A stretch of 64,000 nt of DNA from Cyanobacteria bacterium FACHB-471 (lineage in GTDB: Bacteria > Cyanobacteriota > Cyanobacteriia > Elainellales > Elainellaceae), in NCBI GenBank assembly GCA_014695345.1, contig JACJOC010000077.1, forward strand, positions 62,001 to 126,000. Reading direction: 5' to 3'. Within the stretch, counting starts at the first letter, position 1. Each line of letters opens with the position of its first letter. The position numbers and the translations under genes are program-made. The notes beneath the pieces were generated by a model that saw only the letters and a program-made list of their open reading frames with translations, was not told the origin of the DNA and did not search any database. Of this stretch, positions 1 to 64,000 are shown piece after piece.

Positions 1-336
1 CGCGCTGGACAAATCAATCAGGTATTTCTAAATTTGTTGAATAATGCTCTGGATGCAGCAGGCAGTAGGGGCGAAATCACAGTCCATACTTGGCACGATT
101 CCAACTCTGTGACGGTCTCGATTCGGGACAATGGAGCGGGAGTTCCTGTGGATATTCAAGCTAGAATCTTTGATCCTTTCTTTACAACCAAAGCAGTAGG
201 ACAAGGTACAGGTTTGGGATTGTCGATTGCTCACCGCATTGTAGTTGAAGGGCATGGCGGTCAGCTTCGCTGTATCAGTCAGCCTGGACAAGGTGCAGAG
301 TTTCAGGTTGAATTGCCGTTGACAGGTCAGTCATGA
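1..336 (+). CDS. Sensor histidine kinase, C-terminal ATPase part (5' truncated by window edge)
   Basis: The reading frame is open from the first base, so the gene begins outside the window. The visible 111 codons form the catalytic half of a HATPase_c domain: an N-box (NQVFLNLLNNALDA), a G1 box (DNGAGV), an F-box (FDPFFTTK) and a G2 box (GTGLGLSIAHRIV). This domain binds ATP and phosphorylates the histidine of the kinase core. The protein ends about 20 residues after the last strand, so there is no C-terminal receiver domain. The partner regulator and the sensor domain cannot be seen. The family call is secure; the specific role is unknown. Confidence 0.93.
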   Translation, partial: RAGQINQVFLNLLNNALDAAGSRGEITVHTWHDSNSVTVSIRDNGAGVPVDIQARIFDPFFTTKAVGQGTGLGLSIAHRIVVEGHGGQLRCISQPGQGAEFQVELPLTGQS

Positions 337-512
337 TTTCGTGACAACATCCTAATAACGAACTGGTACTCTCTTAGGACATCTGTTTTTCGGGTATCTG
401 TTCAATATTTGTTTGGATATTAAAATTGTTTCGGTATCTATCTAAGATTCAACGATTGAGTTAACTACTCAAAGACTAATGCACCCTGAATTTGAAACTG
501 AACTTAGAAAAG

Positions 513-893
513 TTACGCCAGGAGTAGTTTGGAGCGCCAAAGTTCAGCCCGGCAGATGGTTGGGCAGTAGCGCTTGATCAACTCCTTTTGCTCATGGTTG
601 GGGCGTTTTTTGGCAGCGTCATAGCGGGCGATCGCCTCAGCAATATCGTGAGCTTCATTAATGGGTACGCCCAACTCGATCAGCTTGCGCCAGTAGACCG
701 GCACAATTTCTCGCACAATCAGATTGATTGCGATTCTTTTGGCATCATCAAGTGATACACCCAATATCATCAGCTTGCGCCAATCAAAGGGCAGTAGCTT
801 TTTAACGTCAATTGACTCAACACCCTCATCAATGGGTTCAACAGTCTCGACGAGTTCTTCTTCTACATAGGGTCGATCCAGCACGTTCGTCAT
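513..893 (-). CDS. Small hypothetical protein with a duplicated WRKL...G(V) motif
   Basis: A 126-residue protein that I do not recognise. It contains two related segments, FDWRKLMILGVSLDDAKRIA and VYWRKLIELGVPINEAHDIA, each a short helix-turn-helix-like unit with the pattern WRKL-x-x-LGV followed by an A-x-x-IA helix; this points to an internal duplication. The rest is acidic at the N-terminus and basic at the C-terminus. I chose the ATG at 893 because AAAGGA lies 8 bases upstream. The frame can be extended to a TTG at 989, but that would run into the inverted repeats at 982-1014. No signal peptide or membrane segment is visible. Confidence 0.6.
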   Translation of the reverse strand: MTNVLDRPYVEEELVETVEPIDEGVESIDVKKLLPFDWRKLMILGVSLDDAKRIAINLIVREIVPVYWRKLIELGVPINEAHDIAEAIARYDAAKKRPNHEQKELIKRYCPTICRAELWRSKLLLA

Positions 894-981
894 GGGGGCA
901 TCCTTTGGTAAGTGGTAAAGCACTCCGTCGTTATTTCTCTCATACAGATAAGAATCGCAACTTTCCGTGGTGAGCCTGGTG

Positions 982-1036
982 ATTCTCAACTCACAAAAAT
1001 GTGAGAATTGTGAGCTAAATGAGTGATCTTTATCAC
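982..1036. promoter_or_regulatory. Cluster of TGTGA-type inverted repeats, CRP-like operator candidate
   Basis: Three overlapping inverted repeats lie just upstream of the small minus-strand gene. CTCACA (990-995) pairs with TGTGAG (1000-1005). ATTCTCA (982-988) pairs with TGAGAAT (1002-1008). CTCACAA (990-996) can instead pair with TTGTGAG (1008-1014). A separate palindrome, GTGATCTTTATCAC (1023-1036), fits the GTGA-N6-TCAC core of CRP-family sites; cyanobacteria use SYCRP1 and NtcA of this family. Assignment to a particular regulator is inference. Confidence 0.4.
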
Positions 1037-1178
1037 GTCTCAGCTAATTGGCTCAACGCTGGTAGGCAACCGCAGTGCGCCCTTACAGAAATTGATGTGT
1101 CACGAAACTCGTTTAAATCGGTATCAGCTTAAATCGGTATCAGGAAGGAGCGATCGCACTTTTGAACGAGCCAAACAA

Positions 1179-1219
1179 AGCGCCATTTCAGCCGTAAAAA
1201 GTGTGGCTAAAATGGCGCT
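1179..1219 (-). terminator. Rho-independent-like terminator of the porin gene
   Basis: A 15-bp stem: arm 1179-1193 pairs with arm 1205-1219 with one non-Watson-Crick position, which is a G-U wobble in the minus-strand RNA. The loop is 11 nt. On the minus strand it is followed by a T-rich stretch (CTTTGTTTGG). It lies 25 bases after the stop codon of the porin gene. Confidence 0.65.
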
Positions 1220-1243
1220 ATCAAACTCACGTTATTAGCGTGA

Positions 1244-3160
1244 TTAGAAAGTGAAGGTAGTTCTGATAGTGCCGATGACGTAGTCGTCCAAACCGCTATT
1301 TTGGTCCGGAGCCGTAATCCAAACCAAACCAGGAGTAACGGAAATATTGTCGCTGAGCTGTAGCTTGTAGAAGGCTTCAACGTGCAGTGAAGTATCGTTT
1401 TGCAAGGTCGTGTCTGTTTCAAAGCCAGCGCTGCGATAGGTGAGTCCACCATCCAGCCCACCCAGATATGGCTCTACGCCGACAAAGATGCCGCCCAAAT
1501 TGCCTGGCTGAAATAGGTCAGGGAGGGCTATACCTAAGCCGTAGTACCAAATTTCACCCCCTTCAGTGCCAATCAAGGTCAAATCTGTGTAGCCCCCAAA
1601 AGCGTTAATTACTAATCGAGGACTAAGCTGAAGAGATGCTTCGATGCCGTAGGAATTGGTGACAGCAGGCACGTTGCGGTCGATATGCACCAAGTTGGCG
1701 GGAGAGGTGCCGACAAAAATTTCATCTCCAACGCCTAAATCAAAAATCGGATTGTCGGAGGAATGGTAGCCGTGAACGTAGGTTAGACCCAACTGAAAGC
1801 GATCGCTTGGGGTAAACGTAAGCTGCCCCAAGGCGGCATAGTCACCATTAAACAAGCCGCTACCGGGGCTGGGGTCATTAGCTGTCTCAGCCAGGTAACC
1901 TAGACTTAATACAAAAGTGTCGTCCTCATCAAAGGCAAAGTTTAAGGCTGCGCCTGCACCGCCCCCGATTCGATAGATGGGGCTTTCCTGACTGAAGGTG
2001 CTGATTGAGCCACTGCCCCCATCAAAGTCTTCAAAGAAAGGATTGACGGTGCTAAATACATAATCGCTATGGATTCCACCGGTCGCAGAGACGTAGGCGT
2101 TCACGTTTGAACTGATCGGAAAATAGTAGGCAAGCCAATCTAAAACAAAGTCGTTGTCAGTTGCTCCGCCTATTCTGGGCGTAAGGGAACCTTCTGCAGT
2201 GGCCGTCAAATCAGGCGTGCCCGGTGAAAGATCAACGGGAAGCGTTGGCTGCTGTGAGAATTGCCGCGCATTACCTGTGGCAATTCGAGTATATAGGGCA
2301 TCTTCGCCCGTGAAACTGGTTACTAAATCAAGCCGAACTCGATGCTGAAAAACAGTTTGATTATTATCACTGTCGCCAAAGTAATCAGAGACTGAAAAAA
2401 TTGCTTCCCCGACCAGCTTCGTAGTGGTTGAAAACTGGTTTGCTTCTAGCTCAGCGCTTCGAGCTTCCAGGTTGTCAACGCGATCACGTAGGGTGCCTAA
2501 TTCAGCGGCAAATTCGTCCTGCAATCGTATCAAGACATCCAGGTCTGCTTGAGTAGGGAGGTCTTCAACACCTGCTTGCACTAATTCGTTGATCCGATCG
2601 AGGGCGGCGTTTAGACCTGCGGCAAATTCGTAGCGGGTCAACGCCCGGTTGCCCCGAAAGGTGCCGTCAGGATATCCAGCGATGACCCCGTACCTTTCTA
2701 CCAAAGATTGCAAGGCTTGAAATGCCCAATCGGTCGGCTGCACGTCCGAAAGCTGAGAGACGGAGGTAATCTGCGCCATTGAGTCGTTGCCGAAGCGATC
2801 GCCCACTGGCTCCAAATTCTGCTCAACTAGATTCTGCTCAACCGGCTCTTGCTCGGCAAAATCTAGCTCAAATTCATTAACTTCGGTAGAAATTTTATCT
2901 TCGGTAGAAATTTCATCTGCGATCGCAGTTTCTGACGGCACGGGCGAAAGAACCTGTACGATCGGAGTTACAGCAGGGATTGCAGCGGGTGTTATGGGCT
3001 GCTCAGACTCAGAAGAGCCATTGGAGGTCAGGAGTTCAGCATCGGTGACGGGTTTAGCAGGGACGGGCATATCAGCGGCGATCGCCCCTGTCGCAGCCAA
3101 CAAAATTGCTCCAACAACGCTCGACCGAATCAGCAAAGACCACAGTAATTTGAATGCCAT
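1244..3160 (-). CDS. SLH-domain OprB-family outer membrane porin
   Basis: A 638-residue outer membrane protein of the cyanobacterial SLH-OprB type (often called iron uptake porin or carbohydrate-selective porin). A signal peptide of about 29 residues ends near AIAAD. A low-complexity E/V/S-rich linker follows. One SLH domain (about residues 130-190, with DVQPTDWAFQAL and GYPDGTFRGNRALTRYEFA) should anchor the protein to peptidoglycan. A short coiled coil (about 213-243) leads to a beta-barrel of about 390 residues ending in the terminal aromatic TFTF, as expected for BamA-dependent insertion. These porins pass small solutes and ions; the substrate cannot be read here. GAGG lies 10 bases before the ATG. 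Transcription probably ends at the hairpin at 1179-1219. Confidence 0.93.
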   Translation of the reverse strand: MAFKLLWSLLIRSSVVGAILLAATGAIAADMPVPAKPVTDAELLTSNGSSESEQPITPAAIPAVTPIVQVLSPVPSETAIADEISTEDKISTEVNEFELDFAEQEPVEQNLVEQNLEPVGDRFGNDSMAQITSVSQLSDVQPTDWAFQALQSLVERYGVIAGYPDGTFRGNRALTRYEFAAGLNAALDRINELVQAGVEDLPTQADLDVLIRLQDEFAAELGTLRDRVDNLEARSAELEANQFSTTTKLVGEAIFSVSDYFGDSDNNQTVFQHRVRLDLVTSFTGEDALYTRIATGNARQFSQQPTLPVDLSPGTPDLTATAEGSLTPRIGGATDNDFVLDWLAYYFPISSNVNAYVSATGGIHSDYVFSTVNPFFEDFDGGSGSISTFSQESPIYRIGGGAGAALNFAFDEDDTFVLSLGYLAETANDPSPGSGLFNGDYAALGQLTFTPSDRFQLGLTYVHGYHSSDNPIFDLGVGDEIFVGTSPANLVHIDRNVPAVTNSYGIEASLQLSPRLVINAFGGYTDLTLIGTEGGEIWYYGLGIALPDLFQPGNLGGIFVGVEPYLGGLDGGLTYRSAGFETDTTLQNDTSLHVEAFYKLQLSDNISVTPGLVWITAPDQNSGLDDYVIGTIRTTFTF

Positions 3161-3365
3161 TTGTTCAGCACCTCACAGGTAAAGGGGGTGTGGAATGGGA
3201 AATGGGAAGTGGGACGTAGAATAAGCCTTGCCCAAATCCCAAAATCCTCAATTTTTCCTCTCCCAAAGAGTCTACGGTGTATACGCTGTGTATACTCCGC
3301 AACTCAAAGGGTAATAATCGTTTGAAACGCAGTTCAGCTTTGCGTTCAGCTTCAATGACTCAGTG

Positions 3366-5906
3366 CTAGCTGCCTATTCTGCCTTCACGGTTCCTGTTGG
3401 AAATAGACACCTCATCCCATCTCTTCTTCTTCTTGTTTTCAGGTAAGAAGTATTTGGAACCCGGTTGGAGCGTTAGCCTGACTGTCTCAGTAGCTTCTTG
3501 AAACTGCGTATCTGCTATGGGTCTGACGACGATGTTGTCGTGCCGTTTGCCTTCAGGAATGTGTACCCAGGTGCGATTGGGGTCTAAAACGAAATCTCGT
3601 GTGCCGTCACTGCGCTCCGTCGTTCCACTAATGGCATAGTGGACTGTTACCCCTCCTGAAGGGGCCTTCTGACTCAGTCGAATCTGAAATGTGCCGTTGT
3701 CTCCAGGTTCTACAACTTGACCATTGACGATGAAGGGTTCTTCTGCGCTGTCGTCGATCGCTTCGATCTCTGCCAACATCCGAGATGAAATGGTTCGATC
3801 TTTGATTCGCACAGTATCGGCATATTCCCTACCGAGGTCATAACCTGTGCTGCGCAACAGGGTCATGATCACATACTCGTATCCCTCGCTACCGAGGCGG
3901 TCGGCAAGGGGTACGACTGTAATTCTGACTCTGTCTTTGCCAGGAGCAATCGCCAAGGTATTCTCCGCAATCAGGTTGCCCGATTCATCTTTCAGCACAT
4001 AGTCGCTGCCCCGACGAGCATCACCCGATAACCTGAATCTTACTGTCAGTCCTGAATGGGCAACTGCCGACCGAACGCTAATTAGGAATGCGCCTACCTG
4101 TTGCGGAGTAGCAGCCTGACCTGGAGCAGGTTCTTCCGCTTCATCATCAATCGCCCGCAGCGTGACGATGGGTTTTGAAGGGGCAACATAATCTTTGATC
4201 ACGACCTCATCCCTCAAAGGTCTGCCGCGCTGGTAAGCAGGGTCATTATTGAGTGTGAGAATGACCGTTTCGTCAGGCTCTCGAACGGGTCGGTTGCGTT
4301 GATTGCGATCGCCAACTGGCACTACCGCAATCCTGACTTCGCTTTGCCCTGCTGGGATAATGACGCTATTGGCTGCCAGCCAATCCTGAAGCGCCCCATT
4401 AGCAGCCTTAAGCCTTAAACGATAATCCGTGTTCAGAGTTGCTGTCCCTTCGGGTGGGCGAAACTTGACCGTCAGAGGTCTTCGCAAATTTTGTCCGACC
4501 CGCCTAATAGTAAATTCGCCCATATCTTCAGGTAGGGCGGCTTGTCCGGGGGCTGGCTCTTTTGCTTCAGGAATCGTCGCCCGGATCGTTACCACGGGTA
4601 GCGGCGGCACAAAATCAATGATCTTGATCTCAGCTTCTGTTTTGTCAGCCAAATCATAATCTAGCCCATCAATCAGCGTCAGAATTACGCTTTCTTGTTC
4701 TTCGGTAAATTCATCGCTGAAGGGTACGACTGCAATCTTGACCTCTTTTTGCCCCGCTGGAATTGTGACGCTGTTCGTTAACCAATCGCCTTGGGGATTA
4801 CCGTTTGCGTCTTTCAGCTTCAGGCGATAGTCATTGTTTTGAGCACCTGCACCGATGGTGGCTTGTCCGCCAGTTTGAAAATTGACAACGAGGGGTTTGT
4901 TAGAAGTTTTGTCTCCGGTCAGCCTGACGGTAAATTCGCCCATTTGAGCAGGAACCGCAACCTGTCCTGGTGCAGGCTCCTGAGCATCTTTACCGGCCTC
5001 GATCTCAACCTTGGGATCAAATGGAATCGAGGTCGTAATTCTAAATCTAGCTCCGGACGTGTGACGCTCTGCGTAAAACAGGTCAAAAGAATATTCTTTG
5101 CCAAACTCCAGGAGAGGCTTAGTGCCATTGGGATCAATTTCATCCTGATCGTTCAGCTTTAAATCGCCCAGACGCACTCGTCCATCTAGCGAGCTATGAA
5201 CGCCGCCCAGATCAATCACCAGTTTGCCTGCAATAAATACCCACAGGTCATCGTCGCCTCGGAACTCAAAAGTCCAGTTTTCGGCTCCTGGTTTGTAGGC
5301 AAAGGTGTGGTGTAGCTCAAGCGTAAAGTGATAGGTATGGGGCAACAGTTTGTTTTGGCGATCGCGCCACTCAGTCTGTCCACCCCGGGCATCCGCAAAT
5401 ATTGTTCTTAGAGACGTGCTACCTGAGGCGGTGGGAATGCGTCGCCACTCAAAGCCCTCTGTGTTCAGCCACGTAACCTGAGGTTGTCCCTGATCTGTTC
5501 TAACAAAAAGGTTTTCCTCATCCAGCGGGAAAAAAGCTTCAGAACTGTATTCAAAAACACCAGGTTGCCCCGCTTTCTCCGCTAGGGGCAAGATAATTTT
5601 TTGTTCACTGTTGCCATAGCTGGTATCCGTAACTCCGTAGGTAGTAAACCACTGATTGAAGCTTGCTTCGCTGCTGACTGTACCTTGAGACTGCCCAGAA
5701 TATTGAGGCTTAAACAAGCCATCCTCTTCGTTTTTGCGTAACGTTGATTTGACAATGCCTTTAACTGCACCAGTCGTACGCGCATTCTCAAACTCAAAAT
5801 CTGGGTGTCCACCTGGAATGTTGACATAATCAGCCGTACCACCAGGAGTCATTCCACGTCGGGGCACGAACTTACGGACAATTGCTTCTAACTTTTGTTC
5901 TGTCAT
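3366..5906 (-). CDS. Fibro-slime/PA14-like domain protein with four Calx-beta repeats
   Basis: An 846-residue multidomain protein, probably a surface or extracellular adhesin. Residues about 80-295 resemble the fibro-slime (PA14-like) domain: RGDDDLWVFIAGKLVIDLGG at 216-235, then a LFYAERHTSGARFRI strand. Four Calx-beta-like repeats follow (about 300-430, 440-570, 580-700 and 710-835). Three of them open with an EEPAPGQ-type linker and contain the ExVxLTL strand; these domains usually bind Ca2+. I see no N-terminal signal peptide and no membrane anchor, so export would have to be type I or another non-Sec route. GAGG lies 13 bases upstream of the ATG. A 23-base inverted repeat and a 17-base palindrome lie in the long spacer upstream. 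The fibro-slime name follows the Myxococcus/Fibrobacter family; the cellular role is not known. Confidence 0.85.
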   Translation of the reverse strand: MTEQKLEAIVRKFVPRRGMTPGGTADYVNIPGGHPDFEFENARTTGAVKGIVKSTLRKNEEDGLFKPQYSGQSQGTVSSEASFNQWFTTYGVTDTSYGNSEQKIILPLAEKAGQPGVFEYSSEAFFPLDEENLFVRTDQGQPQVTWLNTEGFEWRRIPTASGSTSLRTIFADARGGQTEWRDRQNKLLPHTYHFTLELHHTFAYKPGAENWTFEFRGDDDLWVFIAGKLVIDLGGVHSSLDGRVRLGDLKLNDQDEIDPNGTKPLLEFGKEYSFDLFYAERHTSGARFRITTSIPFDPKVEIEAGKDAQEPAPGQVAVPAQMGEFTVRLTGDKTSNKPLVVNFQTGGQATIGAGAQNNDYRLKLKDANGNPQGDWLTNSVTIPAGQKEVKIAVVPFSDEFTEEQESVILTLIDGLDYDLADKTEAEIKIIDFVPPLPVVTIRATIPEAKEPAPGQAALPEDMGEFTIRRVGQNLRRPLTVKFRPPEGTATLNTDYRLRLKAANGALQDWLAANSVIIPAGQSEVRIAVVPVGDRNQRNRPVREPDETVILTLNNDPAYQRGRPLRDEVVIKDYVAPSKPIVTLRAIDDEAEEPAPGQAATPQQVGAFLISVRSAVAHSGLTVRFRLSGDARRGSDYVLKDESGNLIAENTLAIAPGKDRVRITVVPLADRLGSEGYEYVIMTLLRSTGYDLGREYADTVRIKDRTISSRMLAEIEAIDDSAEEPFIVNGQVVEPGDNGTFQIRLSQKAPSGGVTVHYAISGTTERSDGTRDFVLDPNRTWVHIPEGKRHDNIVVRPIADTQFQEATETVRLTLQPGSKYFLPENKKKKRWDEVSISNRNREGRIGS

Positions 5907-6430
5907 TAGGGGGGCACCTCTGCTAAGAACATTTGCTTAGACTTACACCACAACTCGCACTCGTAGAATTGCGGAAAAGGATGGATGTAATCTTTGCAAT
6001 AGGACAGCTAATGTATTCCTAAGAGGATGAGGAATATCAGTAAAATTCCTGGAATTTGAAAAATTTTAGACTTTCTACAGAATGCATTCCAGAACAACAT
6101 TCTCCAGATAAAAGGGGTTGTTGTCTGTAGCAATTGCTGAAGGGCTCAGCAGAGATACTGAACCAAAAGCGATCTTTAGAGCTATCGTCTAACTGGAAGT
6201 ACTTGGGACTGGGCAAGCGTTGATCTGTCCCTACAGGAATAGAAACTGATAGAAAATCTCCTGATGTTAGAGGGACTAAGACAAATACCTAGACAAGCAG
6301 GATAAGCTGCTGAAATCAGAACTTTTTGTTGAAGAAGCTCTAGATTTGCAGATCGATAAAAGTAGTAGTGACTATAGGGAAATTTTCCCTAACAATCAAG
6401 TTTTTATATACAAAGCTTTCTAATGAAAAA
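5907..6430. other. 524-base AT-rich intergenic region with palindromes
   Basis: No convincing gene is visible on either strand. It contains three symmetrical sites: TATTCCT/AGGAATA (6014-6020 and 6030-6036, 9-nt loop), the 10-bp palindrome GAATGCATTC (6080-6089), and TAGGGAAATTTTCCCTA (6375-6391, 8-bp arms around one base). The first two lie upstream of the fibro-slime gene and may be operators; the third is 3' of padR. Function is unproven. Confidence 0.4.
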
Positions 6431-6440
6431 GTCGCTTGTA

Positions 6441-6463
6441 AGGGCTTTGAACGGCAAAGCCCT
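6441..6463 (-). terminator. Hairpin terminator downstream of padR
   Basis: AGGGCTTTG (6441-6449) and CAAAGCCCT (6455-6463) form a perfect 9-bp stem with a 5-nt loop, extendable with flanking GTAAG/CTCAC-type pairing. Read on the minus strand, it lies about 95 bases after the padR stop and is followed by ACAAGCGACTTTTTC. Confidence 0.55.
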
Positions 6464-6558
6464 CACAAAAGCGAACGGGTAGCTCTTAGGTATAAGGGGC
6501 GATCGCACCATACGTTTCGTCCGTTGTGGTAGAAGTTTGCCTCAATCCAGTGGTTTTG

Positions 6559-6927
6559 CTACCGCTGAAGGCTTGGCGTTTTCCCCAGAGCATAGTCGCG
6601 CCAGAGACGAGCCAACTCTTGAGCTTGGTGCGTCCAATCGGGATGAACCTGATACATGCGGCGGGGTCGTCCCCGTCCTTCAACTTTTTTCCAATAGCCT
6701 GTAATTGCAGCCTTGTCTTCCAAAAACTTCAAAGCGCTATACAAGACGGTATCAGAAAGGCGATAGACAGGATATTCAGTTTCTAGCAGTTGAATCAGTT
6801 CAGTGCCGTAAGAATCCTGTCGCAGTAAAACGGCCAATACATAGCAAACCGCCAGTTCTTTATTGAGATAAAACGGAGGTGGATTGCGGAAAAACTGATA
6901 GATATCTTCAAACGTCATATGGCTCAT
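6559..6927 (-). CDS. PadR-family winged-helix transcriptional regulator
   Basis: A 122-residue DNA-binding protein. The N-terminal half carries the PadR winged helix: a helix with the YVLAVLLRQDSYGTEL pattern, then YRLSDTVLYSALKFLEDKAAI (recognition helix) and the wing KVEGRGRPRRMY with the conserved GRPR turn. A short C-terminal helix (QELARLWRDYALG) replaces the longer dimerisation domain of classical PadR, so this is the short subclass (PadR-s2-like). Such proteins usually repress and often respond to small aromatic or cationic ligands. Start: ATG at 6927 (MSHM), with a second ATG three codons in. The gene is monocistronic with no obvious target beside it; the fibro-slime and NTF2-like genes are the nearest. 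The family call is firm; ligand and regulon are unknown. Confidence 0.88.
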   Translation of the reverse strand: MSHMTFEDIYQFFRNPPPFYLNKELAVCYVLAVLLRQDSYGTELIQLLETEYPVYRLSDTVLYSALKFLEDKAAITGYWKKVEGRGRPRRMYQVHPDWTHQAQELARLWRDYALGKTPSLQR

Positions 6928-7400
6928 CCAGACCCATGATCAATCAATCAGGAACAAGCAATTACTTCACGCACAGTAAGAGACGAGTGGGGGCCATTCA
7001 TTACCGCGTTCCACAGTATAAAATCTGGGAAACAATGAAGTTTTTAGAAGGTAAAACTAACTGCCTGCGAGTTAACCTCGTCGTGTAAAACCCTCCTAAA
7101 TGGTTTAGGAAACAGACCTTAGCTTTCTAACATGAAATAGATGCACAGCTTACTTACAAACAATTCAGTACTCATCCAACGACTCAAATAGAGCAACCTA
7201 AACAGAACTTTGAAAAAATCTTCAGAGGTTTTTCCCAAGTCAGTTTCAAGTGCTGAGTGGGCATGATAGTACAGGTTGATTCGTGGCAGAGTTAGCGTGT
7301 TTTGAAATGGAGCTTAAGTAAGATTAACTTCTGCTCAAGGTAGATGAGTTTGCTGAACGCTACAGACAATTCTAGTCACATGATCAGGCGTTCGTCTGCC
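6928..7400. other. 473-base intergenic region, one palindrome
   Basis: No supported gene. TCCTAAA (7094-7100) and TTTAGGA (7104-7110) form a perfect 7-bp inverted repeat with a 3-nt centre, a candidate operator between padR and the NTF2-like gene. I see no classical PadR ATGT-N8-ACAT site. The rest shows no clear signal. Confidence 0.3.
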
Positions 7401-7868
7401 CTATTGAGCCTTCGTTTGCCAGACTTCATAAAGAATTTTTCCTTGCTCATCAATTCGAACTTCGTAGAAAAGATGAAGTTGTTGATTAGAGCTTGCATTT
7501 GACTTGGAAATAACCACAATTTCTGCTTTAACGGTGCGATCGCTACTGTTCTGTTCAACAATACGACTGCTTTCAATTTGATATTTCTTAAAAAAGGTCT
7601 GCCAGTTCTGATAAATTTGGCTCCCCTGATACCTTCCTCTTAATGAACCGTGAGTCCATAACAGGACAGCATCCTGGCTATATTGCTGGACAGTTCTATC
7701 AGCATTTCGAGAGGCGATCGCATCCCAGTGATTTTGAACAATGGTGAGTGGATCTGCCAGGACTGACCGTTGGTAAACAGTTAAACTGCCAACCAAGGCG
7801 ATCGCACAAGTTCCGCAGGTCAGATGCCAGATGAGGATAGAGTTTCGAAGTAATTTAAGTAGCTTCAT
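7401..7868 (-). CDS. Exported NTF2-like (SnoaL-fold) protein
   Basis: A 155-residue protein with an N-terminal signal peptide or anchor (residues 1-38, hydrophobic core about 11-30, possible cleavage after VLA). The remainder fits an NTF2/SnoaL-like cone fold: an initial helix VQNHWDAIASRNADRTVQQY, a strand with DAVLLWTHGS, the helix YQNWQTFFKKY, and two or three long C-terminal strands (VKAEIVVISK, HLFYEVRIDEQG, LYEVWQTK). Many such proteins are binding scaffolds or small enzymes; no catalytic residues can be assigned here. GAAGG lies 8 bases before the ATG. It is divergent from the glycosyltransferase at 8313. The family call is moderately sure; the function is unknown. Confidence 0.72.
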   Translation of the reverse strand: MKLLKLLRNSILIWHLTCGTCAIALVGSLTVYQRSVLADPLTIVQNHWDAIASRNADRTVQQYSQDAVLLWTHGSLRGRYQGSQIYQNWQTFFKKYQIESSRIVEQNSSDRTVKAEIVVISKSNASSNQQLHLFYEVRIDEQGKILYEVWQTKAQ

Positions 7869-8312
7869 AGGTCCGCCTTCAACTTTTTCCCCTAAGCATA
7901 AACACTCATGACGATTAATTTCATCAAAAGTTCTTAATCACGATTAGCAGGTCAGTATTATCAAGTAAATGTGAAGTAAGGTCGCTGGTTCAAGTATGAA
8001 GCTTCAGTGAAGAAAAACTGACAATTCATACTATATAGCGATGCTTAGACAGCCCTTCAGCTCATTAGTCACAACTCTGGACTAATCAGTCACCCCACAG
8101 TACCTCGATACTCTCTAATGCTTAGTTCTCAATTAAGAAGAGGTTTTTACCTTAGCAGTTCAAGTGATTAGAGTGGTTTGCCTTGTAAGGCAATTCTCAG
8201 CTTTCCTAAATCAGACCGGAGTAAAAAGCTTATTTAGGCAGCATTCTATCTATCTGAATATTAGTGAAACCTGCTATAAAACTTTCACAAAGAAAAATTA
8301 AGAGATACAAGC
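7869..8312. other. 444-base divergent intergenic region with a near-perfect palindrome
   Basis: This region separates the divergent NTF2-like and glycosyltransferase genes and should hold both promoters. TTGCCTT (8178-8184) and AAGGCAA (8187-8193) form a 16-base palindrome with a 2-nt centre, about 120 bases before the glycosyltransferase start. A TGCTATAAA extended -10-like sequence lies at about 8271-8279, some 35 bases upstream of that start. No gene was found. Confidence 0.35.
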
Positions 8313-9581
8313 ATGACTCATTTCGGCATTCTTTGCCTGGGTGGAACGGGACACTTGAATACGCTACTGCCATTAGGGTATGAGCTTCAGCGGCGGGGGC
8401 ACCAAGTTACTGTTCTGAGTGATGCTCGTGCAGAAGCAAAAGCAAGAGAGGCAGGTCTTGGCTTTGAGGCGATCGCTTACACAGGAGTCGATCCAAAACG
8501 GGCAGAGTTGACAGGACTGCAGGCACTCTGGCGCGGCATCAGTTTTTTCAAAATAAGAGTAGCTACCAGTCTGCGAGAAGCTCCCAGGGCAATCCGCAAA
8601 GCAGGGATTGAGGCTTTACTTATAGACATGTCTGCCTTTGAAGGAGGAACCATCGCTGAGCATTTGAATTTGCCTTTCATCACCATCTGTAGCGCTTTGG
8701 TACTCTACCAAGATAGCTACGTTCCACCTGCCTTAACAGACTGGACTTTTAACCCTCGCTGGTGGGCGCGGCTTCGCAATCAGATTACTTACGGGTTGCT
8801 TCTGCTAATCAGCCGTCCTGTCATATCAGTCATAGCGCGCTATCGGAAATTGTGGAACTTGCCCGCCTACTCAAGCTACAACGACTGCTTTTCCAAACTG
8901 GCAATCATCAGCCAGCATGTCCCTGAGTTGGAATATCCTTACCGCAAATTACCTTCCTACTTCTATTTCACGGGTCCGTTCCATAACTCTACAGGTCGTC
9001 CTAGAACGGACTTTCCCTTTGAGAAGTTAAGCAATCTGCGTCTCATCTACATCTCACTAGGCACTTCACGCAACCAAATTAAACACTTGTTTCAAGCCAT
9101 TGCAGAAGCCTGTGTCGATTTAGAAGCTCAGGTTGTCATTTCTTTGGGAGGAGGGCTGGAGCCAGAAGCATTACCGAAACTACCAGGCAACCCAATCGTG
9201 GTTAAATACGCCCCACAGTTGAAATTGCTAGAGCGGGCTTCCCTCTGTGTCACTCATGCTGGACTAAACACAACGCTAGAAGCGTTGAGCAATGCAGTGC
9301 CTCTGGTTGCCATTCCATTAGCCGACGATCAGCTAGGCGTTGCGGCACGGCTTGCCTGGGTCGGAGTGGGGGAATTTTTGCCCTTATCTAGTGCCAACGT
9401 CGTCAGGTTGCGACAGGTCATTCGACGGGTGCTGATGAACGAGTCTTACAGACAAAATGCGGCCCGCTTACAGAGAGCCATTCGCCATGCAGGTGGGGTT
9501 CAATATGCAGCAGATGTAATCGAGAATAAGGTCGAAAGCTGTCGCACCGAGCAGCAGGTTCAATCTATTACATTATTGTGA
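8313..9581 (+). CDS. GT1-family (UGT/MGT-like) glycosyltransferase
   Basis: A 422-residue GT-B fold glycosyltransferase of the UDP-glucosyl/glucuronosyl-transferase superfamily. The N-terminal acceptor domain opens with HFGILCLGGTGHLNTLLPLG. The C-terminal donor domain carries the GT1 signature PQLKLLERASLCVTHAGLNT followed by E-ALSNAVPLVAIPLADDQ, where the HAG and DDQ residues contact the nucleotide sugar. Relatives glucosylate macrolides, flavonoids, zeaxanthin (CrtX) or sterols; the acceptor here cannot be read. It is a cytosolic protein that may associate with the membrane through hydrophobic segments around residues 150-175. Transcribed alone, followed by a tRNA gene on the other strand. 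The family is certain, the acceptor is not. Confidence 0.9.
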   Translation: MTHFGILCLGGTGHLNTLLPLGYELQRRGHQVTVLSDARAEAKAREAGLGFEAIAYTGVDPKRAELTGLQALWRGISFFKIRVATSLREAPRAIRKAGIEALLIDMSAFEGGTIAEHLNLPFITICSALVLYQDSYVPPALTDWTFNPRWWARLRNQITYGLLLLISRPVISVIARYRKLWNLPAYSSYNDCFSKLAIISQHVPELEYPYRKLPSYFYFTGPFHNSTGRPRTDFPFEKLSNLRLIYISLGTSRNQIKHLFQAIAEACVDLEAQVVISLGGGLEPEALPKLPGNPIVVKYAPQLKLLERASLCVTHAGLNTTLEALSNAVPLVAIPLADDQLGVAARLAWVGVGEFLPLSSANVVRLRQVIRRVLMNESYRQNAARLQRAIRHAGGVQYAADVIENKVESCRTEQQVQSITLL

Positions 9582-9641
9582 GGAAACGATTCAACGGTCA
9601 GCTAGAAACAAGCTAGCTGGAAAGTGAATATCGCTATGAAA

Positions 9642-9728
9642 CGGAGAGAGAGGGATTCGAACCCTCGTTGAACTTTCGCCCAAACAGCATTTCCAGTGCT
9701 GCGCCTTCAACCGCTCGGCCATCTCTCC
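9642..9728 (-). tRNA. tRNA-Ser (GGA anticodon)
   Basis: An 87-nt class II tRNA. The acceptor stem GGAGAGA (9728-9722) pairs with TCTCTCC (9649-9643). The D-arm contains the GGCCGAGCGGTTGAAGGC pattern. The anticodon stem CAGCA/TGCTG encloses the loop CTGGAAA, giving anticodon GGA. A long variable arm typical of serine tRNAs is followed by a T-arm GAGGG-TTCGAAT-CCCTC. The CCA end is not encoded. Confidence 0.97.
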
Positions 9729-9845
9729 TGGAGATCGACTGCAACTCAATTAGAGCCACAGAATCGCTATATTAGCAGAATTTCGTTCACTCTGGGAGGG
9801 GTAAATTTTAATTCTGCAGTGTTTTTTGCCGTCTCGATTGAAATC

Positions 9846-9886
9846 TTGCTGGGACCCTGAGGATTGGAACCAGGGTTTCCCAGCAA
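9846..9886 (-). terminator. Stem-loop after secA
   Basis: TTGCTGGGACCCTG (9846-9859) pairs with CAGGGTTTCCCAGCAA (9871-9886) with a 2-nt bulge. It starts about 10 bases after the secA stop codon on the minus strand. Only a weak T-tract (AAGATTT) follows, so it may be a processing or stability hairpin rather than a strong terminator. Confidence 0.5.
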
Positions 9887-9896
9887 AATCAATCGC

Positions 9897-12710
9897 TTAG
9901 ACTACCTCAGAGGGCTTCTGAGGAGCCGCTGGAACCTGTGGCTGGAACTGGAAGAGCGAGTAGACGACGTTTCGCCGAATGTCGGTCATCATGTCCAGGA
10001 ACAGTTCGTAGCCTTCACTCTTGTACTCGATCAGCGGGTCTTGCTGACCGTAGCCACGCAAACCTACCGACTCTCTCAGTCCATCCATGCGCTGCAGGTG
10101 CTCACGCCAAAGGGTGTCGATTTGTTGCAGGATGAAGAATCGTTCTGCCTGACGCATTAGCCCTGGCTGAATTTGATCGACCTGTGCCTCTTTGAGGTCA
10201 TAGGCGATACGTACTTGCTCATGCAGGAAGGTTTTGACTTCACCAACGGTCAAGTCTTCTAGCTGGTCAGGCTCCATATCTGAGAGCAAATGCACAAACT
10301 CTTTGACTTTGCTGACGAGCTTGTCGAGTTCCCATTCCTCAGGTGGCAGGTCGGGGTTGATGTACGCTTCGACGATGTCGTCCATTGTCTTCTCAGCGTA
10401 TTTAATCACCTGCTCTTTCAGGTCTTGCCCCTCTAGGACACGGCGACGCTCAGCGTAGATGGCGCGGCGCTGATTGTTCATCACCTCGTCATACTCAAAC
10501 ACCTGCTTGCGGATGTCGTAGTAGTAGGTCTCAACCTTTTTCTGTGCGCCTTCTAGGGCACGGGTGAGCATTCCTGACTCGATGGGCATGTCTTCTTCAA
10601 CTCGAAAGGCTTGCATGAACCCTGCGACACGATCGCCCCCAAAAATCCTCAGCAAATTGTCCTGCAAGCTCAGGAAGAACTTAGTAGAACCGGGGTCGCC
10701 TTGCCGTCCTGCCCGACCGCGCAATTGGTTGTCAATCCGGCGCGATTCGTGACGCTCAGTGCCGATGACGTGCAGTCCGTCCAGTTGCACCACTTCTTCG
10801 TGTTCTGCTTCGGTGAACTGTTCGTATTCGTTCAGAATCAGGTTGTAGACCTGACGCAGGCGCATGATGACCGGATCGTTTACCGGTGCTTTTTCGGCAG
10901 CGGTGGCAACTTTGTCTTCGGCTTCGAGTTCAGGGAGCGATCGCTCTCCGTACTGCTGCACGGCAAAGTCAACTGCTTCTCGTAGTAAGCGCTCGGTGTC
11001 TAGGGACAGCTCCGTTGGAAAAATCTGAGGGGAAGCTTTCCAGGTTTTTACCTTACCCTCACCAGGCGTAAAGCCTTTGCCACCACCACGATTGCCTTTG
11101 CCCATAGGACCACGAGCAACCGCAAAGCTGTTTTCATCCTCCGGCTGAACGACGCGAGGCATGAAGTATTCCCGCACCTTGAGTCGCGCCATGTAGTCGG
11201 CGTTACCACCCAGAATAATGTCGGTTCCTCGTCCTGCCATGTTGGTGGCGATCGTGACGGCTCCTTTGCGCCCCGCCTGAGCGATGATTTCAGATTCTCG
11301 CTCGACGTTTTCTGGCTTAGCGTTGAGTAGATTGTGAGGAATTTCCCGCTCACTCAGCAGACGAGACAGCACTTCTGATTTCTCTACGCTGGTTGTGCCA
11401 ACCAGGACAGGACGACCGACTTTGTGCATATCGGCGCACTCTTCGGCGATCGCCTTCCACTTAGCGTCTTCGGTCTTGTAGACCACATCCGACACATCCC
11501 GCCGTTTGGTCGTGCGGTTAGTTGGGACAATGGTTACTTCTAGATTGTAGATTTTCTCAAATTCTGCCTCTTCAGTCTTGGCAGTACCCGTCATTCCAGC
11601 CAACTTGGGATAAAGCAAGAAGAAGTTTTGGTAGGTAATTGTTGCCAGAGTTTGAGTTTCCGGCTGAATCTCCACCCTTTCCTTGGCTTCGATCGCCTGG
11701 TGCAGTCCATCACTCCAGCGACGACCGGGCATTACCCGTCCAGTAAACTCGTCTACAATCACAATTTCGTCATTGCGAACGATGTAGTTTACGTCTTTAA
11801 TGAACAGTTCCTTTGCTTTAATAGCGTTGAAGATATAGTGCGCCCAGGGGTCTTGCGGGTCGAACAAATCCTTTACGCCCAAAAGCTGCTCTGCCTCAAT
11901 GTAGCCCTCGTCCGCCAACAGCACGTTGCGCGCTTTTTCGTCTACCTCATAATGCTCTTCAGCACCATCTTTTTCGCCTCGGCGCAACGCATTCGCAACT
12001 TGGGCCGCCTTTACATACTTCTCGCTGGGCCGCTCTACCTGTCCTGAGATGATCAGCGGTGTTCGGGCTTCGTCAATCAGCACGGAGTCAACTTCGTCGA
12101 TGACGCAGTAGTTAAAGGGTCGCTGCACTACGTCCTGCATAGAGGAGGCCATGTTGTCACGCAGGTAGTCAAAGCCCAACTCGCTGTTGGTGCCGTAGGT
12201 AATATCGCAGTCGTAATTTTTTTTGCGCTCAGCCGGATTCATCCCTTGCTGAATCAACCCCACGCTTAGTCCCAAAAAGCGGTGGACTTGACCCATCCAT
12301 TCTGCGTCTCGTCTTGCCAAGTAGTCGTTTACCGTGACGACGTGAACGCCTTTGCCTTCAAGCGCGTTGAGATAGGCAGGCAACGTAGACACCAGGGTTT
12401 TACCTTCCCCAGTCTTCATCTCGGCGATCTGCCCATCGTGCAGCACCATGCCGCCGATAAGCTGGACATCAAAGTGCCGCATTCCCAAGACGCGCCTTGC
12501 GGCTTCGCGCACGACTGCAAATGCCTCTGGCAAAATGGCATCGAGTGACTCGCCTTTTTCCAGGCGTTGCCTAAATTCTGTGGTCTTTCCGGTCAGCGCT
12601 TCGTCTGACAGGGGCTTGATCTCTTCCTCAAGTAGATTAATTTCTACAACGTCGGGCTTATATTTTTTTAATTTACGTGAGTTGGGATCACCCAGCAGAT
12701 TTTTCAACAT
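9897..12710 (-). CDS. secA: SecA, preprotein translocase ATPase
   Basis: A 937-residue protein, the usual length for cyanobacterial SecA, the ATP-driven motor that pushes unfolded preproteins through SecYEG in plasma and thylakoid membranes. Visible motifs: Walker [11 protein letters not shown], Walker [21 protein letters not shown], the preprotein cross-linking region, motif IV-VI segments including [15 protein letters not shown] and the arginine-finger region [19 protein letters not shown], then the helical wing and scaffold domains. The C-terminus ends in a short proline-rich tail without the zinc-binding CxCx(8)CH motif, as in other cyanobacteria. Start: ATG followed by [16 protein letters not shown], the conserved N-terminus. 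Unusually, the minus-strand leader just before the ATG reads CCTCCTT, the anti-Shine-Dalgarno sense, so initiation does not depend on a normal SD. Confidence 0.98.
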
Positions 12711-12832
12711 AGTAAGGAGGACGTTATAGACAGGCCATCATTTTCCTAATCCTATCATTTGGAACAGAGGCTAGGGGCGGGAAGAGGTGCTAGGGGTTAG
12801 GAGCTAGATGCGGAGTACCCATTCTGTCCTCT

Positions 12833-13390
12833 TTACGGTGCGTCTTCCCACTCTGGGGATAAGCTGCGGAAATTAAACTGCTCTGCACCGGGATGGCAGC
12901 TGATGCAGCTTCCTAAACGGGTGGGTTGAGGTAATTCGACTCTGGGGTGGAGGGCTTTGAAGTAGCGGGATTCTTCGATGCGGAAGGGAATCTGCTCGCC
13001 TTCGGCTTCAGGACGCGAGTACTGCCCCAGGTAGTCCCACACGAGCAGACGAGGTGGATCGACGAGCAGCGGTAGCTGGATTCCGTAGTGTTCCGGGTCT
13101 TGCAAGATTTGTCGCCAGCTTTCGGTGGGCATGATTCCTGGTGGTACACCGATATGACAGGTGGCGCAATTCTCTAAGTAAAGATCTTGTCCTAGTTCGT
13201 AGCGTGGCGCTATGGCATCAATGGTGCCTGGGTTAGTTTCTGTGGCTTGTGCAAGCCCCCAGCCTAAAACGAGGCTCCACAGCAGGAGCATCAGGAAAAG
13301 AATTATTGGCGATCGCCGCTGCTTAGTCCGGCGCGGCTTGACTACTGGTTTTGGATGGGTGCGACGGAACAGCTTCAAAGAATTGAACAT
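12833..13390 (-). CDS. Diheme cytochrome c, membrane-anchored or exported
   Basis: A 185-residue c-type cytochrome. A basic N-terminus (residues 1-27) precedes a hydrophobic segment (about 28-48, ILFLMLLLWSLVLGWGLA) that acts as a signal peptide or anchor and places the rest in the lumen or periplasm. Two covalent haem sites are present: C75-ATC-H79 and C162-ISC-H166. Between them is a W/Y-rich segment (LLVWDYLGQYSRP). Family members are small diheme cytochromes whose electron partners are not defined. It is encoded just upstream (in transcription sense) of the secA promoter region but in a separate unit. The haem motifs are certain; the physiological partner is not known. Confidence 0.87.
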   Translation of the reverse strand: MFNSLKLFRRTHPKPVVKPRRTKQRRSPIILFLMLLLWSLVLGWGLAQATETNPGTIDAIAPRYELGQDLYLENCATCHIGVPPGIMPTESWRQILQDPEHYGIQLPLLVDPPRLLVWDYLGQYSRPEAEGEQIPFRIEESRYFKALHPRVELPQPTRLGSCISCHPGAEQFNFRSLSPEWEDAP

Positions 13391-13606
13391 ACCTAACTCG
13401 TTTGCAATCTAGATTTTGTCATGAATTCCATACGTAGGTATCCCCATCCTGACCTGATTTAAAAAATTAGGATTATCCTGGGTTCTTGGGACTTATTAAA
13501 ACTAAACAGTCCACCTACATACATCTACATTTCTCTACCAGACGGTCAACGTCAGTACGAATGTTGCTCGTCTAGCCTAGACAATAAACGAAGGGGATTG
13601 ACCGCG

Positions 13607-14089
13607 ATGGATTGCCGCCACGTTCAATTTTGTGTTCATGAAGGGGCTTTGCAGGGAAATTGCCCTGCTGAAATTGACCTTGATCAACTCCGAGCATTGT
13701 TTGAAGCTGCGGCTTTCTGGGCACGCGATCGCCGTTTAGAAGATTGGGCAGTGGCGATCGCCAACAGCAAACCCGTTGTGACGGTCTGGGATAATGGCAG
13801 GTTAATTGGATTTGCCCGCGCTACATCAGATGGCATCTATCGGGCAACAATTTGGGACGTTGTCGTTCACCCTGACTATCAGGGCGCAGGATTGGGACGT
13901 AAGCTGGTTGAAACTGTCCTGATGCATCCTCATGTGAATCGGGTTGAGCGAGTCTACCTGATGACCACGCATCAACAGAAATTTTACGGGCGCATCGGCT
14001 TCGAGGAAAACACGACCACCACAATGGTGCTGCACAACCAACCCGTTTCTCAGAACGGCTTGCCCCTTACTGCTGAAGTATCTCAGTAA
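13607..14089 (+). CDS. GNAT-family N-acetyltransferase
   Basis: A 160-residue acetyl-CoA-dependent acetyltransferase. Motif A is clear: WDVVVHPDYQGAGLGRKLVE, where Q/GxGxG/A binds the CoA pyrophosphate. Motif B is represented by VYLMTTHQQKFYGRIGFE. The N-terminal part carries LIGFARATSDG as the beta-2/beta-3 hairpin. The substrate (amine, amino acid or protein) cannot be deduced. I chose ATG at 13607 because AAGGGG at 13591-13596 sits at the right distance (10 bases); the TTG three codons earlier would be almost on top of it. A strong hairpin (14122-14152) ends the transcript. Soluble, monocistronic. Confidence 0.88.
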   Translation: MDCRHVQFCVHEGALQGNCPAEIDLDQLRALFEAAAFWARDRRLEDWAVAIANSKPVVTVWDNGRLIGFARATSDGIYRATIWDVVVHPDYQGAGLGRKLVETVLMHPHVNRVERVYLMTTHQQKFYGRIGFEENTTTTMVLHNQPVSQNGLPLTAEVSQ

Positions 14090-14121
14090 CACTGCTTTAG
14101 AAAAAACTGGGCTTACAAATT

Positions 14122-14157
14122 AAGAGTGACATCCCGTCGGGGTGTTGCTCTTGTTTG
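14122..14157 (+). terminator. Rho-independent terminator of the GNAT gene
   Basis: Arms 14122-14135 and 14139-14152 form a 14-bp stem with three G-U pairs and a 3-nt loop (GTC), followed by TTGTTTG. It begins about 33 bases after the GNAT stop codon. Confidence 0.75.
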
Positions 14158-14270
14158 TAGCTCCAATTTCTGAGTTGGCATAAGCTAAAAACATAGCTCT
14201 AGCTGGAGGTCGCTGCAAGGCGATCGCCTATTTTCTTCTGATTGTGTAAATTCTTGAGCTAAGCCGATGG

Positions 14271-15677
14271 TTACTCGGTTTGGTTTTTCTGAGATGGGGC
14301 TGCTTTTAATGCAAAGGAATCTGTGGGGAGACGGGTGGCTCGCAGAATGATCAGGCTGAGAATGAAGAGCCAGATGAAGACGATGACGTAGGCGGTGAGC
14401 AACGCATTTCGGACTCGCTGCTCGATTCGGCGAACGTAGTCTGCGCGAAGGTCAACCCTTAGTCCACCAACGACTTGTCCAGCAGAGTTTTGGATTGGTC
14501 CACAAATCGAGAGCCAGCTACCAAATTCGTCGGTGTAAATGGAGCGGGTAAGGGTTGGCTCGATTAGCCCTGCGGCTAACCAATATTGAGAAGTAGAATC
14601 AACGGTGTAGGGCTGACGATATTGAGTTGCGCTGACTGACTGACTGGCGGTGTCACGGGCAGGATCTCTAAAAGAGTCGCCCACCCAAATAATCTCATTA
14701 GAATTAGGATTTCCAGTTGGCGCATAGGTGCGTGGGAAGGCGTTGGGAAGAGCTGTGTTTACTTTTACAAGCCAGTCTTGATGGTTTTGGTAAAACTCCT
14801 CACTGGTTGAACTGGGGGGGGAGTAGGCGATCGCCTCAAACTCGTCTCCGTTAATTCCTACCAATCCCACATTCAGCGCATCCTGCAATTGTCGCTCGAC
14901 CCATCGTCTAGCCCAACTCGAAGCTGAACTATAGAGCCAGAAACAGGCTCCTGTCACCAGCAGCATATTAACCAGAACCGTCGCTAATACGACCGTCCGT
15001 TTTGCTTTTTGTCTTGCCTTGAGAACTAGTGCCTCTGCTTCGTTGCTGCTGTTGATGTACTGAGTTTGCAGTGGAGTTGGTTTGGGATCTTTGTTTACTC
15101 CTTGCATGAGCCACTGCTCTGCTTCTTGCAGGTCATGACCGCGCAGCAAATAGCTGCTGTTTTGGGCTTTAGACTGCCATTCGAGTGCCCGCATCAACAG
15201 CCGAGTGTGGGCACGAAGGTGAACCAGATCCGTATCCATTGCCTGGATCAATTCTTGCAAGGCGGGGTTAAAGTCGTCCGTTTCGCGGAAGAAGAGCCAG
15301 TTGTGGCTGGCGATCGCCGGATGCAGTAGTTTTTGGTCAAACCCTTCTCGCCAAACAATTGGCAAAAACCGCTTGTTGCACTCCGCCGCATAAGTCACCT
15401 CATCCCGACAGACAGCCGAAGCGACGGAATCTGGACTGATTACAAAAATGAAGGTGTTGGCTGATTCGATTCCCCGCTGGATTGCCTTCCACCACTCTTC
15501 GCCTTTGTAAATGTCCTCCCAATCGACCCAGGGGGCACGGTTAAGACTTCTGAGTGCAGCGTCTAATTTTTCGACAAACGCTTTATCTCGACGTGAGTAG
15601 GAGATAAACACGTCGTTTTGAGGTTTGATTTGGCGCAATTTGGCTTGCGCGTCAGTGGAAGGTGTACTGGTGGACAT
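14271..15677 (-). CDS. Membrane TIR-domain protein with periplasmic Cache-like sensor
   Basis: A 468-residue protein with an uncommon architecture. Residues 20-150 are a bacterial TIR domain: NDVFISYSRRDKAF (beta-A, box 1), WVDWEDIYKGEEWW (BB loop), FIFVISPDSV and C90-RD-E93; E93 is in the position of the catalytic glutamate of NADase TIRs. Residues 153-211 form a helical linker (HTRLLMRALEW, LLRGHDLQEAEQWL, TPLQTQYINSS) also recognisable in the AAA-WD40 protein at 57449-61438. TM1 is at 228-249. The region 255-420 should be periplasmic and ends in a Cache-type strand set (EFGSWLSICGPIQNSAGQVVGGLRVDL). TM2 is at 426-446. This implies an outside sensor controlling a cytosolic TIR. AGGGG precedes the ATG by 8 bases. 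It is a single gene with an 18-bp palindrome upstream (15780-15797). Domain identities are good; the signalling role is inference. Confidence 0.85.
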   Translation of the reverse strand: MSTSTPSTDAQAKLRQIKPQNDVFISYSRRDKAFVEKLDAALRSLNRAPWVDWEDIYKGEEWWKAIQRGIESANTFIFVISPDSVASAVCRDEVTYAAECNKRFLPIVWREGFDQKLLHPAIASHNWLFFRETDDFNPALQELIQAMDTDLVHLRAHTRLLMRALEWQSKAQNSSYLLRGHDLQEAEQWLMQGVNKDPKPTPLQTQYINSSNEAEALVLKARQKAKRTVVLATVLVNMLLVTGACFWLYSSASSWARRWVERQLQDALNVGLVGINGDEFEAIAYSPPSSTSEEFYQNHQDWLVKVNTALPNAFPRTYAPTGNPNSNEIIWVGDSFRDPARDTASQSVSATQYRQPYTVDSTSQYWLAAGLIEPTLTRSIYTDEFGSWLSICGPIQNSAGQVVGGLRVDLRADYVRRIEQRVRNALLTAYVIVFIWLFILSLIILRATRLPTDSFALKAAPSQKNQTE

Positions 15678-15779
15678 CGTTGCACCCCTGATGAGGGTTT
15701 TAGCAGCAAGAACTTTTATTCTTTATGCTTCATCCTGCAGACTATAGCACCCCCCGATCTGGCGATAGATGTAAACAGT

Positions 15780-15797
15780 TTTACGAAAGTTCGTAAA
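15780..15797. promoter_or_regulatory. 18-base palindrome upstream of the TIR gene
   Basis: TTTACGAA and TTCGTAAA flank a 2-nt AG centre. The site lies about 100 bases before the TIR start codon. A TATAGT -10-like element (minus strand, 15746-15741) lies between the palindrome and the gene. Such symmetry is typical of a dimeric regulator's operator; the regulator is unknown. Confidence 0.4.
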
Positions 15798-15901
15798 TCT
15801 CTTCTTAAGGAAAGCACCGTGAATCTTCTCAAAAGAACAACTTGCTCTGCCTTATTTTTATCCACTTCGCTAATTGATTGAAGTTGAGACAGTCGATCGC
15901 T

Positions 15902-16795
15902 CTATAAATGACCTGCTAACCAGGTTTCCAAGTCTGCCAGAGTGCTGAAATCTAACAACGCTTCCCCCAACGTCTCAAGCTGCTCCAGTGTAAGAGACTG
16001 AATCTGTGTCACCACTGTTGGGGGAAGGGTGCCCATGCGACGAGTGAGTTGTTTTAGGATTAGCGATCGCCCCTCTTCTTGTCTGCCTTCTTGTCTGCCT
16101 TCTTGTCTGCCTTCTTGTCTGCCTATCCGCTCACCTTCTTTCAAAATCTCCTGATACCAGGGTGATTCTTGCAGCACTGCCATATCCCACCTCATGATTT
16201 GCCTGACGACTTCACTACCCAACACAAAGCTAGCAAAAAATGCTAGTAGAGATTCCAACTCAATTAGCTGCTCATCTTGACGGAGTAAGGTCAAAGCCTG
16301 CTGTACTGCGGAAACTTCTGCCCCTTGCTTCAATACGGGCACAAAGGGTAGTAAAGCACTTAAGGACTGCTCAAATACGATCGCAACTTCACCTTCCCAG
16401 AGGTTGATGACTCGGTAGTCCTGATAAGCACGGATTCCCAGAAAGTTGGATTCAAAGTGATTGGCAATGGTCACCGTTGCAGGGGGAGGAAGAATATTGA
16501 CCAGAACCGGATAGACGGGCAAAGCGTACTTTTCTTCTGCAAGGGCTGCATAGGTTCGCATTCGTAATGGCAGTTTGGAGGTGTAGCGCAACTGCAACTC
16601 GTTGAGCACCAGAAACTGACCGTGAATCGGACTGCTCACTTTCACCAGCACATCATTTTCTCGGCTGATCCATTGAAACTCGGAACCTAGAATTTCCTCA
16701 GCAACGACATCGGGTTGCTGTGTCACCCATTGCACCCAGGCGGTTGGAGCTAACCCAATTAGCCGCTTACCGCCGATGTCTGCTTTTTTTGCCAC
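15902..16795 (-). CDS. Rpn/DUF4351-type PD-(D/E)XK-related protein
   Basis: A 297-residue member of a multicopy cyanobacterial family often annotated as Rpn family recombination-promoting nuclease/putative transposase, with a C-terminal DUF4351. The N-terminal part has the family pattern DIGGKRLIGLAPTAWVQWV, FLVLNELQLRY and LPLRMRTYAALAEEKY-LPVYPVLVNI. The C-terminus (about 235-297) is the DUF4351-like LILKQLTRRMGTLPP...LETLGEALLDFSTLADLETWL. Between them is a repetitive charged linker (RQEG x4) made by a 12-bp tandem repeat. I chose GTG at 16795: GGAG lies 5 bases upstream and the family begins here, whereas the longer frame to 17008 would overlap the 3' end of uvrC by 152 bases. Probably cotranscribed with uvrC (61-base gap). 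Catalysis has not been verified from sequence. Confidence 0.75.
   Translation of the reverse strand: MAKKADIGGKRLIGLAPTAWVQWVTQQPDVVAEEILGSEFQWISRENDVLVKVSSPIHGQFLVLNELQLRYTSKLPLRMRTYAALAEEKYALPVYPVLVNILPPPATVTIANHFESNFLGIRAYQDYRVINLWEGEVAIVFEQSLSALLPFVPVLKQGAEVSAVQQALTLLRQDEQLIELESLLAFFASFVLGSEVVRQIMRWDMAVLQESPWYQEILKEGERIGRQEGRQEGRQEGRQEEGRSLILKQLTRRMGTLPPTVVTQIQSLTLEQLETLGEALLDFSTLADLETWLAGHL
16076..16123. repeat. 12-bp tandem repeat x4 inside the DUF4351 gene
   Basis: Four perfect copies of TTCTTGTCTGCC. On the coding (minus) strand they encode GRQE-frame repeats (RQEG units) in the linker before DUF4351. Unit gain or loss would keep the frame, since 12 bp equals four codons. Confidence 0.95.
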
Positions 16796-16856
16796 AGTTG
16801 CTCCGCAGGATGGTGATGCAAATGAAAGTAAGGGTAGGATGCTCTGATCGAACGGA

Positions 16857-18770
16857 TTACGAAACAGATTCTTCTGTAGAGGCAGAAGATGCTGAGGGGT
16901 GGAAGTATTCGTAAATCTGTTGGGCCATGCGATCGCCAATTCCTGGTACCTCAGCAATTTGTTTAGGGCTGGCTTCGCGCAGGTAGTCGATTGAGCGGAA
17001 GTGGGCAAGCAACTGCTTTTGGCGATAGTGCCCCAGTCCGGGAATTTCGTCGAGGCGGGAGCGTCTCATGCGATCGCTCCTTTGCTGACGGTGGAAGCTA
17101 ACTGCAAATCGGTGTGCTTCATCTCGCAGACGGCGCAAAAGCTGCACTCCGGGCTGTTCTGCATCGGTGAGTAGTGGCTTCGATTCTCCGGGTAGGAAGA
17201 TTTCTTCGCGCTGTTTGGCTAGACTGACGACCTTTACGTCTTCCATCAGGTTCATTTCGCGCAGCACTTCTACGACAGCCGAAAGCTGTCCTTTGCCACC
17301 GTCGATCATGACCAAGTCGGGGAAGTCAGGATTGCCAACTCGCTTTAGATTTGGGTCTTGGGCATAGCGGCGGAATCGTCGCCCGATGACTTCTGCCATA
17401 CTGGCGAAGTCGTCAGAGTGTCCTGCTGTCACCGTGGGATCTTTGATTTTGTAGTGACGGTAGTGCTGCTTGGCGGGTAAGCCATCCACAAACACGACCT
17501 GAGAAGCAACCGCATCGGAACCCTGGATGTGAGAAATGTCGTAGCCCTCAATGCGGTGGGGCATGTCGGGCATGTCTAACAATCCTGCCAGGTCGAGCAT
17601 GGCTTGATTGTTGCGGTCAGCAAAACGTTGGGTTCGGGCTAGCTCATATCCGGCGTTGCGCTCAACCATTTCGATCAGTTCTGCTTTGCTTTGGCGGTGG
17701 GGAACGATGATTGTCACCTTACGCCCGCGTTTCTCGGAAAGCACGTCTGCCAGAATTTCTGCGTCGGGCAGTTCGTGCTGTACCAAAATCTCTGAGGGAA
17801 TTTCTACCGGATCAACGGTTTGGAAGTGTTCCTCTAGTGCCCGTTGCAGGATGGCTCCGGGTGTACCTGACTGAGCATCTGCCACAAAGCCCAACCGCCC
17901 CACTAGACGACCTGCCCGAATTTGGAAAAGCTGAATGCAGGCGTGCTGATCGTCTGCGACGAGGGCGATCGCATCTCTCGATACGGTGTCATCTGACAGC
18001 GACACTTTTTGATCTGCCCCCAATGATTGCAGTCCGCGAATCTGGTCGCGCAGTCGTGCCGCATATTCAAAGTTCAAGTCTTCAGCGGCTTTTTCCATTT
18101 GCGCCGACAGGATGTCTTCTAGCTCCTGCGTTCGCCCCTGGAAGATCATCGCCACTTTTTGCATGATCTTGTGATAGTCCTCAGGCGAAACCAGCTTTTG
18201 ACACACACCCGGACAGCGCCCCATGTCGTAGTTCAAACAGGGACGGTCTTTGAACAATGGCTGAGGACGCTGCCGCAGCGGAAAGATGCGTTTCACTAGA
18301 TGCAGCGTTCGCCGCAGTGAGCCGACATCGACATACGGGCCGTAGTAGCGATCTTGCCCTTTGCCCTTTTGCCGTCTACGCGTGATGAAGATGCGCGGAT
18401 ATTCTTCTGACCAGGTAATGCAGAGGTAAGGATATTTTTTGTCATCTTTCAGCAACACGTTGAAGTGAGGCTGGTGCTGCTTTACCAGATTGGCTTCTAG
18501 AGCCAGGGCTTCGGCTTCGGTGTCGGTGACGATGAATTCAATTTCGGCAATCTGCATCACCATTAGGGCGATGCGCGGATTGTGGTCGTGGTTATCCCGA
18601 AAGTAAGAGCGAACTCGCGATCGCAGCTTCTTCGACTTGCCGATATATAAAATGTTGTCGTTTGCGTCGCGCATGAAATAGACCCCCGGCTCTGGAGGAA
18701 TTTCTTTGAGGCGCGTCTCCAGACGTTCGGGGTCTTTAACTAGAGTGAGGGGCTTGGGAGAAGTAGTCAC
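16857..18770 (-). CDS. uvrC: UvrC, excinuclease ABC subunit C
   Basis: A 637-residue nucleotide-excision-repair nuclease that makes the 3' and 5' incisions around a UvrB-bound lesion. Domains in order: GIY-YIG nuclease (about 25-105, [20 protein letters not shown]), a cysteine cluster ([13 protein letters not shown]), UVR/UvrB-binding helices ([17 protein letters not shown]), the RNase H-like 5' nuclease ([31 protein letters not shown]), and two HhH motifs ([27 protein letters not shown]). The start is GTG, placing [17 protein letters not shown] before the first conserved block. The DUF4351 gene follows 61 bases later on the same strand. Confidence 0.98.
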
Positions 18771-18877
18771 AAGCGATCGCCAACAGCAAGTTCACCTTAC
18801 CTCTTAGGATAGTGCAAATGCACTGTGGATATGCAGTGCTGGTTGCCGAACTTTCAATCCCAAGCCTGACAGCTAAG

Positions 18878-19483
18878 TTAACCGATTCCGAAAATCGGGC
18901 TGCTAATTTGCAAGTTCCGCTTAAACGTGCCGCGTCCTGTTCTCATGCTAATCGTGATTTCTACACCGCTGGGTGTGTAGCCGAGCAGCTTATTGTCTGC
19001 AACATCTAACCCAAAGATATTGCGCCTGCCAATTGCTCCGACTCGGCTGGCTCTGCCGCCTGGAGTGATGGAAAACAGGTCATCAGTTGTGGCAGTTCGA
19101 GCGTTGGAGGTGGCAAAGAAACGGTTGCGGCGCGCGTCATAGGCGATATCACCGCTGCTGTTGAAGCGAGAGATGCGAGACACGAGAGTAGCTCTGCCCG
19201 TGTTAGTGTTGATGCGGTAAAAGCCATTGCCCCCAGCACCGTAGAGTCTGCCCTGAGCATCAAACTCTAGAGCATTCATGTTGTTGGTTCCCAGGCTGCC
19301 TATGCGAGTTGCTGCACCAGATCGTCTGTTGATCCGAAACAAACTGCCAAAATTTACGCCAAAAACGGCACCCCCCTTCGACTCGGCGATATCTGTGAGA
19401 ACGGGTCCAGTTCTGAGCGACCTAAACACACCGCGACTGTTGAGAACACCAACCTGTCCACTACCGGTAGAGACGTACGTCAT
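18878..19483 (-). CDS. Hypothetical beta-propeller-like repeat protein
   Basis: A 201-residue protein built from about five repeats of roughly 35-45 residues with the pattern G-x-LFRINRRSGAATRIGSLG, GFYRINTNTGRATLVSRIS and LFSITPGGRASRVGAIG. This resembles the Y/F-x-I-N-x-x-T/S-G blades of NHL/DUF4394-type propellers. It may therefore form a partial or dimeric propeller. There is no signal peptide, no enzyme motif and no transmembrane segment. I placed the start at the ATG at 19483, preceded by GGGGGCAAGG; an ATG at 19495 and a TTG at 19573 are alternatives, and the longer N-terminus looks unlike the repeats. It is downstream of no obvious partner. Function unknown. Confidence 0.6.
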   Translation of the reverse strand: MTYVSTGSGQVGVLNSRGVFRSLRTGPVLTDIAESKGGAVFGVNFGSLFRINRRSGAATRIGSLGTNNMNALEFDAQGRLYGAGGNGFYRINTNTGRATLVSRISRFNSSGDIAYDARRNRFFATSNARTATTDDLFSITPGGRASRVGAIGRRNIFGLDVADNKLLGYTPSGVEITISMRTGRGTFKRNLQISSPIFGIG

Positions 19484-19647
19484 CCTTGCCCCCATTTGAG
19501 AAAGGTTAATTTCGCTACAGTTTGACGCTTCTCTACATAACTCACCAAATTTAGATATTGCAAGTTCACACAAAATTCACTTGAGGCAACTTTTCTTGAA
19601 TCTTGAGTGAATTTCCTCGATTAACCGACAAAACTTGTCTTTTTTGA

Positions 19648-19986
19648 GCGATCGCTCCCTCATCTTCGGTTCAAAAATCTGTAGCTCAACACCTTGACGA
19701 GAGACTCACATCCCAGATATGCTCTCACGTTAAGGTTGTCACTTTACACGCAGACGACCCCACCATACCCAAGGATCTAGCGCTACTCAAAGCTGTTCGC
19801 ACCAGCCTTGAGCAGCTAACCCCCAAACTGTTAACGGCAGTCTGGCGGCTAACGGTGAATTTTAACACTCCCTTAGCCACCCTGATTTGTCATGTCAAAA
19901 AAGCGTTGCTTACTCTTCAGGACATGAAAGTGAAAGATTTAAACTCACTTTTGGTTCTCTCACTCACTATTGCAACGCGTGAATAA
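19648..19986 (+). pseudogene. Open frame without a start codon, possible gene remnant
   Basis: After a TGA at 19645 this frame stays open for 112 codons to a TAA at 19984-19986, with no ATG or TTG near its 5' end. The translation is protein-like and helical (for example LALLKAVRTSLEQLTPKLL and VKKALLTLQDMKVKDLNSLL). It may be the 3' part of a decayed gene, or a chance open stretch. No family was recognised. It ends 55 bases before the small gene at 20042. Confidence 0.3.
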
Positions 19987-20041
19987 ATGCGGGGTGGCTA
20001 GGTTTTTGGGTTTCCTTGAAAACCCTAAGGAGTCACAACTT

Positions 20042-20290
20042 ATGTCTCACTGTTTTTTGGAATCTCCTCACTCATTACCCGTGGAGGAGAATCCTTCTAC
20101 TGCGACACTTCCAGAACGCGAACGCTTGCAGGTGTTGGTGATCAGCTCTCGTGATGGTGTGATTGAAACGATCCATAACTTACATCGTCGTGGTTTTGCC
20201 GAAGTCGGCGCATGGAGTCCACTCTTACCTGCACCTGACTTGGGTGAAGTGATGAGTATCTTGACCCGCTATCGTAAGCGAGAAGGATAA
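20042..20290 (+). CDS. Small conserved-looking hypothetical protein
   Basis: An 82-residue soluble protein that I do not recognise. Its C-terminal 55 residues look folded: ERLQVLVISSRDGVIETIHN gives a beta-strand then a helix, followed by LHRRGFAEVGAWSPLLP and a final helix EVMSILTRYRKREG. The start ATG at 20042 has AAGGAG 9 bases upstream, so I prefer it to the TTG at 19970. A GGGTTT-N6-AAACCC hairpin (about 20008-20025) ends just before the ribosome-binding site. The first HIP1-hairpin repeat lies 11 bases after the stop and may act as its terminator. Function unknown. Confidence 0.65.
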   Translation: MSHCFLESPHSLPVEENPSTATLPERERLQVLVISSRDGVIETIHNLHRRGFAEVGAWSPLLPAPDLGEVMSILTRYRKREG

Positions 20291-20301
20291 GCAGAGAGGA
20301 G

Positions 20302-20335
20302 GGCGATCGCTTTTGAAGGGAAGGGCGATCGCCCC
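20302..20335. repeat. HIP1 hairpin repeat, copy 1 (5' of xisH)
   Basis: A 34-bp element identical to 21182-21215. Its ends GGCGATCGC and GCGATCGCC are complementary, so it can fold into a 9-bp hairpin carrying a HIP1 octamer in each arm. It lies between the small gene at 20042 and xisH. Confidence 0.9.
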
Positions 20336-20394
20336 CAAAAGAGCCTTGAAAATCAATCAGTATTATTAGAAATGCATTGTTGTAGGTTGAATCT

Positions 20395-20811
20395 GTGTCT
20401 GCCAAAGATATTTTTCACGAAGCTGTTAAACAAGCGCTGCACAAAGAGCAGTGGACGATTACTGATGATCCACTCAGGTTCAAGTTCGGTAACGTTAACT
20501 TCCGCATTGACCTTGGTGCCGAGCGATTGCTTGCAGCAGAACGGGCAGGAGAGAAAATAGCAGTCGAAGTCAAAAGCTTTTTGAATCCTTCTGCGGTCAC
20601 AGACTTCTACGCTGCATTGGGACAGTTTCTCAGCTATCGTCTTGCTTTAGAATCTGTTGAACCAGAGCGTAGCCTATATTTGGCAGTGCCTGTTGATGTT
20701 TACCAAACGTTTTTTCAATACGAATTTACTCAAACTGCGGTACAACGATATCAGGTCTTGATAGTTGTGTATGACCCAGTTAATGAGGTGATAGTGCAAT
20801 GGACAAGGTAG
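20395..20811 (+). CDS. xisH: XisH-family protein (PD-(D/E)XK fold)
   Basis: A 138-residue member of the XisH family, first named from the Anabaena fdxN element, where XisH and XisI are needed for excision by the XisF recombinase. The sequence shows a restriction-endonuclease-like core: E9 in helix 1 (FHEAVKQAL), D39 in FRIDLGAERLL, and E58-V-K60 in AVEVKSFL. A helix follows with F-x-x-ALGQFLSYRLAL, diagnostic of the family. The start is GTG at 20395; the next frame-internal start would lose the MSAKDIFHEAVKQAL block. The end overlaps xisI by 13 bases, so the two are translationally coupled. No xisF-type recombinase is present in the window, so a role in element excision here is not supported. 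Confidence 0.92.
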   Translation: MSAKDIFHEAVKQALHKEQWTITDDPLRFKFGNVNFRIDLGAERLLAAERAGEKIAVEVKSFLNPSAVTDFYAALGQFLSYRLALESVEPERSLYLAVPVDVYQTFFQYEFTQTAVQRYQVLIVVYDPVNEVIVQWTR

Positions 20812-21134
20812 CTCAATACCGGGAGTACGTTCAAACGTTACTGAATCAGTATGCTAAAGATGACGCTTCAGATGATGAAGTTGAAGTGCAACTGATCTTT
20901 GACACCGAACGAGATCATTACCAGTGGATGAACGTGGGTTGGCAACAGTTCGACCGAATCTATCGTTGCATTATCCATTTTGATATCAAGGACGGCAAGA
21001 TTTGGCTTCAGCAGAACCTGACCGATTTAAATCCTGCTGAGGAGCTAGTTGAGATGGGTGTTCCCAGAGAAGACATTGTGCTGGGTTTGCAACCGCCTTA
21101 CAAACGGCAGTACACAGAGTATGGTGCTGCTTGA
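20799..21134 (+). CDS. xisI: XisI-family protein
   Basis: A 111-residue XisI-family protein. It shows the family pattern MDKVAQYREYVQTLL at the N-terminus, LIFDTERDHYQWMNVGWQ in the centre, RIYRCIIHFDIKDGKIWLQQ, and the C-terminal LVEMGVPREDIVLGLQPP-x-KRQYTEYG. XisI always accompanies XisH and is thought to act with it; the biochemical role is not established. It overlaps xisH by 13 bases. It is followed, 47 bases after the stop, by the second copy of the 34-bp HIP1 hairpin repeat. Length is normal for the family and no disruption is visible. Confidence 0.93.
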   Translation: MDKVAQYREYVQTLLNQYAKDDASDDEVEVQLIFDTERDHYQWMNVGWQQFDRIYRCIIHFDIKDGKIWLQQNLTDLNPAEELVEMGVPREDIVLGLQPPYKRQYTEYGAA

Positions 21135-21181
21135 GAGCATCACGGCATTGCTTTGCCCACTTCATGTACAGAATTTGTTGA

Positions 21182-21215
21182 GGCGATCGCTTTTGAAGGG
21201 AAGGGCGATCGCCCC
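21182..21215. repeat. HIP1 hairpin repeat, copy 2 (3' of xisI)
   Basis: Identical over 34 bp to 20302-20335. The two copies bracket the xisHI pair in direct orientation, 846 bp apart. The copy also sits 12 bases from the stop codon of the convergent gene at 21228 and may serve as a bidirectional terminator. Confidence 0.9.
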
Positions 21216-21227
21216 AACAGTTCTCAC

Positions 21228-21623
21228 TTAAGCTGTTAAAGAACCACCATTAGATGAATTAGTTGCCTCTGAACGAGTTCGACCCTTTCTAATTTTGCGA
21301 ACTCGCTCACTCTTGCGAATGCCGCCTGCCAATCCATATTCGCGGCTATCGTTGCCGTAGGTGTAGGCAACGGCAATCATTAGTTTCTCACCCAGTTCGC
21401 CTAGCTTCTTCTCCAGTTCTGCCATCTCAGTTTGTGAGGCATCAATCACCGCTAGAGCAGTGTTATAAGCTTCCATTCTCAGGCGTAGCTGGTCAATGGT
21501 TCGAGTGAACTCACTCAGCGTGACCGAATTGCCAAAACTCAGTTGAGGATCGATCGCTCTCAAGCCAGCAGCACGAAGCTCAGCTTTCTCAAGACCGCGA
21601 GATGCACGACGCTTACGAAGCAT
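21228..21623 (-). CDS. Hypothetical helical protein with hairpin-sequestered RBS
   Basis: A 131-residue soluble protein that I do not recognise. The N-terminus is basic (MLRKRRASRG). The centre (about 35-85) is a long amphipathic helix or coiled coil (RTIDQLRLRMEAYNTALAVI, AELEKKLGELGEKLMIA). The C-terminus is again basic and S/T-rich. This layout suggests a DNA- or RNA-associated dimer, which is inference. The ATG at 21623 has AGGAG 10 bases upstream, and that AGGAG forms part of the 3' arm of a perfect 8-bp inverted repeat (21635-21655). It is convergent with xisHI. Function unknown. Confidence 0.6.
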   Translation of the reverse strand: MLRKRRASRGLEKAELRAAGLRAIDPQLSFGNSVTLSEFTRTIDQLRLRMEAYNTALAVIDASQTEMAELEKKLGELGEKLMIAVAYTYGNDSREYGLAGGIRKSERVRKIRKGRTRSEATNSSNGGSLTA

Positions 21624-21634
21624 ACAATTTTGAC

Positions 21635-21655
21635 TCCTATAAAACGCTTATAGGA
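21635..21655 (-). promoter_or_regulatory. Inverted repeat overlapping the RBS of the 21228-21623 gene
   Basis: TCCTATAA (21635-21642) and TTATAGGA (21648-21655) are perfect 8-bp arms with a 5-nt loop. In the minus-strand mRNA the 3' arm contributes the AGGA of the ribosome-binding site. It could be a repressor operator or an RNA hairpin that hides the RBS. Confidence 0.45.
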
Positions 21656-21831
21656 ATAGATTGCCCGCAAATTTGAGGAACGATACGTGTGCAATTCACC
21701 GAACTTTCATACTAATTTTGTTGTTGCTTAAATAAAATTAAGTGGATTTTCTGAGGGCAATTTGTGGGGCGATCGCTCTCTCAACAAAATCCTAGTCGGT
21801 CTACCTAGAAGTCAACTAAAACTATAGCGAC

Positions 21832-22008
21832 ATGCTTGCAGAAGTTTCTGTCTTGATGTCAAAAGTTTCTGTAACCATGTCAGAAGTTTTTGTCTTGATG
21901 TCGGCAAGTTCTGTCTTGATGTCAGAAGTTTTTGTAACCATGTCAGAAACTTCTGTCTTGATGTCAAAAACCTTTGTAAGGATGACAAAACCTTGTGTTG
22001 AGATCTGA
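21832..22008 (+). CDS. Heptad-repeat micro-ORF
   Basis: A 58-codon open frame, ATG to TGA, consisting almost entirely of a seven-residue repeat with the pattern M-S-E/K/A-V/T/S-S/F-V-L/T (units such as MSEVFVL, MSKVSVT, MSETSVL). Each unit starts with its own in-frame ATG. The variable positions change within hydrophobic or small classes, the frame is kept through all units, and the repeats end in MTKPCVEI. Spacing of M and V at i, i+3 and i+5 would suit a strand or amphipathic helix. I see no clear SD. It could be a real micropeptide or a non-coding tandem repeat that happens to be open. It lies 73 bases before the CoiA-like gene on the same strand. Confidence 0.35.
   Translation: MLAEVSVLMSKVSVTMSEVFVLMSASSVLMSEVFVTMSETSVLMSKTFVRMTKPCVEI
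21856..21981. repeat. 21-bp tandem repeat, six full units
   Basis: Six consecutive 21-base units, each starting ATGTC, begin at 21856, 21877, 21898, 21919, 21940 and 21961, with degenerate partial units at both ends (21835-21855 and 21982 onward). Units alternate between ...GTCTTG and ...GTAACC endings, which suggests expansion by a 42-bp duplication. There are no spacers, so this is not a CRISPR. Confidence 0.93.
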
Positions 22009-22018
22009 ATAGAACAGT

Positions 22019-22060
22019 TATACTAGTGGCAAAGTTGGGTGCATAAATTGAAACTTTGCC
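22019..22060 (+). promoter_or_regulatory. Putative promoter/operator of the CoiA-like gene
   Basis: A TATACT -10-like element (22019-22024) is followed by a 9-bp perfect inverted repeat, GGCAAAGTT (22028-22036) and AACTTTGCC (22052-22060). The repeat would cover the transcription start and lies 22 bases before the ATG. No good -35 element at 17 bp is visible. Confidence 0.4.
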
Positions 22061-22081
22061 AACTATCTACGGAATTCTCAT

Positions 22082-23344
22082 ATGTCTTTAAGTGGTTTAG
22101 AACCAATAAAAGAGGAAATTATTACACCAGCCGTAGAAGTTGCTGCTGGTCGGGCAACAGTGGAGCAAGTTCATCGGGAATATCGAGGCATGGAATTGAT
22201 TTGCCCCCACTGTCTGCGAGAATGGTCAGCGAAATTAATGGACGATGACATAGCAGAGATGTTAATCAGGCGAGATGAGCAATCCCTCATTGGAAAGCAA
22301 CTTTTTACAAAGGAGCAGCTTCAGGAATTAAGGCAGGGGCTAGATAAAAGTGGATTATTGGCAACGATGCAAGCAGGAGTAAATGCATTTCCTGAAAAAT
22401 TGCGAGTTCGATTCCGACGTGGATGTTTAGATAAAGCAAATACGATTTCACGTTGGATGCATTGGGTTCATAAAACTCATAGAGTTAATGGAGAGTCAAA
22501 ACCTCCTTGTCATGATCCTGGATGTCTTGATCATGCTGTTGCTGTAGGGGCTATTCAACTAACACTTCAGGATGAATATAAATCATCTCCTCATGTTGAA
22601 GTGTTGCGAGAGAAGGATCTAATTATTACTCCAGGTGAACCGCCTTTAAAGCGTCGTCCTGATTTAGTAGTTCGAGAATCTAACCATTTAATTCAAATCT
22701 TTGAAATTCAACGAAGTGTTATACAGAAAGATATTTTCATTGAGCGCACACAACATCTGCAAAGTTTGTGTCCAAATGTAAACTGGATCTTCTTTAGGGG
22801 AACTTACAATAGAATGGCTCCCCAAAGACGATGGCTTAGTGAAATGGGCTTATCGTATTATTATCTCTTCTTGAATGAAGACTCTAGAGTGGTAGTAGAA
22901 GAGGGGAAGCCTCCTAGCTCCAGAGAACATAAACTAGCCAGAAAATCTGCGAAATCTGACTGTCGATTTGATGATACTAATGAATCTTCTAGATCATTCT
23001 CAAGTTCTGAAACTAACACTTCTTTGCCTCTTAGTGTAGTAGGAGCCGCAATCTTTCGACAGAAAAATTACCCCACATCACCTGAAGAGCCGCAACTTCC
23101 GCAATGGAATTGTAGTGTTGGAGATATTGTAGAAGTTTGGGTAAGTGATCGGTGGCTCAAGGGAACTGTGTGTAGCTATACCCCACCAGATATTCCCGTT
23201 GTTCGTCTGCAGAAACCGACTAGTAAGGGGCGACGATTAGTTTCACCACCTATCCCTCACCTCATCAGACCGTTTCAGCAATGCCAACAGAAGGAGCAGT
23301 CTCAGAGAGAAAGCCAATCAATAGAGCAGCTAAATCTGTTTTAG
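22082..23344 (+). CDS. CoiA-like PD-(D/E)XK nuclease with C-terminal SH3/Tudor-like domain
   Basis: A 420-residue protein. An N-terminal zinc-ribbon-like half (ICPHC, 40-44) precedes a helical region. The centre (about 120-265) matches the competence CoiA/transcription-factor-like nuclease pattern: H151 after CLD, RRPDLVV with D194, F-E208-I-Q210-RSVI (the E-x-Q variant of the PD-(D/E)XK motif), then RTQHLQSLCPNVNWIF. A polar, serine-rich linker leads to about 342-386 (WNCSVGDIVEVWVSDRWLKG...VVRLQ), which reads as an SH3 or Tudor-like barrel. The tail ends EQLNLF, reminiscent of a clamp-binding peptide, though this is inference. Codon use is noticeably AT-rich compared with nearby housekeeping genes, suggesting transfer. 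CoiA acts in competence in Firmicutes; the role here is unknown. Confidence 0.7.
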   Translation: MSLSGLEPIKEEIITPAVEVAAGRATVEQVHREYRGMELICPHCLREWSAKLMDDDIAEMLIRRDEQSLIGKQLFTKEQLQELRQGLDKSGLLATMQAGVNAFPEKLRVRFRRGCLDKANTISRWMHWVHKTHRVNGESKPPCHDPGCLDHAVAVGAIQLTLQDEYKSSPHVEVLREKDLIITPGEPPLKRRPDLVVRESNHLIQIFEIQRSVIQKDIFIERTQHLQSLCPNVNWIFFRGTYNRMAPQRRWLSEMGLSYYYLFLNEDSRVVVEEGKPPSSREHKLARKSAKSDCRFDDTNESSRSFSSSETNTSLPLSVVGAAIFRQKNYPTSPEEPQLPQWNCSVGDIVEVWVSDRWLKGTVCSYTPPDIPVVRLQKPTSKGRRLVSPPIPHLIRPFQQCQQKEQSQRESQSIEQLNLF

Positions 23345-23380
23345 CCTTTAACTTGGATTACTGAATATGATCGCCACCGT

Positions 23381-23482
23381 GTAAAGTGCCTTGCTGACAA
23401 GCAAACGTACCATTTTGCTGGACAGACTAACCTGTCTTCTCTTCAAGAATGTTTAATGCCCAATTACCGAAGACCAGCGATC
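23381..23482. repeat. Dispersed degenerate repeat, copy 1
   Basis: Positions 23397-23482 match 24100-24185 at 78 of 86 positions by eye, without gaps. Positions 23381-23414 match 23544-23577 with 3 mismatches in 34. The copies flank the membrane-protein gene at 23612 in direct orientation. Short peptide-like frames are visible in it but are broken by stops and frameshifts. Confidence 0.8.
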
Positions 23483-23543
23483 CGCTCTCATTGCTCGTGC
23501 TGCTGAAATTGGGTATTCTCTCAAAGTAGTGCGATCGCGATTT

Positions 23544-23577
23544 TGTAAAGTGCTTTGCTGAGAAGCAAACGCACCAT
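23544..23577. repeat. Dispersed degenerate repeat, short copy 2
   Basis: 34 bases matching 23381-23414 with three mismatches. It ends 34 bases before the start of the membrane-protein gene. Confidence 0.75.
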
Positions 23578-23611
23578 TGTACGATTGCTATAAATAATTT
23601 TGAGAAAATCA

Positions 23612-24064
23612 ATGGATGGCGAAAAAACGCAGGTTTTGCTTGCATTACGGGCTACATCACAAGAAAGTTTGAGAGAGATGCGAGCAAGAGTTTTCAGCAT
23701 TGTAAGTACTGCAATCACTCTCTTCACAGTTTTAATAGGATGGCTTGTTCAGAAACAGTCAAAGCCATCATTGCAAGAAACGCTTCTCTTTGTTTGTATT
23801 ATTTTATTGTTTTGGATCGGGAATCTACTAATTCTTTTAGATATTAGAAGAGGATTCGTTAACACAATGAGGATTTCGGTTCGTGTAGAGAAAGCTTTAC
23901 AACTTTACGAATCAAAAATATTCGATGATGACGACGAGCCACTCTTTCCAAGAAGTTACTTAAAGCCAATTACAGCTGCTCACTTTAAGAAGTTTGAACT
24001 CATACTCTCGTTTTCTGCCGTCGCATCCATTCTCATCCTGATAATGAAATATATTTGGGGATAG
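23612..24064 (+). CDS. Small three-helix membrane protein, unknown
   Basis: A 150-residue protein that I do not recognise. It starts with a charged cytosolic helix (LRATSQESLREMRARV), then TM1 (about 27-45), TM2 (about 56-78, LLFVCIILLFWIGNLLILLD), a long hydrophilic loop (about 80-125, with the acidic FDDDDEPLFP and AAHFKKFE) and TM3 (about 128-148). I chose ATG at 23612 over the TTG at 23600 because the latter has no better RBS and adds only RKS. The gene is AT-rich and is bracketed by copies of a degenerate repeat (23381-23482 and 24100-24185), so it may belong to a mobile or recently inserted segment with the CoiA-like gene. Confidence 0.65.
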   Translation: MDGEKTQVLLALRATSQESLREMRARVFSIVSTAITLFTVLIGWLVQKQSKPSLQETLLFVCIILLFWIGNLLILLDIRRGFVNTMRISVRVEKALQLYESKIFDDDDEPLFPRSYLKPITAAHFKKFELILSFSAVASILILIMKYIWG

Positions 24065-24099
24065 ATAGTGCGATCGCCATCTCACAGACTACACTGCCA

Positions 24100-24185
24100 A
24101 CAAGCAAACGCACCATTTTGTTGGACATACTAACCTATCTTCTCTTCAAGAATGTTTAATGCCTAATTACTGAAGAGTAGCGATC
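24100..24185. repeat. Dispersed degenerate repeat, copy 3
   Basis: 86 bases aligned without gaps to 23397-23482 with 8 differences, seven of them interrupting any shared reading frame rather than preserving it. It lies 35 bases downstream of the membrane-protein gene. Confidence 0.8.
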
Positions 24186-24311
24186 GCCAGTTTTCTCGAT
24201 ACACAGGCATTAGGTTTTGTAGATTGCAAGCCAGGACGTGAGTAATAAAACTGTTGAGTGGCGATCGCAGTGTGAGTGGGGCGATTCGCTTAGTGAGTTC
24301 GCTTCAGAGAC

Positions 24312-24638
24312 TCACACTCCCATGAGGTTAAGTCCTATCGCGATCAGACTGACTAATCCGAGTAAACCAAGCGATCGCCGAAAATAATTAACTCCCTCAA
24401 ACAGTTCTTGCCATGCCCAGGTGAACAGAGTGCCGAACGCGATTAGAGCAAACGCGGTTTGGATTTTGCCACTGGGCAGCACAAATTGAAGGAAAGCTGC
24501 TGCTGAACCAAGCAGAATAGGCAGATTGGGCATCTGAGCAATCACAATGTTGCCTTCGCTGTCTCGAAAGGTGCGATCAAACAGTGAGGCTCCCTTCGCT
24601 TCAGTTTTCTCTAAGTCACGGTTCAATTGAGAGGTCAT
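24312..24638 (-). CDS. Small conserved-type membrane protein, unknown
   Basis: A 108-residue protein. The N-terminal third is hydrophilic (MTSQLNRDLEKTEAKGASLF, then RTFRDSEGNIVIAQMPNLP). Three hydrophobic segments follow (about 42-58, 62-80 and 88-106), with EGVNYFRRSLG as a positive loop that should face the cytosol. The hydrophilic opening and the NIVIAQMPNLPILLG junction look like a folded, conserved family typical of cyanobacteria, but I cannot name it. ATG at 24638 is preferred to the TTG at 24659. No neighbour suggests a role. Confidence 0.65.
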   Translation of the reverse strand: MTSQLNRDLEKTEAKGASLFDRTFRDSEGNIVIAQMPNLPILLGSAAAFLQFVLPSGKIQTAFALIAFGTLFTWAWQELFEGVNYFRRSLGLLGLVSLIAIGLNLMGV

Positions 24639-24859
24639 CTGCTCTATCCAAAAATACAACTGAAAGTCATGTTAATGCTGTCTCGAATAGCAGCACCTAT
24701 ATCGGACGTTAGATTAACCAGACTCTTACAGCGTAGAAGCGGACTGAGTCTAAGCTCTGTCTATTGCGCGAACGACCTTCACCTTAAGAGAGATAAAGTT
24801 TCAAGTTTTAGTTGTTTAGCTAGAAGGTGATCTGTTTATCACCCCGGTGGATAACTCCG

Positions 24860-25105
24860 ATGGAACGTTCAACAGTTGCCCCAGAGCATGATCATCACGA
24901 GAGAGAACGGATTCGGCGGCGAGATTTGCTCAACAGCCTGCTGATTGGCGTTGCCCTTGGTGCAATCCTTCTAGGTGCGCCCCTTGGCTGGTTTGCACAC
25001 CGCTTATACGTTCAGCAGCGCATGGCACAAGTGCTGCTCTGTCGCCAGCAAAACTTTGGTTTATCAGAAAGTCAATTACAGGCTCAGTGCGGTAGTCCTC
25101 TCTGA
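24860..25105 (+). CDS. Small single-pass membrane protein, unknown
   Basis: An 81-residue protein with a His/Glu/Arg-rich N-terminus (APEHDHHERERIRRRDLL), one transmembrane helix (about 24-46, SLLIGVALGAILLGAPLGWF) and a short tail with two cysteines (LLCRQQ and QAQCG). The charge pattern puts the N-terminus in the cytosol. ATG at 24860 was chosen; the frame extends to GTG at 24827 without a better RBS. The GNAT gene begins 34 bases after the stop on the same strand, so the two may be cotranscribed. Function unknown. Confidence 0.5.
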   Translation: MERSTVAPEHDHHERERIRRRDLLNSLLIGVALGAILLGAPLGWFAHRLYVQQRMAQVLLCRQQNFGLSESQLQAQCGSPL

Positions 25106-25138
25106 ACTATCTTGTATGAGAGTTGAGAGGCATGGCTA

Positions 25139-25636
25139 TTGTCTAGTTTTACGGTTCGTACTGCTAAATCTGAAGACCGACTGTTTCTCGTTACGTTAAT
25201 GGCAGCACTTCAAGATGCTGAACGTGAGTTATCTCCCAACAGGACACCAGGTTCTGAGATGGGTGATGCTCATCTGGCGTATCTCGAAGAAACCGTTGAA
25301 CAGCAAAATGGTCAGATTTATGTAGCAGAGTCTCAGGAGGGCATCATCGGCTTTGTCGTTTGTTTCGTTGAAAAACTCGATGAAGGCGACCTCCATATTG
25401 TTGAACAAGAGCGGGAGTACGGTTATATTTCCGATCTGTATGTTGTCCCTACGATGCGAAAACACGGGGCAGGGGCTGAATTGATGCGAGCAGCTGAACG
25501 GCACTTTTTTGACTTGCATTTGAAAATTGTCAGAGTGGGTCTACTATGCAGTAACGAATCTGCAGCTAAGTTCTATCAAAAATCTGGATATCAGCCCTAT
25601 GAGGTTTTGTACGAAAAGCACCTCAACGAAGTGTAG
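25139..25636 (+). CDS. GNAT-family N-acetyltransferase
   Basis: A 165-residue acetyltransferase. Motif A reads YISDLYVVPTMRKHGAGAEL, with the acetyl-CoA loop R-K-H-G-A-G. Motif B reads VRVGLLCSNESAAKFYQKSG, followed by the YEVLYEKHL strand. The N-terminus FTVRTAKSEDRLFLVTLM matches the usual first beta-alpha unit, so the start at TTG 25139 is needed; GAGAGG lies 8 bases before it. An out-of-frame ATG with a stop after four codons (25132-25146) overlaps this start. Acceptor substrate unknown. The fold assignment is confident. Confidence 0.85.
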   Translation: MSSFTVRTAKSEDRLFLVTLMAALQDAERELSPNRTPGSEMGDAHLAYLEETVEQQNGQIYVAESQEGIIGFVVCFVEKLDEGDLHIVEQEREYGYISDLYVVPTMRKHGAGAELMRAAERHFFDLHLKIVRVGLLCSNESAAKFYQKSGYQPYEVLYEKHLNEV

Positions 25637-25792
25637 AGTAACGTGGCGATCGCAGATTTGTTCGCTGACTCAGAACGGGGTGTAGAGGAGTCAGGGACAC
25701 CAAATTGCATTTCTCTAAATAGAATGCGTCAGTTGTTTGAGTAAGCTGGAAACCAATAGAATCAACACAGAAGCCGTTTCTCAAGCCTTCCT

Positions 25793-26593
25793 ATGAATGA
25801 GGTGTTGTCAGGGCGATTAGTCACGCTGCTGAGTGACTTTGGTTTGCAGGATGTTTATGTGGGAGTGATGAAAGGGGCGATCGCCCAAGTTAACCCAAAC
25901 CTAACCATTGTTGATCTGACTCATCAAATTTCACCCCAAAACATTGCAGCGGGAAGATTTCATTTGCTGAACGCATACCCGTACTTTCCTAAAGAAACAG
26001 TACATATAGCGGTCGTCGATCCAGGTGTAGGAAGTGAGAGAAGAGCGATCGCTATTCAGCTCCAAGACGGATTCTTGGTAGGTCCAGACAATGGTTTGTT
26101 TAGCGGCGTTCTCGATCAGCATTTGGCGATCGCTGCGGTTGAGCTAACGAATTCTAATTACTGGCGCACCTCTGAGCCAAGCGCAACATTTCACGGACGT
26201 GACATCTTTGCCCCGGTGGGGGCACATCTTGCCTCAGGTGTTCCTTTAGAGAAACTGGGAACTGCAATTGATCTAGCTTCCCTCAAGCAATTCCCTTTAG
26301 CGAGCTGTATAAGAACCGAAGGGGCGATCGCAGGCACAATTCAGCACATTGACCACTTTGGCAATTTGATTACCAACATTCCTAGATATGAAATTCTTAA
26401 TAAGAATTGGTCAGTGGCGATCGCAGAATTGACGATTCCAGGGAAACAAACCTATGCAGATAGTTCTCCTGGCAGTTTGTTAGCTTTGATTGGCAGTCAC
26501 GGTTGGGTCGAAATTGCGGTCAGTGGCGGCAGCGCTGATGCTCAACTACATTTGCCTATTGGGAGCTCTGTGCAGCTTGTGTTCTACGATTGA
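25793..26593 (+). CDS. SAM hydroxide adenosyltransferase (DUF62 family)
   Basis: A 266-residue member of the fluorinase/chlorinase superfamily. The common members hydrolyse S-adenosylmethionine to adenosine and methionine using an activated water held by an Asp-Arg-His triad. Motifs seen: LLSDFGLQDVYVGVMKG with the conserved Asp, VDLTHQISPQNI, VAVVDPGVGSERRAIAI, VGPDNGLFS, TFHGRDIFAPVGAHLASG (R and H of the triad region), and the C-terminal VQHIDHFGNLITNIP-type block (read here as IQHIDHFGNLITNI). The length is typical. Start ATG at 25793, followed by NEVLSGRLVTLLSDFG. Soluble. The physiological purpose of the reaction is not settled. Confidence 0.9.
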   Translation: MNEVLSGRLVTLLSDFGLQDVYVGVMKGAIAQVNPNLTIVDLTHQISPQNIAAGRFHLLNAYPYFPKETVHIAVVDPGVGSERRAIAIQLQDGFLVGPDNGLFSGVLDQHLAIAAVELTNSNYWRTSEPSATFHGRDIFAPVGAHLASGVPLEKLGTAIDLASLKQFPLASCIRTEGAIAGTIQHIDHFGNLITNIPRYEILNKNWSVAIAELTIPGKQTYADSSPGSLLALIGSHGWVEIAVSGGSADAQLHLPIGSSVQLVFYD

Positions 26594-26695
26594 GCAACTT
26601 TTAAGTAAAATTCTGTCCCTCCTACTTGGTTAAAATACAGGCAGAGCCTAAAACCAGAATTCGCTACAACAAATGCACTGCGAAGAGGGAACACA

Positions 26696-27352
26696 ATGAC
26701 CACTATCCAGAATGCTGAGTCGGAAGTTTATCAGGGGCAGTTTGGCGAATTTACGATCACAGAGAGCGATCGCCAGGGCGTAATCATCTATCGGGCAGGA
26801 CTGATGGCAGCAGCCCTCAGCTTTGCATTAGGTACTCTTCTAGTGCTGAAATTTGCTAGTTATGCCTTTGTTCCTGTCGCTTTGAACGTTCTCTATATCT
26901 GCTTTTCTATAGGGTTAGCGGTGAGTCTGCTGATGATTCACATCTACCTCGCACCGTTGCACCGAGCATTGCAGGCTTTTTGGCTGGCTGGCACTGTGGC
27001 AGCGATCGCCATTGCCCTCACTCACAGCGAACCCCTTGCTCTGGCGGTCTACCACCAACCCACCACGATCTTGGGCATCGGTTTTATCTTTGCGGCTCTG
27101 ACGGGTATCTTCTTCAAAGAAGCATTTTGCTTTAACCGTCTTGAAACCAAGCTGCTGACCCCTCTGGTTCCTTTGTTGCTGCTAGGGCACCTGTTTGGAA
27201 TTTTGTCAGTTCCTTTAGAGCAAGTTCTGTTGGGGCTTTGGGCTGCTTTATTTGTCGTGTTTGCGCTACGCAAAGTAGTTCAACCCATTCCGCCTGACAT
27301 TGGTGACAAGAGCGTTTTCGTTTATTTAAAACAGCAGGCAGCAGTTGAGTGA
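26696..27352 (+). CDS. DUF2301-family integral membrane protein
   Basis: A 218-residue polytopic protein typical of cyanobacteria and plastid-bearing eukaryotes (DUF2301). An N-terminal soluble strand region (VYQGQFGEFTITESDRQGVI) precedes about seven hydrophobic helices between residues 32 and 200, including AAALSFALGTLLVLKF and LGIGFIFAALTGIFFKEAFCF. The motif GIFFKEAFCFNRLETKLLTPLVP contains the conserved KEAFCF-x-R-x-E block of the family. GAGGG lies 6 bases before the ATG. Function unknown. It lies 43 bases before dprA on the same strand and may share its transcript. Confidence 0.83.
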   Translation: MTTIQNAESEVYQGQFGEFTITESDRQGVIIYRAGLMAAALSFALGTLLVLKFASYAFVPVALNVLYICFSIGLAVSLLMIHIYLAPLHRALQAFWLAGTVAAIAIALTHSEPLALAVYHQPTTILGIGFIFAALTGIFFKEAFCFNRLETKLLTPLVPLLLLGHLFGILSVPLEQVLLGLWAALFVVFALRKVVQPIPPDIGDKSVFVYLKQQAAVE

Positions 27353-27395
27353 ATCTTTAATTTTCTGAGACTCAGTCACATTTAAGGAGCGTCAG

Positions 27396-28517
27396 TTGGG
27401 GGAACGTGCATTCTGGCTAGCCTGGTCACGCATTGAAGGAGTGGGGCCAACTCTCCTGATGCGCCTCCATCACCATTTCGATAGTCTGGCAGAAGCCTGG
27501 GAAGCCAGCCCCAAACAACTAGAGCAGGTGGAAGGGTTTGGACCTCACACTGCGACAGTTGTGGCAAGCAGGCGATCGCGCTTTCATCCCGATGAGATTT
27601 TGCAAGAGCATGAAAAGGTAAATCCTTACTTTTGGACACCTGCCGATGCTGATTATCCTCGACTGCTGTTAGAAATTCCCGATCCGCCACCCGTGCTTTA
27701 CTATCGCGGTAACGTCGTTCCAGAAGAGAACCAGGGGAAGGTGCCAGCGATCGCCATCGTTGGCACCCGTGACCCTTCAGACTACGGCAGACGTTGGACT
27801 CGTAAACTCAGCGATTCTTTGGCACAGGCAGGGTTCATCGTCGTATCCGGCTTGGCTGATGGCGTGGATACCGAAGCTCACCAGAGCTGCCTCAACGCAG
27901 GCGGACGCACCATCGCCGTCTTAGGGACAGGCGTCGATGTCGTTTATCCGTGGTCAAACCGCAATCTAGCCAAACGAATTCCCGAACAGGGGCTCCTCGT
28001 TAGCGAATATCCCGCTGGCACCCAGCCCGATCGAGCCAATTTCCCACGCCGCAATCGCATCATTGCCGGGCTCAGCCGCGCCATTCTGGTGCTAGAAGCG
28101 CCCCATCGATCGGGAGCGTTGATCACTGCTCGACTGGCAACTGACTATAACCGCGATGTCTACGCCCTCCCCGGATCATTGGATAACCCTCGTTCTAAAG
28201 GTTGCCTGGAATTGCTAAATACAGGCGCTCACGTCATCTTGGGTGAAAGTCATCTGCTAGAAATGCTGGGGGCAATGCCCCGGCTGCACGTCATGCCCTC
28301 CCCTCCTTCCCAACTCTCGCTTCTAGACGAACAGTTGACCGACCTGGAACCTGAGATTAAACAAGTTCTGGAGGCAGTTCCATCAGAACCCACGTCTTTT
28401 GATGTAATTGCTCAGGAATCTGGGCTACCCACCGGTTCAGTTCTCAGTGCCCTAGTGCAACTGGAACTCATGGGCTTTGTCTCTCAACTACCCGGAATGC
28501 GCTATCAGAGAGGCTAA
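27396..28517 (+). CDS. dprA: DprA, DNA-processing (RecA-loading) protein
   Basis: A 373-residue DprA/Smf protein. DprA binds incoming single-stranded DNA during natural transformation and loads RecA. An N-terminal HhH-like part (LAWSRIEGVGPTLLMRL, EQVEGFGPHTA) precedes the extended Rossmann fold: AIVGTRDPSDYGR, VVSGLADGVDTEAH, GGRTIAVLGTGVDVVYP, LLVSEYPAGTQP, FPRRNRIIAGLSRAILVLEA and SGALITARLATDYNRDVYALPG. A winged helix closes the protein (about 310-373). The start is TTG at 27396, with a strong AAGGAG 6 bases upstream; no ATG lies near. The window also holds a CoiA-like gene at 22082, though not adjacent. Confidence 0.97.
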   Translation: MGERAFWLAWSRIEGVGPTLLMRLHHHFDSLAEAWEASPKQLEQVEGFGPHTATVVASRRSRFHPDEILQEHEKVNPYFWTPADADYPRLLLEIPDPPPVLYYRGNVVPEENQGKVPAIAIVGTRDPSDYGRRWTRKLSDSLAQAGFIVVSGLADGVDTEAHQSCLNAGGRTIAVLGTGVDVVYPWSNRNLAKRIPEQGLLVSEYPAGTQPDRANFPRRNRIIAGLSRAILVLEAPHRSGALITARLATDYNRDVYALPGSLDNPRSKGCLELLNTGAHVILGESHLLEMLGAMPRLHVMPSPPSQLSLLDEQLTDLEPEIKQVLEAVPSEPTSFDVIAQESGLPTGSVLSALVQLELMGFVSQLPGMRYQRG

Positions 28518-28569
28518 ACACTATTAATTCATCATTAATTGTTTACCCAGCTTGCTCAGGAGATCTCCT

Positions 28570-28610
28570 GCGTGAATGGTGGTGCGGTGAAGCCGCACCA
28601 CCATTCACGC
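28570..28610. terminator. Perfect 18-bp stem-loop between convergent genes
   Basis: Arms 28570-28587 and 28593-28610 are perfectly complementary with a 5-nt TGAAG loop. The stem lies between the stop codons of dprA (plus) and the proline-rich protein (minus). A six-base A-run follows the right arm on the plus strand, so the T-run precedes the stem in the minus transcript; no U-tract follows the stem in either direction. It may act as a bidirectional block or 3'-end protector. Confidence 0.65.
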
Positions 28611-28623
28611 TTCAAAAAATGAT

Positions 28624-29820
28624 TCATGCAGGAAGTCTAGTTTTCATTTCCCTTTGAAGAATGATCATGCTTGGTCCAACAACGGGACTGCGGGCAAGCT
28701 GTGTACCCTGAGAATCAGTAATTTCTAATTTGCTGAAGTCAAGCTCTTGTGCTCGTTTCAGCATTTCGTCAGCCAGTTTGTTTTGGCGATCGCCACTTAG
28801 CTCATACCAGCCCATACTAACCTTGACGATTAGCCGACTCTCGCGGAAGTTTGCCTGAATGGATTGAATAAACCCATTGGCGTAGCGATTTGTGACTTCT
28901 GCCACCTGGTCTTGAATTGCCGCAATCAAGCTTTGTTCGGGAGTTAGTTCTAAAGGAGGTGGAGCTGGAGGCGGTGAGACGACAGGGGAAGGAGAAGGAG
29001 TGGGTTTTGGAGTAGGTGGAACAACGATGGGTGTCGGAGCCGGAGCAACCTGTTTTGGCGGGCTGGGTTGAGGAGAGGGCGTAGGTTTAAGCTGGGGAGA
29101 AGGCGTGGGTTTAAGCTGGGGAGAAGGCGTGGGTTTAACTACGGGAGACGATTGTACGGGAGGTGCTTGAGCTATTTCTTCAGCCTGATTGGGTAGCAGG
29201 GCAGACGTTGTCCACACCAGCAGCACCAAAACTCCACCAGCAATACTGGTAAGAACAGCGTCCGATAGTCTGTCACTGATCAAATTGGGGAGGCGATCGC
29301 GCACCCAATCGAGCAGCATCACCCATTTTGCCCACAAGCTACCTTGAGAAGCAGGTAGTGGCGTATTGGCTCTGCTAGTTAGCGGAGTGGCTGAAGGAGC
29401 AGGTGTGGGAGGGGCGATCGCCTCTGTCGGTTTACCTAAAGTAGATTGTTCATCCAAGGACAAGCTCTCGTCCATGCCCCAGATATCGTCATCGTCATCT
29501 TCAGGAGATTTAACTTCCGGTGGCGTTGAAGCAATTTCGTCTAGCTTAGCGATCGGCTCAGCTGCTGGCATGGTTGGTGCAGCTGGAAATTCTAGGGTTT
29601 CAACCGGAGCCGCTTTGATTCCAGATGCAGATTGTTTTGTAGGGGGTGACAATTTTGCCTGAGTCGGTGCAGGTGTTTTCTCCAGCTCTTCTACAATTCC
29701 TTCGAGCACCTGGATCGTAGTTCGCAAAGCTCGAAGACTTTGAGTTTTAAGGACAGGCTGGATTTGCTGCCAAAATTTTTGCTGGTTTGGCTTTGGACGC
29801 TTTGACTGATCCGGTGTCAT
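28624..29820 (-). CDS. Single-pass membrane protein with proline-rich periplasmic linker
   Basis: A 398-residue protein. Residues 1-60 are soluble and helical (FWQQIQPVLKTQSLRALRTT). Residues 60-165 are low-complexity P/A/E-rich with an acidic patch (EDDDDDIWGMDESL). One TM lies at about 190-212 (LTSIAGGVLVLLVWTTSALL). A proline-rich spacer (about 220-300) with three KPTPSPQ repeats should cross the periplasm. A compact C-terminal domain (about 305-398) has LTPEQSLIAAIQDQVAEVTN, SRLIVKVSMGWYEL and LDFSKLEITDSQGTQLARSP. The overall layout resembles TonB-like or envelope-spanning linkers, but no TonB or LysM motif is present. ATG at 29820 is chosen for its GGGAGGAG 2 bases upstream; the frame extends 30 codons further without support. 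Function unknown. Confidence 0.7.
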   Translation of the reverse strand: MTPDQSKRPKPNQQKFWQQIQPVLKTQSLRALRTTIQVLEGIVEELEKTPAPTQAKLSPPTKQSASGIKAAPVETLEFPAAPTMPAAEPIAKLDEIASTPPEVKSPEDDDDDIWGMDESLSLDEQSTLGKPTEAIAPPTPAPSATPLTSRANTPLPASQGSLWAKWVMLLDWVRDRLPNLISDRLSDAVLTSIAGGVLVLLVWTTSALLPNQAEEIAQAPPVQSSPVVKPTPSPQLKPTPSPQLKPTPSPQPSPPKQVAPAPTPIVVPPTPKPTPSPSPVVSPPPAPPPLELTPEQSLIAAIQDQVAEVTNRYANGFIQSIQANFRESRLIVKVSMGWYELSGDRQNKLADEMLKRAQELDFSKLEITDSQGTQLARSPVVGPSMIILQREMKTRLPA

Positions 29821-30014
29821 AACTCCTCCCTGGTGGGCAGCAATGCTTAAGGGCGACGACGAATGCAGCAACTTAGCGTAGCAAAAAGCAGTCGGACTCG
29901 ATCGTCTCATCGTTGCCCCCTCACGTCAATCTATCACTATGGCAGCCTCCTTAAACTTGAGTGGCAGTGTGAGTAAGGTAGGATTGGTGTCGCAACAGGT
30001 TTAGCTTTGGGAAT

Positions 30015-31199
30015 ATGAGTCTTAAACGTCGTCAGTTCTTGGTGTTAGGTGGAGCCGTTGGCGGATGTAGTCTGGCTCTGTTGGTCAATCGCATCATTGC
30101 CAGTAGCACTGAGCAGCAGCCCGTCACCTCCCAAACCTCCCAAGCTCAACCTCCTAGCCCTGTGAGTGAGGCGACTCCAACCCCGGTATCTCAAAACGTA
30201 CCAGGCAGCGAAGGATTGTTTAATCCGCCTAGAGGCGATGCCCGCATTGTCGTGATCAGCGACCTCAACAGTCAGTATGGCTCTACCGACTATGAACCTG
30301 AAGTAGACAAAGCCATTTCGCTGATTCCCTTTTGGGCACCCAACCTGGTTCTTTGTGGTGGTGACATGATTGCAGGTCAGGATGCGTCTTTGCCCCGTGC
30401 CCAGGTTGAAGCAATGTGGTCAGCATTTGATCAGCATGTCGCTGCGCCACTGCGAAATGCAAACATTCCCTACGGTTTCACTTTGGGTAATCACGATGCA
30501 TCGGGGGCGATCGCCAGCGACGGGACGCTACTTTACCAACAGGACCGGGATATCGCTGCTGCTTATTGGAACAATCCTAGCCATGATCCGGGGGTTGAAT
30601 TTGTCGATCGAGCGGGTTTCCCTTTCTATTACACCTTTCAACAAAATGGTGTTTTCTTCTTAACTTGGGACGCATCATCGGCAACTATCCCGGCAGAACA
30701 GCTGGCTTGGGCTGAGCAAGCGTTAGAATCAGAGGCGGCAAAAGCTGCCAAACTGCGGATTGCGATAGGGCATTTGCCGCTATATGGAATTTCGGTTGGG
30801 CGAGATGAGCCAGGGGAATATCTGAGCGGAGCAGAAGAGCTACGCGCCCTAATGGAGCGTCACAACGTTCACACTTACGTTAGTGGACACAATCATGCCT
30901 ACTATCCGGGGCATCGGGGTCAGCTTGAGTTACTGTATTCCGGTCTTTTGGGCTCTGGTGCCCGTCGCTTGCTCAACGGCAACTTAGCGCCACAAAAGAC
31001 ATTAACGGTGGTTGATGTCGGTTTAGACTCACAGGAAACGATCTACACTACCTATGACATGAGAACGATGGAACTGGTGGATATGCAGCAGCTTCCCCGC
31101 TTGATTGCTAGCCCTACTGGGCAGGTGCTACGACGGGATGTAAATGAGGCGAACTTGACCGCAGAGGAGCGATCGCTGCAATACACTCCTAGCTCTTAA
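30015..31199 (+). CDS. Exported calcineurin-like metallophosphoesterase
   Basis: A 394-residue phosphoesterase. The N-terminus MSLKRRQFLVLGGAVGGC has a twin-arginine motif (KRRQFLV), and the following VGGC could serve as a lipobox-like site, so Tat export is likely, possibly with lipid anchoring. A P/S/T-rich spacer (about 36-65) follows. Dinuclear-metal motifs are in order: VVISDLN (D-x-N variant of D-x-H), LVLCGGDM, LGNHDA, IGHLPLYG and VSGHNHAYYPG. The fold is close to purple-acid-phosphatase-like or phosphohydrolase members acting on the periplasmic side. Substrate unknown. The N in place of H in motif I is a notable variation, though seen in some relatives. Confidence 0.87.
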   Translation: MSLKRRQFLVLGGAVGGCSLALLVNRIIASSTEQQPVTSQTSQAQPPSPVSEATPTPVSQNVPGSEGLFNPPRGDARIVVISDLNSQYGSTDYEPEVDKAISLIPFWAPNLVLCGGDMIAGQDASLPRAQVEAMWSAFDQHVAAPLRNANIPYGFTLGNHDASGAIASDGTLLYQQDRDIAAAYWNNPSHDPGVEFVDRAGFPFYYTFQQNGVFFLTWDASSATIPAEQLAWAEQALESEAAKAAKLRIAIGHLPLYGISVGRDEPGEYLSGAEELRALMERHNVHTYVSGHNHAYYPGHRGQLELLYSGLLGSGARRLLNGNLAPQKTLTVVDVGLDSQETIYTTYDMRTMELVDMQQLPRLIASPTGQVLRRDVNEANLTAEERSLQYTPSS

Positions 31200-31223
31200 G
31201 GGTTGTTGTAAAGTTGAGGCACT

Positions 31224-31736
31224 TTAATACAGCCAGGGAATCAGCTTCTTTACGGTTTGACGATAGGTTGCATAGTCTGGATATTTTTGCATCAGCCAGT
31301 TTTCTTCACGGGCTGCTTTTGCATCAAAAAATAGAACAAACATTAGCGCGCCAACCAGATGAGGCAGACTGAACTGAAAAACTGTCCAGCCCAAAGCTGC
31401 CAAAATCAGTCCACTGTAAAGCGGGTGACGCACGATCGCATATACGCCTGTCTGAACTAACTGTCCGTCCTCTCTAGGATAAGGGAGCGGGGTAAGGCTA
31501 TTGCCCAGGTCTAGAATGCCTTTGATGAAGAAGGCGATCGCCCCCACTCCTAAAATCCCCGCAATTGCCCAACTGAAGTAAAGCCACTCAGGAGACAGAG
31601 CTAGCTCAAGGGGGCGGTAGACGGGCAGCAGCACAAAACCTGTTATCAGCAACGCTTGCGCCACAACCCAATATTCACCCCGCTGACTATTGCGCCATCC
31701 AGTGCGGCTAAATCCCCAGTCCGACCAAAGCTTCAT
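31224..31736 (-). CDS. Isoprenylcysteine carboxyl methyltransferase-like membrane protein
   Basis: A 170-residue membrane protein of the ICMT/phospholipid methyltransferase superfamily. Four to five hydrophobic helices surround the signature VQTGVYAIVRHPLYSGLIL, which carries the H-P motif that binds S-adenosylmethionine, and the C-terminal EENWLMQKYPDYATYRQTVKKLIP, with the conserved E-E-x-x-L and Y-x-x-Y-x-x-x-V. The preceding DLGNSLTPLPYPRE is typical of the class. Such bacterial enzymes methylate unknown small lipids or thiols, since bacteria lack prenylated proteins. It lies 29 bases downstream of the aldo/keto reductase stop, so the two minus-strand genes may be cotranscribed. Confidence 0.85.
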   Translation of the reverse strand: MKLWSDWGFSRTGWRNSQRGEYWVVAQALLITGFVLLPVYRPLELALSPEWLYFSWAIAGILGVGAIAFFIKGILDLGNSLTPLPYPREDGQLVQTGVYAIVRHPLYSGLILAALGWTVFQFSLPHLVGALMFVLFFDAKAAREENWLMQKYPDYATYRQTVKKLIPWLY

Positions 31737-31765
31737 GTCTTAAAGACCAAATCCTACACTTAACT

Positions 31766-32740
31766 TTATCGGTAGGAGCGGGTGATTTGGTCGAGTTCGG
31801 CAATTTCGTTTTCGTCGAGACTCCAGCCCAACGCATCCGCATTTTGTCGCGCCTGTTCTGCGTTTTTTGCTCCTGCGATCGGAATCACATTACCTTGGGC
31901 AATCAGCCAGTTAAGTGCAACCTGAGCAGGGGTGCGATCGCGCTTTTCCCCAATTCGCTTCAGTAAGTTGATCAAAGGCGCAATTTTTTCTAACCCATCA
32001 CGGCTGAAGCGAGGATCAATCCGACGTGCCCCTGTCGGTGTGGTGTGGTTTTCTGGTGTGTACTTGCCGGTCAGCAATCCCTGAGCTAAAGGACTGTATG
32101 CCAGAATCGTTACTCCCAACTCACGCGCCGCATCCATCACGCCGTTTGTCTCGATTTGCCGACCCAGGAGCGAGTAGGGCATTTGGTTGACCGCCAAAGG
32201 AACGCCCTGTGCTGCCAGCAGTTGATGTGCTTCTCGCATTTGGCTAGCTGAGTAGTTGCTGACACCGATCGCCCCGATTCGACCGCGTTTGACCTCTGCT
32301 GCTAGAGCTTCCATGAGCGTCTTTTTGCTCATGAAAAAGTCAAACGGCATGTGTACCTGATAGAGCGGAATGCTGTCAACCTGCAAGCGCTTGAGGCTTT
32401 CGGTCAGAGTATCGGCGATCGCATCTCCACTAAACCGCCAGGGCAACGGCATGTATTTAGTAGCAATCTGTGCGGGCTGTGATGCTTGCTGCATAAACTG
32501 TCCCAGCAGCTTTTCAGACTCACCGAAGCCGTAGATTTCTGCGGTGTCAAAGAAATTTACCCCAGCATCCAGGGCTGCTTTAAATGCTTCTTGAAGCTGA
32601 GCTGCATCGTAATCTCTGCCATAGCTCCAAAACAGCTTATCGCCCCAAGCCCAGGTCCCAACACATAGGGGGGCTACTGTTGGGCCATTGGCACCAAGCG
32701 TAATGGTTTGTGCGGTTTGTGTACTCAAAGTATCCTCCAC
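31766..32740 (-). CDS. Aldo/keto reductase
   Basis: A 324-residue NADP(H)-dependent oxidoreductase with a TIM-barrel fold. The catalytic tetrad can be traced: D in FFDTAEIYG, Y in EIYGFGES, K in QIATKYMPLPW and H in LYQVHMPFDFF. The NADP-binding segment near the C-terminus reads IPIAGAKNAEQARQNADALGW. GAIGVSNYSASQM and YSPLAQGLLTGKYTP are family signatures. Length and gaps are normal. These enzymes reduce aldehydes or ketones; the substrate is not predictable. Start ATG at 32740; the methyltransferase-like gene follows downstream. Confidence 0.93.
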   Translation of the reverse strand: MEDTLSTQTAQTITLGANGPTVAPLCVGTWAWGDKLFWSYGRDYDAAQLQEAFKAALDAGVNFFDTAEIYGFGESEKLLGQFMQQASQPAQIATKYMPLPWRFSGDAIADTLTESLKRLQVDSIPLYQVHMPFDFFMSKKTLMEALAAEVKRGRIGAIGVSNYSASQMREAHQLLAAQGVPLAVNQMPYSLLGRQIETNGVMDAARELGVTILAYSPLAQGLLTGKYTPENHTTPTGARRIDPRFSRDGLEKIAPLINLLKRIGEKRDRTPAQVALNWLIAQGNVIPIAGAKNAEQARQNADALGWSLDENEIAELDQITRSYR

Positions 32741-33061
32741 TTAATCACAGTCAGATATCTATGAGTGTAACTTTACAAAACTTTATCTTGCCTCTACCTT
32801 GAGAACCGCTTTTTAACGCAAGTCCCGTCCGAGGGGAAGTAGAGCAATAACCAGCAGTTTAAAGTGTTGTTTGGCGAGAGATTAACCAGATAATGTTTCC
32901 TAACAAACTCATGGATGGTTTTGTTCCTTGCGAAAGTTAACTTTGATCGTTCGCCTCTTAACAAGGATGTGAACATTCTCTATCGTAAGGAGTAGAGAAA
33001 CGCTTCCACAGGATGCTCCTCTAGCAAAGATTGATAACTTTAGAACTGAAGTTTTATAAAT
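32741..33061. other. 321-base divergent promoter region
   Basis: It lies between the aldo/keto reductase (minus) and the BCD transporter (plus). I see no gene, long repeat or strong palindrome. TTTATAAAT immediately before the transporter ATG (about 33053-33061) is AT-rich but too close to the start to be a normal -10 unless the message is nearly leaderless. Confidence 0.3.
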
Positions 33062-34483
33062 ATGGCGACAGGTAATTTTTCAGATGAGCAGCTTGCTCAA
33101 CCCACAGCAAATAGGGCAGTTCCTCAAATCGGGCTGTTTACGATGTTCCGCCTGGGATTATTCCAAATGGGATTGGGGCTGCTGTCATTATTGACGCTGG
33201 GTGTACTAAACCAGGTTTTGATTTCGGAGTTAAGAATTCCAGGAACGATCGCGGCGGGGGCGATCGCCATGTATCAGTTCGTTGCCCCTGCGCGAATTTG
33301 GTTTGGGTACATGTCAGACTCCAGACCCATTTGGGGACACCACCGCACTGGTTATATCTGGCTTGGGCTGGCGCTTCAGGCGGTTTGCTTGTATCTAGCA
33401 GTACAGGTGGTTTGGCAATTGGGAGCCAGTACCGTTGCGGGTTGGACGGCCCAAAGTACGGGTTGGGCAGCATTGCTGGCGTTTATGTTTGCGTTATACG
33501 GGCTGTGTATTAGCTCCAGTTCAACTCCATTTACAGCGCTGCTGGTGGATGTGTCGGAGGAAGAAAACCGCTCAAAACTGGTTGGCATTGTCTGGGCAAT
33601 GCTAATCGTGGGTATTGTAGCGGGGGCGATCGCAGGCGAAAAAATGCTTGAAGGCATCACTCCAGAGACGTTGCAGCCTTCGATTAATCGCCTCTTTACT
33701 ATTTTCCCGATCGCCGTTGTGGGATTAGGAGTGCTGGCAACCTTTGGGATTGAGAAAAAATATTCCCACTATCAATCGCGCTCCACGATTGCCGAACGGG
33801 AAGATCGAATTACCCTTGGAGCAGCCCTCAAAGTTCTCACGGCTTCCCGACAAACGGCAATTTTCTTCACCTTTCTGATGGTAATGACAATCAGCCTATT
33901 TTTACAGCAGCCCGTACTGGAACCTTACGCTCGTGAAGTGTTTGGCATGACGCTTGGTGAAAGTGCTGGGCTCAACCAGTTTTGGGGCTATGGCATTCTT
34001 GCGGGAATGGCAATTTCAGGTTTTGTCATCGTGCCGCGTCTGGGTAAGCAAAGAACTGCCCAATTAGGCTGTCTTTTCACCGCAGGCTGTTTTGTGCTGG
34101 TAATTTTGTCAGGCTTAACTGAGACACAAGTCATGCTCAAGAGTGCGGTGATGCTGTTTGGGCTGGCTTCTGGCATTTTGACAAACGGTGCGGTGAGCCT
34201 GATGTTAGACCTGACCGCAGCAGAAACTGCTGGGACATTTGTGGGTGCCTGGGGATTGTCCCAAGCTCTATCTCAAGCAACTGCAACGGTCGCAGGAGGA
34301 GCTTTGCTCGACTTGGGACGAAATTTGTTTCAAAGTCCGCTCCCTGCCTTTAGTTTGGTTTTTGCCTGTCAGGCGATCGGAATGCTTGTCGCAGTTTGGC
34401 TACTGAGCCGTGTGGATGTGCAGGAGTTTCGCACAAAGGCATCGAAGGCGATCGCCGCTGTCTTACAAACTGACCTGGGTTGA
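33062..34483 (+). CDS. BCD/PucC-family MFS transporter
   Basis: A 473-residue, twelve-helix major facilitator protein of the BCD (bacteriochlorophyll delivery)/PucC family. Members assist assembly of chlorophyll- or bacteriochlorophyll-binding complexes, and cyanobacterial homologues are proposed chlorophyll or pigment carriers. Seen: MFRLGLFQMGLGLLSLLTLGVLNQVL, then ARIWFGYMSDSRPIWGHHRTGYIWLG, which is the family variant of the MFS loop-2/3 motif with GHHRTGYI. The middle loop (about 232-262) is hydrophilic. The second half has VLEPYAREVFGMTLGESAGL and LMLDLTAAETAGTFVGAWGLSQA, both typical. Start ATG 33062. A strong terminator follows at 34506-34538. The precise ligand is not proven. Confidence 0.9.
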   Translation: MATGNFSDEQLAQPTANRAVPQIGLFTMFRLGLFQMGLGLLSLLTLGVLNQVLISELRIPGTIAAGAIAMYQFVAPARIWFGYMSDSRPIWGHHRTGYIWLGLALQAVCLYLAVQVVWQLGASTVAGWTAQSTGWAALLAFMFALYGLCISSSSTPFTALLVDVSEEENRSKLVGIVWAMLIVGIVAGAIAGEKMLEGITPETLQPSINRLFTIFPIAVVGLGVLATFGIEKKYSHYQSRSTIAEREDRITLGAALKVLTASRQTAIFFTFLMVMTISLFLQQPVLEPYAREVFGMTLGESAGLNQFWGYGILAGMAISGFVIVPRLGKQRTAQLGCLFTAGCFVLVILSGLTETQVMLKSAVMLFGLASGILTNGAVSLMLDLTAAETAGTFVGAWGLSQALSQATATVAGGALLDLGRNLFQSPLPAFSLVFACQAIGMLVAVWLLSRVDVQEFRTKASKAIAAVLQTDLG

Positions 34484-34505
34484 GGATGAAAGGTAAATGA
34501 AAGGT

Positions 34506-34538
34506 AAAAAGCTGCGCTCCACAGGAGCGCAGCTTTTT
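34506..34538. terminator. Bidirectional rho-independent terminator
   Basis: AAAAAGCTGCGCTCC (34506-34520) and GGAGCGCAGCTTTTT (34524-34538) are perfectly complementary with a 3-nt loop. A T5 run on each strand serves the BCD transporter (plus) and the DUF4142 gene (minus). Confidence 0.95.
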
Positions 34539-34571
34539 AAATTCAGATTAAATCAGGCTGAGTCTCTGGGA

Positions 34572-35327
34572 CTACTGAAGCGGACGGCTAGGCTCGTCAG
34601 CGCGGTACTGTTGCACCATGGTGCTTGCCATTTCGTAATGGTCTGCGACCGATGGCAGCAATTGGGTTGCATACTGTCTCAGGGATTCTTCCTGTCCTTG
34701 CTGAATTTGGGTTTGGAACAGGGCGACCGTTCTCAGGTGAGCGTTAGTTTGTGCACCCATGTAAGCCCGATCAAATTCTGAGCCAGAAAGCTGTGCCAGT
34801 TGCTCGGCGATCGCCTGGTTCAATGGACCAGGGTCAGCAGGCAAATTCGTTCCATACTGGGAAGCAATTTGCTGTAGCTGCTGGTTTGCCAGAGTGTGTT
34901 CCTGAATCATCCGCTGAGCAAATTGTCTCACTTCTTCGTTTTCAGAACGGTCTAGCGCCAACTGCGAAGTTTGGATCTCAGCATTGTTGCCTTGAGCAGC
35001 CATGATCATGAACTGCTGATCTAAGCTGCTGACAGGAGCCGCAGATAGAGCAGTTGGAGTTTGGCTGGCAGGTGTAGTTGCGGGAGAAGCCTGTACGGCT
35101 CCGGGAGTTGTGGAACCGTTGTAAGGGGCTTCATTAAAAACACCGGGATTAGGATTTAACTCACCTGTTGCCCCGGTAGCGTTGTTGTTGTAAGGCGCTT
35201 CGTTAAGGATGCTAGGTCTGGGATTGACTTGTGCCAGTCCAGGAAGACCAATCAGGGAAGCCAGTGTGGCAACACCAACAACGCCAGTTGCTCTTTTGAT
35301 TAAACCTTTGCAATTCAGTCGATTCAT
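34572..35327 (-). CDS. Exported DUF4142 (ferritin-like four-helix) protein
   Basis: A 251-residue protein. A signal peptide (about 1-32, VVGVATLASLIGLPGLAQ) is followed by a low-complexity region with two copies of an NEAPYN motif (SILNEAPYNNNATG and GVFNEAPYNGSTT). DUF4142 occupies about 103-240: DQQFMIMAAQGNNAEIQTSQLAL, ENEEVRQFAQRMIQEHTLANQQL, then DRAYMGAQTNAHLRTVALFQTQ and LRQYATQLLPSVADHYEMA. The repeated H/E-bearing helices fit the ferritin-like bundle of this family. The role is unknown; in other bacteria DUF4142 proteins are periplasmic and often stress-linked. The NEAPYN duplication has no counterpart I recognise. Confidence 0.85.
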   Translation of the reverse strand: MNRLNCKGLIKRATGVVGVATLASLIGLPGLAQVNPRPSILNEAPYNNNATGATGELNPNPGVFNEAPYNGSTTPGAVQASPATTPASQTPTALSAAPVSSLDQQFMIMAAQGNNAEIQTSQLALDRSENEEVRQFAQRMIQEHTLANQQLQQIASQYGTNLPADPGPLNQAIAEQLAQLSGSEFDRAYMGAQTNAHLRTVALFQTQIQQGQEESLRQYATQLLPSVADHYEMASTMVQQYRADEPSRPLQ

Positions 35328-35658
35328 GGTGAGAAAACCTTGATGTTAAAATTCCAGTTCAAGATAAGCTCCTTAGCCAGACCTGAAGATACTCTGTCAG
35401 GCAAGAAGTTGAGGGTAATAAAAGTAATCTGAGAGCTTTACACCAAGCTGGAGGCTCTTGAGGGCTTTAAATCAGAAATGCTACCGCATCCGATGCAACT
35501 AACAGATCAATCTGAAGCTGCTTTCCCTGGGTGGGTGAAGCTCCCAGTTGTCTACCCGAGTCTTATCCTTCTACTGATATGCAGCGTAATTGCTGCAATT
35601 TCTCTAAACCTCTGTCGAAAGGGCAAGTTGCTTGCCATACCAGGGGAACAGTCATACC
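35328..35658. other. 331-base spacer upstream of DUF4142
   Basis: It holds the DUF4142 promoter and the 3' flank of the cysteine desulfurase gene. A short plus-strand frame with one hydrophobic stretch (35478-35672) overlaps the desulfurase 3' end and lacks an RBS; I do not support it as a gene. No repeats seen. Confidence 0.3.
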
Positions 35659-36837
35659 TCAAGACATGCTAGAACAAGCGCCACAAACGGGAGTAGGGGC
35701 GACTCGCTGCAAGATTTGTTTTAATACCAGGGCTGTCCAATCGATGTCTTCAAGAGTAGTGGTTCGTCCAAGCGTGAGGCGAATGCCGCTCTTAGCGGTG
35801 CGATCGCCATATCCCATTGCTACCAGGATTGGACTGGGAACTAGCTTGCCGCTGTGACAGGCTGAGCCGGCACTGATGCCAATTCCAGCTAGATTCATCT
35901 GCCGTACTAAGGTTTTACCGCTGAGCTTTTCGCCATCAGCATTGAGTAAACAAAAACTGACGTGGTGGGGTAGTCGATGCAGGCGATCGCCCGTGGGCAT
36001 CAGTTCCGGTACGTCTGCCAACTGATCAAATAGGCGATCGCGCAGTTGAATCAATCTAGGCGTTTCGGTTGCCATCTCTTCAGCTGCGAGTTCAGCCGCA
36101 ATGCCAAATCCAGCAATCACTGGAACCGCCTGCGTCCCAGAGCGCAGCTTAAATTCTTGCCCACCGCCGTTTAGCAACGGCATGAGTTCAACGCCTGGAC
36201 GCACGTACAGCGCCCCTGCTCCTTGGGGTCCATAGATCTTATGGCTCGACAGAGAGAGCAAATCCACGGGTAGCCGACGTACATCAATCGGCAATCGCCC
36301 TGCTACCTGCACTGCATCTACGTGAAACAGCGCTCCGTGAGCCTGAGCGATCCGTCCTAACGTTTCAATTGGCTGAAGGGTTCCGACTTCACTCTGTCCG
36401 TAAATGACTGAAACCAGAACCGTGTTTGCCCGTAGTGCTGCCTGCAAATTTTGAGGATTGACTCGTCCCTGAGCATTCACGGGTAGGCGCGTCACCTCCC
36501 AACCCCATTGCTCTAACAGGCGTGCGGGCTCTGAAATTGCAGAATGCTCCACGCTGGAGATAATCAGATGCTGGGGCACTGAATACTGCTGTGCAATACC
36601 CATAATTGCCAGGTTGTCTGCTTCGGTGCCGCCAGCCGTAAAGATAATAGAATCCGGCGTTGCATTGATTAAATCCGCTACCTGCACTCTGGCTCGCTCC
36701 ACTACAGTCGCAGCTCGTTGCCCCCACTCATGCAGGCTAGAAGGATTGCCCCACTGCTGCGTGAAGATTTGCTGCATTTGGGCGATCGCCTCTGGGCGAG
36801 TGGGTGTAGTGGCACTATAGTCCAGGTAAATTTGCAT
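35659..36837 (-). CDS. Cysteine desulfurase (NifS/IscS family)
   Basis: A 392-residue PLP enzyme that removes sulfur from cysteine to supply Fe-S clusters and other thio-cofactors. Seen: MQIYLDYSATTPTRPEAI at the N-terminus, FTAGGTEADNLAIMGIA (PLP phosphate site), the Schiff-base lysine in LLSLSSHKIYGPQGAGAL, and the persulfide cysteine in GISAGSACHSGKLVPSP. Spacing matches group I (NifS/IscS-like). No scaffold (IscU/NifU) or regulator is adjacent. Cyanobacteria carry several paralogues and I cannot tell which one this is. Start ATG 36837. Confidence 0.95.
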   Translation of the reverse strand: MQIYLDYSATTPTRPEAIAQMQQIFTQQWGNPSSLHEWGQRAATVVERARVQVADLINATPDSIIFTAGGTEADNLAIMGIAQQYSVPQHLIISSVEHSAISEPARLLEQWGWEVTRLPVNAQGRVNPQNLQAALRANTVLVSVIYGQSEVGTLQPIETLGRIAQAHGALFHVDAVQVAGRLPIDVRRLPVDLLSLSSHKIYGPQGAGALYVRPGVELMPLLNGGGQEFKLRSGTQAVPVIAGFGIAAELAAEEMATETPRLIQLRDRLFDQLADVPELMPTGDRLHRLPHHVSFCLLNADGEKLSGKTLVRQMNLAGIGISAGSACHSGKLVPSPILVAMGYGDRTAKSGIRLTLGRTTTLEDIDWTALVLKQILQRVAPTPVCGACSSMS

Positions 36838-36959
36838 AGGTCATTGCTCAGCGGCTCCTTCTCTCAGCATATAGCGCCTCAGCTGGCATTGCTGAATGGA
36901 GATGTGTTTAATTTTGAACACGAACAGAAGGTTTCACGTTCAGAAAACATAGTAATCTG

Positions 36960-39956
36960 TCAAGGCGACAAAGCTCCTCCCTCGGGCGGCAAGAGTTCTC
37001 CTACAGGACGCACGATGGTGGGTGTATTGCTTGTATCGGGCTGAAAAATTCCTGCTAGTGCCTGTTCCAGCGTTTCTGCCATCGCAATCCGATTTTCATA
37101 GACAACAATCACCCTGACGAGTGTGGGCAGTTGGTTTTGCTCTGCTTCCAGGTAAAGTGGCTCGATGTAGAGCAAAGATTGTTCAATCGGAATCACCAAC
37201 AAATTTCCTTGAATTGCCCTAGAGCCGCGCCGATTCCAGAGCGAAATCTGCTGAGAAATGACTGGATCTTGGTTAATTCGCGCTTCAATTTGCTCTGGTC
37301 CGTACACCAGTTCTTGCTTGGGAAAACGATAGAGCAACAGTCTGCCATAGCGGTTAAGGTTAGGTGAGGATTCGCCAGCCCCGTCTGAACGGGCTGCTAG
37401 CCACGCAATCATGTTGTTGCGCTGCACGGGCGTAAAGGGGCGCAACAGAATAAATTCTTCGCTGTTTTCCGCAGGCAGTTTCATGATCAGGTAGTAAGGC
37501 TCTACCAACGGTTGCTCATCTCCATAGATTTCGTTGGGCGCACGCCACTGGTCTTCCCGGTTGTAAAACACTTGCGGGTCAGTCATGTGATAGGTCATCA
37601 ACTGGTCAGACTGAACGCGATAAAAATCCTGCGGGTAGCGAATGTGACTCAGTAAAGCAGCGGGCAACTGGTCGAGCGGCTGAAACATATTGGGGAAAAT
37701 CTTGCCCCAGGTATTGATAATGGGGTCTTCGGGGTCTGCAATGTAGAAATGAACTTTGCCGTTGTAGGCATCCACAACGACTTTGACGGAGTTGCGAATG
37801 TAGTTGAAGTCATTGTCGGCAGGGTCGGAATAGGGGTAGCGATCGCTCGTGGTGTAAGCATCAATCACCCAATACAGGTAGTTAGGAGTTGAGTCTGCAG
37901 TGTCTATTCCCAGCCCATTACCTGCGTTTGCCACTACCAGATAAGGGTCACGGTCATAGTGCAAGAAGGGGGCGATCGCTCTTACCCGACTCATGATGTT
38001 GCGCCGAAACAGCAGCCGAGTTTGGGGCGTAAAATCTTCAGTCAGCATCATTTGCCAGTCGCGCAGGTGCTTAGCAAAAATCAGTCGTCGCCCAAAGCCG
38101 CTAATGTCGACGCCGCCTAGACCGTCATAGCTGTTGTAGACATTCTCACTGCCGCTGGGAAAGTCTAGCTCACTCACCCGCGTTTGCGTCATCACATAGG
38201 TATTAGTTAATTCACCGTAGTAAATTCGAGGATTATCCAGGGGAATGCTGTCACGAATGCGATCGCTGCTGGGAATTTGCTCAATTCCTCGAACAAAATA
38301 GTCAGGTAAGCCACCTGGCCCGGCTGTGTTCACGGGACTGAGCGTAAAACCGTAACCATGTGTGTAGATCAGGTGCTTATTGACCCAAGTTTGAGCTTCT
38401 GCTGGAACCGAATTGTAGTCTAGCTCCCGTGCCGCAATTAGCACTTGCCGTCGTTCGGTTTCACCCGCTTCGTTGAGTAAGGTGTAGCGATCAATGTCAG
38501 CCCCCGGAAATTCGTAGTACAGTCGAATTCGTTGAAGCTGCCGATTCGTCTGTAGCAGTGGGCGAGTATCCCACAGCCGAACATTGCTAATCGTTAGATC
38601 ATTTCGCTGAATTTCTTCAGTAGTCAGGTTGTCTTCTGGAACAAAAGTTTCAACCTCAATCTGATCCAGATTGAACGCTTTGCGCGTCAGGGCGATCGTG
38701 CGCTGAATGAAAGGTCGCTCTAGCTCTAGCTCATTTGGCTGCACGACAAATCGCTGTACGGCAAGCGGCAGAGGAACCGCGACCATTGCCGCCAATAGCA
38801 GGTACCCGACGAGAACGAGGGGTAAAGGGCGAGACGGGGTTGAAGCTGGATGTTTGTGGGATGCCGTTTGACGGGTTGACACTCGCTGGGAAATATTGCT
38901 CCTTGCCGCTGTCCAGAAGAGGGTGCGAAACAGCAAAAATGCGCCAATCAGGGCTGCCAAAAGGCTAAGAATGGTATAGCCCGGAAGCTGGACTGTGACG
39001 TTGGTGTAACTTGCGCCATAGACAACGCCTTGTCTGGAGTAAAGCAGGGTGTAGCGATCGAGCCAATAGCTGAGGGCGATCGCCAACATCAGTCCGCCGC
39101 CCAGTCCATAAAGATGTCGCCGCTGAGTTGCCGAAAACCCAGAAAACCTGCCCTGACTGAGGCTATCTCCCGACAGCAGATAAATCAGCAAAACTGAAAC
39201 AAATGCTAAAGTTAATAGCCCAATCAGCCAAAACTCCAGCAATTCCCAGACGGGGAGTTTGAATATATAAAAACTAATATCTTGTCCGAACTGCGGATCG
39301 ACTTCTCCAAACGAGGTCGGGTTAAAGTAGGGCAAGACTTTTGCCCAATGTTCTGAAATCACCAGTCCAAACGCAAGACTCATCAGAATTGCCGCTCCCA
39401 CTAGGAGTGGCTGCGGGTAAATCAACAGGGCGATCGCCAGCCCCACCATAAACCCCACCTGCCAGAGCTGAGTACTTAACTCTTGCCCAATCTGCCAAAC
39501 TAACTCTGGCTGAAACTTAGCCGGAATTTGAGAATTATCACTATACAAACTGAGCCGAGGATGCCAGTGACTCACCGCCACCTGCCCGTGATAGAGCAGC
39601 ATCACGCCGATAATCAAGCTCAGACTCAAAGTCAATGGCAGAAGTTGCAATAACCCCATTCTTGCCGGGGCTGACTGATCAGCATCATCGGGCGGTTTTA
39701 ACCAGGCGTGTTGACGGGCGATCGCCAAATTACTCAATAGCAAACTCGCACTCAGTCCAAACGTGAGCAACCCCAACAGACCTTGAGTTTGCACGCGCAC
39801 CCAAAACACCTGGAGAGAATCAACCGTCTGAAACCACAACCCCTCAGCAATCAGAAAACTGACCAGATCCAGCAGAAACAGAATGCTAAACAACCCGACA
39901 GCCCAGCGCCAGTAGTCTGCTTTTTTCTGGGGTAGAAGATGCTTGTGGCTAAACAT
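36960..39956 (-). CDS. UPF0182 (COG1615) large membrane protein
   Basis: A 998-residue protein of the UPF0182 family, found in cyanobacteria and actinobacteria. The N-terminal 400 residues hold about seven to eight transmembrane helices with large loops (for example [20 protein letters not shown]). The C-terminal 600 residues form a conserved extracytoplasmic domain with [90 protein letters not shown] and [16 protein letters not shown]-like blocks (here [16 protein letters not shown]). Function remains unknown. It ends in a G-rich tail ([11 protein letters not shown]). It lies downstream of hemA on the same strand, separated by an inverted repeat and a small tandem repeat. Confidence 0.93.
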
Positions 39957-40021
39957 AGATTCTGCTCTGGGATCGCTTTAGGGCAGGATTGCCTAACCCA
40001 ATCCTAATGCGACAGAGGGAT

Positions 40022-40065
40022 GAATTCTTGAGCTGGCTCCAAAACAGCAACCAGCCCAAGAATTC
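40022..40065 (-). terminator. Inverted repeat between hemA and the UPF0182 gene
   Basis: GAATTCTTGAGCTGG (40022-40036) and CCAGCCCAAGAATTC (40051-40065) form a 15-bp stem with one G-U pair in the minus-strand RNA and a 14-nt loop. No T-run follows, so it may be a weak terminator or an attenuator before the UPF0182 gene. Confidence 0.45.
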
Positions 40066-40074
40066 ACCCCTCTA

Positions 40075-40110
40075 AAAAAGGCTTAAACACTTAAAAAGGC
40101 TTAAACACTT
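40075..40110. repeat. 18-bp tandem duplication
   Basis: Two identical tandem copies of AAAAAGGCTTAAACACTT (40075-40092 and 40093-40110), in the hemA-UPF0182 spacer. Confidence 0.95.
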
Positions 40111-40143
40111 AAGTTTCTAGCCCCTAGTCTTAGTTCCTAGCCC

Positions 40144-41436
40144 CTAACTATACTGCTCGTTCGAGGCACCTTCCAGGTTAAACAGAACTTGCAGCGTCTG
40201 CATTGCCTTGCGTCGTGCCTCAATGTCTTGCTGGGCACGAAGCTGCACCATCGGGTCGTGCAGAATTTTGTTGACGATACCTCTGGTAAGGGCTTCGATG
40301 ATGTCCTGGTGCTTTTCGGCAAACTCTGTTCCTAGGCGGGACAGCGCTTTCTCTAACTCTTGCTCCCGGATAGTTTCGACTTTGTCTCGGAGGCTGCTGA
40401 TGGTGGAAACGGTTTCAAGCGATCGCCACCACACCTCAAACGCCTCAACTTCTTCTTCCAGCAGCGCTTCCGCTTCCATTGCCATCTGCCTGCGGCTTTC
40501 CTGGTTTTGCGCCACTACTGCTTTCAAGTCATCTACGTTAAATGCCTGGACATGAGACAAATCGTTGGCATCAGCATCGACGTTGCGCGGCACCGAGATG
40601 TCAAACAACATCAATGGCTGATTTGGCTCCAGAATCATCTCTAGCTTGGCGCGGTCTAACAGTGGCTCAGTTGCAGCAGTGCAGGTAAACACCACATCAG
40701 AATTTGCTAGCACCGTGTGCAAATCTGCCAGCGTATGCAGCCGCAAATCTGCCTCTTTGAACTGATTGGCTAATTCCTGAGCACCATTTAGCGATCGGTT
40801 CAGAACGCAGATTTGAGCAGGTGTTCTCGGTAAGAGGTGTTGCACCAGCAGCCGTGACATTTTGCCTGCACCGACGATCGCCACCCGACAAGCTGCCAGG
40901 TTTTGCGTCTTCATCTGCGCCAGTTCTACCGCAGCGGAACTGATGGAAACAGCCCCTGTACCGATGCTGGTTTCAGTGCGAACACGCTTTCCTGCCTCAA
41001 TCGCTTTCTTAAACAGGTGATTGAGAACTCGCCCAATCCCTTTGTACTGCTGCCCAACTTTGTGGGTGTGCTTGACCTGCGACAGAATTTGCCCTTCGCC
41101 CAGCACTAGGCTGTCTAGCCCTGCCGCTACCCGCATCAGATGCATTACGGCATCCTGGTGCAGCAACGTAAACAGATAAGGGCGCAACTGGTAAATCGGC
41201 AATTTGCTGTATTCCGCTAAAAACTGAGCCACTTCTCGCATTCCATGCTCAGTTTCACTGGTGACAACGTAGATTTCGAGACGATTGCAAGTGCTGAGAA
41301 TGGTAGCTTCCTGGATATGGGGATAGCTACAGAGATGGGCGATCGCCGCTTCCATTTGCGGAGTCGGAATACTCAGCTTTTCTCGCACTTCTACCGGGGC
41401 TGTTTTGTGGCTCAGTCCCACAACGGCAATATTCAT
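40144..41436 (-). CDS. hemA: Glutamyl-tRNA reductase
   Basis: A 430-residue enzyme that reduces Glu-tRNA(Glu) to glutamate-1-semialdehyde with NADPH, the committed step to haem, chlorophyll and bilins. [20 protein letters not shown] opens the catalytic domain; the nucleophile is C50 in STCNRLEIY. The linker and NADPH domain contain [31 protein letters not shown] and [11 protein letters not shown], and the C-terminal spinal helix and dimerisation domain end with [23 protein letters not shown] 41436 has GGGAGG 4 bases upstream; a TTG four codons earlier overlaps that RBS and is rejected. It lies downstream of glpX on the same strand, but a 542-base spacer separates them. Confidence 0.97.
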
Positions 41437-41978
41437 CGTTCCTCCCAAAGTTTTTGAACGGGTCTGCTGATAAGTAGGTTGCCCTTCTGCTGAAAGGGGT
41501 CTTTTTAGGTATGTCGAACAAGGCGCTTTAACAGCCGACTCTTTTCAACCCTAACAACTGCATTTGAACATCAGCCAGACTAGAGATTAATCAAGTTTTC
41601 GTAATATAAACAACTAACCCATAAGAGTCAGCAATTTAAAAGAAGTTTATCAACTTAAGGTAGGCGGCTAAAGCGCCAAAGCCGCTTCTATCGCACTTTT
41701 CTGCATGAATTTTTATGAATTGCCCTGAGATACAATTCTTCAGATTGCCCGTCTTTAACTCCACACAGCTAATGCACCTCGTAGAGGCACACTCACGAAG
41801 TCGAGGGAAGAATTTGGTTGTTGTACCTAATCTGTAGACGAAAACGGTCGGTCGTTTTTACGCAGAATTTAATATCCCCAGACTCTTCAAGAATCTGGGG
41901 ATTTGTTCTTGCAGGGATGGGACTCATCCGGAAAAGACTTGATGAATTCCATCTCTACAAGAACGGGGAGGAGTTGAT
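41437..41978. other. 542-base spacer between glpX and hemA
   Basis: The hemA promoter and the end of the glpX transcript should lie here. A hairpin is at 41874-41902 (listed separately). A smaller inverted repeat, GCGGCT/AGCCGC with a 9-nt loop, occurs around 41668-41690. I found no gene. Confidence 0.35.
41874..41902. terminator. Hairpin terminator downstream of glpX
   Basis: ATCCCCAGA (41874-41882) and TCTGGGGAT (41894-41902) are perfect arms with an 11-nt loop. TTGTTCTT follows on the plus strand and ATTAAATT on the minus strand. It lies 77 bases after the glpX stop. Confidence 0.6.
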
Positions 41979-43019
41979 TTATCTCAACTGCAAAGAGGGT
42001 GCTTCTTCAGACAGCATGTGAATCGTATCGACAAAGCGCACCGTGCGAGATTGGTTAGAAATAACCAAGCTTTGTGTCCGGGCACCGCCATGAAAGAAAC
42101 GAACGCCTTCCATCAGCGTTCCAGGGGTGATGCCACAAGCCGCAAACAATACGGTTTCGCCAGAAGCCAACTCGTCAGCATCGTAAACCTTGTCGGGGTC
42201 AGTGATGCCCATCGAGGTCAGGCGCTCGATATTGCTTTCCTTACTTTCGCCAATCAAGCCCGTTTTAACGATCGCCGGATCGTAGACCAACTGTCCTTGG
42301 AAGTGACCACCCAGGCAGCGCATTGCTGCTGCGGAAATCACCCCTTCGGGAGCCGCACCGATGCCCATTAGCGCATGGATGTTGGTGCCCGTAAACCCGC
42401 AGGAAATGGCAGCAGATACATCACCGTCGCTGATCAGCCGAACCCGTGCGCCTGCTTCCCGAATTTCTTTGATTAATTCGTTGTGGCGATCGCGCTTCAT
42501 CACTACCACGACCAATTCTTCAATAGAACGGTTGAGGCACTCCGAGAGAATCTTCAGGTTCTCGGTGGCTGACTTGTTGATGTCCACCTTGCCCTTAGCG
42601 GCGGGTGGAGCAGCCAGCTTCTTCATGTAAAAGTCGGGTGCAGCAAACAATCCGCCTTTTTCAGAAATAGCCAGCACTGCCATTGAGCCATTCTGACCAT
42701 AAGCAACCAGGTTGGTGCCTTCGCAGGGGTCAACGGCAATGTCAATTTCAATCAGCTCATCGGGGTTACAGAAGTCTTTGGCATCGGGTTGGGTACAAAT
42801 TCCCACTTCTTCCCCGATGTAGAGCATGGGCGCGTCATCCCGCTCTCCTTCTCCAATCACAATGCGCCCACGCATGTAGATTTTGTTCATGCGCTCTCGC
42901 ATAGCCTCCACTGCAACCTGGTCAGCAGTGTTCTTTTCACCTTTACCCATCCAGCGGGCAGAGGCGATCGCCGCCTGCTCCACCACCTCAATAATCTCTA
43001 AACCGAGTGTATTTTCCAC
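41979..43019 (-). CDS. glpX: Class II fructose-1,6-/sedoheptulose-1,7-bisphosphatase
   Basis: A 346-residue GlpX-type phosphatase. In cyanobacteria this enzyme dephosphorylates both fructose-1,6-bisphosphate and sedoheptulose-1,7-bisphosphate, regenerating RuBP in the Calvin cycle and serving gluconeogenesis. Motifs: [54 protein letters not shown] and [19 protein letters not shown], which together provide the metal and substrate ligands of the lithium-sensitive phosphatase fold; [18 protein letters not shown] and [16 protein letters not shown] close the sequence. Length is typical and no residue is missing. Soluble, tetrameric in relatives. Confidence 0.97.
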
Positions 43020-43121
43020 CAGGCATGCCTCCCAACTACTGATTTTGCGACGTTTTGCGGACTGAGCCTCAGTCTAAAAGTCTATCAGAATGGGGAGATC
43101 GCATTAAAGCCAGTTGATAAT

Positions 43122-45944
43122 TCAACTTATGTCAAGTTTTGTAGCCACAAAAGCTCGTCGTAAGCGCTGCATCACAACAGGCAAGCGGTAAGGGTCTGAA
43201 ATGTAGTCAAAGGCTCCGAGTTCTAAAGCCGTTTCTGCCTCGCTCGGAGGCAGCGATAGCATAATTAGCTTTGAGTGGCGCGTCACCTGCCCTTGCGCCA
43301 GGTGCTTGAGCAGTTCGAGTCCGTCTATTCCCGGTAAGTTTCTCCCAATCAAGATAATTTGCGATCGCACCTCAGGCTCGTTTCCCGCTAGAAGTTCGAT
43401 CGCTGTCTCGCCATCCTGTAGCCAGTGATTGTGGTATCCCCTGGTTTCCAGCGCATACAGCAGTGGTTGAGCAAAGCTTGGGTCGGGATGCACTAGCACC
43501 ACATCGGTTTTGAGTAGTGCTTCAGCCTGAATTGGTTGCCAGTAAGCGGGGAGAACGCGATCGCCTCCCGCTGCTTCAGCCAGATCTAACGCTGCATTGG
43601 CTGACTGGTAAAGATCGCGCAGCAGCAGACCGTCTTCGGGATACTGAGCCACTCCTGCACTGAACGTGATCGGAAGAGAGGTTTTACCTTCGACCGTAAT
43701 TTCTATCTGCCGCAGGGCTTCTAGAATTTCTGCCAGCCACTCTATACCAGCGCTGCGGTTGATGCCATACATGCCAATCACAAACTCTGCCCCACTCCAG
43801 CGAGACACCACATCTTCAATGCGAAGCTTTTGTCGCAGCAGTTGCGCTACCTGCCGCAATGCCTGGTCGCCAAACCGATGCCCATGCTGGCTGTTTATCT
43901 GCTTCAAGTGATCCAGCCTCAAGACAGACAAAGAGAGGGGCTGCTGAGAGCGCTGTGCCAGTTGTAGGAGCTTGCTTAACTCTTGAGTAGATTGTTGTCG
44001 ATTCGCCGTACCCGTAAGTGCGTCTGTTTCTGTCTGATTTCGTAGGAGTCGAGTTCGTTCAATGCGGTTCAGAATGCGGGTAATCAGTTCTGGGGCAATG
44101 ATTGGTTTGCTGACATAATCGTCTGCCCCAACCGCAAACACCTGCTGAATTGTGCTTGCATCAGTATGGGCAGTCAGAAAAAGCACAGGCATCCAATTCC
44201 AGTGAGGATCGTTGCGTAGGGTCTGACACAATTCAATGCCATCTAGTTCTGGCATTTCAATGTCAAGGACGAGCAAATCGGGTTTGGTTGCTTCTAGGGC
44301 ATCCCAAAACTGCAACGGGTTATCTAGTGTTGCTACCCGTAACCCCCAAGGCTGCAGCAAAGTCTGAAGCGCCTGCAAAATTAACGGGTCATCATCGACG
44401 ACCAAAACGCTCGACTCTACTTTTCTGTCTTGGGCTAAAACTTCAGTCACGGCTTCTAAAACTTCGGTGGGAGTCGTCGGTTTTTGTAGAAAGCGTCTGC
44501 CTTTAAGGCGAGCAACCGTAACCCGATCGACTTCTTGCCCTCTTCCAGTAAACACGAGGACGGGAATGGGAGGAACGCGCTGACTCAATTCTGCTAAAAG
44601 CTTTAGCCCAGCTTCATCCAGTTCTGAGTGGTTAGATTTTGTTTCATCAGACTCTACAAAAGACAAATCTAACAGCAACACATCAGGGGAGTTACGGTTG
44701 ATTTCGACTCTAGCAATGTCAGGGTTAGGGGCGATTGCTGTTCTAAATCCCCGGTTTTGGGCTTCTGCGCTCAGGAGTTCTGCCAAGGTCTGATCGTCAT
44801 CCACAATCATCAGGAGAGGTTCCTGAGTATTTGCACTGACCAATGTTTTAACTTCTGCTACAGGTTCAGGCTGCTTTGGCAAGGAAGGGCAAATTGCCGC
44901 CTCTAACAGTTGGCGCAGGTCTACCACCTGCTGTTGAATCTGCTGTTGCTGGTCGGGGCTGAGTGCCGTTTCAAGCTGCAAAAGCTGCTCGATTTGACGG
45001 GCTAGCTGGGTGCCTTCTGCCAGACCAAACGTTCCTAAAGAACCTGCCAGCTTGTGTGCTTCTTGTTTGGCGCGTTTCCATAGGCGATCGCTCTTGTCTG
45101 GCATTGGGGTTAAACCCACTGCTGCTTCCAAAACTTCGATCTGCTGAAGGGTTTTGGCTTTGGCTCTTTCCCAAATTTTGGCGACGAGCGATCGCGTTTG
45201 CTGCTCCGGGCTTGAGGGAAGAGGGGTGACCAAAGATGCAGTCTTTTCCAGCGGTGGATTTTTCAAGTAATTCATGTTTAAGCGATAGCCCAAACCATAG
45301 ACCGTTTCTATAACATCCGTTGCTCCAACTGCTTTGAGCTTTTGCCGTAGTCCTTTGATGTGAGCTTTAACGGTGTCTTCTCCGGGCAGGTCTTCAAATC
45401 CCCAGAGCTGATCCAAAATGGCACTGCGGCTATAGACGCGCTGATTATTTCGCAAAAGCAGTTCTAGGATGGCGTATTCCTTAGGAGTCAAGTGCATCAC
45501 CGTGCCGCTGTAAGTTACCTCACAGGTGCTGGGGGCGAGGCATAGTTCTCCCCACTCTAAAAGGGGAGATCGGGAGGAAGTTCCCCGTCGCAACAGTGCT
45601 CTCATGCGAGCCAGCAGTTCTTGAGGAGAAATCGGCTTAACCAGGTAGTCGTCTGCCCCGGCATCTAGCCCAATGACTTTATCGGTACTGGTATCTCTGG
45701 CAGTCATGAGCAAGACTGGAACTTGACTGCCTTTCGTCCGCAACTGACGACAAAAACTGATGCCATCCAACTTGGGCAGCATTACGTCCAGCAAAATTAG
45801 GTCATAGGCTAGCTCTTCTGCAAGGGTCAGGCCTGATAATCCATCCTCGGCTCGATCAACCGTATGGTGCTGTTCGATTAGCGTGTCGGTGAGCAGTTCT
45901 GCAAGATGCTCATCATCCTCAACCAGTAAGATTCTCATGGACAT
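43122..45944 (-). CDS. Seven-module response regulator: REC-wHTH-Hpt-REC-REC-GGDEF-REC
   Basis: A 940-residue hub protein. REC1 (2-120, D53 in LLDVMLPKLDG, VKPIS lysine) plus an OmpR-type winged helix (about 130-225, LTPKEYAILELLLRN) makes a DNA-binding regulator. Hpt (about 250-350) has its histidine in EAHKLAGSLGTFGL. REC2 (about 375-500) has PDVLLLDLSF. REC3 (about 512-630) is intact (LLVLDIEMPELDG, SKPII). GGDEF (about 640-800) has the motif SGAEF in place of GGDEF, so cyclase activity is doubtful. REC4 (about 812-935) has ILIGRNLPG where the phospho-acceptor Asp is expected, so it is probably a pseudo-receiver. One protein thus combines phosphorelay, transcription and degenerate c-di-GMP modules. 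It is divergent from the hybrid kinase gene at 46218, a likely partner; a MITE-like element lies between. Confidence 0.9.
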   Translation of the reverse strand: MSMRILLVEDDEHLAELLTDTLIEQHHTVDRAEDGLSGLTLAEELAYDLILLDVMLPKLDGISFCRQLRTKGSQVPVLLMTARDTSTDKVIGLDAGADDYLVKPISPQELLARMRALLRRGTSSRSPLLEWGELCLAPSTCEVTYSGTVMHLTPKEYAILELLLRNNQRVYSRSAILDQLWGFEDLPGEDTVKAHIKGLRQKLKAVGATDVIETVYGLGYRLNMNYLKNPPLEKTASLVTPLPSSPEQQTRSLVAKIWERAKAKTLQQIEVLEAAVGLTPMPDKSDRLWKRAKQEAHKLAGSLGTFGLAEGTQLARQIEQLLQLETALSPDQQQQIQQQVVDLRQLLEAAICPSLPKQPEPVAEVKTLVSANTQEPLLMIVDDDQTLAELLSAEAQNRGFRTAIAPNPDIARVEINRNSPDVLLLDLSFVESDETKSNHSELDEAGLKLLAELSQRVPPIPVLVFTGRGQEVDRVTVARLKGRRFLQKPTTPTEVLEAVTEVLAQDRKVESSVLVVDDDPLILQALQTLLQPWGLRVATLDNPLQFWDALEATKPDLLVLDIEMPELDGIELCQTLRNDPHWNWMPVLFLTAHTDASTIQQVFAVGADDYVSKPIIAPELITRILNRIERTRLLRNQTETDALTGTANRQQSTQELSKLLQLAQRSQQPLSLSVLRLDHLKQINSQHGHRFGDQALRQVAQLLRQKLRIEDVVSRWSGAEFVIGMYGINRSAGIEWLAEILEALRQIEITVEGKTSLPITFSAGVAQYPEDGLLLRDLYQSANAALDLAEAAGGDRVLPAYWQPIQAEALLKTDVVLVHPDPSFAQPLLYALETRGYHNHWLQDGETAIELLAGNEPEVRSQIILIGRNLPGIDGLELLKHLAQGQVTRHSKLIMLSLPPSEAETALELGAFDYISDPYRLPVVMQRLRRAFVATKLDIS

Positions 45945-45982
45945 CCATCACTGAGCCTAGAAACTCAATCCGCACCATAAGG

Positions 45983-46128
45983 ATTCCCTAAAAATTAGCG
46001 ATACTGACAATTTATAGCTAGCATTGCAACTCTATGAATTGTGGTTGTAGGAGCGGACGAAGCCAACTCCCTCACAACCGCAACTATTTGAAGAATCGGA
46101 CAGGATTCCAATCGCTAATTTAGGGAAT
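45983..46128. mobile_element. MITE-like element with terminal inverted repeats
   Basis: A 146-bp non-coding element. The left end ATTCCCTAAAAATTAGCGAT (45983-46002) and the right end ATCGCTAATTTAGGGAAT (46111-46128) are inverted repeats matching at 18 positions with one 2-base gap. The interior has a second imperfect hairpin (GTGGTTGT against ACAACCGC, with GGAG against CTCC). No clear target duplication was identified. No transposase gene with such ends is in the window. Confidence 0.7.
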
Positions 46129-46217
46129 GCTAAATCCAAAGCTGTGCAAATTTTGCAAAACCATTCATACAGACCTGCACTTTTGGGCTGGTGAGCTTCA
46201 GGATAGTTCTCAAGAAT

Positions 46218-49200
46218 ATGGTCAATGCTCCCTTACCTGCTAACGAGTCAGATAGACTGCAAGCGCTTCACCAGTACAGAATTTTGGATACTGCGGCGGA
46301 ACGCGGGTTTGATGACATTACCCAACTCGCTGCCCAAATTTGTCAGACTCCTATCGCCTTGGTCGGTTTGTTAGAAGGCGATCGCCAATGGTTTAAGTCC
46401 AAAGTTGGTTTGGAAACGCCCCAGGTACCCCGAAATATTGCTTTCTGTAGCTACACTATTGGGCAATCAATGCTGATTGTTCCGGATACCTTGGCTGATC
46501 CAAGGTTTACAGACAATCCGCTGGTGACAAACGATCCCCACATTCGATTCTACGCTGGGGTGACGCTACTGACCTCTGAAGGATACGCTCTCGGAACTTT
46601 GTGTGTACTGGATCGGGTGCCACGGGAGCTAACCGCCGAGCAGGTGGAGGCACTGAAGGTTTTAGGACAACAGGCTGTTCGGCAACTTGAACTACGTCGA
46701 AACTTGACCGACCTAGAACGAATGGCGATCGAGCGCAGGAAAACAAAGCGCCACGATTCTTTTCGGCAAAGGCTAGCGTTAGGGTTTGGTGTGGTTGCAG
46801 CACTGGCAATTGGAATGAGTGCGATCGCCCACCGAGGTGAATTTCTGCTGATCACTTCTCTTAACATTGGAGCTTTAACGCTGTTTTTCTCTCTGATTCG
46901 TCAGGAGATGGCTAAACATCGGCAAATAGAAGTCAAGCTAGAGCAAGAGCGTGACTTTAGTGCGGCAGTACTCGACACTGTTGGAGCTCTGGTCGTTGTT
47001 CTCAACCCTCAAGGGGAAATTATTCGCTTTAACAACCGCTGTGTCCAAACAACGGGCTTCGCTTTTGAGGAAGTTAGACATAAGCCCTTTTGGAACGTGT
47101 TTTTGACTGCTGAAGAGATAGAACCCGTCAAAGCAGAATTTTTCAGCTTAAAGGTAGGTCAGTTTCCAAACACCTACGAGAATTATTGGTTGACCAAATG
47201 GGGAGAGCAGCGGCTAATTGCCTGGTCAAATACTGCACTGCTGAATCCAAAAGGGGCGGTGGAATACATCATTGGAACTGGGATTGACATCACCGAACGC
47301 CGTCAGGCGGAGTTAGCCCTACAAAAGAGTGAAACGACCACTCACGCCTTGCTGGAAGTAATTCCCGACTTGTTGATTCGGATGAATCGAAACGGCACAT
47401 ACCTAGATTTTGTCTCAGCTAAAGATGGAGCAAAGTTTGCCCCATTTAACAAAATGCAGGGTAGGAATGTTTACGAGTGCATACCACTTGAACTGGCTCA
47501 TCAACGAATGCAGTATGTAAATCGCGCTCTGCAAACAGGTGAGATGCAGATTTATGAGTTTCAGTTTCAGATGGCTGGAGTACTACACACGCAAGAAGCT
47601 CGAATAGTAGTTAGCGGTGAAGACGAAGTGCTGGTAATCGTCAGAGACATCAGCGATCGCAAGCAGGCTGAGGCGGCGCTAGCTCAACTGGCTGCAATTG
47701 TTGAATCTTCTGATGATGCTATTCTCAGCACCAGCCTCGACTCTCGGATTACAAGCTGGAACTTGGGGGCAGAAAAAATTTACGGCTACTCAGCCGAGGA
47801 AGCGCTAGGGCAAACCGTTACATCATTGCTGCTGCCGCCTGATGAAGATGAGCGATCGCCCATTCCTGAGAGCCTGCAACCGCAAACCCACCTTGATTAC
47901 TACAAAACCCGACATCGGCGTAAAGATGGCAGGTTGATTGACGTATTTCTAACCCTGTCTCCAGTAAAAGACCAGACTGGCAAAATTACGGGAGCTTCGA
48001 TGATTGGGCGAGATGTTAGCGATCGCACTGCTATAGAGCGCATGAAAGATGAGTTTATTTCTACGGTCAGTCATGAACTTCGCACACCGCTGACTTCTTT
48101 GCGAGGGTCACTGGGGTTGTTGCTAACTGGCAAAATGGGCACCCTAACTGAAAAAGGGCATCGCATGTTAGAGATTGCTGTCAACAATAGCGATCGCCTG
48201 ATTCGCCTAATTAACGACATCCTTGACCTTGAGCGTCTAGAATCTGATAAATTCACCCTGCATCAGCAGTCTTGTAATGCGGCTGATTTGCTGCGACAGG
48301 TAGCTGAAATGATGCAGCCCATGTCTGAAAGAGCAGGCGTGACTCTCTGCTGCTCCAGCATTTCGGTCAGCATCAATGTTGACCCCGATCGATTGATTCA
48401 GGTTTTTACCAATCTGATTAGCAACGCGATTAAGTTTTCGGCTGCGGGTAGCACTGTCTGGCTGACCGCAGAAACTTACGTTCCACCAGGAGCAAAAGAC
48501 AGTAGTGCCCAACCTCCTATGCTTCTGATTTCGGTCAGAGATCAGGGGCGTGGCATTCCTCCAGAAAAGCTAGAGTCTATCTTCGAGCGGTTTCAGCAGG
48601 TTGATGCTTCTGATTCACGGCAAAAAGGCGGAACAGGGCTAGGGTTGGCGATTTGCCGCAATATCGTCAGGCAACACGGCGGCAAAATTTGGGTAGAAAG
48701 TGGGTTGGGTGAAGGGAGTTGCTTTTATCTGACGTTGCCCCTAGCTGAGCCCAATGGGTTGAAAGGGTTGATTGTTGGCAACAAGCAATCCATTGTGATG
48801 TGCCACGATGCGTCAACTCATTTTGAGACGCTGCAAGGTTTGCTGGAGCAACAGAATTATCAGGTGGTTGTCGTTAAGTCGGTGAAAGAGGCGATCGCCA
48901 GAGCAGCAGCCTTGCAGCCAACGGCGATTTTGCTGGACTTGGATAATCCTAAGACGGATGACTGGGAACTGCTGACGCTGCTAAAACAGCGCAATAGCAT
49001 TCCAAATATTCCCCTAATCATTTTCAATACCCCCTCTTCACGAGTTGAGTTTGAACTATTGGGCACAATGGGTTGGGTTTATCAATCGGCTGATTACGCT
49101 TCTCTGTTTCAAATGCTGAAGCAATTCGCGATGCAGCAAGGACAGGTTGGGCGAGTGCTAATTGTAGAAGATGACCTAGACTTAACACGAGTTTTGGCTG

Positions 49201-49580
49201 CGATGCTTGGTTGCCATCAGGTTCAAACTGCATATGCTCAAACTCAGCAAGCCGCCATTAAACTGTGCCAGCATTTCATTCCTGACTTGCTCGTGTTAGA
49301 CCTGACTTTATCAAAGGGAAGTGGATTTGCCGTTGTAGAGTGGTTGCGCCAGCAAGAACACTTCTGCCAAATGCCATTGATAATCTACACTGCCCAAGAA
49401 TTAGGAGATGTGGAGCGATCGCGTCTACACCTGAGTCACCTGGGTCAAACAGAATTCATTACCAAAAGCCGGGCTGTTCCAGAAGCGTTAGAAGCGCTAA
49501 TCATGCGACTACTCAATCGAGCGACGGCAGGTGGTGAGCGGTTTAATTTAGTTAGCGGAGGTATAGCTGGTGGCAACTAA
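46218..49580 (+). CDS. GAF-PAS hybrid sensor histidine kinase with two receiver domains
   Basis: A 1120-residue kinase. In order: GAF domain (about 10-155, typical opening RLQALHQYRILDTAAERGFD), two hydrophobic helices (about 190-230), three PAS domains (about 245-370, 375-485 and 490-610, each ending in a D-I-T/S-D/E-R motif), HisKA with STVSHELRTPLTSLRGSL, HATPase_c (LISNAIKFS, DQGRGIP, GGTGLGLAI), then two receivers. The first receiver lacks the N-terminal acidic pair and the lysine (MGWVYQSADY), so it is probably inactive. The second has VLIVEDDLDL and PDLLVLDLTL but shows FITKSR at the lysine site. I prefer ATG 46218 because family members begin with the APLPANESDRLQAL block; GTG 46191 is possible. 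First gene of a four-gene operon. Confidence 0.9.
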   Translation: MVNAPLPANESDRLQALHQYRILDTAAERGFDDITQLAAQICQTPIALVGLLEGDRQWFKSKVGLETPQVPRNIAFCSYTIGQSMLIVPDTLADPRFTDNPLVTNDPHIRFYAGVTLLTSEGYALGTLCVLDRVPRELTAEQVEALKVLGQQAVRQLELRRNLTDLERMAIERRKTKRHDSFRQRLALGFGVVAALAIGMSAIAHRGEFLLITSLNIGALTLFFSLIRQEMAKHRQIEVKLEQERDFSAAVLDTVGALVVVLNPQGEIIRFNNRCVQTTGFAFEEVRHKPFWNVFLTAEEIEPVKAEFFSLKVGQFPNTYENYWLTKWGEQRLIAWSNTALLNPKGAVEYIIGTGIDITERRQAELALQKSETTTHALLEVIPDLLIRMNRNGTYLDFVSAKDGAKFAPFNKMQGRNVYECIPLELAHQRMQYVNRALQTGEMQIYEFQFQMAGVLHTQEARIVVSGEDEVLVIVRDISDRKQAEAALAQLAAIVESSDDAILSTSLDSRITSWNLGAEKIYGYSAEEALGQTVTSLLLPPDEDERSPIPESLQPQTHLDYYKTRHRRKDGRLIDVFLTLSPVKDQTGKITGASMIGRDVSDRTAIERMKDEFISTVSHELRTPLTSLRGSLGLLLTGKMGTLTEKGHRMLEIAVNNSDRLIRLINDILDLERLESDKFTLHQQSCNAADLLRQVAEMMQPMSERAGVTLCCSSISVSINVDPDRLIQVFTNLISNAIKFSAAGSTVWLTAETYVPPGAKDSSAQPPMLLISVRDQGRGIPPEKLESIFERFQQVDASDSRQKGGTGLGLAICRNIVRQHGGKIWVESGLGEGSCFYLTLPLAEPNGLKGLIVGNKQSIVMCHDASTHFETLQGLLEQQNYQVVVVKSVKEAIARAAALQPTAILLDLDNPKTDDWELLTLLKQRNSIPNIPLIIFNTPSSRVEFELLGTMGWVYQSADYASLFQMLKQFAMQQGQVGRVLIVEDDLDLTRVLAAMLGCHQVQTAYAQTQQAAIKLCQHFIPDLLVLDLTLSKGSGFAVVEWLRQQEHFCQMPLIIYTAQELGDVERSRLHLSHLGQTEFITKSRAVPEALEALIMRLLNRATAGGERFNLVSGGIAGGN

Positions 49581-49950
49581 GCGAGTTCTAATTATCGATG
49601 ACGAGGATGATATTCGGGAAGTTGCTCAAGCGAGTCTTGAGATGATGGGAGGATGGGAGGTGATTACCGCTAGTTCTAGCAGTGAAGGACTGGCTCTAGC
49701 TGAAGCGGAGCAACCCGATGCGATCTTGCTAGATGTCATGCTACCTGACATGGACGGTCCGACAACGTTTCAAAAGCTCCAGTCCATGCCTGCAACGCAG
49801 CAGATTCCGGTTGTGCTACTTACTGCTAAGGTGCAGGCGGCTGATCAGCGCCGATTTGCCGATTTGGGAGTGACGGCTGTATTGTCTAAACCTTTTGACC
49901 CCGTTGCGCTGGCTGATCAGGTTGCCGCCGCGTTGGGATGGAGTCTTTAG
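49570..49950 (+). CDS. Stand-alone receiver (CheY-like) response regulator
   Basis: A 126-residue single REC domain. The acidic pocket is DDEDD (about 10-14), the phospho-acceptor is D54 in AILLDVMLPDMDG, the T is in VVLLTAKVQ and the lysine in LSKPFDP. All essential residues are present. GTG at 49570 has GGAGG 8 bases upstream and overlaps the 3' end of the hybrid kinase by 11 bases; its own 3' end overlaps the next gene by 13 bases. The overlaps indicate translational coupling, so it is the likely shuttle between the flanking kinases and the GGDEF-EAL protein or the divergent Hpt regulator. Confidence 0.95.
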   Translation: MATKRVLIIDDEDDIREVAQASLEMMGGWEVITASSSSEGLALAEAEQPDAILLDVMLPDMDGPTTFQKLQSMPATQQIPVVLLTAKVQAADQRRFADLGVTAVLSKPFDPVALADQVAAALGWSL

Positions 49951-51602
49951 CAATGGTTGAGCCAAACGTTGAGTCAAACTCTCAATCTGAAGAAGTGCAT
50001 CGCTTTTCGCTAGAGCTGGATTCAGAGCTAGACGACATTGCTTCAGCCGTCAGCTATGAGCTAAGAACACCCCTGACCTCAATTCGGGCGGCACTGGGTT
50101 TGCTGTTGACCGGCATGCTTGGCACTTTGCCAGAAAAAGGGCAACGAATGTTGGAGATTGCGTTTAGCAATACAGAGCGCTTGATGCGTTTGGTTGATGT
50201 GTTGGAGTCTGATGTGGAAACAGACGGTGAATTTAGTGCTTTTCATCAACTGTCAGGATCAGAACCTTTGCTGCATCAGTTGGCAGCATTAAGTTGGCAG
50301 CAAAAACTCTGTAATGACGAGTTAACTGCTTTACCTACGCCAATGGTGTTCATGCGGCAGTTGAGGCAGGCGATCGCCACTGCCCAAGCTGATCAAACGC
50401 TGGCAATTTTGCTAGTTGATGTCGATCGCTTCAATGTAATCAACGACAGCTTAGGACGGGAAGTCGGCGATCAATTGCTGCGGGCGATCGCTCAACGACT
50501 GATTCTAAATTTACCTCTAGTGCAGGCGATTACTCACCTGCGTGAAGATGAGTTTGGCATTTTTCTAGAACAGATTGAGGATGCGAATGAGGCGATCGCC
50601 GTTGCCGAAAAAATTCAGCAAGCGTTTGCCTCACCCTTTAATTTCAATGGTCAAGACGTATTCCTCTCAGTCAGCATTGGCATCGCGACAGGCACAAAGC
50701 ATGATCAGTCTGAAAGTTTGATACACAACGCCTACTCCGCTGTGTATCAGGCAAAGGCGCTAGGCAAAGCTCGTTATGAACTCTTTGATGCTGAGCTACG
50801 AGTCAAAGCATCCTCTCGACTGCGGCTAGAAACTGACCTGCGGTTAGCCTTGGCGCGTCAAGAATTTCAGCTTTACTATCAGCCGATTGTAGCGGTCGCA
50901 ACCGGTAAGATCAGCGGCTTTGAAGCGCTGATTCGGTGGCGACATCCACAGCGAGGGCTGGTAACTCCAACAAAATTTATTCCATTGGCAGAAGAAATGG
51001 GGCTAGTGAGCTTGATTAGCCAGTGGGTTCTCCATCAGGCTTGCTCCCAACTGCACCAGTGGCAGCAGCAGTTTCCGAGTCAGCCACCCTTGACTATCAG
51101 CGTCAACCTCTCTGCCCAGCAGTTTTCAAAATCAGACTTACCTGAGCAGGTGCAGCAAATTCTCCAGGAGACGGGGCTAGACTCACAAAGTCTGAAAATC
51201 GAAATTACAGAAAGTGCGATTATGCACAGTCTTGAAACTGCGACTGCTGTACTAGAACAGCTCAAGGCGCTTGGGGTACAGCTTTACGTAGACGACTTTG
51301 GCACGGGATATTCTTCTCTAGCGTATTTGCATCGTCTACCGATTGATAAGCTGAAGATTGACCGTTCTTTCATTACCCGGATTGATTCTGAAGGAGAACA
51401 GCTAGAAATCGTTAGAGCTATTGTCAAATTAGCCTGGAATCTGGGCATGGATGTCATTGCTGAAGGGGTCGAAACGGCAGCGCAACTAGCGCAGCTCAAG
51501 GCGTTACGCTGTGAATATGTGCAGGGCTTTTTCTTTTCTAAGCCGCTTGATCGAACGATGGCAGAAGCACTACTGCGTCAAGGTTTAGTAATTCGAGCTT
51601 AA
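49938..51602 (+). CDS. Pseudo-HisKA fused to degenerate GGDEF and intact EAL
   Basis: A 554-residue protein. Residues about 35-95 are a HisKA dimerisation helix pair almost identical to those of the two kinases in this operon, but the phospho-histidine is replaced by tyrosine (VSYELRTPL instead of VSHELRTPL), and no HATPase follows. The GGDEF domain (about 125-285) reads LREDEFGIF, so the motif is REDEF and cyclase activity is unlikely. The EAL domain (about 300-545) is intact: FEALIRW, SVNLSAQQF, IEITESA, YVDDFGTGYSSLAYL, IDKLKIDRSFI and IAEGVETAAQL. The product is probably a c-di-GMP phosphodiesterase that docks on kinases through its HisKA. ATG 49953, with GGAG 9 bases upstream, is an alternative start. 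Confidence 0.9.
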   Translation: MESLAMVEPNVESNSQSEEVHRFSLELDSELDDIASAVSYELRTPLTSIRAALGLLLTGMLGTLPEKGQRMLEIAFSNTERLMRLVDVLESDVETDGEFSAFHQLSGSEPLLHQLAALSWQQKLCNDELTALPTPMVFMRQLRQAIATAQADQTLAILLVDVDRFNVINDSLGREVGDQLLRAIAQRLILNLPLVQAITHLREDEFGIFLEQIEDANEAIAVAEKIQQAFASPFNFNGQDVFLSVSIGIATGTKHDQSESLIHNAYSAVYQAKALGKARYELFDAELRVKASSRLRLETDLRLALARQEFQLYYQPIVAVATGKISGFEALIRWRHPQRGLVTPTKFIPLAEEMGLVSLISQWVLHQACSQLHQWQQQFPSQPPLTISVNLSAQQFSKSDLPEQVQQILQETGLDSQSLKIEITESAIMHSLETATAVLEQLKALGVQLYVDDFGTGYSSLAYLHRLPIDKLKIDRSFITRIDSEGEQLEIVRAIVKLAWNLGMDVIAEGVETAAQLAQLKALRCEYVQGFFFSKPLDRTMAEALLRQGLVIRA

Positions 51603-51613
51603 TCTGGGCAGGT

Positions 51614-53959
51614 ATGAGGCGACTTCGGCGGATGGGGTGGCGACTATTACCAGGCGGAATCTCCTCATTGGCAGTCGTGTTTTTGGCGATGTGGGGAGGC
51701 TGGCAACCACTGGAGCAAGCCGCCTATGTGGCGTTGTTTCGGCTGCGAGGGGCGCTGCCCTGGAATGACCAGGTGGTTGTGATTGAAATTGATGATGCGA
51801 GTCTGCGGCAACTGGGGCGTTTCCCATTTTCTCGACAGCGCTATGTCCAGCTTTTAGATCGACTATCGGAGGCGCAGCCTAACATTGTGGCGTTTGACCT
51901 GATTTGGTCAGAGCCAAGCCCAGACGACTTGCAGCTCAAGGCGGCAATGGAGCGTCACAGTCTAGTTGTGTTGGCTGAAGCCTGGGATGGGCTCGGTTTA
52001 CCGCTATCCCCTACGCCTGATCTGGAGGCAGGGGCGATCGCCACGGGTCACATTCTCAAGCGCAGTAGCCCGGATGGCTTGACTCATGCTATCAATCTGC
52101 AAATTCAGCAGAAGCCTGCTTTATCGGTTTCAGTGCTTCAGGTTTACAGCCTGATTCAGGAGCCGATTAATCTGCCGGACTTAAACCAACCACTGCGAAT
52201 AAATTGGCTGAGTCGAGTTGAGCAAGCTCCTCACTACGCATTTGTAGATGTAATTCAAGGCAAAGTGCCACTACAGGCGTTTCAAGACAAAATTGTTTTG
52301 GTTGGAGTCACGGCAACGGGCTTAGATCCTTTAGTGACACCATTTGATCAGGATTTGCCTACGAGTGGGGTTTACCTTCAGGCAACGGCAATCAACAATC
52401 TGCTGCAGGGAAATTTCCTCCATGTATTTGCTCAGCGCTGGGTGCTATTTGGGTTGCTCGTTGCGGGTCCAGTTTTAAGCTGGTGTTTGAGTCACTGGCG
52501 AACTGAGCTACAGGCAGCCGTATGGGTGGCGCTATGTCTGATTTGGGCAATCTTTGGCTTGCTGATGTTTCGAGCAAACTACTGGTTGCCGATCGCTTCA
52601 CCAATTGGGCTCTTTACTGCAACGGTGGCGGCAGTGGCGGTGGGCGATCGCCTCCAACTGAATCGCTTACTCCAGCAAGAAATTGAATATCTCTGGCAAA
52701 GTCACTATCAGGATGTAGTAATTTCTCGCAAAGACACACCGTCGATTTCGGATTTACCTAAGAGTCCTGCTGCTTTGCATCGAGTCACTCAATTAGCAGA
52801 ATTGGCAGAGCGGTTTGGACGCTCCCAGTCGGCTCAGGCGGCGATTGCTCGTAGTTTACCTATTGGGCTTTTAGCGGCAGACCTGGACGGGCAAATCTGG
52901 TTTTGCAATCCTTTAGCAGCAAAGTGGCTAGGAGTGCAAGTGGGCGATCGCCTGCATTCTCACTTGATTCCCCATTGGCTGAGCGAGGCAGAATGGCAGG
53001 TTGACCTGCATAGCCTAAAAATGTCTGGCTTTGCTCAATCCAGGCAGCTAGAACGAGGAGAAAGCTGGTTAGAAATTAAGCTAGAACCGCTGGTCTATGC
53101 GGCAGCTCCCACACAACCCACATCACCTCTAGATGGCTTGCTGCTGGTGTTGAATGACATCACTGAGCGGCAGGCAATCGCTCGGATGAAAGATGAATTT
53201 GTTTCTGTCGTCAGTCATGAACTGCGTACCCCGATTACCTCAATTCGCGGCTCACTGGGGTTATTGGGAACGGGTAAACTGGGCAGCTTGAGCGACAAAG
53301 GGCAGCGCATGTTAGAAATTGCGATCAACAACACCGATCGCTTGATTCGCCTGATTAATGACATTCTTGACCTGGAGCGCATCGAATCTGGCAAGATTAC
53401 TCTGTCCAAGCAACCTTGTGACTTAGCTGACCTGATCCATCAAGCTGCCGAAACAATGCAGACAATGGCTGACACTGCTGGAGTGACGCTTTTAGTTTCT
53501 GCGGTATCGGTTCGGTTTATGGGAGATAGCGATCGCCTTCTGCAAGTGTTTACCAACTTACTTAGCAATGCCATCAAATTCTCCCCCAAAGGCAGCACTG
53601 TCTGGCTCACTGCCGAAATCCAAAACCAATCTGCAATAACACATCAGCCCACAACTGCAACCCAATCCCCACCCATTTCCCTCCAATCCCCAACTCCCAA
53701 CCCTCAATCTCCAATCTCCACCCTCCTGATTCGCATCAAAGACCAGGGGCGCGGCATTCCTGCTGACAAGCTCGATCTAATCTTTGAGCGATTTCAGCAG
53801 GTTGATGTGTCTGATGCTCGTCAAAAGGGAGGAACGGGACTGGGTCTACCGATTTGTAGTGCGATCGTACAGCAGCATGACGGCAAAATTTGGGTAGAAA
53901 GCCAGTTGAATGTGGGGAGTACCTTTTACGTCACGCTGCCAGGAACAATGGATGTGTAG
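51614..53959 (+). CDS. CHASE2-PAS sensor histidine kinase
   Basis: A 781-residue kinase. TM1 (about 12-28) precedes a periplasmic CHASE2 domain (about 35-275, VVVIEIDDASLRQLGRFPFSR, IVAFDLIWSEPSPDD, KIVLVGVTATGLDP). Three further TM helices (about 280-350) follow, then a PAS domain (about 405-520), HisKA (VVSHELRTPITSIRGSL) and HATPase_c (LLSNAIKFSPKG, DQGRGIPADKL, GGTGLGLPICSAIVQQHDG). A P/T/S/Q-rich insert of about 35 residues interrupts the ATPase between N-box and G1 box (around 676-710). There is no receiver domain. It starts 11 bases after the EAL gene stop, so it is the last gene of the operon. CHASE2 ligands are unknown. Confidence 0.92.
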   Translation: MRRLRRMGWRLLPGGISSLAVVFLAMWGGWQPLEQAAYVALFRLRGALPWNDQVVVIEIDDASLRQLGRFPFSRQRYVQLLDRLSEAQPNIVAFDLIWSEPSPDDLQLKAAMERHSLVVLAEAWDGLGLPLSPTPDLEAGAIATGHILKRSSPDGLTHAINLQIQQKPALSVSVLQVYSLIQEPINLPDLNQPLRINWLSRVEQAPHYAFVDVIQGKVPLQAFQDKIVLVGVTATGLDPLVTPFDQDLPTSGVYLQATAINNLLQGNFLHVFAQRWVLFGLLVAGPVLSWCLSHWRTELQAAVWVALCLIWAIFGLLMFRANYWLPIASPIGLFTATVAAVAVGDRLQLNRLLQQEIEYLWQSHYQDVVISRKDTPSISDLPKSPAALHRVTQLAELAERFGRSQSAQAAIARSLPIGLLAADLDGQIWFCNPLAAKWLGVQVGDRLHSHLIPHWLSEAEWQVDLHSLKMSGFAQSRQLERGESWLEIKLEPLVYAAAPTQPTSPLDGLLLVLNDITERQAIARMKDEFVSVVSHELRTPITSIRGSLGLLGTGKLGSLSDKGQRMLEIAINNTDRLIRLINDILDLERIESGKITLSKQPCDLADLIHQAAETMQTMADTAGVTLLVSAVSVRFMGDSDRLLQVFTNLLSNAIKFSPKGSTVWLTAEIQNQSAITHQPTTATQSPPISLQSPTPNPQSPISTLLIRIKDQGRGIPADKLDLIFERFQQVDVSDARQKGGTGLGLPICSAIVQQHDGKIWVESQLNVGSTFYVTLPGTMDV

Positions 53960-53963
53960 AAAC

Positions 53964-54842
53964 TCAAGGATTGAGCGATCGCCACGTATCGGCTAATGCT
54001 TTGGCGATCGGTTTGACGACTTCATCATCTTTCCAATATTCGTTGTGAGATGTGGGATTCCAGTTTTGTAACATTCCGCCTGCATTCACTTTTTTATCCT
54101 TCACAACTTTCTTGTATTCCTCATTAATGTTTTGGATAGGATAGCCCAGTAGGTCATCCTCATCATAAAAATTGACCCACTCTCCTTTAAGGTTAGGGTA
54201 ATGCTGGGAAAGCTTGGGTGAAGGGACTTTAATTGGAATACCAAAGTCTTTATGACGCAGTGACCAGAAGGCGATCTGACTACCAAAGGTGTAGAACAGT
54301 GCTAAGGTTTCACCTTTCTCTAAAGGAGTGTTGCCTATAGGTATCTGTGCCTGGCTATTTTGCAAATCCCAAATGTAGTTGCTGGCGATCGTAGAACCCA
54401 GACTATGAGCCACGATGCACAATGGTGCTTTATCACCAGCACTGGTAGCCAGTTTCTTTAATGTATCGGAGAAACACTGGTGAATGCCGTCGTAGATATG
54501 GCGGTCAGAGGCTGCGGAGGAAGAAGTCACTTGATAGGCAACGCTGTCGGATAGGGAGTGAAAAATAAACTCACCTAATTTGAAAAATTTCTTGAGCTTG
54601 CCTTCAATTTGGAGGCGATCGCACAATTCATCTTGAATTGTTTGCACTACCTCAGCCCAGTAGATTGGCTCAATCACCAATTTTGCATCAACAGTGTCAA
54701 CTTCCTCATCTAACACTTTGGCAAGCTCTGACTTTAGCTTTTTTGCAAATCCACTAGTAAATTTGGGGCTATCTTTTTGAGCAAAGTCAGGATTTGCTTC
54801 TCCAATGCCGTGAATTACCGCGACTGCAATCTTTTGAGGCAT
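53964..54842 (-). CDS. Alpha/beta hydrolase, lipase/esterase-like
   Basis: A 292-residue hydrolase. The oxyanion-hole strand VAVIHGIGEANPDF opens the protein, and the nucleophile elbow is CIVAHSLGSTIAS. A later acid candidate is in NFYDEDDLLGYPI and the histidine probably lies in PTSHNEYWKDD. This arrangement matches PGAP1/lipase-like esterases of bacteria. There is no signal peptide or membrane segment, so it should be cytosolic. It converges on the CHASE2 kinase with only 4 bases between the stop codons, leaving no room for a terminator. Substrate unknown. ATG at 54842 is the first in frame and places the HGIGE motif at the usual distance. Confidence 0.8.
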   Translation of the reverse strand: MPQKIAVAVIHGIGEANPDFAQKDSPKFTSGFAKKLKSELAKVLDEEVDTVDAKLVIEPIYWAEVVQTIQDELCDRLQIEGKLKKFFKLGEFIFHSLSDSVAYQVTSSSAASDRHIYDGIHQCFSDTLKKLATSAGDKAPLCIVAHSLGSTIASNYIWDLQNSQAQIPIGNTPLEKGETLALFYTFGSQIAFWSLRHKDFGIPIKVPSPKLSQHYPNLKGEWVNFYDEDDLLGYPIQNINEEYKKVVKDKKVNAGGMLQNWNPTSHNEYWKDDEVVKPIAKALADTWRSLNP

Positions 54843-55121
54843 AAAGGCTCCGTTTGTAGAAATATTCTAGGGTTATGTTTAGTGCAACGTTGAATTGACC
54901 CGTTATCAACGTTATGCATAATGCAGGACAATGCCAAGCCCCTAAGCGGGTGATGCGTATCGCTGAAAATTGGGATAATAAAGAAGGGACACGAAATCTC
55001 GCATCCCTCTGCATAATCTATTCGCTTACAGAATTACCATCGGCGTTGTTGATTTGAAGCAAAGCGGAACCCGACAAAATTCAAGTAAGTGCCAGGTTGC
55101 ACATTGTTTTACTCACATCCA

Positions 55122-56138
55122 TCAATAAACTAAAAACGAAACGCCAACTGCACCGTAGAAAGTATCTGGTGTAGGGCTTCCTTGATGGTCTACCGCCTGT
55201 CCTTGCCCTGAAAAGATACGGGTCACTCGGAAACGATGATAGTTGCCCAATAGTTGAGCTAGGGAAACGTAGTGAACTTCTTCACCACTGAATAGTTCTG
55301 CATCCAGTTCAGGCAGTGAATGCCAGGGACATTTCATCAGTTCATGGTGAGCATTGTGATAACCAAAGTTAAGCAACAGCAAGTTCAGCCAGGGATAGCG
55401 TTGAGAAAGTAGTGTCGAGAAAGTGTTTGCCTGTTCATGGGCACGATCGCGCTCTGGTAAAGGCGTTCCCGGTGGAAAAACCTCATAGGTATGCTGAAAT
55501 GCATCCATCCACCGCAGCACTGTAATCATGCCAATGTAAGACAAGAAGTAAAGTAACAATGCTTTCGGTGAAACAATTGCCAATAGTGTAAACAAACTGC
55601 CACGAATCAGTAGTAGCGCAGCCACACGTAACCGCTCATCTTGACGTTCAGGATCTTGAAATGTGTTGAAAATGGAGCGCCATTGCAACCAGAATGAGAT
55701 CACTGGAACGTAAAGCCATTCCAATGCGAGGATGGTTTGCCGCAACAGCTTCGGCATTTGTTCCAGCGTTTCAGCTAGGTTGAACGCAGAAAAATCTACC
55801 CGATCAATGTGATGAGCGATGTGACGTTTTGCTAGCTTGTCAAAGCGCCCGTAGCAGCCACCCGTAATCCACAGCACTAGGGTGCCGAAGATGGCATTCC
55901 AGCGCCGATTCCCGAAAATGGTACTGTGCATGAATTCGTGCGACAGGTAAGCTGAGAAGACTAAGCCGTGAGTCAACAGCATGACCCCGGCGGCATTGAG
56001 CCAACCGCTAGGCAACAGCAGCAGAGAAATTCCACCGATATAGCTCAACAAGCTGTAGAGAATGGCGATCGCATTCCACAGTGGCTTTTGGCGATGCACA
56101 TATAGATTAACGTTGACAGTTGCAGGAAGAGTAACCAT
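55122..56138 (-). CDS. Membrane fatty acid desaturase
   Basis: A 338-residue di-iron desaturase. The three histidine boxes are HEFMHS (with the following IFG), HIAHH and HNAHH, the last after NLLLLNFGY. Four to five transmembrane helices surround them (about 20-62, 75-95, 140-160 and 175-210), giving the usual hairpin topology with cytosolic boxes. Members introduce double bonds into membrane lipids or hydroxylate carotenoid-like substrates; the sequence does not place it in the DesA/B/C/D groups by eye. ATG 56138. It is divergent from the flavoprotein at 56259 with a 120-base spacer. Confidence 0.88.
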   Translation of the reverse strand: MVTLPATVNVNLYVHRQKPLWNAIAILYSLLSYIGGISLLLLPSGWLNAAGVMLLTHGLVFSAYLSHEFMHSTIFGNRRWNAIFGTLVLWITGGCYGRFDKLAKRHIAHHIDRVDFSAFNLAETLEQMPKLLRQTILALEWLYVPVISFWLQWRSIFNTFQDPERQDERLRVAALLLIRGSLFTLLAIVSPKALLLYFLSYIGMITVLRWMDAFQHTYEVFPPGTPLPERDRAHEQANTFSTLLSQRYPWLNLLLLNFGYHNAHHELMKCPWHSLPELDAELFSGEEVHYVSLAQLLGNYHRFRVTRIFSGQGQAVDHQGSPTPDTFYGAVGVSFLVY

Positions 56139-56258
56139 AAGCTGTTAAACGCTGGACTCCATCTTTTTGAGAACACTAAAGGAGTTCTACATATTGTGCC
56201 TGTATTGTAGATAAACCAATCCACTGATTGAGTCACCGTTTCCTGACTTAATAGCCTT

Positions 56259-57419
56259 ATGTCTGCAAACGTTAACGAATTTGATGCGATCGTGCTGGGT
56301 GCAGGCGCGATGGGTAGTGCCGCAGCCTATTACTTAACTCAGGCTAGACAGCGCGTTTTGCTGTTAGACCAGTTTGAACTGGATCATCAGAAGGGCAGTT
56401 CTCATGGGCTGTCACGAGTAATTCGCTATTCCTACGACAATCCAATTTATGTGAACCTGATGCGCGATGCCTATCCGCTCTGGTTTGCGCTGCAAGAAGC
56501 AGCCGGAGAACAGCTCTATTTCAAAACGGGAGGAATTGATTTTGGCTTGCCCTCAGAACCAACAATGCAGAACCTGAAAGCCAGCCTGAAGCAAACTAAT
56601 CTACCGCACGATCGCCTCTCTACCCACGAAGCCCAAAAGCTTTTCCCCCAGTTTCGGTTTGACGAGGGAATGGAGGCGATTTACCAGGAAGACACAGGCT
56701 TTTTGGCTGCTTCTCGCTGTGTGTTGACCCATATTCGCTTGGCTCAGGCAAGTGGCGCAACGGTGCTAGATCAAACTCCGGTTATGCGGATTGGGGTGAA
56801 GGGCGATCGCGTCGAGGTGCAAACCGCTAGGGGCAAATATGGGGGCGATCGCCTGATCGTTACGGCAGGCAGTTGGGCAAAAAGAATATTGGCAGAACAG
56901 GGAATCAATCTACCGCTCAGGGTAATGCCCTGCCAACTTGCCTTTTTTGAACCCGATAACCCGACAGACTATGAGCCAGGACGCTTTCCGGTATTTATTG
57001 CTCACCTGAATGCAGACTATGGTGAGAGTCCTTACGGCATTCCTACTTATCAAGGCTCTGGCGTAAAAATTACTCCGTTTTACGGTTGGAAGACTGTTAG
57101 CGATCCGAGTGAAGTAGATTACACGCCCGACCTGGAATGGATTGAACGCTTACGAGAATTTCCCCGTCGCTACATTCCTGGTGCCAATGGCAAACTTGTT
57201 TCTACCCGTCGCTGTCTTTACACTGTGACTCCAGACAAACATTTTGTGATCGATCGCCACCCTCACTATCCTCAAATCATCATTGGTGCAGGCTTTTCAG
57301 GGCACGGGTTTAAGTTCAGTACATTAGTAGGCAAGATTTTGATGGAGTTGGCGATCGCAGGCAAAACCAACCACGACATCAGCCTGTTCAAGCTCTCTCG
57401 CTTCCAGGATCACAATTAA
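56259..57419 (+). CDS. Monomeric sarcosine oxidase / N-methyltryptophan oxidase-like flavoprotein
   Basis: A 386-residue FAD-dependent amine oxidase (DAO superfamily). The dinucleotide-binding strand is DAIVLGAGAMGSAAAYYLTQ. The G-S-S-H-G-x-S-R-x-I-R motif (KGSSHGLSRVIRYSY) is typical of MSOX/MTOX, and the covalent-FAD cysteine region is STRRCLYTVTPDKHFVIDRHP, with C aligned to Cys315 of monomeric sarcosine oxidase. GFSGHGFKFSTLVGKIL closes the FAD site. It oxidises N-methyl amino acids (sarcosine, N-methyltryptophan) to the amine plus formaldehyde and H2O2, or a cyclic amine such as pipecolate. Start ATG 56259. No glycine-betaine pathway neighbour is visible. Confidence 0.92.
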   Translation: MSANVNEFDAIVLGAGAMGSAAAYYLTQARQRVLLLDQFELDHQKGSSHGLSRVIRYSYDNPIYVNLMRDAYPLWFALQEAAGEQLYFKTGGIDFGLPSEPTMQNLKASLKQTNLPHDRLSTHEAQKLFPQFRFDEGMEAIYQEDTGFLAASRCVLTHIRLAQASGATVLDQTPVMRIGVKGDRVEVQTARGKYGGDRLIVTAGSWAKRILAEQGINLPLRVMPCQLAFFEPDNPTDYEPGRFPVFIAHLNADYGESPYGIPTYQGSGVKITPFYGWKTVSDPSEVDYTPDLEWIERLREFPRRYIPGANGKLVSTRRCLYTVTPDKHFVIDRHPHYPQIIIGAGFSGHGFKFSTLVGKILMELAIAGKTNHDISLFKLSRFQDHN

Positions 57420-57448
57420 TTGTGGGGACGTTTTACAATCACTCAAAA

Positions 57449-60400
57449 TCATCCATTTAGATCATTGAAGTCACACATCTGGCGGTCTTGCTCACTGTTA
57501 GCACCAAAACTGTCACCGTGAGCAAAATAGGGTCGCAACCAATTGCACCCTCGTTGCAGCAACCCATCGAGGTCATCCAGTCGCCACAAGCGCGGTGTGT
57601 TGTCTGCTTGGGAAACAACTATAATGCTTTTTCCATCTGGGCTGAGTGCCATCGCGTATCCTTCATACTCAGCAATTTGGTTGCCGTTGTTGTCCCAAAC
57701 TCTAATTCTGTTGTCTTCACCTAACGCGGCAATGCGATCGCCACTCAAACTAACCTGCAAAGTCCCTGGATAAGACTCTACTGGCTCTTTAAGCCAACCT
57801 GTTCGCCCTTTGATCGCCTGCAAATTTCCCTCCATGTTCCAGGTGAAGGCAACTTGTTCAAAAGGTTTAACAAACCTTCCGCTTTCTGGAATGAAGATTG
57901 TATCAGAGAGGTCATTGGTATAAATCGATTGAGTGGCTGTGGAAAAATTACTATCCTGGATCGTTCTAATCAGATTGCCCTGCAAGTCCCACAGTTTGAC
58001 TGCCGTGTCTAGCGATCTTGAAATATCAGGCGGTGTAACGGTGATAATTTGTTTACCATCGTGGCTAAAATAAGCGCTGTTTACGTACTCAGAATGAGCT
58101 TGAAATGAGTCTATCTCCTGTGCCTGAAGATTCCACAGGCGTACCATACCGTTGCCGCTTGCTGTGACGATTCGATCGCTTTGGGGGTTGAACTGTAAGG
58201 ACTCAAGTTCTTCAGAGATAGGTGGTGAGGTTGCTATTTGATTTCCCTCCATATCCCAAATTTGAATTGTGTTGCCCTGCCTAAAGGTGGCGACATACCT
58301 TCCATCTGAGCTAATTGGACGTTGCCAATTCGTTCCCCAATTTCCCGATAGAACTGTTGACTGATTTCCTTCAAAATCCCAAACTTCTACTGTACCTTCA
58401 CCTAATGAAGAATATCCATGAGTAAGAATGCGATCGCCAGTTGGACTAAATTCTATCCTCTTAAGTTCACCCTGATGTCCTTTAAACTCAGACAGTAAAT
58501 TACCTCGAATATCCCAAACTCGAACTATGTCATTTTCCAGGATTGCAGCAACATGCTCACCATCAGGGCTAACTTTTAAGGCTGTAACTGGCTCTTGTTG
58601 TCCTGCAAAAGTAGCTAGCTGATTGCCCTGTAGGTTCCACACTTGGGCGAAGCCTACACTATCGTCGTTTACGGTAATACGTTTGCCATCAGGACTAAAT
58701 TGAATAACCGATTCAAGGCTTAAATCGCGGCTTTTCAAATCTATCAATAAGTTGCCTTGGAGATCCCACAGCCGTAGGTCACTACTGCTTCCTGCAATGT
58801 TAGCTTCCGTTTCTCCAAAGCTGGCGATCTGTCGTCCATCAGGGCTAAATTGTACTGCTGCGATTCCTCCTGCATGTGCCTTAAACGCTGTTATTTGTTC
58901 TCCCTGAAGATTCCACAAATGGATGTTACCCTCCCGATCTCCAATAACAATGCGTTGACCATCAGTCCTAAATTGCACAGCTTCAATGAAGTGTTGATGT
59001 CCACTGAAAGTAGCAACTTTATTGCCCTGCAAATCCCAGAGGTAGGCAATATTTTCATCCGTTGTGAGAATGCGATCGCCCTGTGGACTAAATTGCACCA
59101 AACTTCTACCGTCACTTTGCTTTGTTAAAGCTGCTAGCTGGTTACCTTGGAAATCTTGAATTGAGATACTGTCTCTTCCAACCATTGCAATATGTTGCCC
59201 ATGCGGACTAAAAGATACGGCATTTTGTGACAATGATAGTCCTTCGTATACCGCTAACTGATTGCCCTGTAAATCCCATAGACGAGCAGTTTGCTCACTC
59301 CAACTTTGGTCAGGATTATCACATGAAACACTAGCTTCGAGTGTGAGAAGGTATTTATGATTTGGACTGAATAGAACATTAGAGATTCGCCCTTCTGTTT
59401 GAAGGACAAATTTCTGATCCCCCTGAAGATCCAATAGAGATGATTGACAGTTTGAGTAGACAGCGATGTATTTTGCGTCTGGACTGATTCTAATGCCGCT
59501 GATGAAGCTGTCGTATGGCAACCCTTGTAGTTTTATCCTTGAAAACTGGTTGCCCTGCAAACCTAAAGCTGTAATGATTGCTACGTCAGGTGCGATTCCG
59601 CTGTCAAGAAAGGCAACGCGATCGCCCCGTGGACTAAACTGTACCCAAGTTTGACTAGCCCATGGGCCCGTCACCTGCTGTACTTGAATGTCATCAAGAA
59701 TAGTTTGTAGCGCCAGAATTGGACTACTAGTGGGGTAATTTGAGCTTGTTTGCCTAATATTGAAATATGTTGAAAACTGAAAAGTTAAAATTCCTAAGCG
59801 AAAGTTAAACCATTCTACTTTTCCTTCTGCGATCTGTTTTAGTTTGTGTGTAGATCGCATGGCAGTCAACAGAGCATCAGTCGGCAGAAATTCAAATTGT
59901 TCTAAAGCACTATTGCTGTCTCTTTCAATTTCGGTGATGGTTCTAGTGCGATCGACTAATTGTCTTGCCCACAGTCCAATGAGTCCTGCTGCGACCAAGG
60001 CTGTTGTGAGAAAAACTGTGCCGATGCGAAGACGCTGTTTAACTGTACGGTTGGCTTTGGTTAAGATCTCGTTGGACTGTTTAGCTTCTCGATTTTCAAA
60101 CTGTTGGCTGGCTCGGAGAAACTCTGCATCTTGGGCACTCAAGCTTTTGCTCATTGACCATTTCAGGGCTTCTTCTAGCGCCTGCCCACGTAGTAGTCGT
60201 GAGTGGTCTTGTTTGCCAGACATCACCCATGCATTGAAGGATTCCACATAGGGACGCAGATTGTTGAGCGATCGCTCTACCCAAGTCTGATCAAAAACGG
60301 CTGCATAAATAGGGTTATAAACTTGCAGCAGGTTTCCCTGCTTGACTACCAGCCCTGAAAGCCGCAGCTCGATTTGTCCTTCACTATCATCAGCAGGCAT

Positions 60401-61438
60401 TTCTCCTTGCTGCAAAATCTGTTGATAGAGTCCTAATAAACGGCTAGCAACTTTCTCGTTGCGGAGGAGGCGATCGCGAATGGTTCGCAGATGTTCCGGC
60501 TCATCCTGGGATTCCCAGTTTTGAATGATCTGAGTTTGGACAAGATGCTGAACCAAAGTAGAAGGCAAAGGTGCGGAAGAATTTTGAATTTTAGATTCTA
60601 GATTTTGTTTTTTTGGATTTGACCCAAAACTCACTGTTCTGTTTATCTTCTCTACCTCTTGTACAACCAGTTGACAAACTTTTTGAGTGAGTAGGGGTTG
60701 TCCGCCTGTCCAGTGTAATATTTCGCGCAGAGTGTCTTGGGGGTTGGCAATACTTCCTAAGCCTCTGGTAAGTACTTGTGCTTGTTCAAGCTGGAATCCG
60801 TGGAGGGCGATCGCCCGTCCAATATTAAACGGGGTACGAGTCTTGTCTTTGATTAGATCTGAAGGAGTTGTGACTCCTAACAGGCAAAAAGTGATACGGT
60901 TATATTCTGGGTTATCAACTCGTTGGTTATAGCAAGCTCGAATCAACGCAAAAAAGTCATTGATTGAGAAATTGAGGCTAAGAATACTGTCAATTTCATC
61001 AATGAAAATAACAATATTTTGAACTGCAACTTCTACTAATAAAACTTCTTCAATAAAACGATTAAGCAGATGCACCAGCGCCAGATCCTGATGTTCTTGT
61101 AACCAGTTTTTTAGGCTTACTTTTCCAGGCAAATTAGCCCCTCTCCATAGTTCGGAAATCACCTGTTCATACCATTGGCGAGGAGTTAAGTGTTCACTGC
61201 CGATCCGGGTCATGTCAACCGCGATGCAGATAAAGCCTTCTGCTTTAAGCCGCTGCATTGTCCGGACTCGCAAGCTAGATTTGCCCATTTGTCGACAGTT
61301 AAAGACATAGCAAAAGTGTCCTGCCTTTAGTGCTTGGTATAAGTCTTGGTCTGCCTGACGTGCTACATAACTAGGTGCGTCAATTCTAAGACTTCCCCCG
61401 ACCTGATATTCATAGCCAGTGCTGGTAGAAAAACTCAT
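57449..61438 (-). CDS. AAA-like (STAND-type) ATPase with C-terminal WD40 propellers
   Basis: A 1329-residue protein. An N-terminal AAA-like domain (about 1-390) has a P-loop [10 protein letters not shown] (K53) and Walker [10 protein letters not shown] (D147-E148). A helical linker (about 395-465) shows [13 protein letters not shown] and DAEFLRASQ, the same module that precedes the membrane helix in the TIR protein at 14271. A single TM follows (472-491). About fourteen WD40-type repeats (about 590-1300) each end near W-D/N-L-Q-G-N, enough for two seven-bladed propellers. The final [17 protein letters not shown] is the usual cap of cyanobacterial WD40 proteins. It is cotranscribed with the LuxR-AAA gene, 32 bases upstream. 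Likely a sensor-signalling ATPase; trigger unknown. Confidence 0.88.
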
Positions 61439-61470
61439 ATTTCATCTCATAAAACTTAAGTAGAGAGGAG

Positions 61471-62775
61471 TTAAAGCTGTTCCTCAAAAAACTGTTGATA
61501 CAGTTCACAGCTGATACTGATCTGATTGCCTTGCAGCCTAACTAATCCCATACTTTCTAATCGGTAAGCCAAGATTGGATCTAGTGGTCTACTAGCTTCC
61601 TTAGTTTCAATCACAGCTTTAAAGGACTGCATGAGTTCTGGGTGGGAGCGTAGTGTTTGCCACTGACGACGCAGATCACTACTGTAGATTCCAGATTGAG
61701 TTGCCGCAGTTTGGAGTAAATGATTCAGGGAGGTTTCTCCCTTTTGTAAGTGATACAGTGCCAACTGGATCAGGTAAGGATGCCCTCCAACCAGAGCTGT
61801 GAGTTGTTCTATTTCTGCGGATGACAGCCGATACAGTCCGTATTGTCCCGCTAAAGTTTGGACTTGAGAAACAGTGAGTTCTGTCAGGCGAATGGGTAAG
61901 CCTACATTGAAGGGAGATTGATGAATATTCAGTGGGATATAAACTTCGGTGGAGTGAGCAACCACCAGTCGAAGCCGTTGCCAAATGTCTAGATTGTTGG
62001 CTTCTTCGTGCCAACTTCGCAGCAGAGCAAAAAAACCTTGGGCAATTTTAGGTGCTTCAAATAGCCAATCTACCTCGTCCAAACCCAGTAGCAGGCAGCG
62101 GTCAAGCTGTCCCAGGATATGTGCCTGAAAGTAGGTTGTGCAACTCACCATACTGCCAAAGCGATCGTCCCAATACTCATCAAGCTGAACTGGAAGATTT
62201 AATTTGTGGTTGACGGTAATGCAAAACCACCGCAAGAAAGTATCCAGGCTGGTGAGAAACTGTTCTTCTGCCTGCCTTAGGTTTAAGCGAAGTGCTTGAT
62301 ATCCCACAGCTTCAGCACTGGCGATGATGCGATTAAGGAGTGAGGTTTTGCCCATCTGTTTTGGAGCACGGATGCGGATTAATGCACCTGGTTTGAGGAT
62401 TTCTTTTGCACAGCGTGCTTCAATGGGAGGGCGCTCAATATAGAGCGGCGATTCTGAGGACAGAGGACTACCGGGAAAGTCGAGATCGGGCGATCGCCCT
62501 CCTTTTCCACTCACCAACCCAGGATTGACCACTTCTGGCTTATAGCGCGTAAACAGTTCGATTAGTTCGTCCCGACGAGAATAGTGTTCTCCTTCCAGGT
62601 TGCTCAAGCCAAATTCCTTATGGATATTGGCAAGATGACGGCGAATGGTTGAAGGTTCTACACAGAGTGTGGTAGCGATCGCCTCGTCTGTCTCTCCTGC
62701 CAGAAAACCTTGCAGGACTTTGCGCTGTCGAGGCGTTAGCTCTTCAAAAATGGCGTTAAAGTTTGCTTCCCTCAT
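61471..62775 (-). CDS. LuxR-type HTH fused to AAA-like ATPase
   Basis: A 434-residue protein. The N-terminal 12-62 region is a LuxR/GerE helix-turn-helix (LTPRQRKVLQGFLAGETDEA, then PSTIRRHLANIHKEFGLSN). A variable linker (about 63-105) leads to an AAA-like domain with P-loop APKQMGKTSLLN (K143) and Walker B CLLLGLDEVDWLF, then a typical STAND-like winged-helix tail (LVGGHPYLIQLALYHL, LESMGLVRLQGNQISI). ATG 62775 is chosen because AGGA lies 8 bases upstream and the HTH follows directly; GTG 62832 would add an unrelated extension. Directly upstream of the AAA-WD40 gene on the same strand. It may be an ATP-gated transcription factor. Confidence 0.87.
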   Translation of the reverse strand: MREANFNAIFEELTPRQRKVLQGFLAGETDEAIATTLCVEPSTIRRHLANIHKEFGLSNLEGEHYSRRDELIELFTRYKPEVVNPGLVSGKGGRSPDLDFPGSPLSSESPLYIERPPIEARCAKEILKPGALIRIRAPKQMGKTSLLNRIIASAEAVGYQALRLNLRQAEEQFLTSLDTFLRWFCITVNHKLNLPVQLDEYWDDRFGSMVSCTTYFQAHILGQLDRCLLLGLDEVDWLFEAPKIAQGFFALLRSWHEEANNLDIWQRLRLVVAHSTEVYIPLNIHQSPFNVGLPIRLTELTVSQVQTLAGQYGLYRLSSAEIEQLTALVGGHPYLIQLALYHLQKGETSLNHLLQTAATQSGIYSSDLRRQWQTLRSHPELMQSFKAVIETKEASRPLDPILAYRLESMGLVRLQGNQISISCELYQQFFEEQL

Positions 62776-62868
62776 GTCTTTAATCCTATGAGAGAGGCAA
62801 ACGCTTTGAGCTATTTGTGCAAAAGAATGCACAGATTTTAAGGTACTCCAGTTCAGTTCTTGGGGACT

Positions 62869-62894
62869 AAAAAAGGGTGGTCATTAACCACCCT
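62869..62894 (-). terminator. Rho-independent terminator of clpB
   Basis: ACCACCCT and AGGGTGGT (62874-62881 and 62887-62894) form a perfect 8-bp stem with a 5-nt loop, followed on the minus strand by T6 (62874-62869). It lies 31 bases after the clpB stop. Confidence 0.93.
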
Positions 62895-62925
62895 CTAACA
62901 CTGTTGAAAATTTTGGCGTAGATAA

Positions 62926-64000
62926 TTACATCGTCACCAGTTCAGCAGGCAGGCGTTTGAAGGCCAGCCGCTCATTTTCGACATCCACGAAGATGGTGTC
63001 GTTGTCAATGAATTCACCCCGCAGGATGTGTTTGGCGATCTGGGTTTCGAGTTCGCGTTGGATGGCTCGCTTCAGCGGACGGGCACCAAACACGGGGTCG
63101 TAGCCAACTTCGGCGAGGAAGTCGAGGGCAGATTCGGAGAGACGCAGGGACATTTTGCGATCGCTCAACCGTTTTGCTAAGCGCTGCACCTGAAGCTTAA
63201 CGATTTCGCGCAGTTCCGACTTCTTCAAACTGTGGAAGATGATAATTTCATCGATCCGGTTGAGGAATTCGGGGCGGAAGCTGGTTCGCATCGCTTCCAT
63301 GACGCGCGATCGCATCTCTTCATAACGGGCATCATCGGCTGCCACATCAAGAATGTATTGAGAGCCAATATTGCTAGTCATGATGATCACGGTGTTTTTG
63401 AAGTCCACTGTGCGGCCCTGTGAGTCAGTGACGCGGCCGTCATCAAGAATTTGCAGCATGACGTTAAACACGTCGGGGTGTGCCTTCTCAATTTCGTCAA
63501 ACAGAATCACGGCGTAGGGGCGACGACGAATTGCTTCGGTCAACTGTCCGCCTTCTTCGTAACCTACGTATCCGGGAGGCGCACCGATTAGGCGAGAGAC
63601 GGCGTGTTTCTCCATGTACTCGGACATGTCGATTCGCACCATTGCCTCTTCGGTGTCAAACAGATAGGCAGCAAGGGCTTTAGCCAATTCTGTCTTGCCG
63701 ACTCCAGTGGGGCCGAGGAAGATGAAGCTAGCAGTGGGACGGTTAGGGTCAGCTAATCCGGCACGAGAACGCTGGATTGAGTCAGCTACAGCAGTGACGG
63801 CTTCTTCCTGACCAATTACCCGACGGTGCAGTTCGTCTTCCAGTTGCAGAAGTTTTTGCATCTCGGATTCGACCAGCTTGCTAACAGGAATGCCTGTCCA
63901 CTTGGAAATGATTTCGGCAATGTCGGCTTCGGTGACTTCTTCACGGAGCAGCGATCGCCCAGTCTTTTGGGTCAACTCCAGTTTTTCTTCCGTTTCCTCG
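62926..64000 (-). CDS. clpB: ClpB disaggregase, C-terminal part (5' end beyond the window)
   Basis: The visible 357 codons are the end of the middle domain plus NBD2 and the C-terminal domain of ClpB, the AAA+ chaperone that rescues aggregated proteins with DnaK. Seen: [20 protein letters not shown], the NBD2 Walker [18 protein letters not shown], the pore loop in [13 protein letters not shown], Walker [13 protein letters not shown], sensor 1 [10 protein letters not shown], the arginine-finger [18 protein letters not shown], and [15 protein letters not shown] of sensor 2. The [17 protein letters not shown] segment favours ClpB over ClpC. The frame is open to the window edge. Terminator at 62869-62894. 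Confidence 0.95.

Follow-up and report, generated by a model that had tools for sequence, protein, structure and literature searches.

The 64-kb stretch of DNA analyzed here (hereafter the window) carries a gene whose product consists, in this order, of a TIR domain, a helical linker, a transmembrane helix (TM1), a Cache-fold domain and a second transmembrane helix (TM2), an architecture of which, taken by itself, we are highly confident. The Cache-fold domain is homologous to the sensors of cyanobacterial kinases, and in the family to which the protein belongs the glutamate at the TIR catalytic position and the spacing of TM1 are conserved and the genes are under purifying selection. We give an even chance to the protein being a one-component transmembrane receptor in which a sensor and a TIR NADase are held together in a single chain.

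TIR domain and Cache-fold sensor of the window protein

The open reading frame encodes 468 residues from an ATG start, with no internal stops, in a genome of 7.15 Mb (118 contigs, estimated completeness 99.87%) whose named relatives are Leptolyngbyaceae MAGs and Oculatella sp. LEGE 06141. The coordinates given in a preliminary description of this DNA proved exact, to which we add that the gene lies on the minus strand, and the TIR domain and two membrane helices named there are borne out by Pfam and by hydrophobic stretches at residues ~229-249 and ~427-446. The parts of the gene are as follows, with the positions of D52 and S26 of the TIR having been verified by index alongside those of E93 and V89.

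14271..15677, minus strand: whole gene, 468 aa (TIR, helical linker, TM1, Cache-fold sensor, TM2, short tail)
15246..15614, minus strand: TIR domain, residues 22-144, from the TIR_2 profile and fold matches
15399-15401, minus strand: E93, the catalytic-position Glu of the TIR (residue index checked)
15411-15413, minus strand: V89, at the Trp site of WxxxE TIRs (residue index checked)
15033..15227, minus strand: conserved helical linker, residues 151-215, with predicted helices 151-169, 180-195 and 202-214
14931..14993, minus strand: TM1, residues ~229-249, from hydropathy, inside predicted helix 202-274
14403..14930, minus strand: Cache-fold sensor, residues ~250-425, from the model and kinase-sensor homology, extracytoplasmic by inference
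14340..14399, minus strand: TM2, residues ~427-446, from hydropathy and the model
14274..14339, minus strand: short tail, residues 447-468, ending near the HAMP start of kinase relatives

Pfam TIR_2 matched residues 23-144 (E 2.3e-25; 89.9 bits against a cut-off of 28), and ThsB_TIR matched the same protein with 25.7 bits (cut-off 21.2). The TIR models of a defence library that matched (SAVED-TIR, Aga TIR, and ThsB) covered the TIR only, with one reaching residue 172. As the TIR part was poor in the full-length structural model (pTM 0.42), the TIR was folded with its linker alone (215 residues, 5 rows; mean pLDDT 75.6, pTM 0.61), and in this model E93 is placed in helix 88-99. The top structural match by VIA-align was the SPARTA TIR-APAZ structure 8qlo (Z 16.9, 2.2 Å over 130 residues), followed by SARM1 (9mw2, Z 16.4), with SPARTA and SARM1 rows tied at the top; Foldseek likewise matched the model to TIRs. 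The comparison with NAD-cleaving TIRs that had been proposed therefore yielded superposition on both of these enzymes, but TIRs further down the list included TRR-2 (Toll-related, Z 15.4), plant RUN1 (15.0), IL-1RAcP (14.6), and the non-catalytic MyD88 (14.3), and because non-catalytic TIRs match too (Z 14-15) the fold alone is no proof of catalysis. A profile built from eight TIRs of the family found 58 PDB sequences at E ≤ 0.01, of which the best was Cat1 (3.1e-9).

The residues expected of a TIR NADase are retained in part. Glu93, D52, and S26 are shared by all 48 TIR-linker proteins (14 Cache-linked, 19 labelled WD40, and 15 other, these labels being a crude motif count, as L042 is labelled other yet is a WD40 protein by Pfam), so that the earlier assignment of E93 to the catalytic-Glu position holds in all 14 Cache-linked TIRs and beyond them. 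By spacing and motif the three residues map to E208, D167, and S140 of AbTir, each of which is described as required for NADase activity (PMC11374754). AbTir R151, described as required in AbTir and in TcpC alike (PMC11374754), maps by spacing to residue 36 or 37, where the family has no conserved Arg. The Trp of the WxxxE motif is absent from all 48 TIR-linker proteins examined, and residue 89, four before the Glu, is Val in 13 and Ile in one of the Cache-linked TIRs. The same source reports that AbTir W204 of this motif is required for 2'cADPR (PMC11374754, citing Manik et al.), that W204A abolished AbTir NADase activity, that TcpC is active despite the same Trp change and yields non-cyclic ADPR, and that conservation of the Trp is weak among TIRs that are non-catalytic or that make non-cyclic or other products (PMC11374754).

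The SPARTA sequence aligned to the family has Glu in the E93 column and lacks Trp in the Trp column, whereas Cat1, the best PDB sequence match, carries Trp at the WxxxE site. SPARTA is an NADase for which E77A served as the catalytic-mutant control (PMC10474274), and E77, although it belongs to a different SPARTA from the one aligned, is probably the same site as E93, as judged by residue count. Given the absent Trp and the TcpC and SPARTA precedents, release of ADPR would be expected if the TIR is active, and the residues suggest that an ADPR-releasing NADase or a non-catalytic scaffold is likelier than a synthase of cyclic ADPR or another signal. The nucleotide-signal synthase entertained in the preliminary description has consequently lost ground, as the Trp tied in print to cyclic ADPR is Val or Ile in 14 of 14 proteins. 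This replacement, the W204A effect in AbTir, the missing R151 counterpart, and the Trp of Cat1 were all counted against the NADase reading itself.

The region between the two membrane helices had been described as Cache-like, and residues 255-420 do model as a Cache domain by pLDDT, Foldseek, and VIA-align rather than as an unrelated fold. Mean pLDDT is ~75 over residues 251-420, falling below 50 at 337-353, and the model comprises a helix (202-274) running from the linker through TM1 into the domain, further helices, five strands (313-320, 329-334, 381-383, 386-396, and 402-411), and a helix (412-448) that enters TM2. A long N-terminal helix is given as a Cache hallmark (PMC4822843), and the model shows one as an extension of TM1, together with a beta sheet and a last helix that leads into TM2. 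The best Foldseek match was a formate-bound chemoreceptor domain (8py0, E 7.8e-6), with weaker rows for LOV, PobR inducer-binding, and T4 antiholin domains, and VIA-align placed DctB first (Z 12.7), with CitA at 12.2 and DcuS at 11.2; judged from their titles, its best 50 rows are sensor domains of receptors, complete receptors, or engineered citrate sensors. No Pfam Cache model matched the window protein up to E 10, and the cut-offs of dCache_1, sCache_3_3, and Cache_3-Cache_2 were reached by no scanned relative, the nearest values being E 0.041 for dCache_1 in one of six members and, as the best score, 16.0 against 27.7 bits in L083. The name Cache is thus based on the fold and on kinase-sensor homology, and the domain models as a single Cache fold from a family without a Pfam name. 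As the K+R counts of the flanks are ambiguous on topology (5 in the 29 residues before TM1, 3 in the 13 after it, and 4 in the 14 before TM2), we infer from the kinase relatives that the sensor lies outside.

Family, TIR-linker proteins, and kinase-sensor relatives

A search of other genomes for the same domain order, as had been suggested, brought the number of full-length TIR-linker-TM-Cache-TM members to 13 including the window gene. At least 12 occur among 388 sampled genomes of the class, in four family-level groups (rows L074-L085), a count obtained from the 30 of 80 profile matches that were fetched, so that more members may exist, and the 13th is from Leptolyngbyaceae MO_188.B28. A whole-protein search of 98 genomes gave full-length matches in six, the window's own included, and a scan of genome contigs with two narrow patterns, which says little on breadth, gave four loci; 150 stretches of viral contigs matched a pattern and none encoded a relative. 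Most genomes that carry a TIR-Cache gene have one copy. Mean pairwise identity over the 13 rows is 69% for the TIR, 60% for the linker, and 38% for the sensor, and three congener pairs have dN/dS values of 0.03-0.14 across TIR, linker, and sensor (0.06-0.14 for the sensor), values that are rough as dS exceeds 1 in 5 of 9 comparisons. The 13 full-length members and the low dN/dS indicate that the combination of domains is more than chance.

Individual sequences deserve comment. The congener genes L070 and L071 differ by a dS of 0.11 in the TIR as against 1.45 for the linker and 0.50 for the sensor, a pattern suggestive of recombination or gene conversion in the TIR part. Genome G288 has a second Cache-linked TIR (L110, 56-1363) that breaks off inside the sensor and is either decaying or misassembled; we excluded it from the 13-row alignment and counted it among the 14 Cache-linked TIRs in the TIR tree and in the spacing analysis. 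L086 was rejected as a member, as the sequence following its internal TGA reads as a HAMP/PAS-type protein.

The preliminary description noted a single gene, to which we add that TIR-Cache does not stand alone, as a TIR-linker usually precedes a membrane helix: 46 of 48 distinct TIR-linker proteins from the retrieved loci (the exceptions being L006 and L039) have a hydrophobic stretch, defined as mean hydropathy ≥ 1.6 over 19 residues, no more than 70 residues past the linker. The figure is 32 of 34 with the Cache members removed, against 0/34, 0/34, 0/29, and 0/27 for control stretches of those proteins, although the set was gathered by similarity to the window protein with TM1 in the query and some bias is possible. 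Pfam scans of ten TIR-linker proteins found WD40 in seven, CHASE2 in two, and no named C-terminal part in one. CHASE2 is described as an extracellular small-molecule receptor domain (PMC8195603), and L004 (also L029; G000 C76, ~4.6-6.2 kb), a TIR-linker-CHASE2 protein of 611 aa (CHASE2 E 1.1e-54, TIR_2 6.2e-27), would thus be a second receptor of the TIR-sensor type in the same genome as the window. TIR and CHASE2 also share one frame in G001, in G002 (where it is broken), in G011, and in L054 of G022, which has three TIRs. The window's own genome (G000) has 29 TIR_2 matches, 27 of them over the cut-off, and 18 CHASE2 matches; an internal TAG interrupts the strongest of its TIR matches, on C63. 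L028 (4873-8892) encodes 1339 aa that by reading comprise three tandem TIR-linker units, then a hydrophobic stretch and WD40-like repeats. The Cache members differ from their WD40 and CHASE2 paralogues, with which they share TIR, linker, and membrane helix, in the C-terminal part, in forming a TIR group of their own, and in their linker-TM spacing. Linker and TM1 are 15-17 residues apart in all 14 Cache members (sd 0.6), whereas in 32 other TIR-linker proteins the membrane helix lies 10-51 residues from the linker (sd 10.1). In the 13-member alignment none of the 83 columns across residues 198-280 (the last linker helix, TM1, and the first sensor helix) is gapped, compared to 50 of 131 for 281-380 and 3 of 52 for linker residues 146-197, but the TIR (0/126) and residues 412-450 (0/39) are also gap-free, so that this feature is not peculiar to TM1. 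The fixed spacing fits a rigid helix that would carry a signal from sensor to TIR.

The sensor profile found matches of any architecture in 52 of the 388 sampled genomes (E ≤ 1e-8). Pfam scans of seven of the 20 non-TIR sensors in our tree identified a kinase domain in L011, L088, L091, and L103 and no kinase or other named output domain in L009, L093, and L095, and the HAMP model passed its cut-off in L009, L088, L091, and L103 and fell short of it in L011, L093, and L095. The window's own genome encodes two of these homologues, L009 and L011. L009 (1429-2529), L089, L093, and L095 are sensor proteins of ~340-370 aa with a HAMP or HAMP-like part and a common C-terminal tail. The HAMP/histidine-kinase receptors (such as L088, L091, L011, and L009) share a homologous TM-sensor-TM unit with the TIR-Cache proteins, but in the relatives TM2 continues into HAMP with a T-R-P-like motif and the output follows TM2, whereas in TIR-Cache proteins the output precedes TM1 and the chain stops near the HAMP start, within ~5-25 residues of the HAMP-entry point in those compared. 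The window protein has no hit to a HAMP or kinase domain, and its tail is of ~22 residues. At the sequence level the TIR-Cache proteins resemble kinase-type sensors in which HAMP and output have been lost and a TIR-linker has been added ahead of TM1. All 14 Cache-linked TIRs fall on one side of one branch in the unrooted TIR tree (99/99), and 13 TIR-linked and seven non-TIR sensors form one 20-row group in the sensor tree (100/99). The best sensor tree has two changes, one change is found in 8% of 200 bootstrap trees, and the supported branches force one, counts that fit either one or two origins of TIR-Cache.

Gene neighbourhood

The neighbours of the TIR gene in the window encode SecA, a dihaem cytochrome c, a GNAT acetyltransferase, a DUF4351 protein, and UvrC. 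Congeners keep most of them, and none is conserved across the 13 loci compared, several of which are represented by only 8-12 kb and whose neighbours were identified in part. A conserved operon across the family was consequently rejected, in keeping with the earlier argument against a multi-gene defence operon. There was no sign of a defence island within the window, and membership of a Thoeris system was rejected for it, as none of the neighbours is ThsA-like. A search for STALD effectors in the window's own genome gave no matches, as was also the case for control genomes.

Some neighbour clusters extend beyond a genus: DUF4351 (four genomes), chromate transporter (three; L066, L108, and L109), CHASE2 (three), FecR (two), aldehyde dehydrogenase (two; Pfam, L109), and a cluster of which the L064 member carries Calx-beta and PA14 (two). 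The DUF4351 gene of the window (15902-17008) adjoins the TIR gene and is retained by congeners; L107, which belongs to another family-level group, has a DUF2887-DUF4351 relative beside its TIR-Cache gene. L108 (7533-8564) and L109 (9531-10121), both of one genus, have a chromate-transporter gene immediately upstream of the TIR-Cache gene and on its strand, and a local operon is possible there. CHASE2 receptors occur near TIR-Cache at three of the 13 loci (L106, 6610-8910, and L073, 2274-4190, both adjacent; L107, 3851-5761, at ~3.2 kb), having a histidine kinase output once and a nucleotide cyclase twice, and a FecR-domain gene is found at two. A TIR-WD40 gene adjoins the TIR-Cache gene in L066, and a TIR/AAA_35 cluster lies ~3 kb from it in L105 (13330-18853; G279).

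Proposed mechanism and alternatives

If the protein is a one-component receptor, its periplasmic single-Cache domain would bind a small molecule, which to judge from the modelled fold could be an organic acid, amine, or amino acid. Binding would shift TM1, which is predicted to form one helix with the cytoplasmic linker, and the shift would change the packing of the N-terminal TIR domains of neighbouring subunits. The resulting TIR assembly would switch on cleavage of NAD+, with ADP-ribose a likelier product than a cyclic isomer, and may thereby lower NAD or send an ADPR-type signal. A broader proposal, to which we give somewhat less than an even chance, is that cyanobacteria possess modular receptors in which a TIR-linker-TM chassis is combined with Cache, CHASE2, or perhaps WD40 parts, with an external ligand gating a TIR NADase in a Toll-like wiring, and with kinase sensors having had their output moved to the other end.

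Several known systems share features with this arrangement. Thoeris ThsB has the TIR domain in common, and TIR-Cache adds membrane helices and a sensor and has no ThsA-like neighbour, so that the wiring is, as the preliminary description held, unlike that of Thoeris or TIR-SAVED, with a Cache-fold sensor set between two membrane helices. SARM1, the TIR of which was among the closest in fold, is a eukaryotic protein with ARM and SAM domains that senses NMN/NAD. Animal Toll-like receptors, which signal through adaptors, have an external sensor, a membrane helix, and a cytoplasmic TIR, as here. Their ectodomain is, however, of the LRR type and the TIR follows a single TM helix (PMC7075850), whereas the window protein has no Pfam LRR hit and has instead a Cache-fold domain and two TM stretches. 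SPARTA TIR-APAZ resembles TIR-Cache in TIR fold, in the aligned Glu, and in the lack of Trp at that column but differs in having a short Argonaute partner and in being activated by target DNA (PMC10474274). The closest precedents in wiring are caspases: in Trichodesmium an N-terminal metacaspase is joined to a CHASE2 domain that sits between TM helices at the C-terminus, and the protein was interpreted as a receptor facing outward with its effector in the cytoplasm (PMC3501461), and caspase proteins (EACC2-caspase) are described with variable C-termini that include CHASE2 and TM helices (PMC8195603). In these, as proposed for TIR-Cache, an N-terminal cytoplasmic effector is combined with an external sensor past a TM helix, although the domains are caspase and CHASE2 rather than TIR and Cache, and the wiring principle is thus known in cyanobacteria. 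A TIR-Cache or TIR-CHASE2 receptor was not found among the open-licence papers listed in our searches, and the whole word TIR is absent from the main text of PMC4822843 on Cache domains.

The principal alternative is that the receptor is non-catalytic, its TIR docking as in animal Toll-like receptors so that clustering recruits other TIR proteins of the cell, to which any enzyme activity would belong. We consider this possible but rather unlikely: the lack of the WxxxE Trp throughout the Cache-linked and other TIR-linker proteins and of a conserved Arg at the R151 position speak for it, as does the abundance of possible partners among the TIR_2 matches of the window's own genome, but Glu, D52, and S26 are nevertheless kept in every TIR-linker protein, the top fold matches are the NADases SPARTA and SARM1, and the Trp is lacking in the aligned SPARTA and dispensable in TcpC. 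Loss of function at the other end of the protein, with the sensor region reduced to a membrane anchor that no longer binds ligand, is very improbable. The sensor is the least conserved long part, with little more than half the mean identity of the TIR, and member L037 lacks the usual Y-T-D-x-x-G-x-W stretch; yet sensors of receptors usually diverge faster, dN/dS in the congener sensors is low, and Y296, W302, G333, D334, R341, P394, and G404 are invariant across the sensor in all 13 members.

It is also conceivable, but improbable, that the protein is an envelope-sensing anti-phage or abortive-infection receptor, in which the sensor or the membrane surroundings would detect infection and the TIR would deplete NAD so that phage growth stops. 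TIR NADases are common defence effectors, the defence-library TIR models match, and other TIR genes lie near two of the 13 loci (L066 and L105). These points are countered by the matches of the library, which cover the TIR and extend to residue 172 at most, by the SecA, UvrC, dihaem cytochrome c, GNAT, and DUF4351 genes that surround the gene in the window, by the lack of any neighbour kept across the family, and by low dN/dS in a gene present in four family-level groups, mostly as one copy per genome.

The sensor domain can be produced by itself, which makes ligand screening feasible, and with TIR-Cache proteins it can be asked directly whether TIRs lacking the WxxxE Trp yield ADPR instead of cyclic products. 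Should NAD cleavage by the TIR be controlled by the sensor, bacteria would own ligand-gated TIR enzymes that read the outside world. Such a protein would provide a single-protein model for how a membrane receptor switches a TIR on, and it would widen the function of TIR domains from the intracellular sensing of phage to environmental signalling.
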